Shown piece by piece: positions 1-38,338 of a stretch of DNA of 38,338 bases. The notes under the pieces are model-generated. The model had not been told where the DNA came from, did no database searches, and saw nothing but the letters and a program-made list of their open reading frames with translations. A program made the position numbers and the translations under genes. Within the stretch, counting starts at the first letter, position 1. Every line of letters starts with the position of its first letter. The stretch covers positions 1-38,338 of the forward strand of contig DASTZC010000113.1 of the NCBI GenBank assembly GCA_035764505.1, in the 5' to 3' direction. The stretch is from Candidatus Polarisedimenticolia bacterium (GTDB taxonomy: Bacteria > Acidobacteriota > Polarisedimenticolia > Gp22-AA2 > AA152).

Positions 1-28
1 AGCTGGCTCCCGAAGCCGGGAGAAAGCC

Positions 29-1498
29 CTAGCCCCGTTCGAGGCGGTCGGCAAGCGCTTCCTTGAGGGAGCGGGTGGCCGAGAAGGCGAAACCCGAAAG
101 AAACAGCAGGACGAAGGGGACCGAGACGTAGATGGCGTGGCGCACCGCATAGAGCAGCACCACGAGGAAATAGGCGGTTCCCGCCAGCTCGGCCAGCACC
201 ACCGGGGAGAGCCTTGAGCGGTAGTCGCCGCCGGCATCCCCGCTGCGGCCCGGCGCCACTTTCGGGGTCCTGATGAAGTCGGTCCGCCATCCGATCAGCG
301 CTTCCACCACCGCCAGCGCATTGCTCAGGCAAAGCCCCATTCCCACCGAGACCAGGCAGGGAAGATCCCTGAGCGACTTCCACCATCCCGCACCGATCTC
401 GCGCTGCGAAAGAAGGTAGAAAACCAGCACCGACCCGCTCCCCAGCAGAAGAATCGGCAGGTCCAGCGCCAGCAGCTGGTGCCACTCCATGCGCTCGCGG
501 ATACGCATCGCCGGGAAATAGAGCAGCGACACCGCCACCATCAAAAGGTAGGCCAGGTTCCCGGTCAAGTGAAAGAAGGCTTCGGATTTGACCCTCAGCG
601 GCGCGGGGCCCTTGAGCAGCCCCGGCAGGAGCTTCAATCCCGTCTGGATCGACCCTTTCGCCCAGCGATGCTGCTGCGATTTGAACGCATTCATCTGCGT
701 GGGAAGCTCTCCTTCGGCCACCAGCGCGGGAAGGAAGACGAAGCGCCAGCCGGCCATCTGGGCGCGATAGGAGAGGTCCAGATCCTCGGTGAGCGTGTCG
801 TGCTGCCACCCGCCCGCCGACTCGATGCACGCCCGCCGCCAGATGCCGGCGGTGCCGTTGAAGTTGAAGTAGCGTCCCGTGCGGCTGCGGGCCGTCTGCT
901 CGATCAGGAAATGGCCGTCCAGGAAGATCGATTGCACCCGCGTGAGAGTGGAGGATTCCCGGTTCAGATGGCCCCAGCGCGCCTGCACCATGCCGACCTG
1001 AGGATCGGCGAAGCAGGGGAGGGTGCGGCGCGCGAAATCGGGGGGCGGCACGAAATCGGCGTCGAATATCGCGATGTACTCTCCGGTAGCATGAGCCAGC
1101 CCTTCGGCGAGCGCGCCGGCCTTGAAGCCGCGCCGCGAGTCGCGCGGCAGATGCCGGATGTCGAAGCCGGCCGCCCGATAGCGCTCGGCCTGCCGCCGGC
1201 AGAAATCGCGCGTCGAGTCGGTGGAGTCGTCGAGGATCTGGATCTCGAGGCGATCCTTCGGGTAGTCGAGGTGGCAGACGGCTTCCAGGATCCTGCCGGA
1301 TACGAACCGCTCGTTGTACAGCGGCACCTGCACGGTGAGCCGGGGAAGCTGGGCCGCGCCGGCGGCCGCGGAGTGGGCCTCCCGCGGGCGGTGGCGCAGG
1401 TAGAGGACGACCAGGTAGAAGCGATGGACGGCGTAGACCGCCAGCAAGGCCATGCAGGAGAAATAAGCCGACAGGACGGCGGCTTCGCCGCGGGTCAT
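29..1498 (-). CDS. Family 2 membrane glycosyltransferase (cellulose synthase/CslA-like)
   Basis: The 489-residue protein has an N-terminal membrane segment, a cytoplasmic GT-A catalytic domain and several C-terminal membrane helices. The processive GT2 motifs are visible in order: [17 protein letters not shown] and QQHRWAKGS (the QxxRW product-binding motif). Family knowledge: such enzymes use a nucleotide sugar to build a beta-linked polysaccharide, or transfer a sugar to lipid, at the inner membrane. Substrate cannot be read from the sequence; the overall form resembles plant CslA glucomannan synthases and their bacterial relatives. It starts with ATG, 53 bp from and divergent to a GT-C transferase gene, so a shared control region and a joint role in envelope glycan synthesis are possible but inferred. 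No PilZ domain or BcsB/C partner is seen. Confidence 0.88.
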
Positions 1499-1551
1499 GC
1501 GCGCCTTCCCCGGCGTTGCGGCGGCTTCTCTCCGCCTGCTATCCTCCCCGC

Positions 1552-2973
1552 ATGCCGCCCGCCGCCGGGGGGAGAGCTCGCCTCATCATCTTCGGCCTCC
1601 TTTCGGAAGCCGGCTATCTCGTCGTGGCTCATCCCGCCACTCCCTTGAACGTCCGGCTGGCCTGCCAGGCGCTCGTTTTCCTCATTTACCTCGCGGCCAT
1701 CCGCGAGGTTTGCCGTGCGCCTTTCCGCCGGTCGACGGCGATTCTCTGGGCCTTCGCGATTCTCTTCCGCATCAGCCTGGTTTTCCAGCCGCCATTCTAT
1801 TCCGGCGATCTCTACCGCTACCTGTGGGACGGCCACGTGCAGGCGGCGGGGCACCTGAACCCCTATCGCTTTGCCCCCTCGGATCCGGCCGTCGCGCGGC
1901 TGCGCATCGACGCCCTGGCTCTCGTCAACCATCCCGAGATCCCGACGCTCTATCCTCCGGTCGCGCAGATTTTCTTCGCCGTCGTGGCGGCTGTGGGAGG
2001 CTCGGCGCTGCTGCTGAAGTCGTGCTTGATCCTCTTCGATCTCGCCGTGATTCAGGTGATCGGCACGCTGCTTCGGAGGGTCGGGGCGGATGAGGGACGG
2101 ATCACGGTTTATGCCTGGAGCCCGTTGGTGATTACGGAAGTTGCCGGCAACGGGCATATCGATGCCCTCGCGATTCTTCTCCTTCTCCTCGGAATTCAGT
2201 TGATTATAGTGGGGCGATGGAGGGTGTCAACCATCCTGCTGGGCCTGGCAGCCGGTGCGAAGCTGGCGCCTCTCGCCGCCTTCCCGGCGCTGGCGCAGCG
2301 CGTCCCGAAGCGCGGCTGGTGGATCCCCTTCGCGGTCCTCCTGGTGGTGACCGCTCCTTACCTCGGGGCCGGATCGGCGCTGGGGCGCGGGCTGTGGGAA
2401 TATGCCGGGAGGTGGCGCCACAACGACAGCCTGTTCGGCGTTCTGCTCGGAGCTCTCGAGGTCATGAATCCGACGGCCGGGCTCAAGGCGGTCATCTTCC
2501 GGATTCAGCAGCACCTCGGCGATTCCGCCTGGATTCAGGCCCTCTACAGTACGGTTTATCCGGTTTATCTGGCGCGCTGGCTCGCCGTGGCGTTGTGGGC
2601 GGGGGTGGCGTTCGAGGTGTTTCGTCGGCGGTTGCCGCCGCTGCGCGGCTCGTTCCTCCTCATCGCTGCCGCTTTGCTGTTGTCCCCTACGGTGCATCCC
2701 TGGTACGTCCTGTGGATTGTTCCCTTCCTCCCGCTGCGCCCCGATCCTGCCTGGGTCCTGTTCACTGGGTTGGTTCCAGCGAGCTATCTGATCGGCAACT
2801 CTTCCGTGACGGAAGTCACCATAAGAATCGTCGAGTACCTGCCTCTTTTCCTCCTCCTCCTCCTGGAGGCCCTGCGCTCCGGGCGAACGAAGCCGATCAC
2901 TCTCTTTGGGCTGTCTCCCGTTCCCGAACCGATGCCGGATTCGGGCGACGTCCCACATGGCCGGCGGCAGTAG
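1552..2973 (+). CDS. GT-C polytopic glycosyltransferase (GT87/MptB-like)
   Basis: A very hydrophobic protein of about 473 residues with roughly ten membrane segments. The first loop holds SGDLYRYLWDGHVQ followed by NPYRFAP and NHPEIPTLYPPVAQ, a pattern of polyprenyl-phosphate-sugar-dependent transferases annotated as GT87 or MptB-like; the acidic residues in the loop are the likely catalytic site. Such enzymes add mannose or another hexose outside the membrane. I chose the ATG at 1552 rather than the TTG at 1516, because the upstream residues are not membrane-like and TATCCT lies only 6 bases before the ATG. Acceptor and sugar are unknown. It diverges from the GT2 gene, which may supply the same pathway. 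Confidence 0.8.
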   Translation: MPPAAGGRARLIIFGLLSEAGYLVVAHPATPLNVRLACQALVFLIYLAAIREVCRAPFRRSTAILWAFAILFRISLVFQPPFYSGDLYRYLWDGHVQAAGHLNPYRFAPSDPAVARLRIDALALVNHPEIPTLYPPVAQIFFAVVAAVGGSALLLKSCLILFDLAVIQVIGTLLRRVGADEGRITVYAWSPLVITEVAGNGHIDALAILLLLLGIQLIIVGRWRVSTILLGLAAGAKLAPLAAFPALAQRVPKRGWWIPFAVLLVVTAPYLGAGSALGRGLWEYAGRWRHNDSLFGVLLGALEVMNPTAGLKAVIFRIQQHLGDSAWIQALYSTVYPVYLARWLAVALWAGVAFEVFRRRLPPLRGSFLLIAAALLLSPTVHPWYVLWIVPFLPLRPDPAWVLFTGLVPASYLIGNSSVTEVTIRIVEYLPLFLLLLLEALRSGRTKPITLFGLSPVPEPMPDSGDVPHGRRQ

Positions 2974-2991
2974 AGCCGCTCATGTCACCGA

Positions 2992-3576
2992 CTAGGGAGT
3001 CGGCTCGGTGGCGCTGACGTGCCCGGCGTTGGCCTGGCCGCAGGCACGGCCGCAGGTCTGCTGGGTCATTCCGAGAGCCTCGCAGCAGGCCTTGCAATCG
3101 GGCACCCTTTCCAGCGCCGCGCAGTCGGCAAAGTCTTCCGGAGAAATGTTGCGGCTGTTGACGGTGGGTGGAACAACAATCTTCTCGGATCGGCTGGCGA
3201 AGAGGCTCCCGAATCCGGAGATGGCGGCCTTGGCCTGCTCGGGAGAGACGGGCTGGTTGGGAGAAGGCACGCTGACCTGGACCCCGGACTCACGCAGGAA
3301 AGCCGCCAGCTCCGCCTGGGTCAGGACCGCTTCGGAGCCGGCTTTGAATCCGAGGCCCGACTCTTTGAGAGTCTTGAGAGCCGCCTCGGGAGACGGAGTC
3401 GCCCGAGTCTCGGGGGCGTCGTCCATTGCCTTGGCCACGGCGACGGCGAACTCTCCGATGGTAATCGATGTGGCCGGCTTGGCGGCGGTCTGATGGGCAG
3501 GCACGGCCAGCGACGGGGTCGCAGACAGTCCGACCAGAAGCATGAGAATCACGACGACATTCGCGACAGATTTCAT
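2992..3576 (-). CDS. Secreted Cys-rich protein, unknown function
   Basis: The 194-residue protein starts with a clear signal peptide (about residues 1-24, ending SLAVPA), and the ATG follows an AAAGGAGAGG ribosome site. The middle part (about 37-100) has two stretches of the form xEFAVAVAKAM and QAELAAFLRESG that recall S-layer-homology-like repeats; this is weak. The C-terminal 45 residues hold six cysteines (C152, C161, C164, C165, C175, C179), a count and spacing that fit disulfides or a metal site. I do not recognise the family. The gene is convergent with the GT-C gene, 18 bp away, and probably monocistronic. Confidence 0.72.
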   Translation of the reverse strand: MKSVANVVVILMLLVGLSATPSLAVPAHQTAAKPATSITIGEFAVAVAKAMDDAPETRATPSPEAALKTLKESGLGFKAGSEAVLTQAELAAFLRESGVQVSVPSPNQPVSPEQAKAAISGFGSLFASRSEKIVVPPTVNSRNISPEDFADCAALERVPDCKACCEALGMTQQTCGRACGQANAGHVSATEPTP

Positions 3577-3842
3577 GGACCCTCTCCTTTGGAAATAGAG
3601 ATGTGTCTAATTTTTGGACCTGAGGTACGGTCGAACTGGCGGATCGTCAAGGACCGTCAAGATGAAACGCGCGGCGTGCAGGCCGCAAGGTGGAACACCG
3701 TCGCAGGCCTATGCTACGATGCAGACTCGTCGACGTCCTCTGGAGAATACCAAACAACGAGTCCCTCCGGCCACCCCCCCTGTGTGACGATTTCGCGCGT
3801 CTGGCGCGGCTTTCTGCGGAATGCACGGTAGGGAGAATTCCC

Positions 3843-4463
3843 ATGAGGCGCCGCTTTCTGGCTTCCGTCGCGCTCCTGGCAGGCTGCTGTTTCTCTGCGC
3901 TGTGCAGCGCAGGGACGGTCGTACCCGGCGCCGAAAAGCCACCCGCGAGGTTCGCTATCGTGCCGGCCCGCAGCACCATCCGCTTCGACGCGAAGGCCAC
4001 CGGCCATACCGTGCACGGCATGACGCACGGGCTGAATGGAGAAGTCGCTTTCGACCCGGAAGACGTATCCGGCCGCGCGAGCGTTGCCCTGCGGGTGGAG
4101 GCCGCCACGCTGGACACTGCCAACCGGACGCGTGACAAGAACATGCGTGAGTCGCACCTGGAGACGGCCAAGTTCCCCTGGATCGAGTTCCGCTCGTCGC
4201 GCATCGAAGCGGTGGCCCCGACGCTGCGCGAGGGGGAGACCCAGGAGCTGCGGGTCCAGGGCAAGCTCCTGCTGCACGGGATCGAACGCGACATCGCATT
4301 TCCGGTGACGGCGGTGCGCAAGGGAAAGGAGCTGTTCGTGACCGGAGGCACCGTGTTGAAGCTGACCGATTATGCGATTCCGATTCCGAAATTCCTCTTC
4401 GTCAAGATGCAGGACCAGGTGAAGGTGATGTTCGAGGTGATTGCCTCTCCGGCGACGCCATGA
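3843..4463 (+). CDS. Secreted YceI-like lipid-binding protein
   Basis: A 206-residue protein with an N-terminal signal (MRRRFLASVALLAG, then a small-residue stretch ending CSAG). The body shows the YceI pattern: STIRFDAKATG near the start, RDKNMRESHLETAKFPWIEFRS in the middle, and LHGIERDIAFPV towards the end. YceI proteins form a lipocalin-like barrel that binds polyisoprenoid lipids in the periplasm. The ATG at 3843 is preceded by GGGAG. An in-frame extension to 3690 exists but would put the signal peptide inside the protein, so it was not used. Its stop overlaps the start of the LysRS gene by 4 bp (ATGA), so the two are co-transcribed. Confidence 0.88.
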   Translation: MRRRFLASVALLAGCCFSALCSAGTVVPGAEKPPARFAIVPARSTIRFDAKATGHTVHGMTHGLNGEVAFDPEDVSGRASVALRVEAATLDTANRTRDKNMRESHLETAKFPWIEFRSSRIEAVAPTLREGETQELRVQGKLLLHGIERDIAFPVTAVRKGKELFVTGGTVLKLTDYAIPIPKFLFVKMQDQVKVMFEVIASPATP

Positions 4464-5995
4464 CCAGGCTGCCGTTGCGACCGGTCCACTGGGCCGACGA
4501 TGTCGCCCGCAAGCTGGCGGAGCGCGAGGGACGGCAGGAGATCTCGACCGGTATCTCCCCGTCGGGGCCGATTCACGTCGGCAACCTGCGCGAGGTGATG
4601 ACCGCCGACGTACTCTACCGGGCGCTGCGGGATCTCGGCAGGGAGGCGGGATTCCACTTCGTCGCCGACAATTACGATCCGCTGCGCCGCGTCTACCCCT
4701 TCCTCGATCCGGCGGTCTATGCGCCCCTGGTGGGACGGCCACTTTCGGAGATCCCCTGTCCCTGCGGTAAGCACGCCGACTACGGCGATCACTTCCTGCA
4801 GCCCTTCCTCGAGTCGCTTCAGCGCCTGGGCATCGAGGTCCGCCTGGTGCGCGGCGATCAGCTCTACAAGTCGGGCAGGATGATCGGAGTGATTGTCGAG
4901 GCGCTGGAGGGACGGGACGTCATCGCCCGGATTCTGCGCGAGGTGACAGGCAAGCAGGTGGACCCGGAGTGGTCGCCTTTCGATCCGCTTTGTCCCACCT
5001 GCGGGCGCCTCACCGGGACCTCGGTGACCGGCTTCTCGAAGGAGCAGCAGCGCGTCGATTTCCGCTGCGATTGCGGCGCTTCAGGCAGCGTGCCGATGGC
5101 CGGAGGCGGCAAGCTCACCTGGCGCGTCGACTGGCCGGCGCGCTGGAAGGTCCTGGGAGTCACCGCCGAGCCGTTCGGGAAGGACCATGCCACCGCGGGA
5201 GGCTCCTACGATACCGGAAAGCGCATCGCGCGCGAGGTGTTCGGCATCGAGCCCCCCTTCCCGGTCACCTACGAATGGATCAGCCTGAAGGGGCAGGGGG
5301 ACATGTCCTCCTCGAAAGGCAACGTCGTCTCCACCGATCGGATGCTGAAGGTCGTCCCTCCCGAGGTGCTGCGCTACCTGATCGTCCGCACCCCTCCCGA
5401 GCGCAGCATCGCGTTCGATCCCGGGCTGCCTCTGCTGTCGCTGGTCGACGAGTACGATGACGTCGAGGCGGCCGGACGCGACCTGCGCGCCCTGGCGCTG
5501 TGCCGCGCTTCGGACTACCATCCGGTCGGCGTCCCCTTCAAGCACCTGGTGAACGTCGTGCAGATGGCGAATTTCGACTTCACCCGGGTGCTCGAGATCC
5601 TGGCGCGCGGCGGCTACCAGGTTGCGGACCCGGAGGCGCTCAAGGAGCGCTCCGAATATGCGCAGCGCTGGCTGGAGGAGTTCGCCCCGCCCGACATGAA
5701 GTTCTCGCTGCGCACGACGCTGCCGGAAGAGGCGGCGCAGCTCACACCGTTGCAGAAGGACTTCTTACTGCGGGCCTCCGGCCGGATCGACAGGGGGATG
5801 TCGGCCGAGGCCATCCACGAGCGCGTCTATGCGGCGGCGGGGGAAGTGGAGGGCCTCAAGCCGGCCGACGCTTTTCAGGCGATCTACCTGGCGCTGCTCG
5901 GTACTCGGCGTGGTCCGCGCGCGGGCTGGTTCCTGTCGATCCTGGATCGCGATTGGGTGGTACAGCGTTTCCAGGATGCGGCGGAGATTCCCTGA
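4460..5995 (+). CDS. lysS: Lysyl-tRNA synthetase, class I
   Basis: A 511-residue class I enzyme that charges tRNA-Lys with lysine in the cytoplasm. The HIGH-type motif is PIHVGN (residues 37-42) and the KMSKS-type motif is MSSSK (282-286). Cys clusters (CPCGKH near residue 98, CPTCGR and CDCGAS near 175-210) are typical of the zinc-binding class I LysRS. The C-terminal alpha-helical anticodon cage (about 350-511) is present. Most bacteria use the unrelated class II enzyme; the class I form is mainly archaeal, with a patchy spread in bacteria (for example spirochaetes and alphaproteobacteria). Whether this genome also has class II LysRS cannot be seen. It overlaps the YceI gene by 4 bp. Confidence 0.95.
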   Translation: MTRLPLRPVHWADDVARKLAEREGRQEISTGISPSGPIHVGNLREVMTADVLYRALRDLGREAGFHFVADNYDPLRRVYPFLDPAVYAPLVGRPLSEIPCPCGKHADYGDHFLQPFLESLQRLGIEVRLVRGDQLYKSGRMIGVIVEALEGRDVIARILREVTGKQVDPEWSPFDPLCPTCGRLTGTSVTGFSKEQQRVDFRCDCGASGSVPMAGGGKLTWRVDWPARWKVLGVTAEPFGKDHATAGGSYDTGKRIAREVFGIEPPFPVTYEWISLKGQGDMSSSKGNVVSTDRMLKVVPPEVLRYLIVRTPPERSIAFDPGLPLLSLVDEYDDVEAAGRDLRALALCRASDYHPVGVPFKHLVNVVQMANFDFTRVLEILARGGYQVADPEALKERSEYAQRWLEEFAPPDMKFSLRTTLPEEAAQLTPLQKDFLLRASGRIDRGMSAEAIHERVYAAAGEVEGLKPADAFQAIYLALLGTRRGPRAGWFLSILDRDWVVQRFQDAAEIP

Positions 5996-6057
5996 GGATG
6001 AGTCCGGCCGTACGTGGCCCCGTCGATCGGCGCCAGGAAGTCCAAGCGCCGAATCCT

Positions 6058-6903
6058 TCAGTGGGTAGCGGGGGGATGACGGTCGCGGCGCATCCCGAGG
6101 ACCGAGTTCACCTCGGCGCCCAAAGCGAACAGCGCTCCGGAGAGGTAGAGCCAGATCAGGATTGCGATGACCGAGCCGATCGACCCGTAGAGCATCCGAT
6201 ATCCCGAGGTGGACTTGATATAGATGGCGAACAGATGCTTGGTCCCTTCCCACAGCACCGCCGCCACCAGGGCCCCGGCCCAGATGCGGCGCAGCCGGCT
6301 GCTCACGGTGGGGCCGAACAGATACAAGGTCGAGAACAGCAGGAAGTTGAACACCACGCCCATCGCGAAAGTGCACAGCGTCAGGATGCGCGGCTCCCAG
6401 TCGGCGGGCAGCGCGGCCACGGAGCTCAGCCCTTCGACGATCCAGGGGCTCAGAGCGGCGAATACGGCGGAAAGGGGAAGAAACAGCATCACGATCAGCC
6501 CCAACAGGATCCCCAGCAGGCGGCGCCGCCACAGCGGCCTCATGCGGGGGGCGCGGTGAATCCGGTTCAGGATCTGCTGCAGCACGTCGAACGCCGCTGT
6601 GGCGCTCCACAGCAGCAGCAGCGAGCCGAAGATCCCGAGGCGCAGCCGGGCCTGCAGAATGCGCTGCAATCCCCCCTGCAGATAGGCGGAGCTGAAGGGG
6701 AGCAGCGACAGGATCTGGGTGGTGAAGCGGGCATAGGCGCCGCCCATTCCGAAGAGATAGCCGAGCCCCGAGGCCAGCAGCAGCAGGAGCGGGAAAAACG
6801 AGAAGAAGCAGTAGTAGGCGAGACTGGAGACCAGGATCTGCACATGATCCTGGCGGTGCTTGTGCCACAGCTCGGAGAGGAACTCTCTCAGGACGGAGAG
6901 CAT
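6058..6903 (-). CDS. YihY/BrkB family inner-membrane protein
   Basis: A 281-residue protein with about six membrane segments and the family signatures LVSSLAYYCFFSFFPLLLLL near the N-terminus and YGSIGSVIAILIWLYLSGALFALGAEVN near the C-terminus. The family was once called RNase BN, but that label is wrong; the function is unresolved, and transporter roles have been suggested. The reading frame stays open upstream to 7764, but that extension is antisense to hemH and is not membrane-like, so I start at the ATG at 6903. TAGCAT lies 8 bases before this ATG and may be a -10 box for a leaderless mRNA. Converges with lysS. Confidence 0.85.
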   Translation of the reverse strand: MLSVLREFLSELWHKHRQDHVQILVSSLAYYCFFSFFPLLLLLASGLGYLFGMGGAYARFTTQILSLLPFSSAYLQGGLQRILQARLRLGIFGSLLLLWSATAAFDVLQQILNRIHRAPRMRPLWRRRLLGILLGLIVMLFLPLSAVFAALSPWIVEGLSSVAALPADWEPRILTLCTFAMGVVFNFLLFSTLYLFGPTVSSRLRRIWAGALVAAVLWEGTKHLFAIYIKSTSGYRMLYGSIGSVIAILIWLYLSGALFALGAEVNSVLGMRRDRHPPATH

Positions 6904-6966
6904 GGGGAGCGATGCTAGCAGAATCGCCCCGGTGACGCCTTCGGCCGGATTTCCGCGGGGGAGCCG

Positions 6967-7812
6967 ATGATCGCGACGGTATTGCTCATGGCCTACGGGA
7001 GCCCCGACGCGCCGGAGCAGATGGCGGAGTTCCTGCGCGGCGTGTTTCGCGGGCGCAGCGTCCCCGAGGCGACGGTGGCCGAGTTCCAGGCGCGCTACCG
7101 GCTGTTCGGCGGCCGCTCGCCGCTGCTGGACATCTCGCGCCGCCAGGCCGCCCAGCTGCAGCTCCGGGTGGGATGTCACGTCCTGGTGGGGATGCGCCAC
7201 TGGCATCCTTTCATCGAAGACGTCGTCGCGAACGTGCGAGGGCCAATCCTCGGGCTGCCGCTCGCCCCGCATTATTCCCGCTTCAGCGTCGGCGAGTATC
7301 ACGAGGCGCTGCGCGCGGCGACCGACGAGCCCCTCCATCTGGTCGACAGCTGGCACCTGGAGCCGGGGCTGCTCGATGCCTGGGCCGAGCGGATCCGCGA
7401 CGGATGCCGCCGCCATCGTCCTGACGTCGTCTTGTTCACCGCCCACAGCGTTCCGGACGATCCCGACGACCCCTACGCCCGCCAGCTGCAGGAGACGGTG
7501 GGCGGCATCATGGCGAGGCTGGACAAGGTTTCCTGGCAGTTTGCCTACCAGAGCGCGAGCAGCGCGCCGCTGAAGTGGCTGGGGCCCGACGTCGACGCGC
7601 GTCTGCGGGAGCTGCGCCGGGCGGGCGCCGAATCGGTGCTGGCCGCGCCGGTGAGCTTCGTCTCCGATCACGCCGAAGTCCTCTATGACCTCGACCACCT
7701 GCACCGGCGCTCGGCGGAAGCGCTCGGAATCCGCCTCGAGCGCTGCGAGTCGCTCAACGAGCATCCCCGTCTCATCGAGGCTCTCGCCGACGTGGTGCGC
7801 CGATTCCTGTGA
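6967..7812 (+). CDS. hemH: Ferrochelatase, probable coproporphyrin type (CpfC)
   Basis: A 281-residue protein that inserts Fe2+ into a porphyrin ring at the end of heme synthesis. The catalytic His is in HSVP (H160) and the acidic partner in SDHAEVLYDLD (E237). The N-terminus reads LLMAYGSP: the Tyr (Y10) in this place is characteristic of the Firmicute/Actinobacterial coproporphyrin ferrochelatases, whereas protoporphyrin enzymes usually have an LGGP-type loop without Tyr. The short length and lack of a C-terminal extension also fit a soluble enzyme. The end overlaps hemY by 4 bp (GTGA), so both steps are translated from one mRNA. The coproporphyrin assignment is an inference from these features. 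Confidence 0.92.
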   Translation: MIATVLLMAYGSPDAPEQMAEFLRGVFRGRSVPEATVAEFQARYRLFGGRSPLLDISRRQAAQLQLRVGCHVLVGMRHWHPFIEDVVANVRGPILGLPLAPHYSRFSVGEYHEALRAATDEPLHLVDSWHLEPGLLDAWAERIRDGCRRHRPDVVLFTAHSVPDDPDDPYARQLQETVGGIMARLDKVSWQFAYQSASSAPLKWLGPDVDARLRELRRAGAESVLAAPVSFVSDHAEVLYDLDHLHRRSAEALGIRLERCESLNEHPRLIEALADVVRRFL

Positions 7813-9164
7813 AGCGGGTGATCGTGGTGGGAGGCGGAATCTCCGGCCTCGCCACGGCCTATCATCTCAAGAAGCTGCGCGCCGACCTGGTGATCACCCT
7901 GTTCGAGGAGCGCGAGCGCCCGGGAGGAGTCATCGCCACCCTGAGGCGGGACGGCTTCCTGGTGGAGGGAGGCCCCGACTCCTTCATCATCCAGAAGCCT
8001 TGGGCCCTCGAGCTCTGCCGCGAGCTGGGGATCGAGGAGCGGCTCTATCCCACGGAGGCGGCGAACCGCACGGGCTATGTCCTGCACCGCGGGCGGCTGC
8101 TGCCGCTGCCCGCCGGGATGGCGCTGGGAGCACCTGCCGATCTCGGCGCCCTGGTGACGACTCGGCTCCTTTCCTGGAAAGGAAAGCTGCGCGCCGGGCT
8201 GGATCTAATCCTGCCGCGCGGCGAGGAGCGCGGCGACGAGTCGCTGGGGGGATTCCTGCGGCGCCGGCTCGGAAACGAGCTGGTGGAGCGGATTGCCGAC
8301 CCGCTGCTGGGAGGAATCCACGCGGCGCCGGCCGATCGGCTGAGCCTGCAGGCAACCTTTCCGAGACTGAAGGAGATCGAGCGCCAACACCGCAGCCTGA
8401 TCCTGGGGATGCGGCGCGCGGCCGGCCCGGCGGGGCAGAGCCCTTTCCGCACGCTCCCCGGGGGCATGGGGGAGCTGGTGGAAAGTCTGCGCGCGGCGCT
8501 CGCCGGCGTCGAAATCCGCACCGAGGCTCGGGTGGAAGAGATCGTTCCCGGCAAGGGAATCCTGACGAAGCATGACGGCATGGCCGCGCAGGCGGTGGTG
8601 GCGGCGATGCCGCCCCCTGCCGCCGCCGGGCTCTTCGCCAGGTCCTCGCCGGCGCTGTCGCAGGCGCTGCGGTCGATTCCCGCCGTCTCGACCGCGACCG
8701 TGTCCCTCGCCTATCACAGGCCCCATCCGACGGTCTCGCTGGCGGCGACCGGATTCCTGATCCCGCGCGCCGAGAAGCGCCGCATCCTGGCCTGCACCTG
8801 GTCGTCGCGCAAGTTCGCGGGCCGCGCTCCGGACGGCGATCTCCTGGTGCGCGCCTACCTGGGAGGGGAAGCGGGGGAAGAGCTGCTGAAAGGGACCGAC
8901 GAGCTACTCTCGGGGATCGCCTGCGAGGAGCTGGCGGCGATCATGGGAATCCGCGAGGCGCCGGCTTTCGCCGTCGTGCACCGCTGGCCGAAGGCGAACC
9001 CGATCCTGGAGGTCGGCCACGCGGCGAAGCTCGCCCGGATCGAGAAGCTCCTCGAGGAGTGCCCCGGAATCTTCCTTACCGGCACCGGCTATCGGGGCGT
9101 CGGCATTCCCGACTGCATCCGCGACGCGCGCGACACCGCACGCCAGATTGCCGCCGCCCTCTAG
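7809..9164 (+). CDS. hemY: FAD porphyrinogen oxidase (HemY/CgoX type)
   Basis: A 451-residue flavoprotein with the dinucleotide-binding motif VVGGGISGLATAYHL (about residues 6-20) and the C-terminal FAD-binding segment GIFLTGTGYRGVGIPDCI. It oxidises protoporphyrinogen IX or coproporphyrinogen III by six electrons using O2. The middle part has PDSFIIQKPWALELCRELG, typical of the family. It starts with GTG inside the end of hemH. With a Tyr-type ferrochelatase as partner, the coproporphyrin-dependent order (CgoX then CpfC) is more likely than the classical one, but HemQ/ChdC, the third enzyme of that route, is not in the window. No hemE or hemB neighbours are present. Confidence 0.93.
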   Translation: MKRVIVVGGGISGLATAYHLKKLRADLVITLFEERERPGGVIATLRRDGFLVEGGPDSFIIQKPWALELCRELGIEERLYPTEAANRTGYVLHRGRLLPLPAGMALGAPADLGALVTTRLLSWKGKLRAGLDLILPRGEERGDESLGGFLRRRLGNELVERIADPLLGGIHAAPADRLSLQATFPRLKEIERQHRSLILGMRRAAGPAGQSPFRTLPGGMGELVESLRAALAGVEIRTEARVEEIVPGKGILTKHDGMAAQAVVAAMPPPAAAGLFARSSPALSQALRSIPAVSTATVSLAYHRPHPTVSLAATGFLIPRAEKRRILACTWSSRKFAGRAPDGDLLVRAYLGGEAGEELLKGTDELLSGIACEELAAIMGIREAPAFAVVHRWPKANPILEVGHAAKLARIEKLLEECPGIFLTGTGYRGVGIPDCIRDARDTARQIAAAL

Positions 9165-9348
9165 TGTCGCGTACCAGGGCTCGCGTTACATTCGGCCATC
9201 GATCCATCCCGCCTCGCTGCGTTGCGTCTCGCTTGCGTACCGCATGGGTACGCGGCGCTTCGTCGTGGAGCGGCCATAGGCCGCGGCGCCTTGCGATCCG
9301 GGCGCCTCGATGGCCTCGGTGTCAACTCGATTTCTGATACGCAACACT
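9163..9348. repeat. MITE/REP-like element with terminal inverted repeats
   Basis: Between hemY and the amidohydrolase gene, AGTGTCGCGTACCA (9163-9176) is matched in inverted form by TGATACGCAACACT (9335-9348), with 12 of 14 bases the same; similarity continues weakly to about 25 bases. Inside lie an exact 9-bp inverted pair, GGCCATCGA (9194-9202) with TCGATGGCC (9307-9315), and a small hairpin with arms GCGTACC (9235-9241) and GGTACGC (9247-9253). No protein of any length fits. The left end includes the last two bases of the hemY stop codon. It may be a non-autonomous mobile repeat or a structured terminator; copy number cannot be judged from one window. Confidence 0.6.
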
Positions 9349-9377
9349 GGAAATCTCCCGCCCGTCCGATGGGCCGG

Positions 9378-10733
9378 TCACTGCAGATCCAGCTTGTAGA
9401 GCTTCCCGGCGTTCTCGCGCATCACCATCGTGGCGATTTCCTCGGCGCGCGGCCGGCTGACTTCGCCGTCGCGCATCATGTTGGTGAGCGCCATGGCCAG
9501 TGCTTCCCTGGCATTTCTGGTAGCGACCCAGGCGGACACCTCCCATCCCAGATCGGGGCCCAAGGCGGCGGCATCGGTGCCGAAGAGCACCTTCTCCGGA
9601 TAGAGGGTGAGCCAGTCGCGCAGCACCTCGGACAGCTTTCGGGGCGTGTAGAGCAGCGCCATGGCGGAGGTATCCACGTAGACGTTGGGCTTCCACAGCA
9701 TGGAGCCGGCGTGCGCCGCGTAGGCGCCGCCTCCGTGGACGATCACGAAGTCCGTGGCGCGCAGCGCCGCGTCGTTGAGCATCGGCTCGAGAAGCAACGG
9801 ATCGGCCCCGGCGGCAACGAAGAAATTGCCCGGACCGTCGAACGAGTGAATGTGGACCGCCATCCCCAATCGGCCGGCTTCGCGCGCGATGTAGCGGAAC
9901 AGGAAATCCTGCAGCAGCTTGTAGTCGGCTTTCGACGGCTCACCGGCGAAGACATGCTTCGCATAGATCCGGGCCGCAGCCTCTTCGGAAGCCTCGGCGA
10001 AGTCGAGGGAGCGCAGGAGCGCGGCCTCGAATTTCACCGCCACACAGCCATCTCTCCGCTGGGCCTCGAGGGTGGGCGTCACGACTCTCCCCAGATAGGC
10101 CTCCAGCGTCGAGGGGAGCCTTTCTACCTTCAAGTCGGACAGGTAGCGCCGCAGCAGCTTCTCCTCCAGAGGGAACAGCTTCCTGCGATCGGGCGATGCG
10201 GCGCCTTCGGCCTTAGTCGACAGCGGCAGCATGAGCGCGTCCACGTAGGATACCCATCGAAAGCGAGGGGGCGTGAGCCCCCGGCCCATCGCGATCCGGT
10301 TGGCGAGCAAGACGTGCGTGCCGACCTGGTCGAGGGCCCAGGCGGCGAAATTGTCGCCTTGCTCCTCACGGGCCCGCTGCATCGCGTCGCGCAGGGCTTT
10401 CAAGTGCTCGTCGCTCAAGTCCGCGTGGGGATAGGCGTAGAGAGCCTTGTAAGCCGCCATCCAGATCGGATTGTCGGGCCGAAGCTGTACCGGCACCTCG
10501 AACGGCAAAATCACTTCCAGCGGCAGGGCATCCTGGTCCGAATCGGACGGATCGACGCTGTTGGCATGGCTGTGGTTGTCGACGGCTCGGATTTTCCCGA
10601 TGAACGCGGTGATTTCGGAATCCACGCCTGAGGGAGACGAAAGGGTCGGCCCGCCTCGATCCGGAGGCGGCGCACAGGTCAGAGCTGCGGCGCTGAAAAC
10701 GACGATCAAGGTCGCAAGGATGCGTGCTCTCAC
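9378..10733 (-). CDS. Exported amidohydrolase-2-like metal hydrolase
   Basis: A 451-residue protein with an N-terminal export signal (about residues 1-20, ending ALTCAPPP, a poor lipobox, so lipoprotein status is uncertain). The mature part looks like a TIM-barrel amidohydrolase: NHSHAN (H54, H56) for the first metal ligands, HIHSFDG in the middle, then VHGGGAYAAHAG and LFGTDAAALGPD for the later His and the Asp. Family members cleave or decarboxylate cyclic and aromatic acids or amides; the substrate here is not readable. The GTG start at 10733 has a strong upstream CGAGGAGG. It lies 51 bp downstream of the beta-lactamase gene on the same strand, probably in one operon. Confidence 0.8.
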   Translation of the reverse strand: MRARILATLIVVFSAAALTCAPPPDRGGPTLSSPSGVDSEITAFIGKIRAVDNHSHANSVDPSDSDQDALPLEVILPFEVPVQLRPDNPIWMAAYKALYAYPHADLSDEHLKALRDAMQRAREEQGDNFAAWALDQVGTHVLLANRIAMGRGLTPPRFRWVSYVDALMLPLSTKAEGAASPDRRKLFPLEEKLLRRYLSDLKVERLPSTLEAYLGRVVTPTLEAQRRDGCVAVKFEAALLRSLDFAEASEEAAARIYAKHVFAGEPSKADYKLLQDFLFRYIAREAGRLGMAVHIHSFDGPGNFFVAAGADPLLLEPMLNDAALRATDFVIVHGGGAYAAHAGSMLWKPNVYVDTSAMALLYTPRKLSEVLRDWLTLYPEKVLFGTDAAALGPDLGWEVSAWVATRNAREALAMALTNMMRDGEVSRPRAEEIATMVMRENAGKLYKLDLQ

Positions 10734-10784
10734 AAGAGCCTCCTCGGTTCTCGGATCAGTGACGGTCGTCGAACAAGGACCTCG

Positions 10785-11666
10785 TCACGCCCCGACCCAG
10801 CCGGCGACGAGATGTCCGACGTCGGCCAGCGCGCCGTTGCGCTCTTTCTCGGGTGCGGCGGCTTCGGCCAGGTAAGCAGCGACGAGGAATGGTTTCTGTG
10901 GCGCCGGCCATACGATTGCAACGTCGTTGGTCGCGCCGTTCGCGCCCGTGCCGGTCTTGTCGCCGACGCGCCAGTGTCCGGGAAGTCCCGCGCGCAGCTT
11001 CGCGGCACCCGTCGTGCTGCCTACCAGATACCCGATCAGGCGCTTGCGTGAAGCTTGTGAGAGCTCGGAGCCCAGCAGCAGGCTTCTCAGGTTGGCCACC
11101 ATCGCCGCGGGCGTCGTCGTGTCCCGGGGATCCCCCGCCACGGCGCTGTTGAGCTCCGGCTCGATGCGATCGAGCCGTGTCACCGAATCGCCCAGGCCTC
11201 GCAGATAGGCGGTGAAGCCGCCCGGCCCGCCCACCGAGCTCAGCAGCAGGTTCGCCGCCGTGTTGTCGCTCACCTCGATGGCGGCTTCGCAAAGCTCGGA
11301 AACGCTCATGAAACCTTCCCCCAGACGGGCACGGGTGGTCGGCGCATGCTCGAGCAGGTCCTTCGCATCGTACGCGACGCGCCGTTCGAGGCGTTCCTCG
11401 CCGCGATCCACGCGCGACAGGACTTGGGCCACCAGCAGCCATTTGAAGGTGCTGCACATCGGGAAGCGCTCGTCGGGGCGGTGGACGAGCCGGCGGCCGG
11501 TGTCCACTTCGAGGGTCGCCACGCCCAGCCGCCCGCCGGCTCGCGCCTCGATTTCGTCGAGGCTCTGCGCCGCCTTCCGCGCTCCGTCGCCTGGTGCGGA
11601 CGAGCGGATGGCCAGGGGCCAGGCTAGGCCCGCCAGCGACCCGAGAATGAAGTCACGCCGCTGCAT
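10785..11666 (-). CDS. Class A beta-lactamase, Tat-exported
   Basis: A 293-residue serine beta-lactamase. All active-site motifs are intact: STFK (S72, K75; Ambler 70-73), SDN (133-135; Ambler 130-132), omega-loop RIEPELN (E169; Ambler E166) and KTG (237-239; Ambler 234-236). Cys at 71 (Ambler 69) has no partner at Ambler 238, which is Gly, so the carbapenemase-type disulfide is absent. The N-terminus MQRRDFILGSLAGLAW is a twin-arginine signal, fitting export of a folded protein. It starts 8 bp after the stop of a Cache-protein gene, so expression depends on the upstream promoter. No ampR- or blaI-like regulator is adjacent. Substrate range cannot be predicted; an intrinsic chromosomal enzyme is more likely than an acquired one, since no IS or integron is next to it. 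Confidence 0.94.
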   Translation of the reverse strand: MQRRDFILGSLAGLAWPLAIRSSAPGDGARKAAQSLDEIEARAGGRLGVATLEVDTGRRLVHRPDERFPMCSTFKWLLVAQVLSRVDRGEERLERRVAYDAKDLLEHAPTTRARLGEGFMSVSELCEAAIEVSDNTAANLLLSSVGGPGGFTAYLRGLGDSVTRLDRIEPELNSAVAGDPRDTTTPAAMVANLRSLLLGSELSQASRKRLIGYLVGSTTGAAKLRAGLPGHWRVGDKTGTGANGATNDVAIVWPAPQKPFLVAAYLAEAAAPEKERNGALADVGHLVAGWVGA

Positions 11667-11674
11667 GGAAAGGC

Positions 11675-12133
11675 TTACTTGTAGTAGCCGACCCCGCAGT
11701 TCTGTCCCAGGACCTTCGTATAGTAGGTGTGCTTCTCGAGCGGCTTTTCAGTGCCGGGGCGCGGCCACCAATAGGTGACCTCCAGGATCTTCCCCTCGGT
11801 GGCGGTTTTCATGATTTCCTTGCCGAGCGGGAATCCTTTCTTGCCCACGATGTCCGTCAGGTTCTCGCCCTTCAGGTAAGGGTGCGCCGTGATAATGCCG
11901 TCCGTGGCGTTGGCGCAGAAGACGTAGAGATCCCGATCCCTGAACCCGCCCTCGCCCTTGTTGAACATCTCCAGCGCCTTGTCCTTGTTGTCCTTCATCG
12001 CGGCCACGGCCTTCTCGAGCATCGCCTTGGCCTCCGCGGCGGTGCCGAAATCCGCTTGAGCGGCCTGTGCCGTGCTCACGGCAAGAGAAAGCAGAATTGC
12101 CATTCCGATTGCGAATACCGACTTGCGTATCAT
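11675..12133 (-). CDS. Secreted single Cache-domain protein
   Basis: A 152-residue protein with a signal peptide (ending AQAAQA, about residue 26). The rest matches the sCache_2 layout: a long helix (EAKAMLEKAVAAMKDNKDKALEMFN), GGFRDRDLYVFCAN, GIITAHPYLKGENLTDIVGKKG, and a final strand pair with YWWPRPGTEKPLEKHTYYTKV. Cache domains bind small ligands, often organic acids or amino acids, outside the cytoplasm. There is no transmembrane helix beyond the signal and no kinase or MCP part, so this is a free periplasmic binder or a partner of another sensor. A GGAGGGAGCA site precedes the ATG. It is the first gene of the unit that continues into the beta-lactamase gene. Confidence 0.85.
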   Translation of the reverse strand: MIRKSVFAIGMAILLSLAVSTAQAAQADFGTAAEAKAMLEKAVAAMKDNKDKALEMFNKGEGGFRDRDLYVFCANATDGIITAHPYLKGENLTDIVGKKGFPLGKEIMKTATEGKILEVTYWWPRPGTEKPLEKHTYYTKVLGQNCGVGYYK

Positions 12134-12285
12134 TGCTCCCTCCTCTGTTTTTCCCTTTGCCAGTCTGTCGTCACCGAACCGTAATATACAAGGTCACCGG
12201 GAGCGATCGATGCAGCTTGCGTCCGATACGTCCTTGATGCCCCGACGACCATTGAGACTCCCCAGCGGGCCATCCACATAAGCAC

Positions 12286-13092
12286 CTACTTCGCAACGGA
12301 TGCCAACAGACCGTTCGGCCTGTTGGTCTTGTTGGGCTGCTCGAACAATCTCATGACGGAATCAGCGAGGTTTACTCCCGAATTGCCTGCCACGCGAATC
12401 CCAGCCTCGCCATTCTCATCGAAGACGTTGCCCGCAACATCGGCGTGGGAGACTTGTTGAATGGCGAGCCCGTTACGACGATTCCCGCTGAGCGAATTCC
12501 CGATGATGCGGGCCGTCGACGCGCGCAGCACCGAGATCCCGTCGGCTCCGTTGCTCTTGATGATGTTGGGGCTGGGAGCCTTGTCGTCCGAGCGCAGTAC
12601 GCCGATGTGAGCCGACGAGCTGCCCATCACCATAATCCCATTCTGTTTGCATCGTTGGATCGTGGTGTTGACGATCCGTCCAAAGCTGTTTTGGGAAACC
12701 TCAATGTCGCTATGGGACGCGTTCTCGATGGTAATGCGGTCGATCACCGCCGTCGCGCCCCGGTTGATCGCGATTCCGAAAAAACCCCCGGTGATGGTGA
12801 GGCCCCTGATGGTGACCTCGCGTCCAAGAACCTGGATCGCTGGCAGGCTCGCGTCGGGCGCGTCAATCGCGGCTTTGCCCTTTCCCTCGATGGTGATGCC
12901 TTGGAGCTCCGCCTGGATGACGAGATTCTCGCGACAGGTCCCACCCACGAGAACGGTATCCCCGGGTTTCAGGCTGCGGAATGCTGGCCCCAAAGCGCTT
13001 CCAGCATCGCAATCGACATCGACCGTGGCAGCACCCATCTGTGAAGCGGGGATCAGCGCCAGGACGACGCCTAGCCACGCGCGACGGTTCAT
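12286..13092 (-). CDS. Secreted right-handed beta-helix protein
   Basis: A 268-residue protein with a signal peptide (residues 1-21) followed by a series of short strand repeats, such as VTIRGLTITGG, GIAINRGATAVIDRITIENA, DIEVSQNSFGRIVNTTI and NGLAIQQVSHADVAGNVFDENG. This is the PbH1/NosD-like pattern of a right-handed parallel beta-helix. Such proteins are often polysaccharide lyases or adhesins, but no catalytic residues can be assigned here. Its ATG overlaps the stop of the upstream alpha/beta hydrolase gene by 4 bp, so the two are co-translated. Confidence 0.8.
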   Translation of the reverse strand: MNRRAWLGVVLALIPASQMGAATVDVDCDAGSALGPAFRSLKPGDTVLVGGTCRENLVIQAELQGITIEGKGKAAIDAPDASLPAIQVLGREVTIRGLTITGGFFGIAINRGATAVIDRITIENASHSDIEVSQNSFGRIVNTTIQRCKQNGIMVMGSSSAHIGVLRSDDKAPSPNIIKSNGADGISVLRASTARIIGNSLSGNRRNGLAIQQVSHADVAGNVFDENGEAGIRVAGNSGVNLADSVMRLFEQPNKTNRPNGLLASVAK

Positions 13093-13967
13093 TTCAGGAA
13101 GCCCCGCGATTTCAGGAAACGGTCGGCCCGCTTCAAAGCCTCTGCGGAGGTGGCGGGATCCGGCTGGGGCATGCCGTCATCCGGAGTGCCCGCGGGAGTA
13201 AACAGATGACCAAACCCTTCGAAGACCTGCAGCTCGCACACATTGCCGGCGGTCCGCATACGCTCGCAGAAGCGCTTCGCGCCGCTCAGCGGTGTGACGC
13301 TGTCGACATCGCCCTGGAGAATCAACGTCGGTGGAAGCCCCTTGCGTACATGCTCATCGGGTGAGATGTCCTGGGCGGTCCCGCGACCCATCAGCAGACG
13401 CTGTGCCCAGCTGTCCGCCCTCAGCGAGACTGCGGGAGACACGAGGACGAGCGCGTCGGGCCTCGCGCTGACGTCGTCCTTGGTGCCGTCGGGGCCGAAT
13501 ATCGCCGCCGAGGCCGCGAGATGGCCTCCCGCGGACCAGCCGAAGGCGACGACGCGCTTCGAATCGATCCCCAGGGAACCTGCCTGTGCCCGCGCCCAGC
13601 GAATGACCGCACGAGCGTCGGCCATGGCCTCAATCGGGGTTGTTTGCTTCTGATCGGAGAGGCGATACTGGGCCGCGATTGCCACCATCCCGAGTTGCGC
13701 GAAATGCTTCGCGCGCGAAAACGCCCAGGCCGGTTCTCCCGTGTCCCAGCCGCCGCCATGGAACAGCACGATGGCAGACCGTCGCTTCGGACCTGTGTCC
13801 TCCGGAGAGAAGACGTAGGCCTTGAGCCGCGTTCCGTTCGGCTCCGCGTAGACATGCTCCACCGGCTCCATGGGGGTCGGTTGAGTCTGGCTCGCTGCGA
13901 TTGCGGACGCAATGAAGAGCAGGGTTACGACGAGCCACACGTTGACGAACCGCAACCGACCCTCCAT
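13089..13967 (-). CDS. Exported alpha/beta hydrolase (esterase-like)
   Basis: A 292-residue protein with an N-terminal hydrophobic export segment and the alpha/beta-hydrolase catalytic set: oxyanion motif FHGGGWD, nucleophile GWSAGG, acid in QGDVDSVTP and His in GFGHLF. The form resembles BD-FAE/hormone-sensitive-lipase type esterases. A Ser esterase of acylated sugars or aryl esters is a reasonable guess, not shown. The annotated ATG has no good ribosome site, but GGAGGG covers codons 2-3, so the TTG at 13955 (codon 5) could be the true start. It is co-translated with the beta-helix protein, which hints at joint action on an extracellular polymer (inference). Confidence 0.82.
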   Translation of the reverse strand: MEGRLRFVNVWLVVTLLFIASAIAASQTQPTPMEPVEHVYAEPNGTRLKAYVFSPEDTGPKRRSAIVLFHGGGWDTGEPAWAFSRAKHFAQLGMVAIAAQYRLSDQKQTTPIEAMADARAVIRWARAQAGSLGIDSKRVVAFGWSAGGHLAASAAIFGPDGTKDDVSARPDALVLVSPAVSLRADSWAQRLLMGRGTAQDISPDEHVRKGLPPTLILQGDVDSVTPLSGAKRFCERMRTAGNVCELQVFEGFGHLFTPAGTPDDGMPQPDPATSAEALKRADRFLKSRGFLK

Positions 13968-13990
13968 CGATTCGAAATCTGACCATTTGT

Positions 13991-14219
13991 CTCGTCAGGC
14001 TGACGCCTGCGGCTTGGCTGCGGCGCGCGAACGCCAGCGAGTCTACCTGCGTGGATGTGCCGCACGCCGTCAGCTTTAAGCGAAGGCAGCTAGCGCCCAA
14101 TCCTCGTCAGGCCGGACGGATTATGGAGCAAGAGGTGAAGGTTGAGAAGACCCTGATTTCATAAGTCGCCGGCGAATCGGCGGACGAGGCGCCTTGCCGG
14201 CCTGAGGCAGAATTCGCCG
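13991..14219. repeat. Intergenic inverted and direct repeats
   Basis: The 358-bp gap between the alpha/beta hydrolase and DUF2200 genes has no credible gene. It holds a near-perfect inverted pair, GCTGACGCCTGCGGC (13999-14013) with GCCGCACGCCGTCAGC (14059-14074). CTCGTCAGGC occurs twice in direct orientation (13991-14000 and 14103-14112). A second exact inverted pair is CGGCGAAT (14170-14177) with ATTCGCCG (14212-14219). These may be transcription terminators or remnants of a mobile repeat. The attC core bases of integrons are not seen. Confidence 0.45.
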
Positions 14220-14325
14220 CGTGGCTTGGCATGGCGAAGTCCAAAGGATTGGCCAGGAAAGGGCGAATCGCGCCGGCACTGCCCCTTCTGCGGACTGGTC
14301 GCCCTCAAGCGGTCCTTGCCGAAGC

Positions 14326-14706
14326 TCAGGCGGTTTTCGCTGTAAAGCGTGCGCCTTGGCCGCGCAGGATCCTTCCCATCGGCCGGCCCTTGGCCAGTTC
14401 ATCCACCAGCTTGTCCATATATCGGATGTTGCGCATGAGCGGGTCTTCGATCTCCTCGATGCGAACCCCGCAGATAACGCCGGTGATCTTGCTTGCGTTG
14501 GGATGGAGCGCCGGCGCATCGCGGAAGAAGGTCTCCAGATCGCTGCGCCGTTTGATCTGCTCTGCCAGGGTGTGCTGGCTGTAGCCCGTCAGCCAGCAGA
14601 TGACCTCGTCTACTTCCTTTTTCTTGCGCCCCTTGTTCTCCACTTTCTGGACATAGAGGGGATACACGCTCGCAAATGACATCTTGAAGACACGGTGCTT
14701 ATCCAT
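14326..14706 (-). CDS. DUF2200 family protein
   Basis: A 126-residue cytoplasmic protein beginning [21 protein letters not shown] and containing WLTGYSQ and [19 protein letters not shown], the hallmarks of DUF2200. No function is known for the family. The start is the ATG at 14706, where the family begins; a longer frame to 14772 adds residues unlike the family. GAGGA lies just upstream. First in a row of small minus-strand genes of accessory type. Confidence 0.9.
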
Positions 14707-14781
14707 GGGTCCTCGGAGCAAGAACGATCGATCACTGCCGCCGCGTACGCCTGGCGTGTTGCCGTTCAGCACCGGCTGTCT

Positions 14782-15093
14782 TCATTCTTTCCTTGCCATC
14801 GCAACGACGTGACCAGCAGTGATCCGAGGAGGATTCGGAAGCAGGGCGGCCATGTGATGTTTTACGAAATCGGCAGCTACGCGATTTGACTCTTCCTCTG
14901 CTTGCTTATTGGTGTAAACGCTCACCGAAATCATGACGTTGTTTCCAGCGTCGGTCCAGTAGTAAGAGATGAATCCTGGGAGTTTGCTGATCAGAGGCAC
15001 GAATCCCTCTCTTACCACGCGCTCGGCTTCTTTTGGGTCGGTGACGCCTTCATATCTGCGAACGGTTAGCCATGGAAGAACAGAATTACTCAT
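14782..15093 (-). CDS. ABM-like dimeric alpha/beta-barrel protein
   Basis: A 103-residue protein with the layout of a ferredoxin-like dimeric barrel (antibiotic biosynthesis monooxygenase-like): TVRRYEG strand, helix with EAERVVREGFVPLISKLPGF, strand SYYWTDAGNNVMISVSVYTNKQ and helix EESNRVAADFVKHHM. The family includes small oxygenases and heme-degrading proteins, but no specific catalytic residues are evident. It begins at an ATG with GAGGAT upstream, 75 bp from the DUF2200 gene on the same strand. Function unknown. Confidence 0.75.
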   Translation of the reverse strand: MSNSVLPWLTVRRYEGVTDPKEAERVVREGFVPLISKLPGFISYYWTDAGNNVMISVSVYTNKQAEEESNRVAADFVKHHMAALLPNPPRITAGHVVAMARKE

Positions 15094-15194
15094 GGTGTTG
15101 ATCCTCGAAATGGGTTGATACCTTGCGGTCTCTCGAGACTACCACAGAGGTGGCCTACGAGTTCATTTTCCGAAGGCTTTTGTCCCAGCGGTGT

Positions 15195-15665
15195 CTAGGC
15201 ACGCTCAGCACCCATATTGCGTTGGATGATGGAATCCATTCCGAGGCCCGGATCAACCGGCCCCTGCGTGAACGTCAACTGGAAGCCATCAGGATCGCGG
15301 ATGCTGAAGTCGCGAGCATTCCAGGGTTGGTTCTTCGGTTCCGTTTCCAGCTTTGCACCCAGGCGGCGCGCGCGCCCGGCAACATCATCCACCCGACCTT
15401 CAAAGACTGCGAACGACAGAATGACGCCCACGCCTTTGGGCCGGTCGTCTGTCGGGCCCATCAGTTTCCGCAGCAGCAAGTCGCCGTATTTGATCCAGCG
15501 CAGGTGTACCAGGATCGGGCTACCTCCAGGACCCGGAATCGTGAAAACGTGCTTGAATCCGAGGACTTCCTGATACCAACGGACCGATACCTCAAGGTCC
15601 CGAACGACCAGCGTCGGGAACGCAGGCATCGGATAGATCTCAGATGGTGGCGTTTGTTCATCCAT
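15195..15665 (-). CDS. VOC superfamily (glyoxalase/bleomycin-resistance-like) protein
   Basis: A 156-residue protein with two beta-alpha-beta-beta-beta modules: FPTLVVRDLEVSVRWYQEVLGF in the first and a second ending WNARDFSIRDPDGFQLTF. This is the vicinal oxygen chelate fold of glyoxalase I, fosfomycin- and bleomycin-resistance proteins and dioxygenases. The substrate is not predictable from sequence. The ATG at 15665 has GGAGGACTTCC just upstream; the frame stays open to 15971, but that part is antisense to nothing useful and unlike the family. The 164 bp between this gene and the ABC ATPase gene shows nothing recognisable. Confidence 0.88.
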   Translation of the reverse strand: MDEQTPPSEIYPMPAFPTLVVRDLEVSVRWYQEVLGFKHVFTIPGPGGSPILVHLRWIKYGDLLLRKLMGPTDDRPKGVGVILSFAVFEGRVDDVAGRARRLGAKLETEPKNQPWNARDFSIRDPDGFQLTFTQGPVDPGLGMDSIIQRNMGAERA

Positions 15666-15829
15666 GGAAGTCCTCCAAATGGCGACTGCGGGATATATTC
15701 CCGGCTGCTCAGGTACCACATATCCAAGTGCTCTGCTGACACCTACCGAGGCTCGGACTTGAGCTCGATGAGGAGCGCATGGAGCTCTGTGGTACCAATG
15801 TTCTCCACTGCCTCGGGTTGGCCCTGGCT

Positions 15830-16918
15830 CTAGCGGGCCAGCGCCTTGCCCGCCTGGCGGCAGCATTCGCCGCGCGGGATCGGCTTGCCGTGCGGGCAGA
15901 GCTTCGGATGGCCCAGGAAGGTGCAGATCGAATCGGTCATGGCGGGGGAGAGGATGTGCTCGAAAACGCAAGCCTCCTCCTCCACCTGATGCTCCTGCAT
16001 CTGGAAGGTCTGGGTGAAAAGCGTCTCCGCCAGCCGCTGGCGCCGCACGAGGCTCTCGGCACGGACCAGGCCGGCGGGCGTCAGCTCCGGATCCGATGAC
16101 GGTCCCACGATGCCGCTGGCACGCAGGCGCTCGAGCAGCGGGGGCGTGGCGAGGCGGAACCCGCGCCCGCAGATCTCATGGGCCGCGGCGTCCCCCTCGT
16201 GCTTCATCCAGAGATATTCCAGAACCTCGTCGATGTCCTCCTCGCTCGCGTGCGAGGCAAATACCTCGCCGGCGATGCGCCCGTGCTCCAGGCGGATCTG
16301 GCGGTCGGCGAGGCCGCCGACCGTCGGATCGTGGGTGACCATCACCAGCGTCTGCCCCGCCGCGTGGATGCGCTGGAAAAGCTCCAGTACCGCCTGCTGG
16401 TTCTCGGCGTCCAGGGAGCCGGTGGGTTCGTCGGCCAGCACCAGCTGCGGGCGGTTGATCAGGGCGCGGGCAATCCCGACCCGCTGCTTCTCGCCTCCCG
16501 ACAGCTGCGCGGGAAGGTGCTCGAGCCGGTGGCCCAAGCCGACCTGCTCGAGGGCTTGCCTCGCCTCCGTCTCGTCGGCTTGGCTATGGAGATATTGCGC
16601 CAGCATCACGTTCTCGACGGCGGTCAGATAGGGGATGAGGTGGTATTGCTGGAATACCAGCCCGACCGACTCGCGGCGGTAGCGAATGCGCTCTCTCCGC
16701 GGCAGGGAGGAGAGGTCGACCCCGCCCACCAGGATGTGTCCCTCGTCGGGAGCGTCGAGCCCGCCGAGCAGGTTCAGCATCGTCGTCTTGCCCGACCCGG
16801 AGGGGCCCATCACGGCGACCCACTCTCCGGCGGCGATATCGAGGCTCACCCGGTCCAGAGCGGTCACCTGGCGGTCGTAGCGCCGCGTCACGTTCTGCAG
16901 ACTGACGAAGCTCATCAT
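15830..16918 (-). CDS. ABC transporter ATPase fused to a DtxR/MntR-like metal-sensor domain
   Basis: A 362-residue protein in one open frame. Residues 1-222 are a MacB/LolD-type ATPase: Walker A GPSGSGKTT (38-46), Q90, signature LSGGE (139-143), Walker B with E164, and H196. Residues 226-362 align along DtxR/MntR: a degenerate helix-turn-helix region (about 228-283), then RLAE (295-298), EACVFEH (315-321) and LGHPKLCPHGKPIP (335-348), the last being a DtxR-family hallmark. By alignment to DtxR, primary-site ligands C102/E105/H106 are kept (C317, E320, H321) and Met10 falls at D230. Ancillary-site H79 is Gln (Q294) and H98 is Glu (E313), while E83 is kept (E298). The HTH part is about 5 residues shorter than in DtxR. 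It overlaps the permease gene by 4 bp (ATGA) and is last in the iron operon. The likely role is to energise the two permeases, with metal sensing by the tail (inference). Confidence 0.9.
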   Translation of the reverse strand: MMSFVSLQNVTRRYDRQVTALDRVSLDIAAGEWVAVMGPSGSGKTTMLNLLGGLDAPDEGHILVGGVDLSSLPRRERIRYRRESVGLVFQQYHLIPYLTAVENVMLAQYLHSQADETEARQALEQVGLGHRLEHLPAQLSGGEKQRVGIARALINRPQLVLADEPTGSLDAENQQAVLELFQRIHAAGQTLVMVTHDPTVGGLADRQIRLEHGRIAGEVFASHASEEDIDEVLEYLWMKHEGDAAAHEICGRGFRLATPPLLERLRASGIVGPSSDPELTPAGLVRAESLVRRQRLAETLFTQTFQMQEHQVEEEACVFEHILSPAMTDSICTFLGHPKLCPHGKPIPRGECCRQAGKALAR

Positions 16919-18087
16919 TCTCCCCGCAGCGCGTCGGCGGGCCGGACCGCGAGGGCCCGGCGCAGCGGCGCCAGGACGGCAATCCAGCCGAGCGCCAGCG
17001 AGACGCCCAGCACCGCCGGCAGAACCTCCCAGCGCAGCGTCACCGCCGCGTCGAAGAGGCGCTGCCCCAGCAGGCGCGCCAGGACCCCGCCGACGAGCGT
17101 ACCCGACAAGGCTCCAATCAGGCTCAGGATCGTCGCCTCCCCGAGGAACATCGCCAGGATCTCCCCGTCGCCGGCCCCCAGCGATCGCATCAAGCCAATC
17201 TCGGGCTCCCGCTCCAGCACCGAGGAAAGCAGCGTCGTCATCACGCACAGGGCGCACAGCACCAGCACCACCAGCGAGAGCGACAACGACAGGCGGTGCA
17301 GCTTCGCCAGGAGCGCTCCCTGGCCCTCGGCCACCTGCCACAAGACGCGCGCCTGCGCGCCGGGGAGCTCCTTTTCGAGAAGCCGCGCCGCGCGCGTCAC
17401 CTCGGCGGAGCCGCCCGAGATGGTGAAGGAAGCGAGGGAGACGCGCCCCGCGGCACCGATCTTCTCCTGAAGCGAGGACAGCGGCAGGAAGATCTGCTCT
17501 TCTTCCGATTCTCCGGTGGCCAGCACGCCGCTGACGTGGCAGGAAAGCTCATGGTCTCCCAGGTGAATCACCAGAGACGAGCCCCGAGGCGATGAGATCC
17601 GCTCGGCAAGCGCCGATCCGACGACGCACTCGGTCGCCGTATTCGGCCATGCCCCCTCGATCTTCCAGCCCGCGTTGAGGCGCGGCAGCGCGGGAAACTC
17701 CGCTCCCGTGACGGTGGCGCCGTGCCAGGCGCCCTCGGTGCCTGCCGGTCGGACTCCTCCGGAGGCCAGCAGGAGAAGCGCGGGCGGCGGCTCGACGGCA
17801 ATTCCGGCGCGCGCGAGTCGCGCCGCGGCGCCCCGCAGCGCCGCTTCATCGAGGATTGCCCCTTCGGTCCCGAGCGGCGGCGTCACCAGCATGTTGGGCC
17901 CGAATCCCCTGACATCCTGCGACATCTTGCGCCGCACGTCGGCGTCGAGCGCCAGAAGCGTCGCCGTGAGCGTGGCGGCCGAGGCAATCGCCACGATGGC
18001 CATCAGAAAGTTGCCGCGGCGCAGCGCCAGGGAGCGCAGCAGGAAGCGCATCGCCACCCCGGCGTTGCGTCCCGGCCGGCGCAGCAT
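16915..18087 (-). CDS. FtsX/MacB-type ABC permease (second of two)
   Basis: About 390 residues: one N-terminal membrane helix (NFLMAIVAIASAATLTATLLAL), a large extracytoplasmic domain, then three C-terminal helices (LSLSLVVLVLCALCVMTTLLSSV, ILAMFLGEATILSLIGALSGTLVGG and VLPAVLGVSLALGWIAVLAPLRRA). The motif EREPEIGLMRSLGAGDGEI is typical of FtsX-like permeases. The external domain starts DADVRRKMSQDVRGFGPNMLVTP, parallel to the neighbouring permease (SQELKRFGANLVLLP), so the two are paralogues. I chose the ATG at 18087, 1 bp after the previous stop; GTG at 18099 and ATG at 18051 are alternatives. By position it corresponds to one of the Campylobacter Cj1661/Cj1662 type permeases of the p19 iron system. 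Confidence 0.87.
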   Translation of the reverse strand: MLRRPGRNAGVAMRFLLRSLALRRGNFLMAIVAIASAATLTATLLALDADVRRKMSQDVRGFGPNMLVTPPLGTEGAILDEAALRGAAARLARAGIAVEPPPALLLLASGGVRPAGTEGAWHGATVTGAEFPALPRLNAGWKIEGAWPNTATECVVGSALAERISSPRGSSLVIHLGDHELSCHVSGVLATGESEEEQIFLPLSSLQEKIGAAGRVSLASFTISGGSAEVTRAARLLEKELPGAQARVLWQVAEGQGALLAKLHRLSLSLSLVVLVLCALCVMTTLLSSVLEREPEIGLMRSLGAGDGEILAMFLGEATILSLIGALSGTLVGGVLARLLGQRLFDAAVTLRWEVLPAVLGVSLALGWIAVLAPLRRALAVRPADALRGE

Positions 18088-18088
18088 C

Positions 18089-19387
18089 CTAGAGGCCACG
18101 CAGCATCTCGAACGGGTGCAATTGGAGCAGCCGGCGCGCCGGGATCACGCATCCCAGAAACGCCATGGCCAGCGCGGCCGCCACCGCCAACGGCACGGCG
18201 AGCGGCGGAATGGCCACCGGGCTGCCGAACAGCGCGAGGGAGATCCAGCGAGCCAGCCAGGCGCCGGCGAGCGCCCCGAAGAGTCCGCCGGCGATTCCCA
18301 GGATTCCGGCCTCGGCCGCAAGCAGGCCGATGACCGAAGCGTTTCCCGCTCCCAGCGCCTTGAGCAGGCCAAACTCGGCGCGTCGCTCCAGCACCGCGGC
18401 CGTCAGGGCGCTGGTCACCGCCAGCGTGGCCCCCAATCCGGCCATCAGCGCCAGCAGAAGCAGGAGCGCGGAGACGCGCTGCAGGATGCGCCCTTCCGAT
18501 TCCGCCACGCGCCGCACGATCCGCGCACGCGACCCGGGGACCGAGCGCTCCAGCTCATAGGCGATCGATGAGACGAAGGGAGTACAGGACCAGCGCTCGA
18601 ACTCGCTGGGCGGAATCTTCCGGGGGTCGCTCCCCAGACGCGCATAGAAGGCGTTCTCCGGGGTGGTCAGGGCGCTCACCGCGATGCGCGTAATCTTGCC
18701 GCTCGTCCCGGCGGCTTTCCAGGCCGTTTCCAGAGTCACCAGGATGGCGTCTTCCTCCTCGCCCCCGCCGCGCAGCAGCCCGACCACCTGGAGCGGCAAG
18801 TCGCCCCCCTCGGCACGCACGCCAAGGCGGGATCCCACCTCCACTCCCAGGGCCGCTGCCAGCCGGACACCCACCAGCGCGGGCGGCGGGTCGACGGAAA
18901 CGGCTTCCGGATCGAGGTCCTCGATCCAGCGCCCTTTCACGCTCCAGGCGGGATTCAGGCTGCGGATTCCGGTGACGAAGCGCTCCCCGGAGGGAAGGTC
19001 GAAACGCCGCTCGAACCAGGTCCCCCACAGGGCGGCCGTGCGCCCCTCAGCGTGCACCCGCGCCTCGAAAACCGGCGCAAAGGCCAGGATGTTGTTCTTC
19101 CAGAAATTGTCTTTGACCTTCGCAAGGCCGGCGGCGTCGAGATAAGAGGGCATCCGCCAGGCGCCCATCTCCTCGCCGGCCACCTTCACCTCGCCGCCAC
19201 CCTCGGCGGGGAGCAGGACGAGATTGGCCCCGAAGCGCTTCAGCTCCTGGCTCATCTTGTCGCCGATGTCCATGGCGATGTCGGCCAGCGCCGCGGCCGC
19301 GGCGGTCCCCAGCGTCACGGCCGCCAGGACAACCAGCTTGCGCCGCTTCTGCCGGAAGAGGGAATCACCCAGGATGCGCAGGAGCAT
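18089..19387 (-). CDS. FtsX/MacB-type ABC permease (first of two)
   Basis: A 432-residue permease with an N-terminal helix (KLVVLAAVTLGTAAAAALADIAM), an external domain of about 250 residues and three C-terminal helices; LERRAEFGLLKALGAGNASVI is the FtsX coupling motif. I chose ATG 19387 because GAGGG lies 7 bases upstream; an in-frame TTG at 19399 also exists. The gap to the FTR1 stop is 8 bp. The external domain has a run of charged residues but no obvious iron-binding His or Met cluster. With the second permease it likely forms a heterodimer driven by the ATPase-DtxR protein. Substrate is uncertain: it may move a ligand or reductant, or an electron-transfer partner, not iron itself. Confidence 0.87.
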   Translation of the reverse strand: MLLRILGDSLFRQKRRKLVVLAAVTLGTAAAAALADIAMDIGDKMSQELKRFGANLVLLPAEGGGEVKVAGEEMGAWRMPSYLDAAGLAKVKDNFWKNNILAFAPVFEARVHAEGRTAALWGTWFERRFDLPSGERFVTGIRSLNPAWSVKGRWIEDLDPEAVSVDPPPALVGVRLAAALGVEVGSRLGVRAEGGDLPLQVVGLLRGGGEEEDAILVTLETAWKAAGTSGKITRIAVSALTTPENAFYARLGSDPRKIPPSEFERWSCTPFVSSIAYELERSVPGSRARIVRRVAESEGRILQRVSALLLLLALMAGLGATLAVTSALTAAVLERRAEFGLLKALGAGNASVIGLLAAEAGILGIAGGLFGALAGAWLARWISLALFGSPVAIPPLAVPLAVAAALAMAFLGCVIPARRLLQLHPFEMLRGL

Positions 19388-19395
19388 TGTTACCC

Positions 19396-20694
19396 TCAAT
19401 TCACCGGCGGCGCGCCGGCCGCCGCGGGAGCCGCGCGGAAGGCGTTCACCATGGTGCGCAGATCGGCGAGGCGCAGCACCAGATCGCCTCCTTCATCACG
19501 GTAGGGGAGCGGCACCGGGTTGCAGCCGCCTGCCGTTCCGAGGGTCTCGCGATTGATGTCGGCGGCGCAGGCGAGACAGACGAGCCGCCCCTTGATCTCC
19601 ACGTAGCCGGATGCCCCGCAGACCTGACAGGCGTCGAAGGCGGGAACCGGCTTGCCGTGCGACTGCATGACGAAGAAGCGCACCACCACGCCGTCGATCG
19701 ACACGCCGAAGCGATGCAGGTGCCCGTCCCCCAGCCCGGAGGTGGACAGGCGGACTTCGTCCTGCGACTCCGGTGTCAGCAGCGCCGGCGGATCGATTCC
19801 TTTCGGCAGCCGCGAATAGGCGTAGGACACGGTCAGCGAGGCGATGATGAGCGTCCCCGCCGTCGCCAGCAGCCGCCTCCAGAGGCTGTCGCGCCGCAGC
19901 CTGGCCAGGGCCAGGCGGCGCTGCGGTCCTTCCAGCTTCTGGGCGTCGCTGCGCCGGCGCCGATCTTCGCGGCCCGGCACCAGCATCACGATGAGCGGCA
20001 GCGCCAGCAGCGACACGACCACCAGCACGTCGTTCTTGACGATCGGGCCGATGAGGCGCATCTCGCGCCGCCCCACCGGCAGGCTCCCCAGCTCGCCGAA
20101 TTCGTGCAGGCCGCCGATCAGGAGCTGGGCCCCCAACAGGAGCAGGACGATCTCGGTCACCTTGAAGAAGCGCGCCAGATCGACCCGGATGCTGCCGCGG
20201 ACGAAGGCGACACCGAACAGCGTGGCGAGTGCGAGTCCGACGGCGCCCCCCAGGTAGGCGAGCAGCGAATCGGAGGTCAGCTTCACCGCCCCCAGGAACA
20301 GGACCGTCTCCACTCCCTCGCGCAGGATCAGCAGGAAGGTCAGGCCGAACAGTCCCGCGGCGATCGTCCCGGAGTCCTTGTGCGCCATGGCCTCCAGCCG
20401 TCCCTCGATCTCGCCGCGCATCCCCTTGCCGGTGCGCCACATCCAGATCACCATCGTGATCACGAAGAACGAGCCCAGCACCATCAGCCAGCCTTCGTAG
20501 GCCTCCTCCGCGATCCCCAGTCGCACGAAGACGGCGGCGGCGATCAGGCTCGCCGCGATGCCGGCCCCCAGGCCCCAGTAGACGGCGCGTCCCAGAATCT
20601 CGCGTCCGGTGCGCTTGAGATACGCGAGGATAATCCCCACCACGAGGGCGGCTTCCACGCCTTCCCGGAGGGTCACGACCAGGGCTTCGAACAT
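19396..20694 (-). CDS. FTR1 iron permease fused to DUF2318
   Basis: A 432-residue protein. Residues 1-240 are an FTR1/EfeU-type high-affinity iron permease with seven helices and both iron-ligating REGVE motifs (10-14 and 125-129), plus HEFGELG (197-203). A basic linker (241-272) leads to another helix (about 276-292) and a DUF2318 domain (about 310-432) with CQVCG (356-360), CLAC (373-376) and GGCNPVPL (389-396), giving five conserved cysteines likely to hold a metal or Fe-S centre. In Campylobacter the FTR1 and DUF2318 parts are separate genes (Cj1658 and Cj1660). The gene starts 2 bp after the fur stop, so iron control by Fur is likely. It imports ferric or ferrous iron across the inner membrane, presumably with the downstream ABC genes. 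Confidence 0.92.
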   Translation of the reverse strand: MFEALVVTLREGVEAALVVGIILAYLKRTGREILGRAVYWGLGAGIAASLIAAAVFVRLGIAEEAYEGWLMVLGSFFVITMVIWMWRTGKGMRGEIEGRLEAMAHKDSGTIAAGLFGLTFLLILREGVETVLFLGAVKLTSDSLLAYLGGAVGLALATLFGVAFVRGSIRVDLARFFKVTEIVLLLLGAQLLIGGLHEFGELGSLPVGRREMRLIGPIVKNDVLVVVSLLALPLIVMLVPGREDRRRRSDAQKLEGPQRRLALARLRRDSLWRRLLATAGTLIIASLTVSYAYSRLPKGIDPPALLTPESQDEVRLSTSGLGDGHLHRFGVSIDGVVVRFFVMQSHGKPVPAFDACQVCGASGYVEIKGRLVCLACAADINRETLGTAGGCNPVPLPYRDEGGDLVLRLADLRTMVNAFRAAPAAAGAPPVN

Positions 20695-20696
20695 CT

Positions 20697-21158
20697 TCAG
20701 GAGACTGCGGGCTGTCCGGATGACGACCGGGAAGAGCGGGCGCAGGCGGAGCAGCGGCCGCGGAGCTGGTGGGTGTGCTCGATCAGCTGGAACCGGCGCC
20801 GGCGGCAGATGGCCGCCACCAGCCGCTCGATCTGGCGGTTCTCGAACTCCAGGATCTTGCCGCAGCTCACGCAGACCATGTGGTCGTGGTGGTGCCTTCC
20901 CACCATCGGCTCGTAGCGCGCCTGGCCCTTCGCCATGTCGATGCGGTGCACCAGCCCCGCCTCCACAAGGCGCGCCAGGGTGCGGTACAGCGTCGCCGGG
21001 GCCACCTCGCGCCCGCGGCGGCGGAAATGGGCCAGCAGATCGTCAGCCGTGAAGTGGCCGCGCACCGCGAGGATCTCCTCCAGGATGGCGCGGCGGGAGC
21101 GGGTCATCTTCAGGCGGTTGACGGCGAGGTAGCGCTCGAAGCGGCCGGTCGCGTCCAA
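20697..21158 (-). CDS. fur: Fur-family metal-responsive repressor
   Basis: A 153-residue Fur-type protein: an N-terminal winged helix (DNA-reading helix around APATLYRTLARLVEAGLV, 53-70) and a C-terminal dimer domain with the metal motif HHHDH (89-93) and CVSC (96-99), with another pair CSAC (136-139) for structural zinc. The metal-site His and Glu (E104/E106, H128/H130) are present. I start at TTG 21158 because GGAG lies 6 bases upstream; a TTG at 21173 would touch the operator directly. It is the first gene of the iron operon and sits beside its own predicted box, so autoregulation is likely. Fur, Zur and PerR cannot be told apart with certainty, but the iron-transport context favours Fur. 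Confidence 0.88.
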   Translation of the reverse strand: MDATGRFERYLAVNRLKMTRSRRAILEEILAVRGHFTADDLLAHFRRRGREVAPATLYRTLARLVEAGLVHRIDMAKGQARYEPMVGRHHHDHMVCVSCGKILEFENRQIERLVAAICRRRRFQLIEHTHQLRGRCSACARSSRSSSGQPAVS

Positions 21159-21175
21159 GGCTTCTCCGATCAAAG

Positions 21176-21192
21176 TTGATAATCGTTCTCAA
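21176..21192. promoter_or_regulatory. Putative Fur box
   Basis: TTGATAATCGTTCTCAA is an imperfect 17-bp palindrome that resembles the consensus Fur core TGATAATCATTATCA. It lies 17 bases upstream of the chosen fur start codon and about 106 bp before the SnoaL gene, so it could act on both directions. No binding data exist here. Confidence 0.6.
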
Positions 21193-21198
21193 TTCGGT

Positions 21199-21211
21199 CC
21201 CGATTATCGGG
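21199..21211. promoter_or_regulatory. Second palindrome, possible operator
   Basis: CCCGATTATCGGG is a 13-bp palindrome, perfect apart from its central base pair, and lies 6 bp from the Fur box. Its core GATTATC resembles a Fur half site, so it may be an extension of the operator or a site for another dimeric regulator. Confidence 0.4.
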
Positions 21212-21298
21212 CGGCGCGAGGAATCCTGTCAAACCCGCCGCGCTGGCGCGCCGGGGCGTCTTGGGGATAGGCTAACCGCTCCCCGAGGAGGTGAGGCG

Positions 21299-21796
21299 AT
21301 GAAGCGGCGGTCGAGACGGATCCTGACGGCGTTCCTCCTGATCGCCTTGGCGGCCGGGGCCGCCTGCCGGCGCGCCGATTCGCAGGCGCAGGTGCAGGAG
21401 GCGGTGCGCGATTACTTCGACTCGCTGAACCGGGCCGATCCGACCGGCATCATGGAGCGGTTCAGCCACAAGGCGGAGACGACCTCGGTCCTGGAAGGAG
21501 AGATCCTGCGCGGGTGGGAGGCGATCCGCGACGAAACCGACCGGATGGCGGGGACCGCCGGCGAGGAAGTCTGGGCTCCCGGCACGATGGAAGTCGTTTT
21601 CCTGGGAGAAGACCATGCCCTGGTGGTCCTTCCGGTGAACGTCACCTTGTCCTTCGGCATGGGCCGGGAAGACCTCGCGGGCGCGGCGACGCTGGTCCTG
21701 GAGCGCCGCGCTGGGGTCTGGAAGGTGCTGCACGAGCATCGCAGCCTGCAGCACGACGACTATGACACGTCCGAGGGGGACACATCACGCAGCTGA
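21299..21796 (+). CDS. Exported SnoaL/NTF2-like protein
   Basis: A 165-residue protein. The signal region MKRRSRRILTAFLLIALAAGAAC may end in a lipidated Cys, but the box GAAC is poor. The rest matches the SnoaL-like/NTF2 fold: VQEAVRDYFDSLNRADPTGIMERFS, GWEAIRDETDRM, DHALVVLPVNVTL and VWKVLHEHRS. Such cone-shaped domains are often steroid- or polyketide-handling enzymes or ligand binders. The ATG has GAGGAGGTGAGG upstream. It diverges from fur, so the Fur box could influence it. Its stop overlaps the ATG of the next gene by one base (TGATG). Confidence 0.82.
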   Translation: MKRRSRRILTAFLLIALAAGAACRRADSQAQVQEAVRDYFDSLNRADPTGIMERFSHKAETTSVLEGEILRGWEAIRDETDRMAGTAGEEVWAPGTMEVVFLGEDHALVVLPVNVTLSFGMGREDLAGAATLVLERRAGVWKVLHEHRSLQHDDYDTSEGDTSRS

Positions 21797-23544
21797 TGCG
21801 GGGGTGGTTGCCTGGAGCCTTCTGTGCGGCGCTTCTCATCGCGGGAGAGGCGGCTTACGCGGGAGTGGGGCCGCTCGAGGCGCCGCTATGGCGGGCGACC
21901 TACGAGGTGCGTTTCAAAAGCTCCGCGGCCGCGGAGCGCCAGGCGGAGATTGCCGCGCGGCTCGCCTGGATTGGCGATCCGGCAAATCGTCCCGCCGAGG
22001 TGCGGCTGAGCATGGCGGATGACGGCTTTCCGGGAGGCTATGGATCGCACGTGGAGGGGATGGAAATGCCGGCCGACGGAATCACACTGCCGGTCGACCC
22101 CTCTGGAAGAGTCGAGTTCCGCTATACCGTACGTCTCACCCATGACACCGAAGGATGGGGCCCGGGACCCGACGAGGCTCCCTATGCTTTCGACGGCGGC
22201 GCCTTCTGGACCGGGCGCTCGCTGTTCATCACCGCGCCTCGCAGCCGCCCCGAGCTCTCTCTGACCGCCGAGCCGGGGAGCCGCATCTCGGTCTCCTATC
22301 CTCCCGTTCCCGGATTCGTGGGGCGCTACCGGGTCGACGATGAAGATCACCTGCGCAACAGCTTTCTGATGGTGGGCAGTCAGCGGGAATCGCGCCTCGC
22401 CGTCGGCGAGGCGGAAATCCTCCTCGCCCTGGCCGGACCGATGGGCTCCTCGATGGAGCAGGTCGAGCCGGCCATCGCCCGCTTCCTCAATGCCGCGGGG
22501 GCGCTGTTCCATGGAGCGCCGCCCCGGCGGATCCTGGTGGCCGGGAGCGTCGGCGCGCGTCCGGGCAGTCTCGACGGCGGCACCTTCGGCGACGACGTCA
22601 GCTTCCTGGCCGACGAGCCGCTGAGCGAGTACAACGCCGATCGGTGGAGGCCGTTTCTATGCCACGAGATCTTCCACCTGTGGAACGGCAACACGCTTCA
22701 TTTCGACCGGCAGGCCTACTGGTTCACCGAAGGTTTCACGGAGTACTACGCCTTCCAGCTGCCGCGCCGGCTCGGACAGATCTCCTCCGATGAGTTCCGC
22801 CGGAAGGTGGGCGACAAGGCAGCCGCCTACCTCGAAGCGGCGGGCGGCAAGGGGCTGCTCGCCGCGGGCGACGAGAAGTTCCTGAACCCGGCCGTGGTCT
22901 ATGACGGCGGCTTCCTGGCGGCGCTGTCGCTCGACCTCGAGATCCGCGCCGCCACGAAGAACCGGCGCTCCCTCGACGAGGTCATGCGGCGGCTCTACCG
23001 CCGCGCCCGCGGCGGGCAGGCACTGACCCTGGAGGACGTCCGCCGGGAAGTCTCGAGAGCCGCAGGGGTGGATCTCGACGCTTTCTTCCGCGACCACATC
23101 GCCGGCGAGAGGGTGCTTCCCCTGGAGCAGACCTTGGGCCTGTCCGGCATCGCTCTCGAGGTCCGGAAGACACAGCTTCCCGTGCTGGAGGATCTCCTTG
23201 GAACGCTGCTGCGATGTCCTTCGGCGCGGCGGACCGAAGCAGGAATCGAGCTGCTGCGCTGCGAGCCGGGGGATCTTTCCGCGGGGGACATCCTGGTGGA
23301 GGCCGCCGGCTCGCCCGTGACCGGATTCCAATCGCTGCGCAGCGCGCTATGCGAGGCGACGCCCGGGTCCGTCGTGCCGCTCACGGTCCTGCGCGGCGGG
23401 CAGCGCGACATCCTGAAGGTCCGGCTCGGCGGCGATCCGGGCCGCAGCCTTCCTTCTTCTCCCCATGTCGAAGCTTCCCTTAAGCCGCGCCCGGATGCCG
23501 GCAAGATCCCCCTGGAGATCCGCTCGGCGGTTTTCGGGCCATGA
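21796..23544 (+). CDS. Secreted M61-like metallopeptidase with PDZ-like tail
   Basis: A 582-residue protein with a signal peptide (1-22). An N-terminal beta-rich region resembles M61/M1 peptidases. The zinc site is HEIFH (290-294) with the third ligand E312 in WFTEGFTEYYA, spacing as in M1/M61 peptidases. The C-terminus (about 450-550) has GDLSAGDILVEAAGSPVTGFQSLRSAL, a PDZ-like domain as in glycyl aminopeptidase-type M61 enzymes. The likely role is aminopeptidase activity in the periplasm. It shares the last base of the previous stop and overlaps the next ATG by 4 bp, so it belongs to the long plus-strand operon. Confidence 0.85.
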   Translation: MRGWLPGAFCAALLIAGEAAYAGVGPLEAPLWRATYEVRFKSSAAAERQAEIAARLAWIGDPANRPAEVRLSMADDGFPGGYGSHVEGMEMPADGITLPVDPSGRVEFRYTVRLTHDTEGWGPGPDEAPYAFDGGAFWTGRSLFITAPRSRPELSLTAEPGSRISVSYPPVPGFVGRYRVDDEDHLRNSFLMVGSQRESRLAVGEAEILLALAGPMGSSMEQVEPAIARFLNAAGALFHGAPPRRILVAGSVGARPGSLDGGTFGDDVSFLADEPLSEYNADRWRPFLCHEIFHLWNGNTLHFDRQAYWFTEGFTEYYAFQLPRRLGQISSDEFRRKVGDKAAAYLEAAGGKGLLAAGDEKFLNPAVVYDGGFLAALSLDLEIRAATKNRRSLDEVMRRLYRRARGGQALTLEDVRREVSRAAGVDLDAFFRDHIAGERVLPLEQTLGLSGIALEVRKTQLPVLEDLLGTLLRCPSARRTEAGIELLRCEPGDLSAGDILVEAAGSPVTGFQSLRSALCEATPGSVVPLTVLRGGQRDILKVRLGGDPGRSLPSSPHVEASLKPRPDAGKIPLEIRSAVFGP

Positions 23545-25085
23545 GGCGCCCGCGATCCGGCCGCCGTTTCACCCGACGCCGGCTGCTGGACTATGGTCTG
23601 AAGGCCTGCGTCGCCTATGCAATCTCCCGGGGAGCCGCGATCCGCGCCGCGGCGGGGATCCGCAGCGGATTGTGGGTCAACGACGTCCATTCGGGGCTCA
23701 ACCCGACCCGGGTGGCCCGCATCGCCAGCCCCGCCACGCTCGCGCAGCTTCAGGAGGAGGTGCGCCGCGCCGGCGTGCAGGGAAGCGCCCTCAGCCTGGC
23801 GGCGGGACGTCACGCCATGGGCGGGCAGCAGTTCGGCGCCGACACGGTGCTCATCGATCTCAATGGATTGAACCGGGTGATGGAGCTCGACGCGCAGTCC
23901 GGCGAGGTGGAGGTCGAAGCGGGCATGCGCTGGCCGGAGCTGGTGGAGTTCCTGGTGCGCGAGCAGAGCGGCTCGCCGAAGAGCTGGGGCATCCGGCAGA
24001 AGCAGACGGGGGCCGATCGCCTGAGCCTCGGTGGCGCCGTGTCGGCCAACGCCCACGGGCGCGGGCTGCGCTTCAAGCCGCTGGTGGCCGACGTCGCCGC
24101 CCTCACTCTGGTCGACGGCAAAGGAGAGCTTCGCCGGTGCAGCCGCGAGCAGAACCCGGAGCTGTTCCGCCTCGCGGTGGGGGGCTACGGGCTGTTCGGG
24201 GCGATCGCGTCGGTGCGCCTGCGGCTCGGCGAGCGGCTCAAGCTCGAGCGCGTCGTGGAGATCGTCGACTCGGCGCATCTCGCCGAGCGCCTCGCGGAGC
24301 GCATCGCGTCGGGTTTCCTGTACGGCGATTTCCAGTTCTCCACCGACGTCGGCTCCGACACGCTGCTGCGCAAGGGAGTCTTCGCCTGCTACCGGCCCGT
24401 GGATCCCTCCACCCCGGTGCCGGAGAACCCGGCAGAGATGCCGCGCGACGCCTGGATGGATCTCATCTGCCTGGGGCACCTGCATCGCGATCAGGCGTTC
24501 AAGAAGTACTCCGACTACTATCTCTCGACCTCGGGCCAGATCTACTGGTCAGACACCCACCAGCTGAGCGTCTACATCGAGGACTATCACGAGCAGCTGC
24601 GCCGCTGCCTGGGGCGGCTCGCCTCCGGAAGCGAGATGATCACCGAGATCTACGTGCCGCGCGATGCCCTGGGGGAGTTCCTGGAAGTGGTCCGGCGCGA
24701 CGTGCAGGCGGCGAAAATGAACTTGATCTATGGCACGGTGCGGCTGATCGAGGCGGACGACGAGACCTTCCTGGCCTGGGCGAAGCGTCCCTACGCCTGC
24801 ATCATCTTCAACCTGCATGTCGAGCACGACGAGGCGGGGGTGCGCAAGGCGCAGGCCGCCTTCCGTCAGCTGATCGATCGGGGCATCGGTTTCGGCGGCA
24901 GCTACTACCTCACGTATCATCGCTGGGCGAGCCGGGAGCAGGTGCTGGCCTGCTACCCGCAGTTTCCGGAGTTCCTGGAGAAGAAGAAGCATTACGATCC
25001 GGACGAGCGGTTCCAGAGCGACTGGTACCGGCACTATCGCGGCATGTTCCAGGCGGGAGGCAAGGCGGTTGCGCATCTGGATTGA
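23541..25085 (+). CDS. FAD-binding (PCMH-type) oxidoreductase
   Basis: A 514-residue flavoprotein of the VAO superfamily. The N-terminus (RRFTRRRLLDYG) has a twin-arginine-like start before a hydrophobic stretch, so export by Tat is possible. The FAD domain shows SLAAGRHAMGGQ, VEVEAGMRWPELVEFL, SLGGAVSANAHGRG and AVGGYGLFGAIASVRL. The His in GRHAMGG is where some relatives attach FAD covalently, which is not certain here. The substrate may be an alcohol or sugar, but nothing fixes it. It begins 4 bp inside the upstream peptidase gene, and its end overlaps the next gene by 17 bp. Confidence 0.88.
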   Translation: MRRPRSGRRFTRRRLLDYGLKACVAYAISRGAAIRAAAGIRSGLWVNDVHSGLNPTRVARIASPATLAQLQEEVRRAGVQGSALSLAAGRHAMGGQQFGADTVLIDLNGLNRVMELDAQSGEVEVEAGMRWPELVEFLVREQSGSPKSWGIRQKQTGADRLSLGGAVSANAHGRGLRFKPLVADVAALTLVDGKGELRRCSREQNPELFRLAVGGYGLFGAIASVRLRLGERLKLERVVEIVDSAHLAERLAERIASGFLYGDFQFSTDVGSDTLLRKGVFACYRPVDPSTPVPENPAEMPRDAWMDLICLGHLHRDQAFKKYSDYYLSTSGQIYWSDTHQLSVYIEDYHEQLRRCLGRLASGSEMITEIYVPRDALGEFLEVVRRDVQAAKMNLIYGTVRLIEADDETFLAWAKRPYACIIFNLHVEHDEAGVRKAQAAFRQLIDRGIGFGGSYYLTYHRWASREQVLACYPQFPEFLEKKKHYDPDERFQSDWYRHYRGMFQAGGKAVAHLD

Positions 25086-25548
25086 CGCCGACGCCTGCCC
25101 GCAGGCGGTGCGCGAGATCGTGTTCCGGGCCGCCGTGCGCCTCGAGATTCCCGTCCTGTTCGTTTCCAACCGGGGCGGTGTCCCGAAGCGGTCGGCCTGG
25201 ATCACCGCCGTGCAGGTGAGCAAGGACCTCGACGCGGCGGATCGCCACATCGCGGAGCAGGCCGTGGCGGAAGATCTGGTGATCACCGCCGACATCCCGC
25301 TGGCGGCCAAGGTGGTCGAGAAGGGGGCGGTGGCGATCGACCCGCGGGGCGAGACCTACACGGCGGAGAACGTGGGGGAGCGGCTGTCGGTGCGCGATTT
25401 CCTGCAATCGCTGCGCGCCGAGGGACAGATCACGGGGGGCCCGGGCCCCTTCTCCAACGCCGACCGGCAGCGTTTCGCCAACGCCCTCGACCGGCAGCTT
25501 GCCCGGCGGCGTCCGGGCCAACGCATCGAAGGAGAAAGCAAGCCATGA
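25069..25548 (+). CDS. YaiI/YqxD family protein (DUF188)
   Basis: A 159-residue protein with the family pattern: RIWIDADACPQAVREIVFRAA at the N-terminus, DAADRHIAEQAVAEDLVITADIPLA in the middle, and GEXYTAENVGERLSVRDFLQSLR, then FSNADRQRFANALDR. The acidic residues D8 and D73/D74 are conserved, giving a PIN-like look, and a nucleic-acid role is suspected for the family. The start is TTG at 25069 in the tail of the FAD gene, with GGGAGG upstream. Cytoplasmic. It overlaps the next gene by 4 bp. Confidence 0.9.
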   Translation: MRIWIDADACPQAVREIVFRAAVRLEIPVLFVSNRGGVPKRSAWITAVQVSKDLDAADRHIAEQAVAEDLVITADIPLAAKVVEKGAVAIDPRGETYTAENVGERLSVRDFLQSLRAEGQITGGPGPFSNADRQRFANALDRQLARRRPGQRIEGESKP

Positions 25549-26762
25549 AGCGGCATCCGGCCCTGGCGGCCATCCTCACCTTCGCGGCGTGCGCCTCCAC
25601 GGCCACGCCGGCCGCGGCGGCATCCTCCAAGGAGGAGGTCGCCGTGATCCATACGAGCATGGGCGACATCGTCTTCCGATTTCTGCCGCAGGCCGCTCCG
25701 GGGCATGTGGCCTACGTGAAGGAGCTGATCGGACGCGGCTTCTACGACGGCACCACCTTCCACCGCGTCATCCCTCATTTCGTGATCCAGGGAGGCGACC
25801 CCAACTCCAAGGATGCCGACCGCGCCAACGACGGGGAGGGCGAAGCCGATCGCAAGCTGAAGGCGGAGTTCACCTCCCTGCACTACCGTCCGGGAACGGT
25901 GGGGATGGCGCGCGACGCCGATCCCGACTCCGGTTCCTGCCAGTTCTTCATCGCCCTGGAGAACCTCCCTCGCCTGGACGGCAAGTACACCATCTTCGGA
26001 GAGGTCATCTCGGGGTTGGATGTGGCGCAGGCGATCGCCGCGGTCCCGAGGGACCTGAAGGACAATCCCCTCGTGCCGATCCCCGTGACCGTCGTGCTCA
26101 AGAACAAGCGGGTCAACTCCGATCTCGCCTCGGCGAAGGAGGGGCCTTCCGGGGAGGTGCTCACCGGTCCGGGCAAGCCGAAGCCCTGGGATCCGGGCGA
26201 TGTGCGCTGGACGGCGCCGAAGCGCGGCATGGATGCCGCGGGCCAGGGCGTGGAAGGCAGCGACCCGCTGGACCTGTCGGTCGACGAAACGGGCCGGGTC
26301 ATCGACGTACGCTTCGTCTCGCAACAGACCCCCGAGCCGGCGAAGCGCCAGCAGGCCATCAAGGAGGTATGGCGCTTCGAGCCCGCCAAGCTCGAAGGCA
26401 CCGCGGTGAAATGCCGCTTCTCCACCGACGGCCACGGCCGGGAAATTGCCCCTTCCAAGGTGCCCGGCACTCCCGTCGACGCGCTCAGCGAGGACCTGAC
26501 GCAGCCGCGCATCCTCGTGCCTGTGACCGTGCCCGAGGGAGTGATTGCCCCGCAGAAAGTGCCGACGCTCCGGCTGATCGTCGACGAGACGGGGCACGTC
26601 CCCGACGCCTCAATCCAAACCAGCTGCGGCGACACGGCGATGGACCAGGCGGCGCTCGAGGCGGCACGCAAGCTGATCTTCTCCCCGGCGATGCGCGGCA
26701 GCGAGGCGGTTCCGGTCTACCTGAACGTCTCCGTGAAATGGCAGGAGACCGCCGGTGGATAG
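25545..26762 (+). CDS. Exported cyclophilin PPIase with two TonB_C-like domains
   Basis: A 405-residue protein. Signal region 1-26 (with a possible but weak lipobox at C16). Residues 31-190 are a cyclophilin: FHRV (catalytic R74), FVIQGGDP, QFFIAL and LDGKYTIFGEVISG. Residues 200-405 carry two repeats shaped like TonB C-terminal domains, each with a VDETGRV-type turn: LSVDETGRVIDVRFVSQ (about 243-292) and LIVDETGHVPDASIQ (about 347-400). Peptidyl-prolyl isomerase activity is expected; the extra domains could bind peptidoglycan or a partner protein. Overlaps the neighbours by 4 and 8 bp. Confidence 0.87.
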   Translation: MKRHPALAAILTFAACASTATPAAAASSKEEVAVIHTSMGDIVFRFLPQAAPGHVAYVKELIGRGFYDGTTFHRVIPHFVIQGGDPNSKDADRANDGEGEADRKLKAEFTSLHYRPGTVGMARDADPDSGSCQFFIALENLPRLDGKYTIFGEVISGLDVAQAIAAVPRDLKDNPLVPIPVTVVLKNKRVNSDLASAKEGPSGEVLTGPGKPKPWDPGDVRWTAPKRGMDAAGQGVEGSDPLDLSVDETGRVIDVRFVSQQTPEPAKRQQAIKEVWRFEPAKLEGTAVKCRFSTDGHGREIAPSKVPGTPVDALSEDLTQPRILVPVTVPEGVIAPQKVPTLRLIVDETGHVPDASIQTSCGDTAMDQAALEAARKLIFSPAMRGSEAVPVYLNVSVKWQETAGG

Positions 26763-27510
26763 CGTGCCGGCATGGGCCGGCCGCGTGGCGCTGGTGACGG
26801 GAGGCTCGCGCGGCATCGGCCGGGAGATCGTCCTGGGGCTTGCGGCGGGAGGGGCGCGCGTCCGCTTCACCTACCGGCGCGAGGAAGCGCCGGCTCGCGA
26901 GACCGCGCGGCTGGCGGAAGAGCGCGGCGGATACGCCATCGGACGGCAGGTGGACGTCAGGCTCGAGCGTGAAGTGCAGGACTGGATCGCCTCGGCCGGC
27001 GATGAAGACGGAAGGATCGATATCCTGGTGAACAATGCCGGCGAGAGCGCCGATGCCCTGCTCGCGTTCCAGGAAGAAGAAGAATGGCGACGGATCCTGG
27101 CAGTGAACCTGGACAGCGTCCGGCACGCCAGCCGCGCCGTCCTGCGCGCCATGATCCACCAGCGCGCCGGTCGTATCGTGAGCGTCGCCTCCGCCAGCGC
27201 GCTGCGCGGGCGCGAGGGGCAGACCGCCTACGCCGCCGCCAAGGGCGCGGTCCTCTCATTCACGCGCTCCCTGGCGCGCGAGGTCGCCACCTTCGGAATC
27301 ACGGTAAACGCGGTCGTGCCGGGGCCGGTGGAGACGGAAATGATCTCCGCGCTGCCGGAGAGCACCCGCAAGTCGATGCTGGAGGCGGTGCCGCTGGGGC
27401 GGCCGGGTAGAGCCGAGGAGGTGGCGGCGGCCGTGCTGTTCCTCGCCTCGGATGCCGCCTCGTACATCACCGGCGCGAGCCTGCGCGTGGACGGCGGGCT
27501 CGCCATCTGA
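26755..27510 (+). CDS. Short-chain dehydrogenase/reductase, FabG-like
   Basis: A 251-residue SDR with the cofactor motif TGGSRGIG (15-22), NNAG (93-96), N119, and the catalytic YAAAK (Y159, K163) preceded by VASASAL with the Ser. The C-terminus FLASDAASYITGASLRVDGG is typical of FabG-type 3-oxoacyl-ACP reductases and their relatives. NADPH use is likely from the basic residues after strand 2 (YRREE). The neighbours (UbiG-like enzyme and a hotdog protein) point to a lipid or quinone pathway, but which one is not shown. Its start overlaps the upstream stop by 8 bp. Confidence 0.88.
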   Translation: MDSVPAWAGRVALVTGGSRGIGREIVLGLAAGGARVRFTYRREEAPARETARLAEERGGYAIGRQVDVRLEREVQDWIASAGDEDGRIDILVNNAGESADALLAFQEEEEWRRILAVNLDSVRHASRAVLRAMIHQRAGRIVSVASASALRGREGQTAYAAAKGAVLSFTRSLAREVATFGITVNAVVPGPVETEMISALPESTRKSMLEAVPLGRPGRAEEVAAAVLFLASDAASYITGASLRVDGGLAI

Positions 27511-27564
27511 GAATCGAACGCTTCCCGCGGGGAGGCGGCGGGATGAAGCCACAAGGAGGTCGAG

Positions 27565-28320
27565 ATGAGCGGGACGATGGAGCCGACGCAGGGACCCGCA
27601 CCCGACTGGCGCGGGCTGGAGGAGCACCAGAAGTACGATCGCTTCTCGCGCGAGACGCCGGGGGGTTGGTGGGACCTGGACGGCGTCGTCGGCGGGCTGC
27701 ACGTGCTGAACCGGGCGCGGGTCGCCTATTTCCGGGAGAGGCTGGGCTCGTTCGAGGGAAAGCGGATGCTCGATGTCGGTTGCGGCGGCGGCATCCTGTC
27801 GGAGTCCTTGGCGCGCGAGGGAGCGCAGGTCGTGGCCGTCGATCCTTCCGAGGCCAGCCTGGCCCAGGCCAAAGAGCACGCGCGCTCCGAGAATCTGCCG
27901 ATCGAATACCGGTCCGGATTTGCCGAGGAGATCGGCTTCCACGACGAGTTCGACGCCGTCTTCGCGGTGGACGTCCTGGAGCATGTTCAGGACCTGGAAG
28001 CGACGCTGCGCGCCTGCGCCCGGGCGCTTAAGCCGGGCGGGTTCTTCGGCTTCCTCACTCACAATCAGACGCTGGAGGCCTTCACTTTCCTGATCTGGGA
28101 GCAGGAATACCGGCAGCGGGTGATGCCGAAAGGGGCGCACGACTTCCACAAGTTCATCACTCCCGAGGCGATGCGCGCGGCGCTGGAGCGCGCCGGACTG
28201 CAGCCCGGCGAGATCCGCGGCCTGTCGCGCCAGGGGAGCGGCTCGACCTACTCGATCGTGGTGTCGGACGACGTGTCGGTCAGCTACCTGGGATTCGCGA
28301 CAAGGCCGAAAGGCCGCTGA
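27565..28320 (+). CDS. ubiG: UbiG-like O-methyltransferase
   Basis: A 251-residue SAM-dependent methyltransferase with motif I LDVGCGGG (69-76), VVAVDPS, and the UbiG family segment FLTHNQTLEAFTFLIWEQEY, then PKGAHDFHKFITPEAMRAAL. UbiG methylates hydroxyl groups in ubiquinone synthesis. No other ubi gene is nearby, and organisms of this kind often use menaquinone, so a different small-molecule substrate is possible. The ATG follows a perfect AAGGAGG (27553-27559). The last codons (TRPKGR and stop) are the first unit of the 22-bp repeat tract. Confidence 0.82.
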   Translation: MSGTMEPTQGPAPDWRGLEEHQKYDRFSRETPGGWWDLDGVVGGLHVLNRARVAYFRERLGSFEGKRMLDVGCGGGILSESLAREGAQVVAVDPSEASLAQAKEHARSENLPIEYRSGFAEEIGFHDEFDAVFAVDVLEHVQDLEATLRACARALKPGGFFGFLTHNQTLEAFTFLIWEQEYRQRVMPKGAHDFHKFITPEAMRAALERAGLQPGEIRGLSRQGSGSTYSIVVSDDVSVSYLGFATRPKGR

Positions 28321-28432
28321 GCAAAGCCCGAAAGGCCGCTGAACGATAGGGCCCAAAGGCCTCTGAGCCTAGGCCGGGAGGCCGCCGAGCGAAGCCCGGG
28401 AGGCCGCCGAGCGAAGCCCGAGAGGTCGCTGA
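28299..28432 (+). repeat. Six tandem 22-bp repeats with short GNRA-like hairpins
   Basis: Six units follow each other with the pattern (g)cgaa-GCCCGAAAGGCCGCTGA: 28299-28320, 28321-28342, 28343-28366 (24 bp), 28367-28388, 28389-28410 and 28411-28432. The first unit overlaps the ubiG stop. Units carry CC-[GAAA, GGGA or GAGA]-GG, so short hairpins with GNRA-type loops could form, best in units 1 and 4 (GGCC arms). The array may act in RNA stability or termination, or it may be a variable repeat. Confidence 0.75.
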
Positions 28433-28484
28433 TCAGGCCCATAGACACCTGAAAACCGCCGGGGGGGCCGATGGCGGAAGTCCG

Positions 28485-28910
28485 ATGATAGAAGAAGACC
28501 GGAAAGGCGATGAGCTGCGACGCCACGTCCCGATGAGTCGGCTGGCGCAAGCGCCGCCGTTCCGGCAGGTGGACCGCTGCACCGACCGGAAGCCGGGTGA
28601 GCGCTGCGTGACGGTCAAGATCTTTTCCGCCGCGGAGGAGCTGCTGGCGGGGCAGGAGAGGGTGCCTTTCCCGCTGGTGCTCGAGGCTCTCTGCCAGGGG
28701 GCAGCGTTCCTGACGGCCGGGGAGAATGTCGGCGAGGGGAGGATCCTGCGGATCGATCACGCCGCGCTGGAAGCCCCGGTCAGGATCGGCGACGCGCTGG
28801 AGATCACATCGATCCTGCTCGAGTCGGGGGCGGTGGGATTGAAGGCGGAGTGCGTCGGCAGGGTGGATCAGAAGATCGTGGCGCGGGTCGAGCTGCTCAT
28901 CGCCCGTTGA
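28485..28910 (+). CDS. Hotdog-fold FabZ/ApeI-like protein
   Basis: A 141-residue protein that looks like a 3-hydroxyacyl-ACP dehydratase: FPLVLEALCQGAAFLTAGENVG is the FabZ helix, with E67 at the catalytic Glu. The His that pairs with it in FabZ (in HFPxxPxxPG) is not seen here; the equivalent stretch reads ERVPFPLVLE. It may therefore be an inactive homologue or act in ester or thioester binding. ATG follows GGAAG. Its last 14 bases overlap the converging TPR gene. Confidence 0.75.
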   Translation: MIEEDRKGDELRRHVPMSRLAQAPPFRQVDRCTDRKPGERCVTVKIFSAAEELLAGQERVPFPLVLEALCQGAAFLTAGENVGEGRILRIDHAALEAPVRIGDALEITSILLESGAVGLKAECVGRVDQKIVARVELLIAR

Positions 28911-30186
28911 TCGGGCCGCTGCCGCTTCTTCCCACCATGGCGCCCGCAATCAGCAGCAGTCCTCCCAGGATGAGGAGCATGCCGCTGCGTCCCGGGAAGG
29001 GGATGGCGCTCTCCGGCGACAGCCACCACCAGGTAATGGAGGCGAGGACCATGACCGCCCCGACCACTCCCAGCTTCCTGCCCCATGACAGCCGGCTCAA
29101 TCGGCGGTGCTCGCGCTCGAAGAAGCCCGGGGTCGTCAACAGCGCCCGATGATAGCGGTAGGCTTCCACCAGCTTCGCCAGGAGCTGCGGGTGGCGGGCG
29201 CGGTCCAGCCCCTTCTTCCACTGTTCCAGGGCCGCTTCCTCCAATCCTTCTCGTTGTAGATACAGGCACCCGAGAAGGAAGTGGGCCAGATCCGATGAGG
29301 GAGGATACTCGGCGGCCTGCAGCAGGTATTCGGTGGTTCCTTTACGATCCCCCTGGGAATGACGCATCTCGGCCATCTCCAGCAGGTCCATCGGCGAGCT
29401 GCGCAGCACCAGGAGCTTTTCGAGCGCGGAGAGCGCCTTGTCGCGCCGGCCGAGGCGCTTCATCGTCCGGTAGTAATCCTCCAGCAGCGACTCCTCCATG
29501 GGGTGCGAGGCGAGGGCCAGGTCCATCAGACGCTCCGCCTGCGTCGGATTCCCCCAAAGAAAACAGATGCGCGCGGTCTCGGCGACGTAATCCGGGCTCA
29601 CCGTATCGTCGCAGACGATCGTCCGGACGCGGCGCTCCAGGGCGCGGCGCGACGGAATCTTCCCTTCCCAGTCGGGTACCGGCAGGTGCACGAAGAAGGG
29701 ATGCACGAAGCGGCGGCACAACGCCAGGACCCGCGGCAGCTGCGGATGGCCCAGCGGAATCCGGATGACGCGGCCCGAGGAGCCGGCCAGGAGCCATCCA
29801 CGCGGCACGTGGCGGCGCAGCGGCGACTGGAAGCGCGGAATGCGCAGCTCCACGGCGTCGACCGCCGACCAGGAGAGCTTGAAGCTGCGGTCCGACTGCC
29901 AGCGCCGCAGGGCCGAGATCCGTCCCAGCAGCAGGGCCGCGAGCGAGGTCACGCGGATGCCGTCGCTCTGCATCTCCACGCGGTGGATCGAGTCGAGCAG
30001 CATCAGCAGGGAGAGCAGGACCAGGGGAGCCAGCGCCGCCAGCCTCGGCCAGGTTTCGAGCGTCTCTCCCGGCGATTCGCCGGCCGCGGCGCCCGCCAGG
30101 AAGAGGATGAATCCCAGGCTCAGCGTCAGCCACAAGGGCGAGGTGACGATCTTGAAGGTGACGCGGGTCTCCACGCCGGGTGTCAT
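28897..30186 (-). CDS. Membrane protein with TPR-like repeats
   Basis: A 429-residue protein. Two helices at the N-terminus (about 16-35 and 48-65) are followed by a PH-like or cytoplasmic part (about 66-200). TPR-like repeats follow (about 205-360, for example ARICFLWGNPTQAERLMDLALASHP and YYRTMKRLGRRDKALSALEKLLVL), and two more helices end the protein. I do not recognise a named family. The start ATG at 30186 overlaps the stop of the FHA-GAF-PP2C phosphatase gene by 4 bp, so it is co-translated and may be a partner or target in that signalling route. Confidence 0.7.
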   Translation of the reverse strand: MTPGVETRVTFKIVTSPLWLTLSLGFILFLAGAAAGESPGETLETWPRLAALAPLVLLSLLMLLDSIHRVEMQSDGIRVTSLAALLLGRISALRRWQSDRSFKLSWSAVDAVELRIPRFQSPLRRHVPRGWLLAGSSGRVIRIPLGHPQLPRVLALCRRFVHPFFVHLPVPDWEGKIPSRRALERRVRTIVCDDTVSPDYVAETARICFLWGNPTQAERLMDLALASHPMEESLLEDYYRTMKRLGRRDKALSALEKLLVLRSSPMDLLEMAEMRHSQGDRKGTTEYLLQAAEYPPSSDLAHFLLGCLYLQREGLEEAALEQWKKGLDRARHPQLLAKLVEAYRYHRALLTTPGFFEREHRRLSRLSWGRKLGVVGAVMVLASITWWWLSPESAIPFPGRSGMLLILGGLLLIAGAMVGRSGSGPINGR

Positions 30187-31829
30187 GCCGCCCGCCGGAT
30201 GATCAGCAGGGTGATGTCGTCGTAGCGGGCGGCCCCGCCGCAGAACCCGAGGATGCTCTCCTCCAACCGGTTGAGGCCCGTCTCGCTCTCCACGGCGCGC
30301 ACCGTCTTCAGGCAATCGATGAGACGGTCCTCCCCGAACTCCTCCCCCGCGAGATTCAGGCTCTCGGTGGCGCCGTCGCTGTACAGCAGGAGGATCTCGC
30401 CGGGAGAGAGCGAGGTCTCGTGAGCCGGATAGGGAACGCCGCCCACCACCCCCAGGACCGGACCGCTCCCCTTGAGCCTCTCGACCTCTCCCGAGGTGCT
30501 GACCTTCATCGGCGGGTTGTGCCCGGCGTTGACGTAGCGCAGGACGCCGCCGGCGGGATCGATCTCGGCCAGGAAGAAGGAGATGAACTGGTTGGCGGAC
30601 AGCGTCTGGGTGAGGCGGTCGTTGAGCACGGCGGCGATCTGCGACAGGGGGCGGTCCGCCTCGGCCAGGCCGCGCAGCATCGCCTGGAAGTGCGACATGA
30701 TCATCGCCGCCGGCAGCCCCTTGCCCGCCACGTCCCCGACGGCCACCCAGAGGCGGTTCCCCTCGCGCGGCAGGAAGTCGTAGGTGTCGCCTCCGACGGT
30801 CCGGCAGGGGAGGTTGGTGCCCGCGATGTCGTAGCCGAGAAGCGGCGGACAGGAACGCGGCATCAGATTCCTCTGGATCTGGGCCGCCAGCTCCAGGTCG
30901 CGCTGCAGGGCCCGCACCGCCAGCGTCTCCTCGAACAGCCGGTTGTTCTCGATCTTCACCGCCGCCACGTTGGCCAGATTCGACAGGAGCCTCAGGTCGG
31001 CCGGGGTGAAGGAGTTGCTGCGGATGCGGCTGTCGACGTAGACCAGCCCGATCACCTCCCGGCTGTTCCACAGCGGCACGCACATGGCGGAGCGGATCCC
31101 CTGCGCCATGATGCTGGCCCCCTGCTCGAAGCGCGGGTCCTGCATCGCATCCGAAGTGAGGACCGACTGCTTCCCCTTGACGACCATGTCGGCGATGTGG
31201 CGGGAAAGGGTGATCTCCTCGGCGATGCCGCTCTTCTCGTCGCGCACCACCTTGGGCTCCAGCGACTGGCTGCTGTTCAGGAGCATCAGGCAGCCGCGCT
31301 CCGGCTTCACCGCCTGGAAGACCAGATCCATGATCGAATGGAGCAGATCGTCGAGTGGGGCCGTGGCCACCAGCTGCTCGCCCGCCTTCTGCAGGATTTC
31401 CAGAGGCAGCGCGGTGCGGCGCTCCGGCAGCAGCGAGGTGCCGCCCAGCGTCGTGGGGTCGGTGATCAGCTGCTCCACCGGGACGACCGTCGTCCCCGCC
31501 ACCGGCGTCGGCTTGTCGGTAATCTCGACCCTTTGCTGGGGCTCGACGTTGAACCAGATCTGGGCGCTTCCCAGGGTGATCCGGTCACCTTTCTTGAGCA
31601 CAACGGGGGAGCTGAGCTGGCGGTCGTTCAGCAGCGTCCCGTTCTTGCTCCCCGCGTCCCGGACCAGGTAGCGATCCCCTTCGCGATAGATCTCCGCGTG
31701 GACGCGGGAAAGAGACAGGTCGGCCAGGACCAGCTCGTTCTTGGAGGATCGGCCGATGGAGATCTTGGGCAGGTCCAGGTCTCTGCGGATCGCCTTTCCT
31801 TCCGCTGTCGTCACCACCACGAAATCCAT
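30183..31829 (-). CDS. FHA-GAF-PP2C (SpoIIE/RsbU-type) serine phosphatase
   Basis: A 548-residue cytoplasmic regulator. FHA domain (about 22-95): GRSSKNELVLADLSLSRVHAE with SKNGT (61-65), which binds phosphothreonine. GAF domain (about 150-300) with LVFQAVKPERGCLML and AMCVPLWNSREVIGLVYVDSR. Then LQRDLELAAQIQRNLMP and the PP2C/SpoIIE domain with GGDTYDF, GDVAGKG, DGATESL and YDDITLLIIRR, keeping the metal-binding aspartates. Relatives (RsbU, Rv1364c-type) control anti-sigma factor antagonists. ATG at 31829 lies 9 bases after CGGAG; the frame remains open to 32660, but the extension is antisense to the secreted protein gene. Confidence 0.92.
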   Translation of the reverse strand: MDFVVVTTAEGKAIRRDLDLPKISIGRSSKNELVLADLSLSRVHAEIYREGDRYLVRDAGSKNGTLLNDRQLSSPVVLKKGDRITLGSAQIWFNVEPQQRVEITDKPTPVAGTTVVPVEQLITDPTTLGGTSLLPERRTALPLEILQKAGEQLVATAPLDDLLHSIMDLVFQAVKPERGCLMLLNSSQSLEPKVVRDEKSGIAEEITLSRHIADMVVKGKQSVLTSDAMQDPRFEQGASIMAQGIRSAMCVPLWNSREVIGLVYVDSRIRSNSFTPADLRLLSNLANVAAVKIENNRLFEETLAVRALQRDLELAAQIQRNLMPRSCPPLLGYDIAGTNLPCRTVGGDTYDFLPREGNRLWVAVGDVAGKGLPAAMIMSHFQAMLRGLAEADRPLSQIAAVLNDRLTQTLSANQFISFFLAEIDPAGGVLRYVNAGHNPPMKVSTSGEVERLKGSGPVLGVVGGVPYPAHETSLSPGEILLLYSDGATESLNLAGEEFGEDRLIDCLKTVRAVESETGLNRLEESILGFCGGAARYDDITLLIIRRAA

Positions 31830-31995
31830 GATTTGAGGCTCCGGGAGAGATCGCTGGCAGGCAGTATAGAGGGATGGGACGGCGGGATTCAACCGCCGGC
31901 TCCGGGGCTGGGGGTCGCTTTTGGTAAACGCCGTCGCGTCCCTGGCGGCGGGCTGACGCCAGAGGAGCGTCGCAGGGAACATTTGCGCAATTCTC

Positions 31996-32024
31996 TTGAT
32001 TGCCAAGGTGCCTAAGGGTAGATT
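31996..32024 (+). promoter_or_regulatory. Predicted sigma70 promoter
   Basis: TTGATT (31996-32001) and TAGATT (32019-32024) are separated by exactly 17 bp. A start of transcription near 32031 would give a 15-base leader for the TTG start at 32046. It would drive the secreted protein and the matrixin gene. Confidence 0.45.
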
Positions 32025-32045
32025 TACTGCCTCGCAAGCCTTTAT

Positions 32046-32645
32046 TTGGAGCCTTTTCTGCGAAGCGCCCTCCGCATCGTGATGAGCCTCGTCCTGTCGG
32101 CGGCCGGCCTTTCCGCGGCCCTCGCCACCACCGTGAAGCCCTTGACCCTCTCCGAGATGGTGAAGCGCTCGCCGCGCATCGTGCATGGGACGGTGGTCGA
32201 GACGCACAGTCAGTGGGAGGAGGGAGGCACGCAGATCTATACCTACGTGACGCTGACGCCCAAGGAGATGCTCAAGGGGAAAGCACCCGCCGCCGGCGAA
32301 ACCCTCACCTTCCGGCAGATGGGCGGTCGCGTGGGTGACCGGGTCATTTACGTTGCCGGGACCCCGCGCTTCTCGGTCAAGCAGGAAGTGCTCGTCTTCC
32401 TGACCGGCGACGATCGTGGCGGCTACTCGCAGGTGATGGGGATTTTCCAGGGGGCTTTCCGACCCACGGCGGGCGCCGGGCGCGGTGTGGAAGGGGTTTC
32501 CCCCGAAGCGATCGGCAGCCTCGTGCCCGGGAATGAGACGGTTTCCTCCGACGCGGGAGTGTCGCCTGCCGCAGGAACTTTCGACCAGTTCCTGCAGCGC
32601 ATCCGCGGCCTGGTGCGGGACCAGGCGGAAGGTCGCGCTCCGTGA
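32046..32645 (+). CDS. Secreted protein, unknown family, upstream of matrixin
   Basis: A 199-residue protein with a signal peptide (1-27, ending AALAT). The core (30-140) has the form SPRIVHGTVVETHSQW, YTYVTLTPKEMLKGK, GETLTFRQMGGRVGD and VLVFLTGDD, a beta-rich pattern seen in secreted proteins of similar bacteria. I do not know a function. TTG at 32046 gives a normal signal with Arg residues; ATG 32082 lacks a basic n-region. Its stop overlaps the GTG of the metalloprotease gene by 4 bp, so it may be a partner, inhibitor or chaperone of that protease (inference). Confidence 0.7.
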   Translation: MEPFLRSALRIVMSLVLSAAGLSAALATTVKPLTLSEMVKRSPRIVHGTVVETHSQWEEGGTQIYTYVTLTPKEMLKGKAPAAGETLTFRQMGGRVGDRVIYVAGTPRFSVKQEVLVFLTGDDRGGYSQVMGIFQGAFRPTAGAGRGVEGVSPEAIGSLVPGNETVSSDAGVSPAAGTFDQFLQRIRGLVRDQAEGRAP

Positions 32646-35134
32646 GGCGCGGTGCCGCAAGACCCGGAGCGTTCCTGCTGGCGGCCGTTCTGGCCGCCGC
32701 CTCGATCCGGCCGGCGACCGGTTACATCGCCATTCGCAACGAATCTTTCAGCAATCCGCCGGCGACCTGGCCCATCGCAAACCTGCCGCTTCCCACGCTG
32801 ATCAGCTCGGCCGGTTCCGACAACGTGCCGGGCTCCGCCGACACCAACGCCATCATCGCCGCCGAGCAGAGCTGGACCGCCATCAACACCTCTTATTTCG
32901 CCTTCGCGGCGCCGGTCGTGGGAACGGGGACGGCGCTCAACAGCACCGACGGGAAGAACTCGATCTTCTTCGACGAAACCGGAGCCATCTTCGGTGCGGG
33001 GAGCAGCGTCATCGCCGCCACGAACGTCGCCTTCACCGCATCGACGGGAATAATCACCGACTCCGACCTGGTGTTCAACGGAACGCTGACCTTCTCCACG
33101 GCCACGCCCACGCCTGTCGACACCTTCGACATCCAGGGAATCGCGACCCACGAGCTGGGGCACATGCAGGGACTGGATCATCCCGGCATCGTCAGCGGGG
33201 TGATGTTCCCGATCGGCGCCGACGGCCAGCAGTTCCAGCGCAATTTGGACTCGGACGACCGGCTGGGTGTCTCGGCCCTCTACCCCGAATCGGCGGCCGG
33301 CTCCGGGATCGCGGGGCTGCAGGCGGGCGACGGTGATCTCGTCGCGGCCACCGGGAGCATCTCCGGGTTCACGCGGACCACGTCGGGGCTGGTGGTCCCC
33401 GGAGCCCACGTCGTGGCGCAGGACGCCAACGGGCTTGCCCTGGTCAGCGACATCTCCCGGATCGATGGAAGCTATCTGCTGACAGGACTGCTTCCCGGCG
33501 GCTACCAGGTCTTCGCCGAGCCGATGGACGGAGTCCTGATCGAGCAGGACGTCAACGTCAGCCTATTCATGAACGCCTTCTTCCCCTTCGTCACCACCTT
33601 CCTGGGAGGGAACGCTTCGCCCACCACGGTGACCGTCAGCGCCGGCGCCACCAGCAGCGGCAACGTCATCGACATGGGGGCGCCGTACGGCACCGAGACG
33701 GAGTCGAACGGCACCTCGGCTTCGGCCAATCCGGTGGCGCTCGAAGCCCTCACTTCCGGGCTGGTAAATCCGAAGGCCGACAACGACTTCTTCAGCTTCC
33801 CGGGGACGACGGGGGACATCATCACCATCGATGTAGACTCCAGTGGCGACGGCTGCCCTCTGGACCCGGTCCTGACGCTTCTCTCGACCAACGGGACGAC
33901 CCAGCTGGCGACGAACGATGATTTCGATGGAAAGGGGAACGATTCGCGCGTCGGCGCCCGTCTGTCGGCCACCGGCACCTTTTTCGCCAAGGTGGTCGAC
34001 TTCCCGACGGTGAACCCGAACTGTCCGGACGACGGGCCCGGCTCTTTCTATACCATCCACGTGAACAAGGCGATTCCCGAGACGGAGAACAACAATACCC
34101 AGCCGACCGCCAATGCGGCAGCGATCGGCCAGCGCCGTGGAGGGGTCATCTCGACGGCGTCCGACGTCGACTTCTACAGCTTCACGGTCAACTTCGGGGA
34201 CCGGATCCTGGCGGAGGTGACCGCCAACCGCGCCGGATCGACCCTCAACCCGACCTTGATGCTGTTGGCCCCGTCTGGCGCGCTGCTCGCCCAGAGCCTC
34301 GATATCGGGGGCGGCGACGTCGATTCGCTGATCGACTTCACGTTTGTTCCGTCGGCGGACATTCCAACCCTCCCGGCCACTGTCGCCCTGCGCGTCTCGC
34401 AGGCCGCCGGGGCCGGTGCGGGCGCCTTCTACTCGCTGAACATCGCTACCGACTCGCTGAACACGATCTACAGCGGCACCAAGACGCTGGGCACCGGGCT
34501 GAACCCCCCGGTCAGCGCCGACATCTTCCCGAAGTTCATTACCCAGGGGGCCAGCTTCGACCTGATTGTGGCGGGTGAAGGAATTCCCCTCGATCCGGCC
34601 GACACGATCACCGTGTCCGGCATCTCGACGTTCCCCACCGCCGGACCCGATTTCGGCTCGGACCCTCCGACCGGGCTCGACTTCCTCGCCACCTCAGTCA
34701 ACACCGCTTCGAGCGTCCCCGGTCCTCATACGATTTTCACTCAGAACGCCACGCTCAAATCGGCCATGCCCGGCGGGCTGGTGGTGACCCCTTCCGCCGT
34801 GCCGGCGGAAGCAGGTCCCATCGTCTACGACGGGACCCAGCTCAGTTTCATTCCTCCCACGGGCGGGATTGGGACCTGGAACGTCTATCGCGGCAACCTG
34901 CCTCTGGTGGATGGCAATGCGGACGGCCTTGCCGACAACTACGGAAGCTCCTTCGGCTGCACGCGGACCTCGCCGCTGGCGGCCGATCCCGCCGCACCCG
35001 CCGTCGGAGGCGGGTTCTTCTACCTGGTCGCCGAGCGCAACAGCCTCGGGCAGGGAAGCCTGGGCCAGGCCAGGACCAACGCCGGCGGTCTTCTGACGCG
35101 CCCCGCCTCTGCCCTGACTCCTGCCTGTCCCTAA
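32642..35134 (+). CDS. Secreted matrixin-type metalloprotease with PPC and regulatory domains
   Basis: An 830-residue exported protein. Signal peptide 1-30. The zinc motif HELGHMQGLDH (170-180) with Met-turn GVMFP marks a matrixin-like metzincin. After it come a carboxypeptidase-regulatory-like domain (about 235-310, GAHVVAQDANGLALVSDIS and GSYLLTGLLPGGYQVFAEP) and two pre-peptidase C-terminal-like domains, beginning ETESNGTSASANPV and ETENNNTQPTANAA, which often assist secretion or folding. A final beta domain ends at 830. It probably cleaves extracellular protein. The GTG start overlaps the previous stop; the upstream sigma70-like promoter would serve both genes. Confidence 0.9.
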   Translation: MRRGAARPGAFLLAAVLAAASIRPATGYIAIRNESFSNPPATWPIANLPLPTLISSAGSDNVPGSADTNAIIAAEQSWTAINTSYFAFAAPVVGTGTALNSTDGKNSIFFDETGAIFGAGSSVIAATNVAFTASTGIITDSDLVFNGTLTFSTATPTPVDTFDIQGIATHELGHMQGLDHPGIVSGVMFPIGADGQQFQRNLDSDDRLGVSALYPESAAGSGIAGLQAGDGDLVAATGSISGFTRTTSGLVVPGAHVVAQDANGLALVSDISRIDGSYLLTGLLPGGYQVFAEPMDGVLIEQDVNVSLFMNAFFPFVTTFLGGNASPTTVTVSAGATSSGNVIDMGAPYGTETESNGTSASANPVALEALTSGLVNPKADNDFFSFPGTTGDIITIDVDSSGDGCPLDPVLTLLSTNGTTQLATNDDFDGKGNDSRVGARLSATGTFFAKVVDFPTVNPNCPDDGPGSFYTIHVNKAIPETENNNTQPTANAAAIGQRRGGVISTASDVDFYSFTVNFGDRILAEVTANRAGSTLNPTLMLLAPSGALLAQSLDIGGGDVDSLIDFTFVPSADIPTLPATVALRVSQAAGAGAGAFYSLNIATDSLNTIYSGTKTLGTGLNPPVSADIFPKFITQGASFDLIVAGEGIPLDPADTITVSGISTFPTAGPDFGSDPPTGLDFLATSVNTASSVPGPHTIFTQNATLKSAMPGGLVVTPSAVPAEAGPIVYDGTQLSFIPPTGGIGTWNVYRGNLPLVDGNADGLADNYGSSFGCTRTSPLAADPAAPAVGGGFFYLVAERNSLGQGSLGQARTNAGGLLTRPASALTPACP

Positions 35135-35149
35135 ACCACAGTTTGACGG

Positions 35150-35941
35150 CTAGCTCTTGAAGGGTTCGCCCCTCAGACGCGGGAAGGCGAGCTGGAAGTT
35201 CCGGCAGGTCTGCTCGCCCATCGCTTCGGGAGTGACGCCGCGGATCTCCGCCAGGCAGGCGACCACGTCCGCGGTCCTGGCCGGCTCGTTGCGCTTCCCC
35301 CGGTGAGGATGGGGGGAAAGAAAGGGGGAGTCGGTCTCGGTCAGCAGGGCTTCCGCCTGCAGATGGGCGGCGATTTCACGCAAGGCGGCCGAGTTCTTGA
35401 AGGTCAGGCTGCCGGAGAAGGAAACCCGGAAGCCATGAGAGACGGCGAACTCGGCCATCGCGGTGTTGCCCGAGAAGCAGTGGAATACGCCTCCCGCCTC
35501 GGAGGCCTTCTCCTCGGAGAGGATCCGCAGGGTGTCGTCGTGCGCTTCACGGGTGTGGATGACAATCGGGACGCCGCGCTCGCGGGCGAGGCGGATCTGG
35601 GCGCGAAAGACGTCCCGCTGCGCCTCCGGGGGCGAGTGGTTGTAATGGTAGTCGAGGCCGATCTCTCCCAGAGCCAGGAAGCGCGGATGCGAGGCCAGGG
35701 AGTCGAGCCGGTCGCGGATCGCCTCGGTCCAGTGGCGGGCGTCGTGCGGGTGCAGCCCCGCCGCGAAGAAGACGTCGGGATGGCGTTCCGCCAGATCGCG
35801 GGCCGCCTCGGCGTCTCCCACCATCGAGCCGATGCACAGCAGCCGCGTCATTCCCGCCTGCCGCGCCCGGGCCAGCACCGCCTCGCGATCGGCGTCGAAG
35901 GCTTCCAGGCAGAGGTGGGCGTGGGAATCGACGAACCGCAT
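35150..35941 (-). CDS. tatD: TatD-family metal-dependent DNase
   Basis: A 263-residue TIM-barrel hydrolase with the TatD ligands in order: DSHAHL (H8, H10), LGEIGLDYHY, VIHTREAH, VFHCFSG and TETDSPFLSPHPHRGKRNEP. TatD enzymes are divalent-metal 3'-5' exonucleases with roles in DNA repair and nucleic-acid turnover; despite the name they are not part of Tat export. Four bases separate it from metG. The pairing metG-tatD is common in bacteria. It converges with the matrixin gene; no terminator with a T run is seen in the 15-bp gap. Confidence 0.93.
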   Translation of the reverse strand: MRFVDSHAHLCLEAFDADREAVLARARQAGMTRLLCIGSMVGDAEAARDLAERHPDVFFAAGLHPHDARHWTEAIRDRLDSLASHPRFLALGEIGLDYHYNHSPPEAQRDVFRAQIRLARERGVPIVIHTREAHDDTLRILSEEKASEAGGVFHCFSGNTAMAEFAVSHGFRVSFSGSLTFKNSAALREIAAHLQAEALLTETDSPFLSPHPHRGKRNEPARTADVVACLAEIRGVTPEAMGEQTCRNFQLAFPRLRGEPFKS

Positions 35942-35945
35942 CGGC

Positions 35946-37883
35946 TCAGCGCACCGTGGCGCCGACGTTCACCGGCTCCTCGAAGGTGACGATCGTGGCC
36001 CTGCCGTCGGCGTCCTCAGCCGCCAGCAGCATGCCGCGCGACTCGACGCCGCGGATGGTGGCAGGCTTCAGGTTGGCCACCAGGACGATCTGCTTGCCTA
36101 CCAGCGACTCGGGAGCGTACTTGTCGGCGATCCCCGAGATGATCTGGCGCACCTCGGTTCCCAGGTCGACCTGGAGCTTGAGGAGTTTCTTCGCCCCTTC
36201 CACCTTCTCGGCCGCGACCACCTTTCCCACCTTGAGCTGAACCTTGCGGAACTCCTCGATATCGATGCCGCTTTCTTCCACCGTGCTCTCCTTCGTCTTG
36301 GCCGGCGGCCGGCCCCCCGGCACGGGGCGGGGCGTTTCCGGCTGGCCGAGATAGGCTTTCTTGTCGATGCGCGGGAACAATCCGGCGCCGCGCGCGGTAA
36401 GCGCGCCGACCGGCAGCTTGCCCCATTCGAGCTCGCGCAGGCTGCCGGCGGAAGGATCCGCCTCGAGACCCAGCTGGCGCCACAGCTCGCGCGCCGCGCC
36501 GGGCATCACCGGCGAGAGAAGCTGGCCAAGAACGCGCAACGCCTCGCAGGCGTCGTAGAGGATTCCGGCGAGCTCGTTGCGGCGCGCCGGATCGCCGGCC
36601 AGCTTCCAGGGTTCGTGCTCCACCAGGAAGCGGTTGGTGGCCGAGACCAGCTCCCAGACCCGCGCCAGCCCGCCGCTGAAATCGTATTCTTGGAAACGCG
36701 CCACCATCCCTTCGCGCGCGGTGCGCCCCACGCCGGCCAGCGAGGACTCGGGGCGCCCGGCCCCCGGGTCCGGGATGGCACCGCCGAAGGAATTCTCCAC
36801 CAGCTTGAGCGTGCGGCTGATCAGGTTTCCCAGATCGTTCGCCAGATCGGAGTTGGTCCGGTCGACGAGCGCCTCGTCGGAATAGCCCGCGTCCTGACCG
36901 AAGGCCATCTCGCGCATCAGGAAGTAGCGCAGCGCGTCGGGGCCGAAATCGTCCAGCAGCGCGTTGGGCTCGATCACGTTGCCGCGCGATTTCGACATCT
37001 TGCCGGAATCGGACAGCCACCAGCCGTGCGCCACGATGCTCTTCGGAAGCGGCAGGCCCGCGGCCATCAGGAATGCCGGCCAGTAGACCGCGTGGAAGCG
37101 GAGGATGTCCTTGCCCACCAGCTGCGCATCGGCCGGCCAGAAGCGCTGGTACAGCTTTCCCTCGCCGGCGAAATCCAGCGCGGTGACGTAGTTCGCCAGG
37201 GCATCGAACCAGACGTAGAAGATGTGGCGCGGATCGTCGGGGAACGGGATGCCCCACTGGAAGGAGGTGCGGCTGATGCTCAAGTCCTTCAGCCCCGAGG
37301 AGACGAAGGAGACGATCTCGTTGCGGCGGGTGGCCGGGAAGATGAACTCCGGGTGGGCTGCGTAGTAGTCGAGCAGCGGTTTCTCGTAGCGCGACAACCG
37401 GAAGAAGTAGCTCTCCTCGGACAGGCGCTGCACCGGGTGTCCCTGGTCGGGACAGCGGCCGTCGACGATCTGCGAGTCGGGGTAGAAGGCCTCGCATCCC
37501 TTGCAGTACCACCCCTCGTAGCGCCCCTTGTAGATGTCGTCGCCGCGCCCGCGGATCCGGCCGTAGAGCTTCAGGACGCCCTGCTGGTGGCGCGGCTCGG
37601 TGGTGCGGATGAAATCGTCGTGTGTCATCCCCAGCCGCTTCCACAAGGCGTGGTAGCGTGCCACCACCTCGTCCGCCAGGGCGATCGGGGTCAGGTTGCG
37701 GGCGCGCGCCGAGTCCTCGATCTTCTGGCCATGCTCGTCGGTGCCGGTAAGGAAATAGACCTCGTCGCCGAGCAGGCGATGGAAGCGCGCCAGCACGTCG
37801 GCCACGACGGTGGTGTAGACATGCCCGATGTGGGGAGCATCGTTGACGTAGTAGATCGGCGTGGTGACGTAGAAGCGGCTCAT
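35946..37883 (-). CDS. metG: Methionyl-tRNA synthetase with C-terminal tRNA-binding domain
   Basis: A 645-residue enzyme: HIGH motif HIGH (18-21), KMSKS (295-299) and a zinc knuckle part beginning CKGC (about 128-131) with CPDQGH as the second half, where His takes the usual last Cys position. The anticodon-binding helical domain follows. Residues about 540-645 are a Trbp111/EMAP-like OB domain (LKVGKVVAAEKVEGAKKLLKLQVDLG, IVLVANLKPATIRGVESRGMLLAA), which adds tRNA affinity and dimerisation. Its start overlaps larC by 4 bp. Confidence 0.96.
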   Translation of the reverse strand: MSRFYVTTPIYYVNDAPHIGHVYTTVVADVLARFHRLLGDEVYFLTGTDEHGQKIEDSARARNLTPIALADEVVARYHALWKRLGMTHDDFIRTTEPRHQQGVLKLYGRIRGRGDDIYKGRYEGWYCKGCEAFYPDSQIVDGRCPDQGHPVQRLSEESYFFRLSRYEKPLLDYYAAHPEFIFPATRRNEIVSFVSSGLKDLSISRTSFQWGIPFPDDPRHIFYVWFDALANYVTALDFAGEGKLYQRFWPADAQLVGKDILRFHAVYWPAFLMAAGLPLPKSIVAHGWWLSDSGKMSKSRGNVIEPNALLDDFGPDALRYFLMREMAFGQDAGYSDEALVDRTNSDLANDLGNLISRTLKLVENSFGGAIPDPGAGRPESSLAGVGRTAREGMVARFQEYDFSGGLARVWELVSATNRFLVEHEPWKLAGDPARRNELAGILYDACEALRVLGQLLSPVMPGAARELWRQLGLEADPSAGSLRELEWGKLPVGALTARGAGLFPRIDKKAYLGQPETPRPVPGGRPPAKTKESTVEESGIDIEEFRKVQLKVGKVVAAEKVEGAKKLLKLQVDLGTEVRQIISGIADKYAPESLVGKQIVLVANLKPATIRGVESRGMLLAAEDADGRATIVTFEEPVNVGATVR

Positions 37884-38338
37884 CGGCGATGGTACTCCCG
37901 CACCGCCTCACGCTGGACCTCGCGCAGCGGCACGCCGTGCTGCAAGGCGGCGGCCCGGCAGTCCTCGTACTCGGGCATCGCCTGGACCTCGTCGCCCTTG
38001 AGCATCGATACCTTGATCCGGATCTCTCCGAAGCGCGTCTTCGCCTTGCGTATCTCGCGCCCCAGCTCGATGCGGTCCATGAGCTGGTAGCGGAACCCTA
38101 TCGTCGTGGTCTCACGGAACAGGATCTCGCCCACCGCGTTGAACTTCTCGCGTCCGACGATCACCGTGACCAGCGTCCCGGGGCGGTTCTTCTTCATCTG
38201 GATCGGCGTGTAGAACACCTCGAGCGCCCCGCCCGCGAACAGCCGCTCCATGAGGTATCCGTAGACCTGCGGGTTCAAATCGTCGATGGTGGTCTGGATG
38301 ACGGCCACCTTCTCCAGCAGCGCGGGAGGATCGTCCAT
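37880..38338 (-). CDS. larC: LarC (nickel pincer cofactor synthesis), C-terminal part, cut by window end
   Basis: Visible are 152 residues of the LarC family C-terminal domain: IQTTIDDLNPQVYGYLMERLF, YTPIQMKKNRPGTLVTVI, EILFRETTTIGFR and MPEYEDCRAAALQHG. LarC inserts Ni into the pyridinium pincer cofactor of lactate racemase-type enzymes. The gene continues past the window edge or may be a separate LarC2-type piece: in Lactobacillus, LarC1 and LarC2 are joined by programmed frameshifting. The Met at the edge cannot be called a start. Its stop overlaps the metG ATG by 4 bp. LarB and LarE should lie beyond the edge if the pathway is complete. Confidence 0.88.
   Translation of the reverse strand: MDDPPALLEKVAVIQTTIDDLNPQVYGYLMERLFAGGALEVFYTPIQMKKNRPGTLVTVIVGREKFNAVGEILFRETTTIGFRYQLMDRIELGREIRKAKTRFGEIRIKVSMLKGDEVQAMPEYEDCRAAALQHGVPLREVQREAVREYHRR

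Follow-up and report, generated by a model that had tools for sequence, protein, structure and literature searches.

What would a domain resembling an iron-dependent repressor do on the ATPase of an iron transporter? This question is raised by a gene in the 38,338-nucleotide stretch of Candidatus Polarisedimenticolia DNA analyzed here (the window; contig DASTZC010000113.1). A single open frame on the minus strand, running from 16918 to 15830, encodes a FetD-type ABC ATPase of 362 amino acids with a C-terminal DtxR-like domain. An earlier note, made from the sequence alone, had placed one uninterrupted frame with a full ABC ATPase at 15830–16918, and this was correct: the ABC motifs are intact, and the Pfam search returned ABC_tran at residues 21–166 (E 1e-36) and Fe_dep_repr_C at residues 280–349 (E 1e-24), both well above the cut-off. 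The ATPase half covers residues 1 to about 216/217 (16271–16918, minus strand), as judged by Foldseek and by identity to an E. coli plasmid ATPase. The DtxR-like tail spans about residues 226–353 (15860–16243, minus strand) and comprises, according to Pfam, AlphaFold, and Foldseek, helix 1, a decayed winged helix, and a metal-binding/dimerisation region. The open-licence papers searched contained no description of an ABC ATPase with a DtxR-type domain, which is weak evidence of absence.

The ATPase gene is the last of an operon with the order fur–FTR1/FtrD–FtsX–FtsX–ATPase, in which the gaps are short or the genes overlap. On the minus strand, fur (20697–21173; Pfam FUR, E 1e-30) comes first, followed by an FTR1 iron permease fused to an FtrD-like (DUF2318) Fe-S domain (19396–20694; Pfam FTR1 and FtrD-like), a FetB-like FtsX/MacB-type permease 1 (18089–19399; Pfam FtsX, with MacB_PCD slightly under the cut-off), and a FetC-like FtsX/MacB-type permease 2 (16915–18099; Pfam FtsX and MacB_PCD). 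The operon is a FetM/FetABCD-type iron-uptake system with a MacB/FetD-type ATPase, and the components by which such a system is recognized (FTR1, FtrD/DUF2318, two FtsX permeases, and the ATPase) all lie within it. The FetMP-FetABCDEF systems of C. jejuni and E. coli plasmids likewise have an FTR1 permease, a DUF2318/FtrD domain, two FtsX-type permeases, and the ATPase in this order. The window differs from them in carrying FTR1 and FtrD in one chain, in having no P19/FetP gene between FTR1 and the permeases, and in the extra DtxR-like tail, which the E. coli plasmid ATPase does not possess. In C. jejuni, every fetABCD gene is required for low-iron growth (PMC10783030), and the role of FetBCD within FetMP-FetABCDEF has been described as unclear (PMC10783030; PMC6083913).

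Upstream of fur, the minus strand carries a sigma-70-type promoter, TTGACA-18-GATAAT (21203–21232; 11/12 consensus matches), and a Fur box, TGAGAACGATTATCA (21177–21191), which agrees with the 7-1-7 consensus at 12/14 positions, a score matched by none of 500 shuffles. Fur boxes scoring 13/14 were found at the equivalent place in loci L009 and L010. In L011, L012, L014, L019, L023, and L041, the classical Fur box of these three loci is replaced by 7-1-7 palindromes upstream of fur/ftr1 (e.g. TGAGACTGAGTTTCA, TGAAACTAAGTTTCA, and TGCAACTTAGTTGCA), several of which are at shuffle level against the Fur consensus. Elsewhere in the window, the minus strand encodes a Beta-lactamase-family protein (10785–11666; PF13354, E 1e-42) and a DUF2200 protein (14326–14772; E 8e-53).

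The earlier note had allowed that a sequencing error might have joined two genes, and had asked for the same fusion in related genomes. Relatives of the query were sought in one genome per species, and 540 were found; the best 80 were inspected, and all of them, at 80 independent genome loci, encode the fusion. The order FTR1, permease, permease, ATPase-tail is kept in these loci wherever the contig reaches far enough. An artefact of sequencing or assembly merging two genes is thus ruled out by the recurrence of an identical fusion, and we regard its probability as practically nil. The fusion loci come mostly from Acidobacteriota metagenome-assembled genomes, and others are labelled Planctomycetota, Elusimicrobiota, and Chlamydiota; searches within these three phyla returned further fusions, although most source genomes are metagenome-assembled and a phylum label here and there may be wrong. 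In a sample of 149 Acidobacteriota genomes, an FtrD-like gene was present in 25 and 11 fusions were found, each sharing a contig with an FtrD-like gene only a few kb away (11/11). When plasmids were searched with the tail, no fusion was annotated among the matches listed, whose annotations were metal-dependent regulators.

The fold of the two halves was then considered. AlphaFold prediction of the full-length protein from the family alignment gave a pLDDT of 92 and a pTM of 0.68, with the placement of the domains relative to each other loosely fixed. Foldseek with the full-length model returned the ATPase half only, with the E. coli MacB ABC domain and MJ0796 as the best matches of the N-terminal half; the tail was therefore folded separately, again from the family alignment (pLDDT 94.3, pTM 0.87). 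The predicted tail matched IdeR/DtxR best (probability 1.00, TM about 0.70), and a profile search of PDB sequences placed DtxR/IdeR proteins on top (E about 1e-23) with MntR weak. The PF02742 metal-binding/dimerisation domain was detected in the window protein (E 1e-24) and in 57/57 members of the family. These predictions confirm that the tail has a DtxR/IdeR fold, as the earlier note had proposed for a DtxR-like half in the same chain. The tail shares with the DtxR/IdeR/MntR repressors their fold, the C/E/H primary ligands, and the dimerisation region, and differs from them in its decayed helix-turn-helix (HTH), its fusion to an ATPase, its extra invariant cysteines, and the lack of an SH3/FeoA domain.

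The candidate metal ligands were counted over 81 fusions. The CPHGKPIP motif (residues 341–348) and the primary ligands C317, E320, and H321 (15956–15970, minus strand), both named previously, are present in the window protein; C317 is found in 79/81 fusions, E320 in 80/81, and H321 in 79/81, and the three occur jointly in 79/81. The ancillary ligands had been described as changed, which holds for the window copy, where Q294 and E313 replace DtxR H79 and H98, but Q294 is atypical of the family, in which 74/81 fusions have H at this position. Owing to this Q, the second site of the window copy may differ from that of its relatives. Further candidate ligands are E231, E234, and E298, together with the subfamily-specific C332, C341, C352, and C353: E298 is present in 81/81 fusions, E234 in 71/81, and E or H at position 231 in 74/81. 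From the alignments and the known structures of these repressors, we take positions 231 and 234 to be those of DtxR M10/R13 and MntR D8/E11.

Toward its end the tail contains a Cys/His region, C332...H337...C341-x-H343...C352-C353 (15860–15925, minus strand), whose six residues are invariant in the 81 fusions. H343, and in part H337, are common to canonical DtxRs too, whereas the cysteines are distinctive: C332, C352, and C353 are present in 39/39 stand-alone relatives of the tail, canonical DtxRs mostly have other residues at these positions, and, among the residues listed for 21 canonical DtxRs, no cysteine occurs at 352 or 353. The invariant cysteines could form an Fe-S or zinc site, and both the sensing of iron and control of the ATPase might lie with such a site, built from C332, C341, C352, and C353 with H337/H343, instead of with the classical DtxR site. 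We consider this unlikely, though worth keeping in mind: the cysteines are invariant in the fusions, nearly so in the feoB-linked relatives, and mostly missing from canonical DtxRs, but the classical ligands are equally kept and the cysteines may instead be a structural zinc site.

The HTH/wing (residues 242–278; 16085–16195, minus strand) is the part of the tail that has decayed. The earlier note had called this region shorter, and it is indeed about three columns shorter than the HTH of canonical DtxRs. PF01325, the N-terminal DNA-binding HTH, matched none of 57 fusions and was likewise missing from the window protein, whereas the positive controls, canonical L111 and L113, both matched; among seven feoB-type proteins scanned, there was one sub-threshold match. 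At matched divergence (41–43% mean identity), the mean column information of canonical DtxRs was 2.21 bits in the HTH, against 1.49 for the fusions and 1.16 for the feoB-type proteins; the respective values for the metal/dimer region were 2.63, 2.93, and 2.63 bits. From these sequence comparisons we infer that DNA binding has been lost. The window's genome contains only one other DtxR-type match, a canonical one at L113:2291-3001 (C118), beside an Nramp + universal stress protein gene.

These data bear on the two functions offered by the earlier note, namely direct gating by metal and a transporter-tethered repressor. In the second, the tail would still bind DNA from its place at the membrane and would repress its own operon when metal-bound, which would fit the DtxR-type fold, the dimerisation region, and the predicted winged-helix remnant. 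Against it, the HTH is shortened, lacks a Pfam match in 57/57 members, and is the least conserved part of the tail, and it is decayed in the closest non-fused relatives as well. Moreover, the operon has a fur gene and a Fur box of its own and so would have no need of another iron repressor. The tethered repressor is disfavoured, being the least likely of the readings set beside the Fe-S/zinc site and a structural or chaperone role, and we judge it very improbable; direct gating is the better of the two options, as far as can be inferred.

The closest non-fused proteins, of about 210–240 amino acids, combine the same DtxR-like domain with a FeoA domain. In most acidobacterial loci inspected they adjoin a gene whose product contains the GNPNxGK motif of FeoB, and the neighbour in L104 is FeoB by Pfam. 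Stand-alone CPHGxxIPxGxCC proteins with a FeoA domain (about 215 amino acids) are encoded at L091:4734-5378, L092:5066-5713, L102:5033-5764, and L104:5374-6006, among others. They share with the fused tail the CPHGxxIPxGxCC subfamily, the decayed HTH, and an adjoining iron-transporter gene, and differ from it in being separate chains of about 215 amino acids, in their FeoA domain, and in lying beside a GTPase-type Fe2+ transporter; they may be regulators of Feo. In a tree of the tails, sorted as fused or stand-alone by the presence of a P-loop, fusions and feoB-type proteins grouped together, separate from canonical DtxRs (SH-aLRT 99), with few switches between the two states and many inner forks without resolution. 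Judged by sequence, the CPHGxxIPxGxCC subfamily is widespread and is found both fused to the ATPase and as a feoB-linked stand-alone protein, so that the finding is broader than the one odd ATPase first noticed. Because the stand-alone proteins of the same subfamily lie mostly beside feoB and carry a FeoA domain, the sensor module appears to follow iron transporters.

Natural relatives without the tail were also found. In one acidobacterial genus (L155, L157, and L160–L163), the same operon encodes an ATPase that lacks it, and in the ATPase tree, which has long outgroup branches and serves as a guide only, these tail-less ATPases nest inside the tailed clade (branch support 98), which fits a single loss of the tail. 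The ATPase of the E. coli plasmid FTR1/DUF2318 operon (231 amino acids) also has no tail and is 59% identical to the window ATPase. Given this apparent loss in one lineage, the tail would be dispensable for the system. The persistence of the operon where the tail is absent would suit a structural, targeting, or metal-chaperone role with no switch, for example taking over Fe2+ after import or making the head dimer more stable. We think this improbable, given that the ligands and the overall DtxR sensor architecture have been retained, which stability alone would not need.

Sequence, predicted fold, the conserved ligands, and the iron-uptake operon around the gene strongly support a built-in domain of the DtxR-like metal-sensor type. 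We consider it reasonably probable that this DtxR-derived metal-binding/dimerisation domain at the C-terminus of the FetD-type ATPase acts as an iron gate at the level of the protein. Beneath the two FtsX-type permeases would lie two copies of the ATPase, with their tails paired in the manner of DtxR dimers. Cytosolic Fe2+ would occupy the C317/E320/H321 site (with E231/E234/E298), the metal-filled pair would change shape, and the ATPase heads would be locked inactive, which would halt iron import quickly, in addition to the slower repression of the operon by Fur. Fe2+ as the metal, the geometry of the tail dimer, the gating of the ATPase, and its inhibitory direction are all presumed here, and control could as well be activating. 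If FetBCD does not itself move iron, the gate could act on an energising step.

MetN and ModC are the models for the allosteric gate, which is our best reading of the repressor-derived domain. In the importers MetNI and ModABC, ligand binds to C-terminal domains that pair across the ATPase heads, and this inhibits the transporter (PMC10710835). Like MetN (with its C2 domain) and ModC, which carry a ligand-binding domain at the C-terminus of an ABC importer ATPase, the window ATPase has a candidate domain of this kind at its C-terminus. It differs from them in its MacB/FtsX-type permeases and in the type of the domain, which is a putative metal-sensing regulator of the DtxR family. A wider proposal, which we put forward tentatively and with some doubt, is that a DtxR-derived subfamily of iron sensors left DNA and became a portable gate for iron transporters, fused on the Fet ATPase and, next to FeoB, acting as a partner that carries a FeoA domain; iron might be sensed at the added cysteine (Fe-S) site.

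In many soil bacteria, the ATPase that drives an iron importer bears a tail descended from an iron-sensing gene switch whose DNA-reading part was lost; through this tail, the amount of iron in the cell may control transport directly. The tail-less relatives in the Acidobacteriota genus and on the E. coli plasmid provide ready-made comparisons, and the fusion offers a handle on the function and regulation of FetBCD. Together, the findings suggest that a classic transcriptional iron sensor was recruited to regulate iron import on the protein itself, which links the otherwise unrelated Fet and Feo systems.
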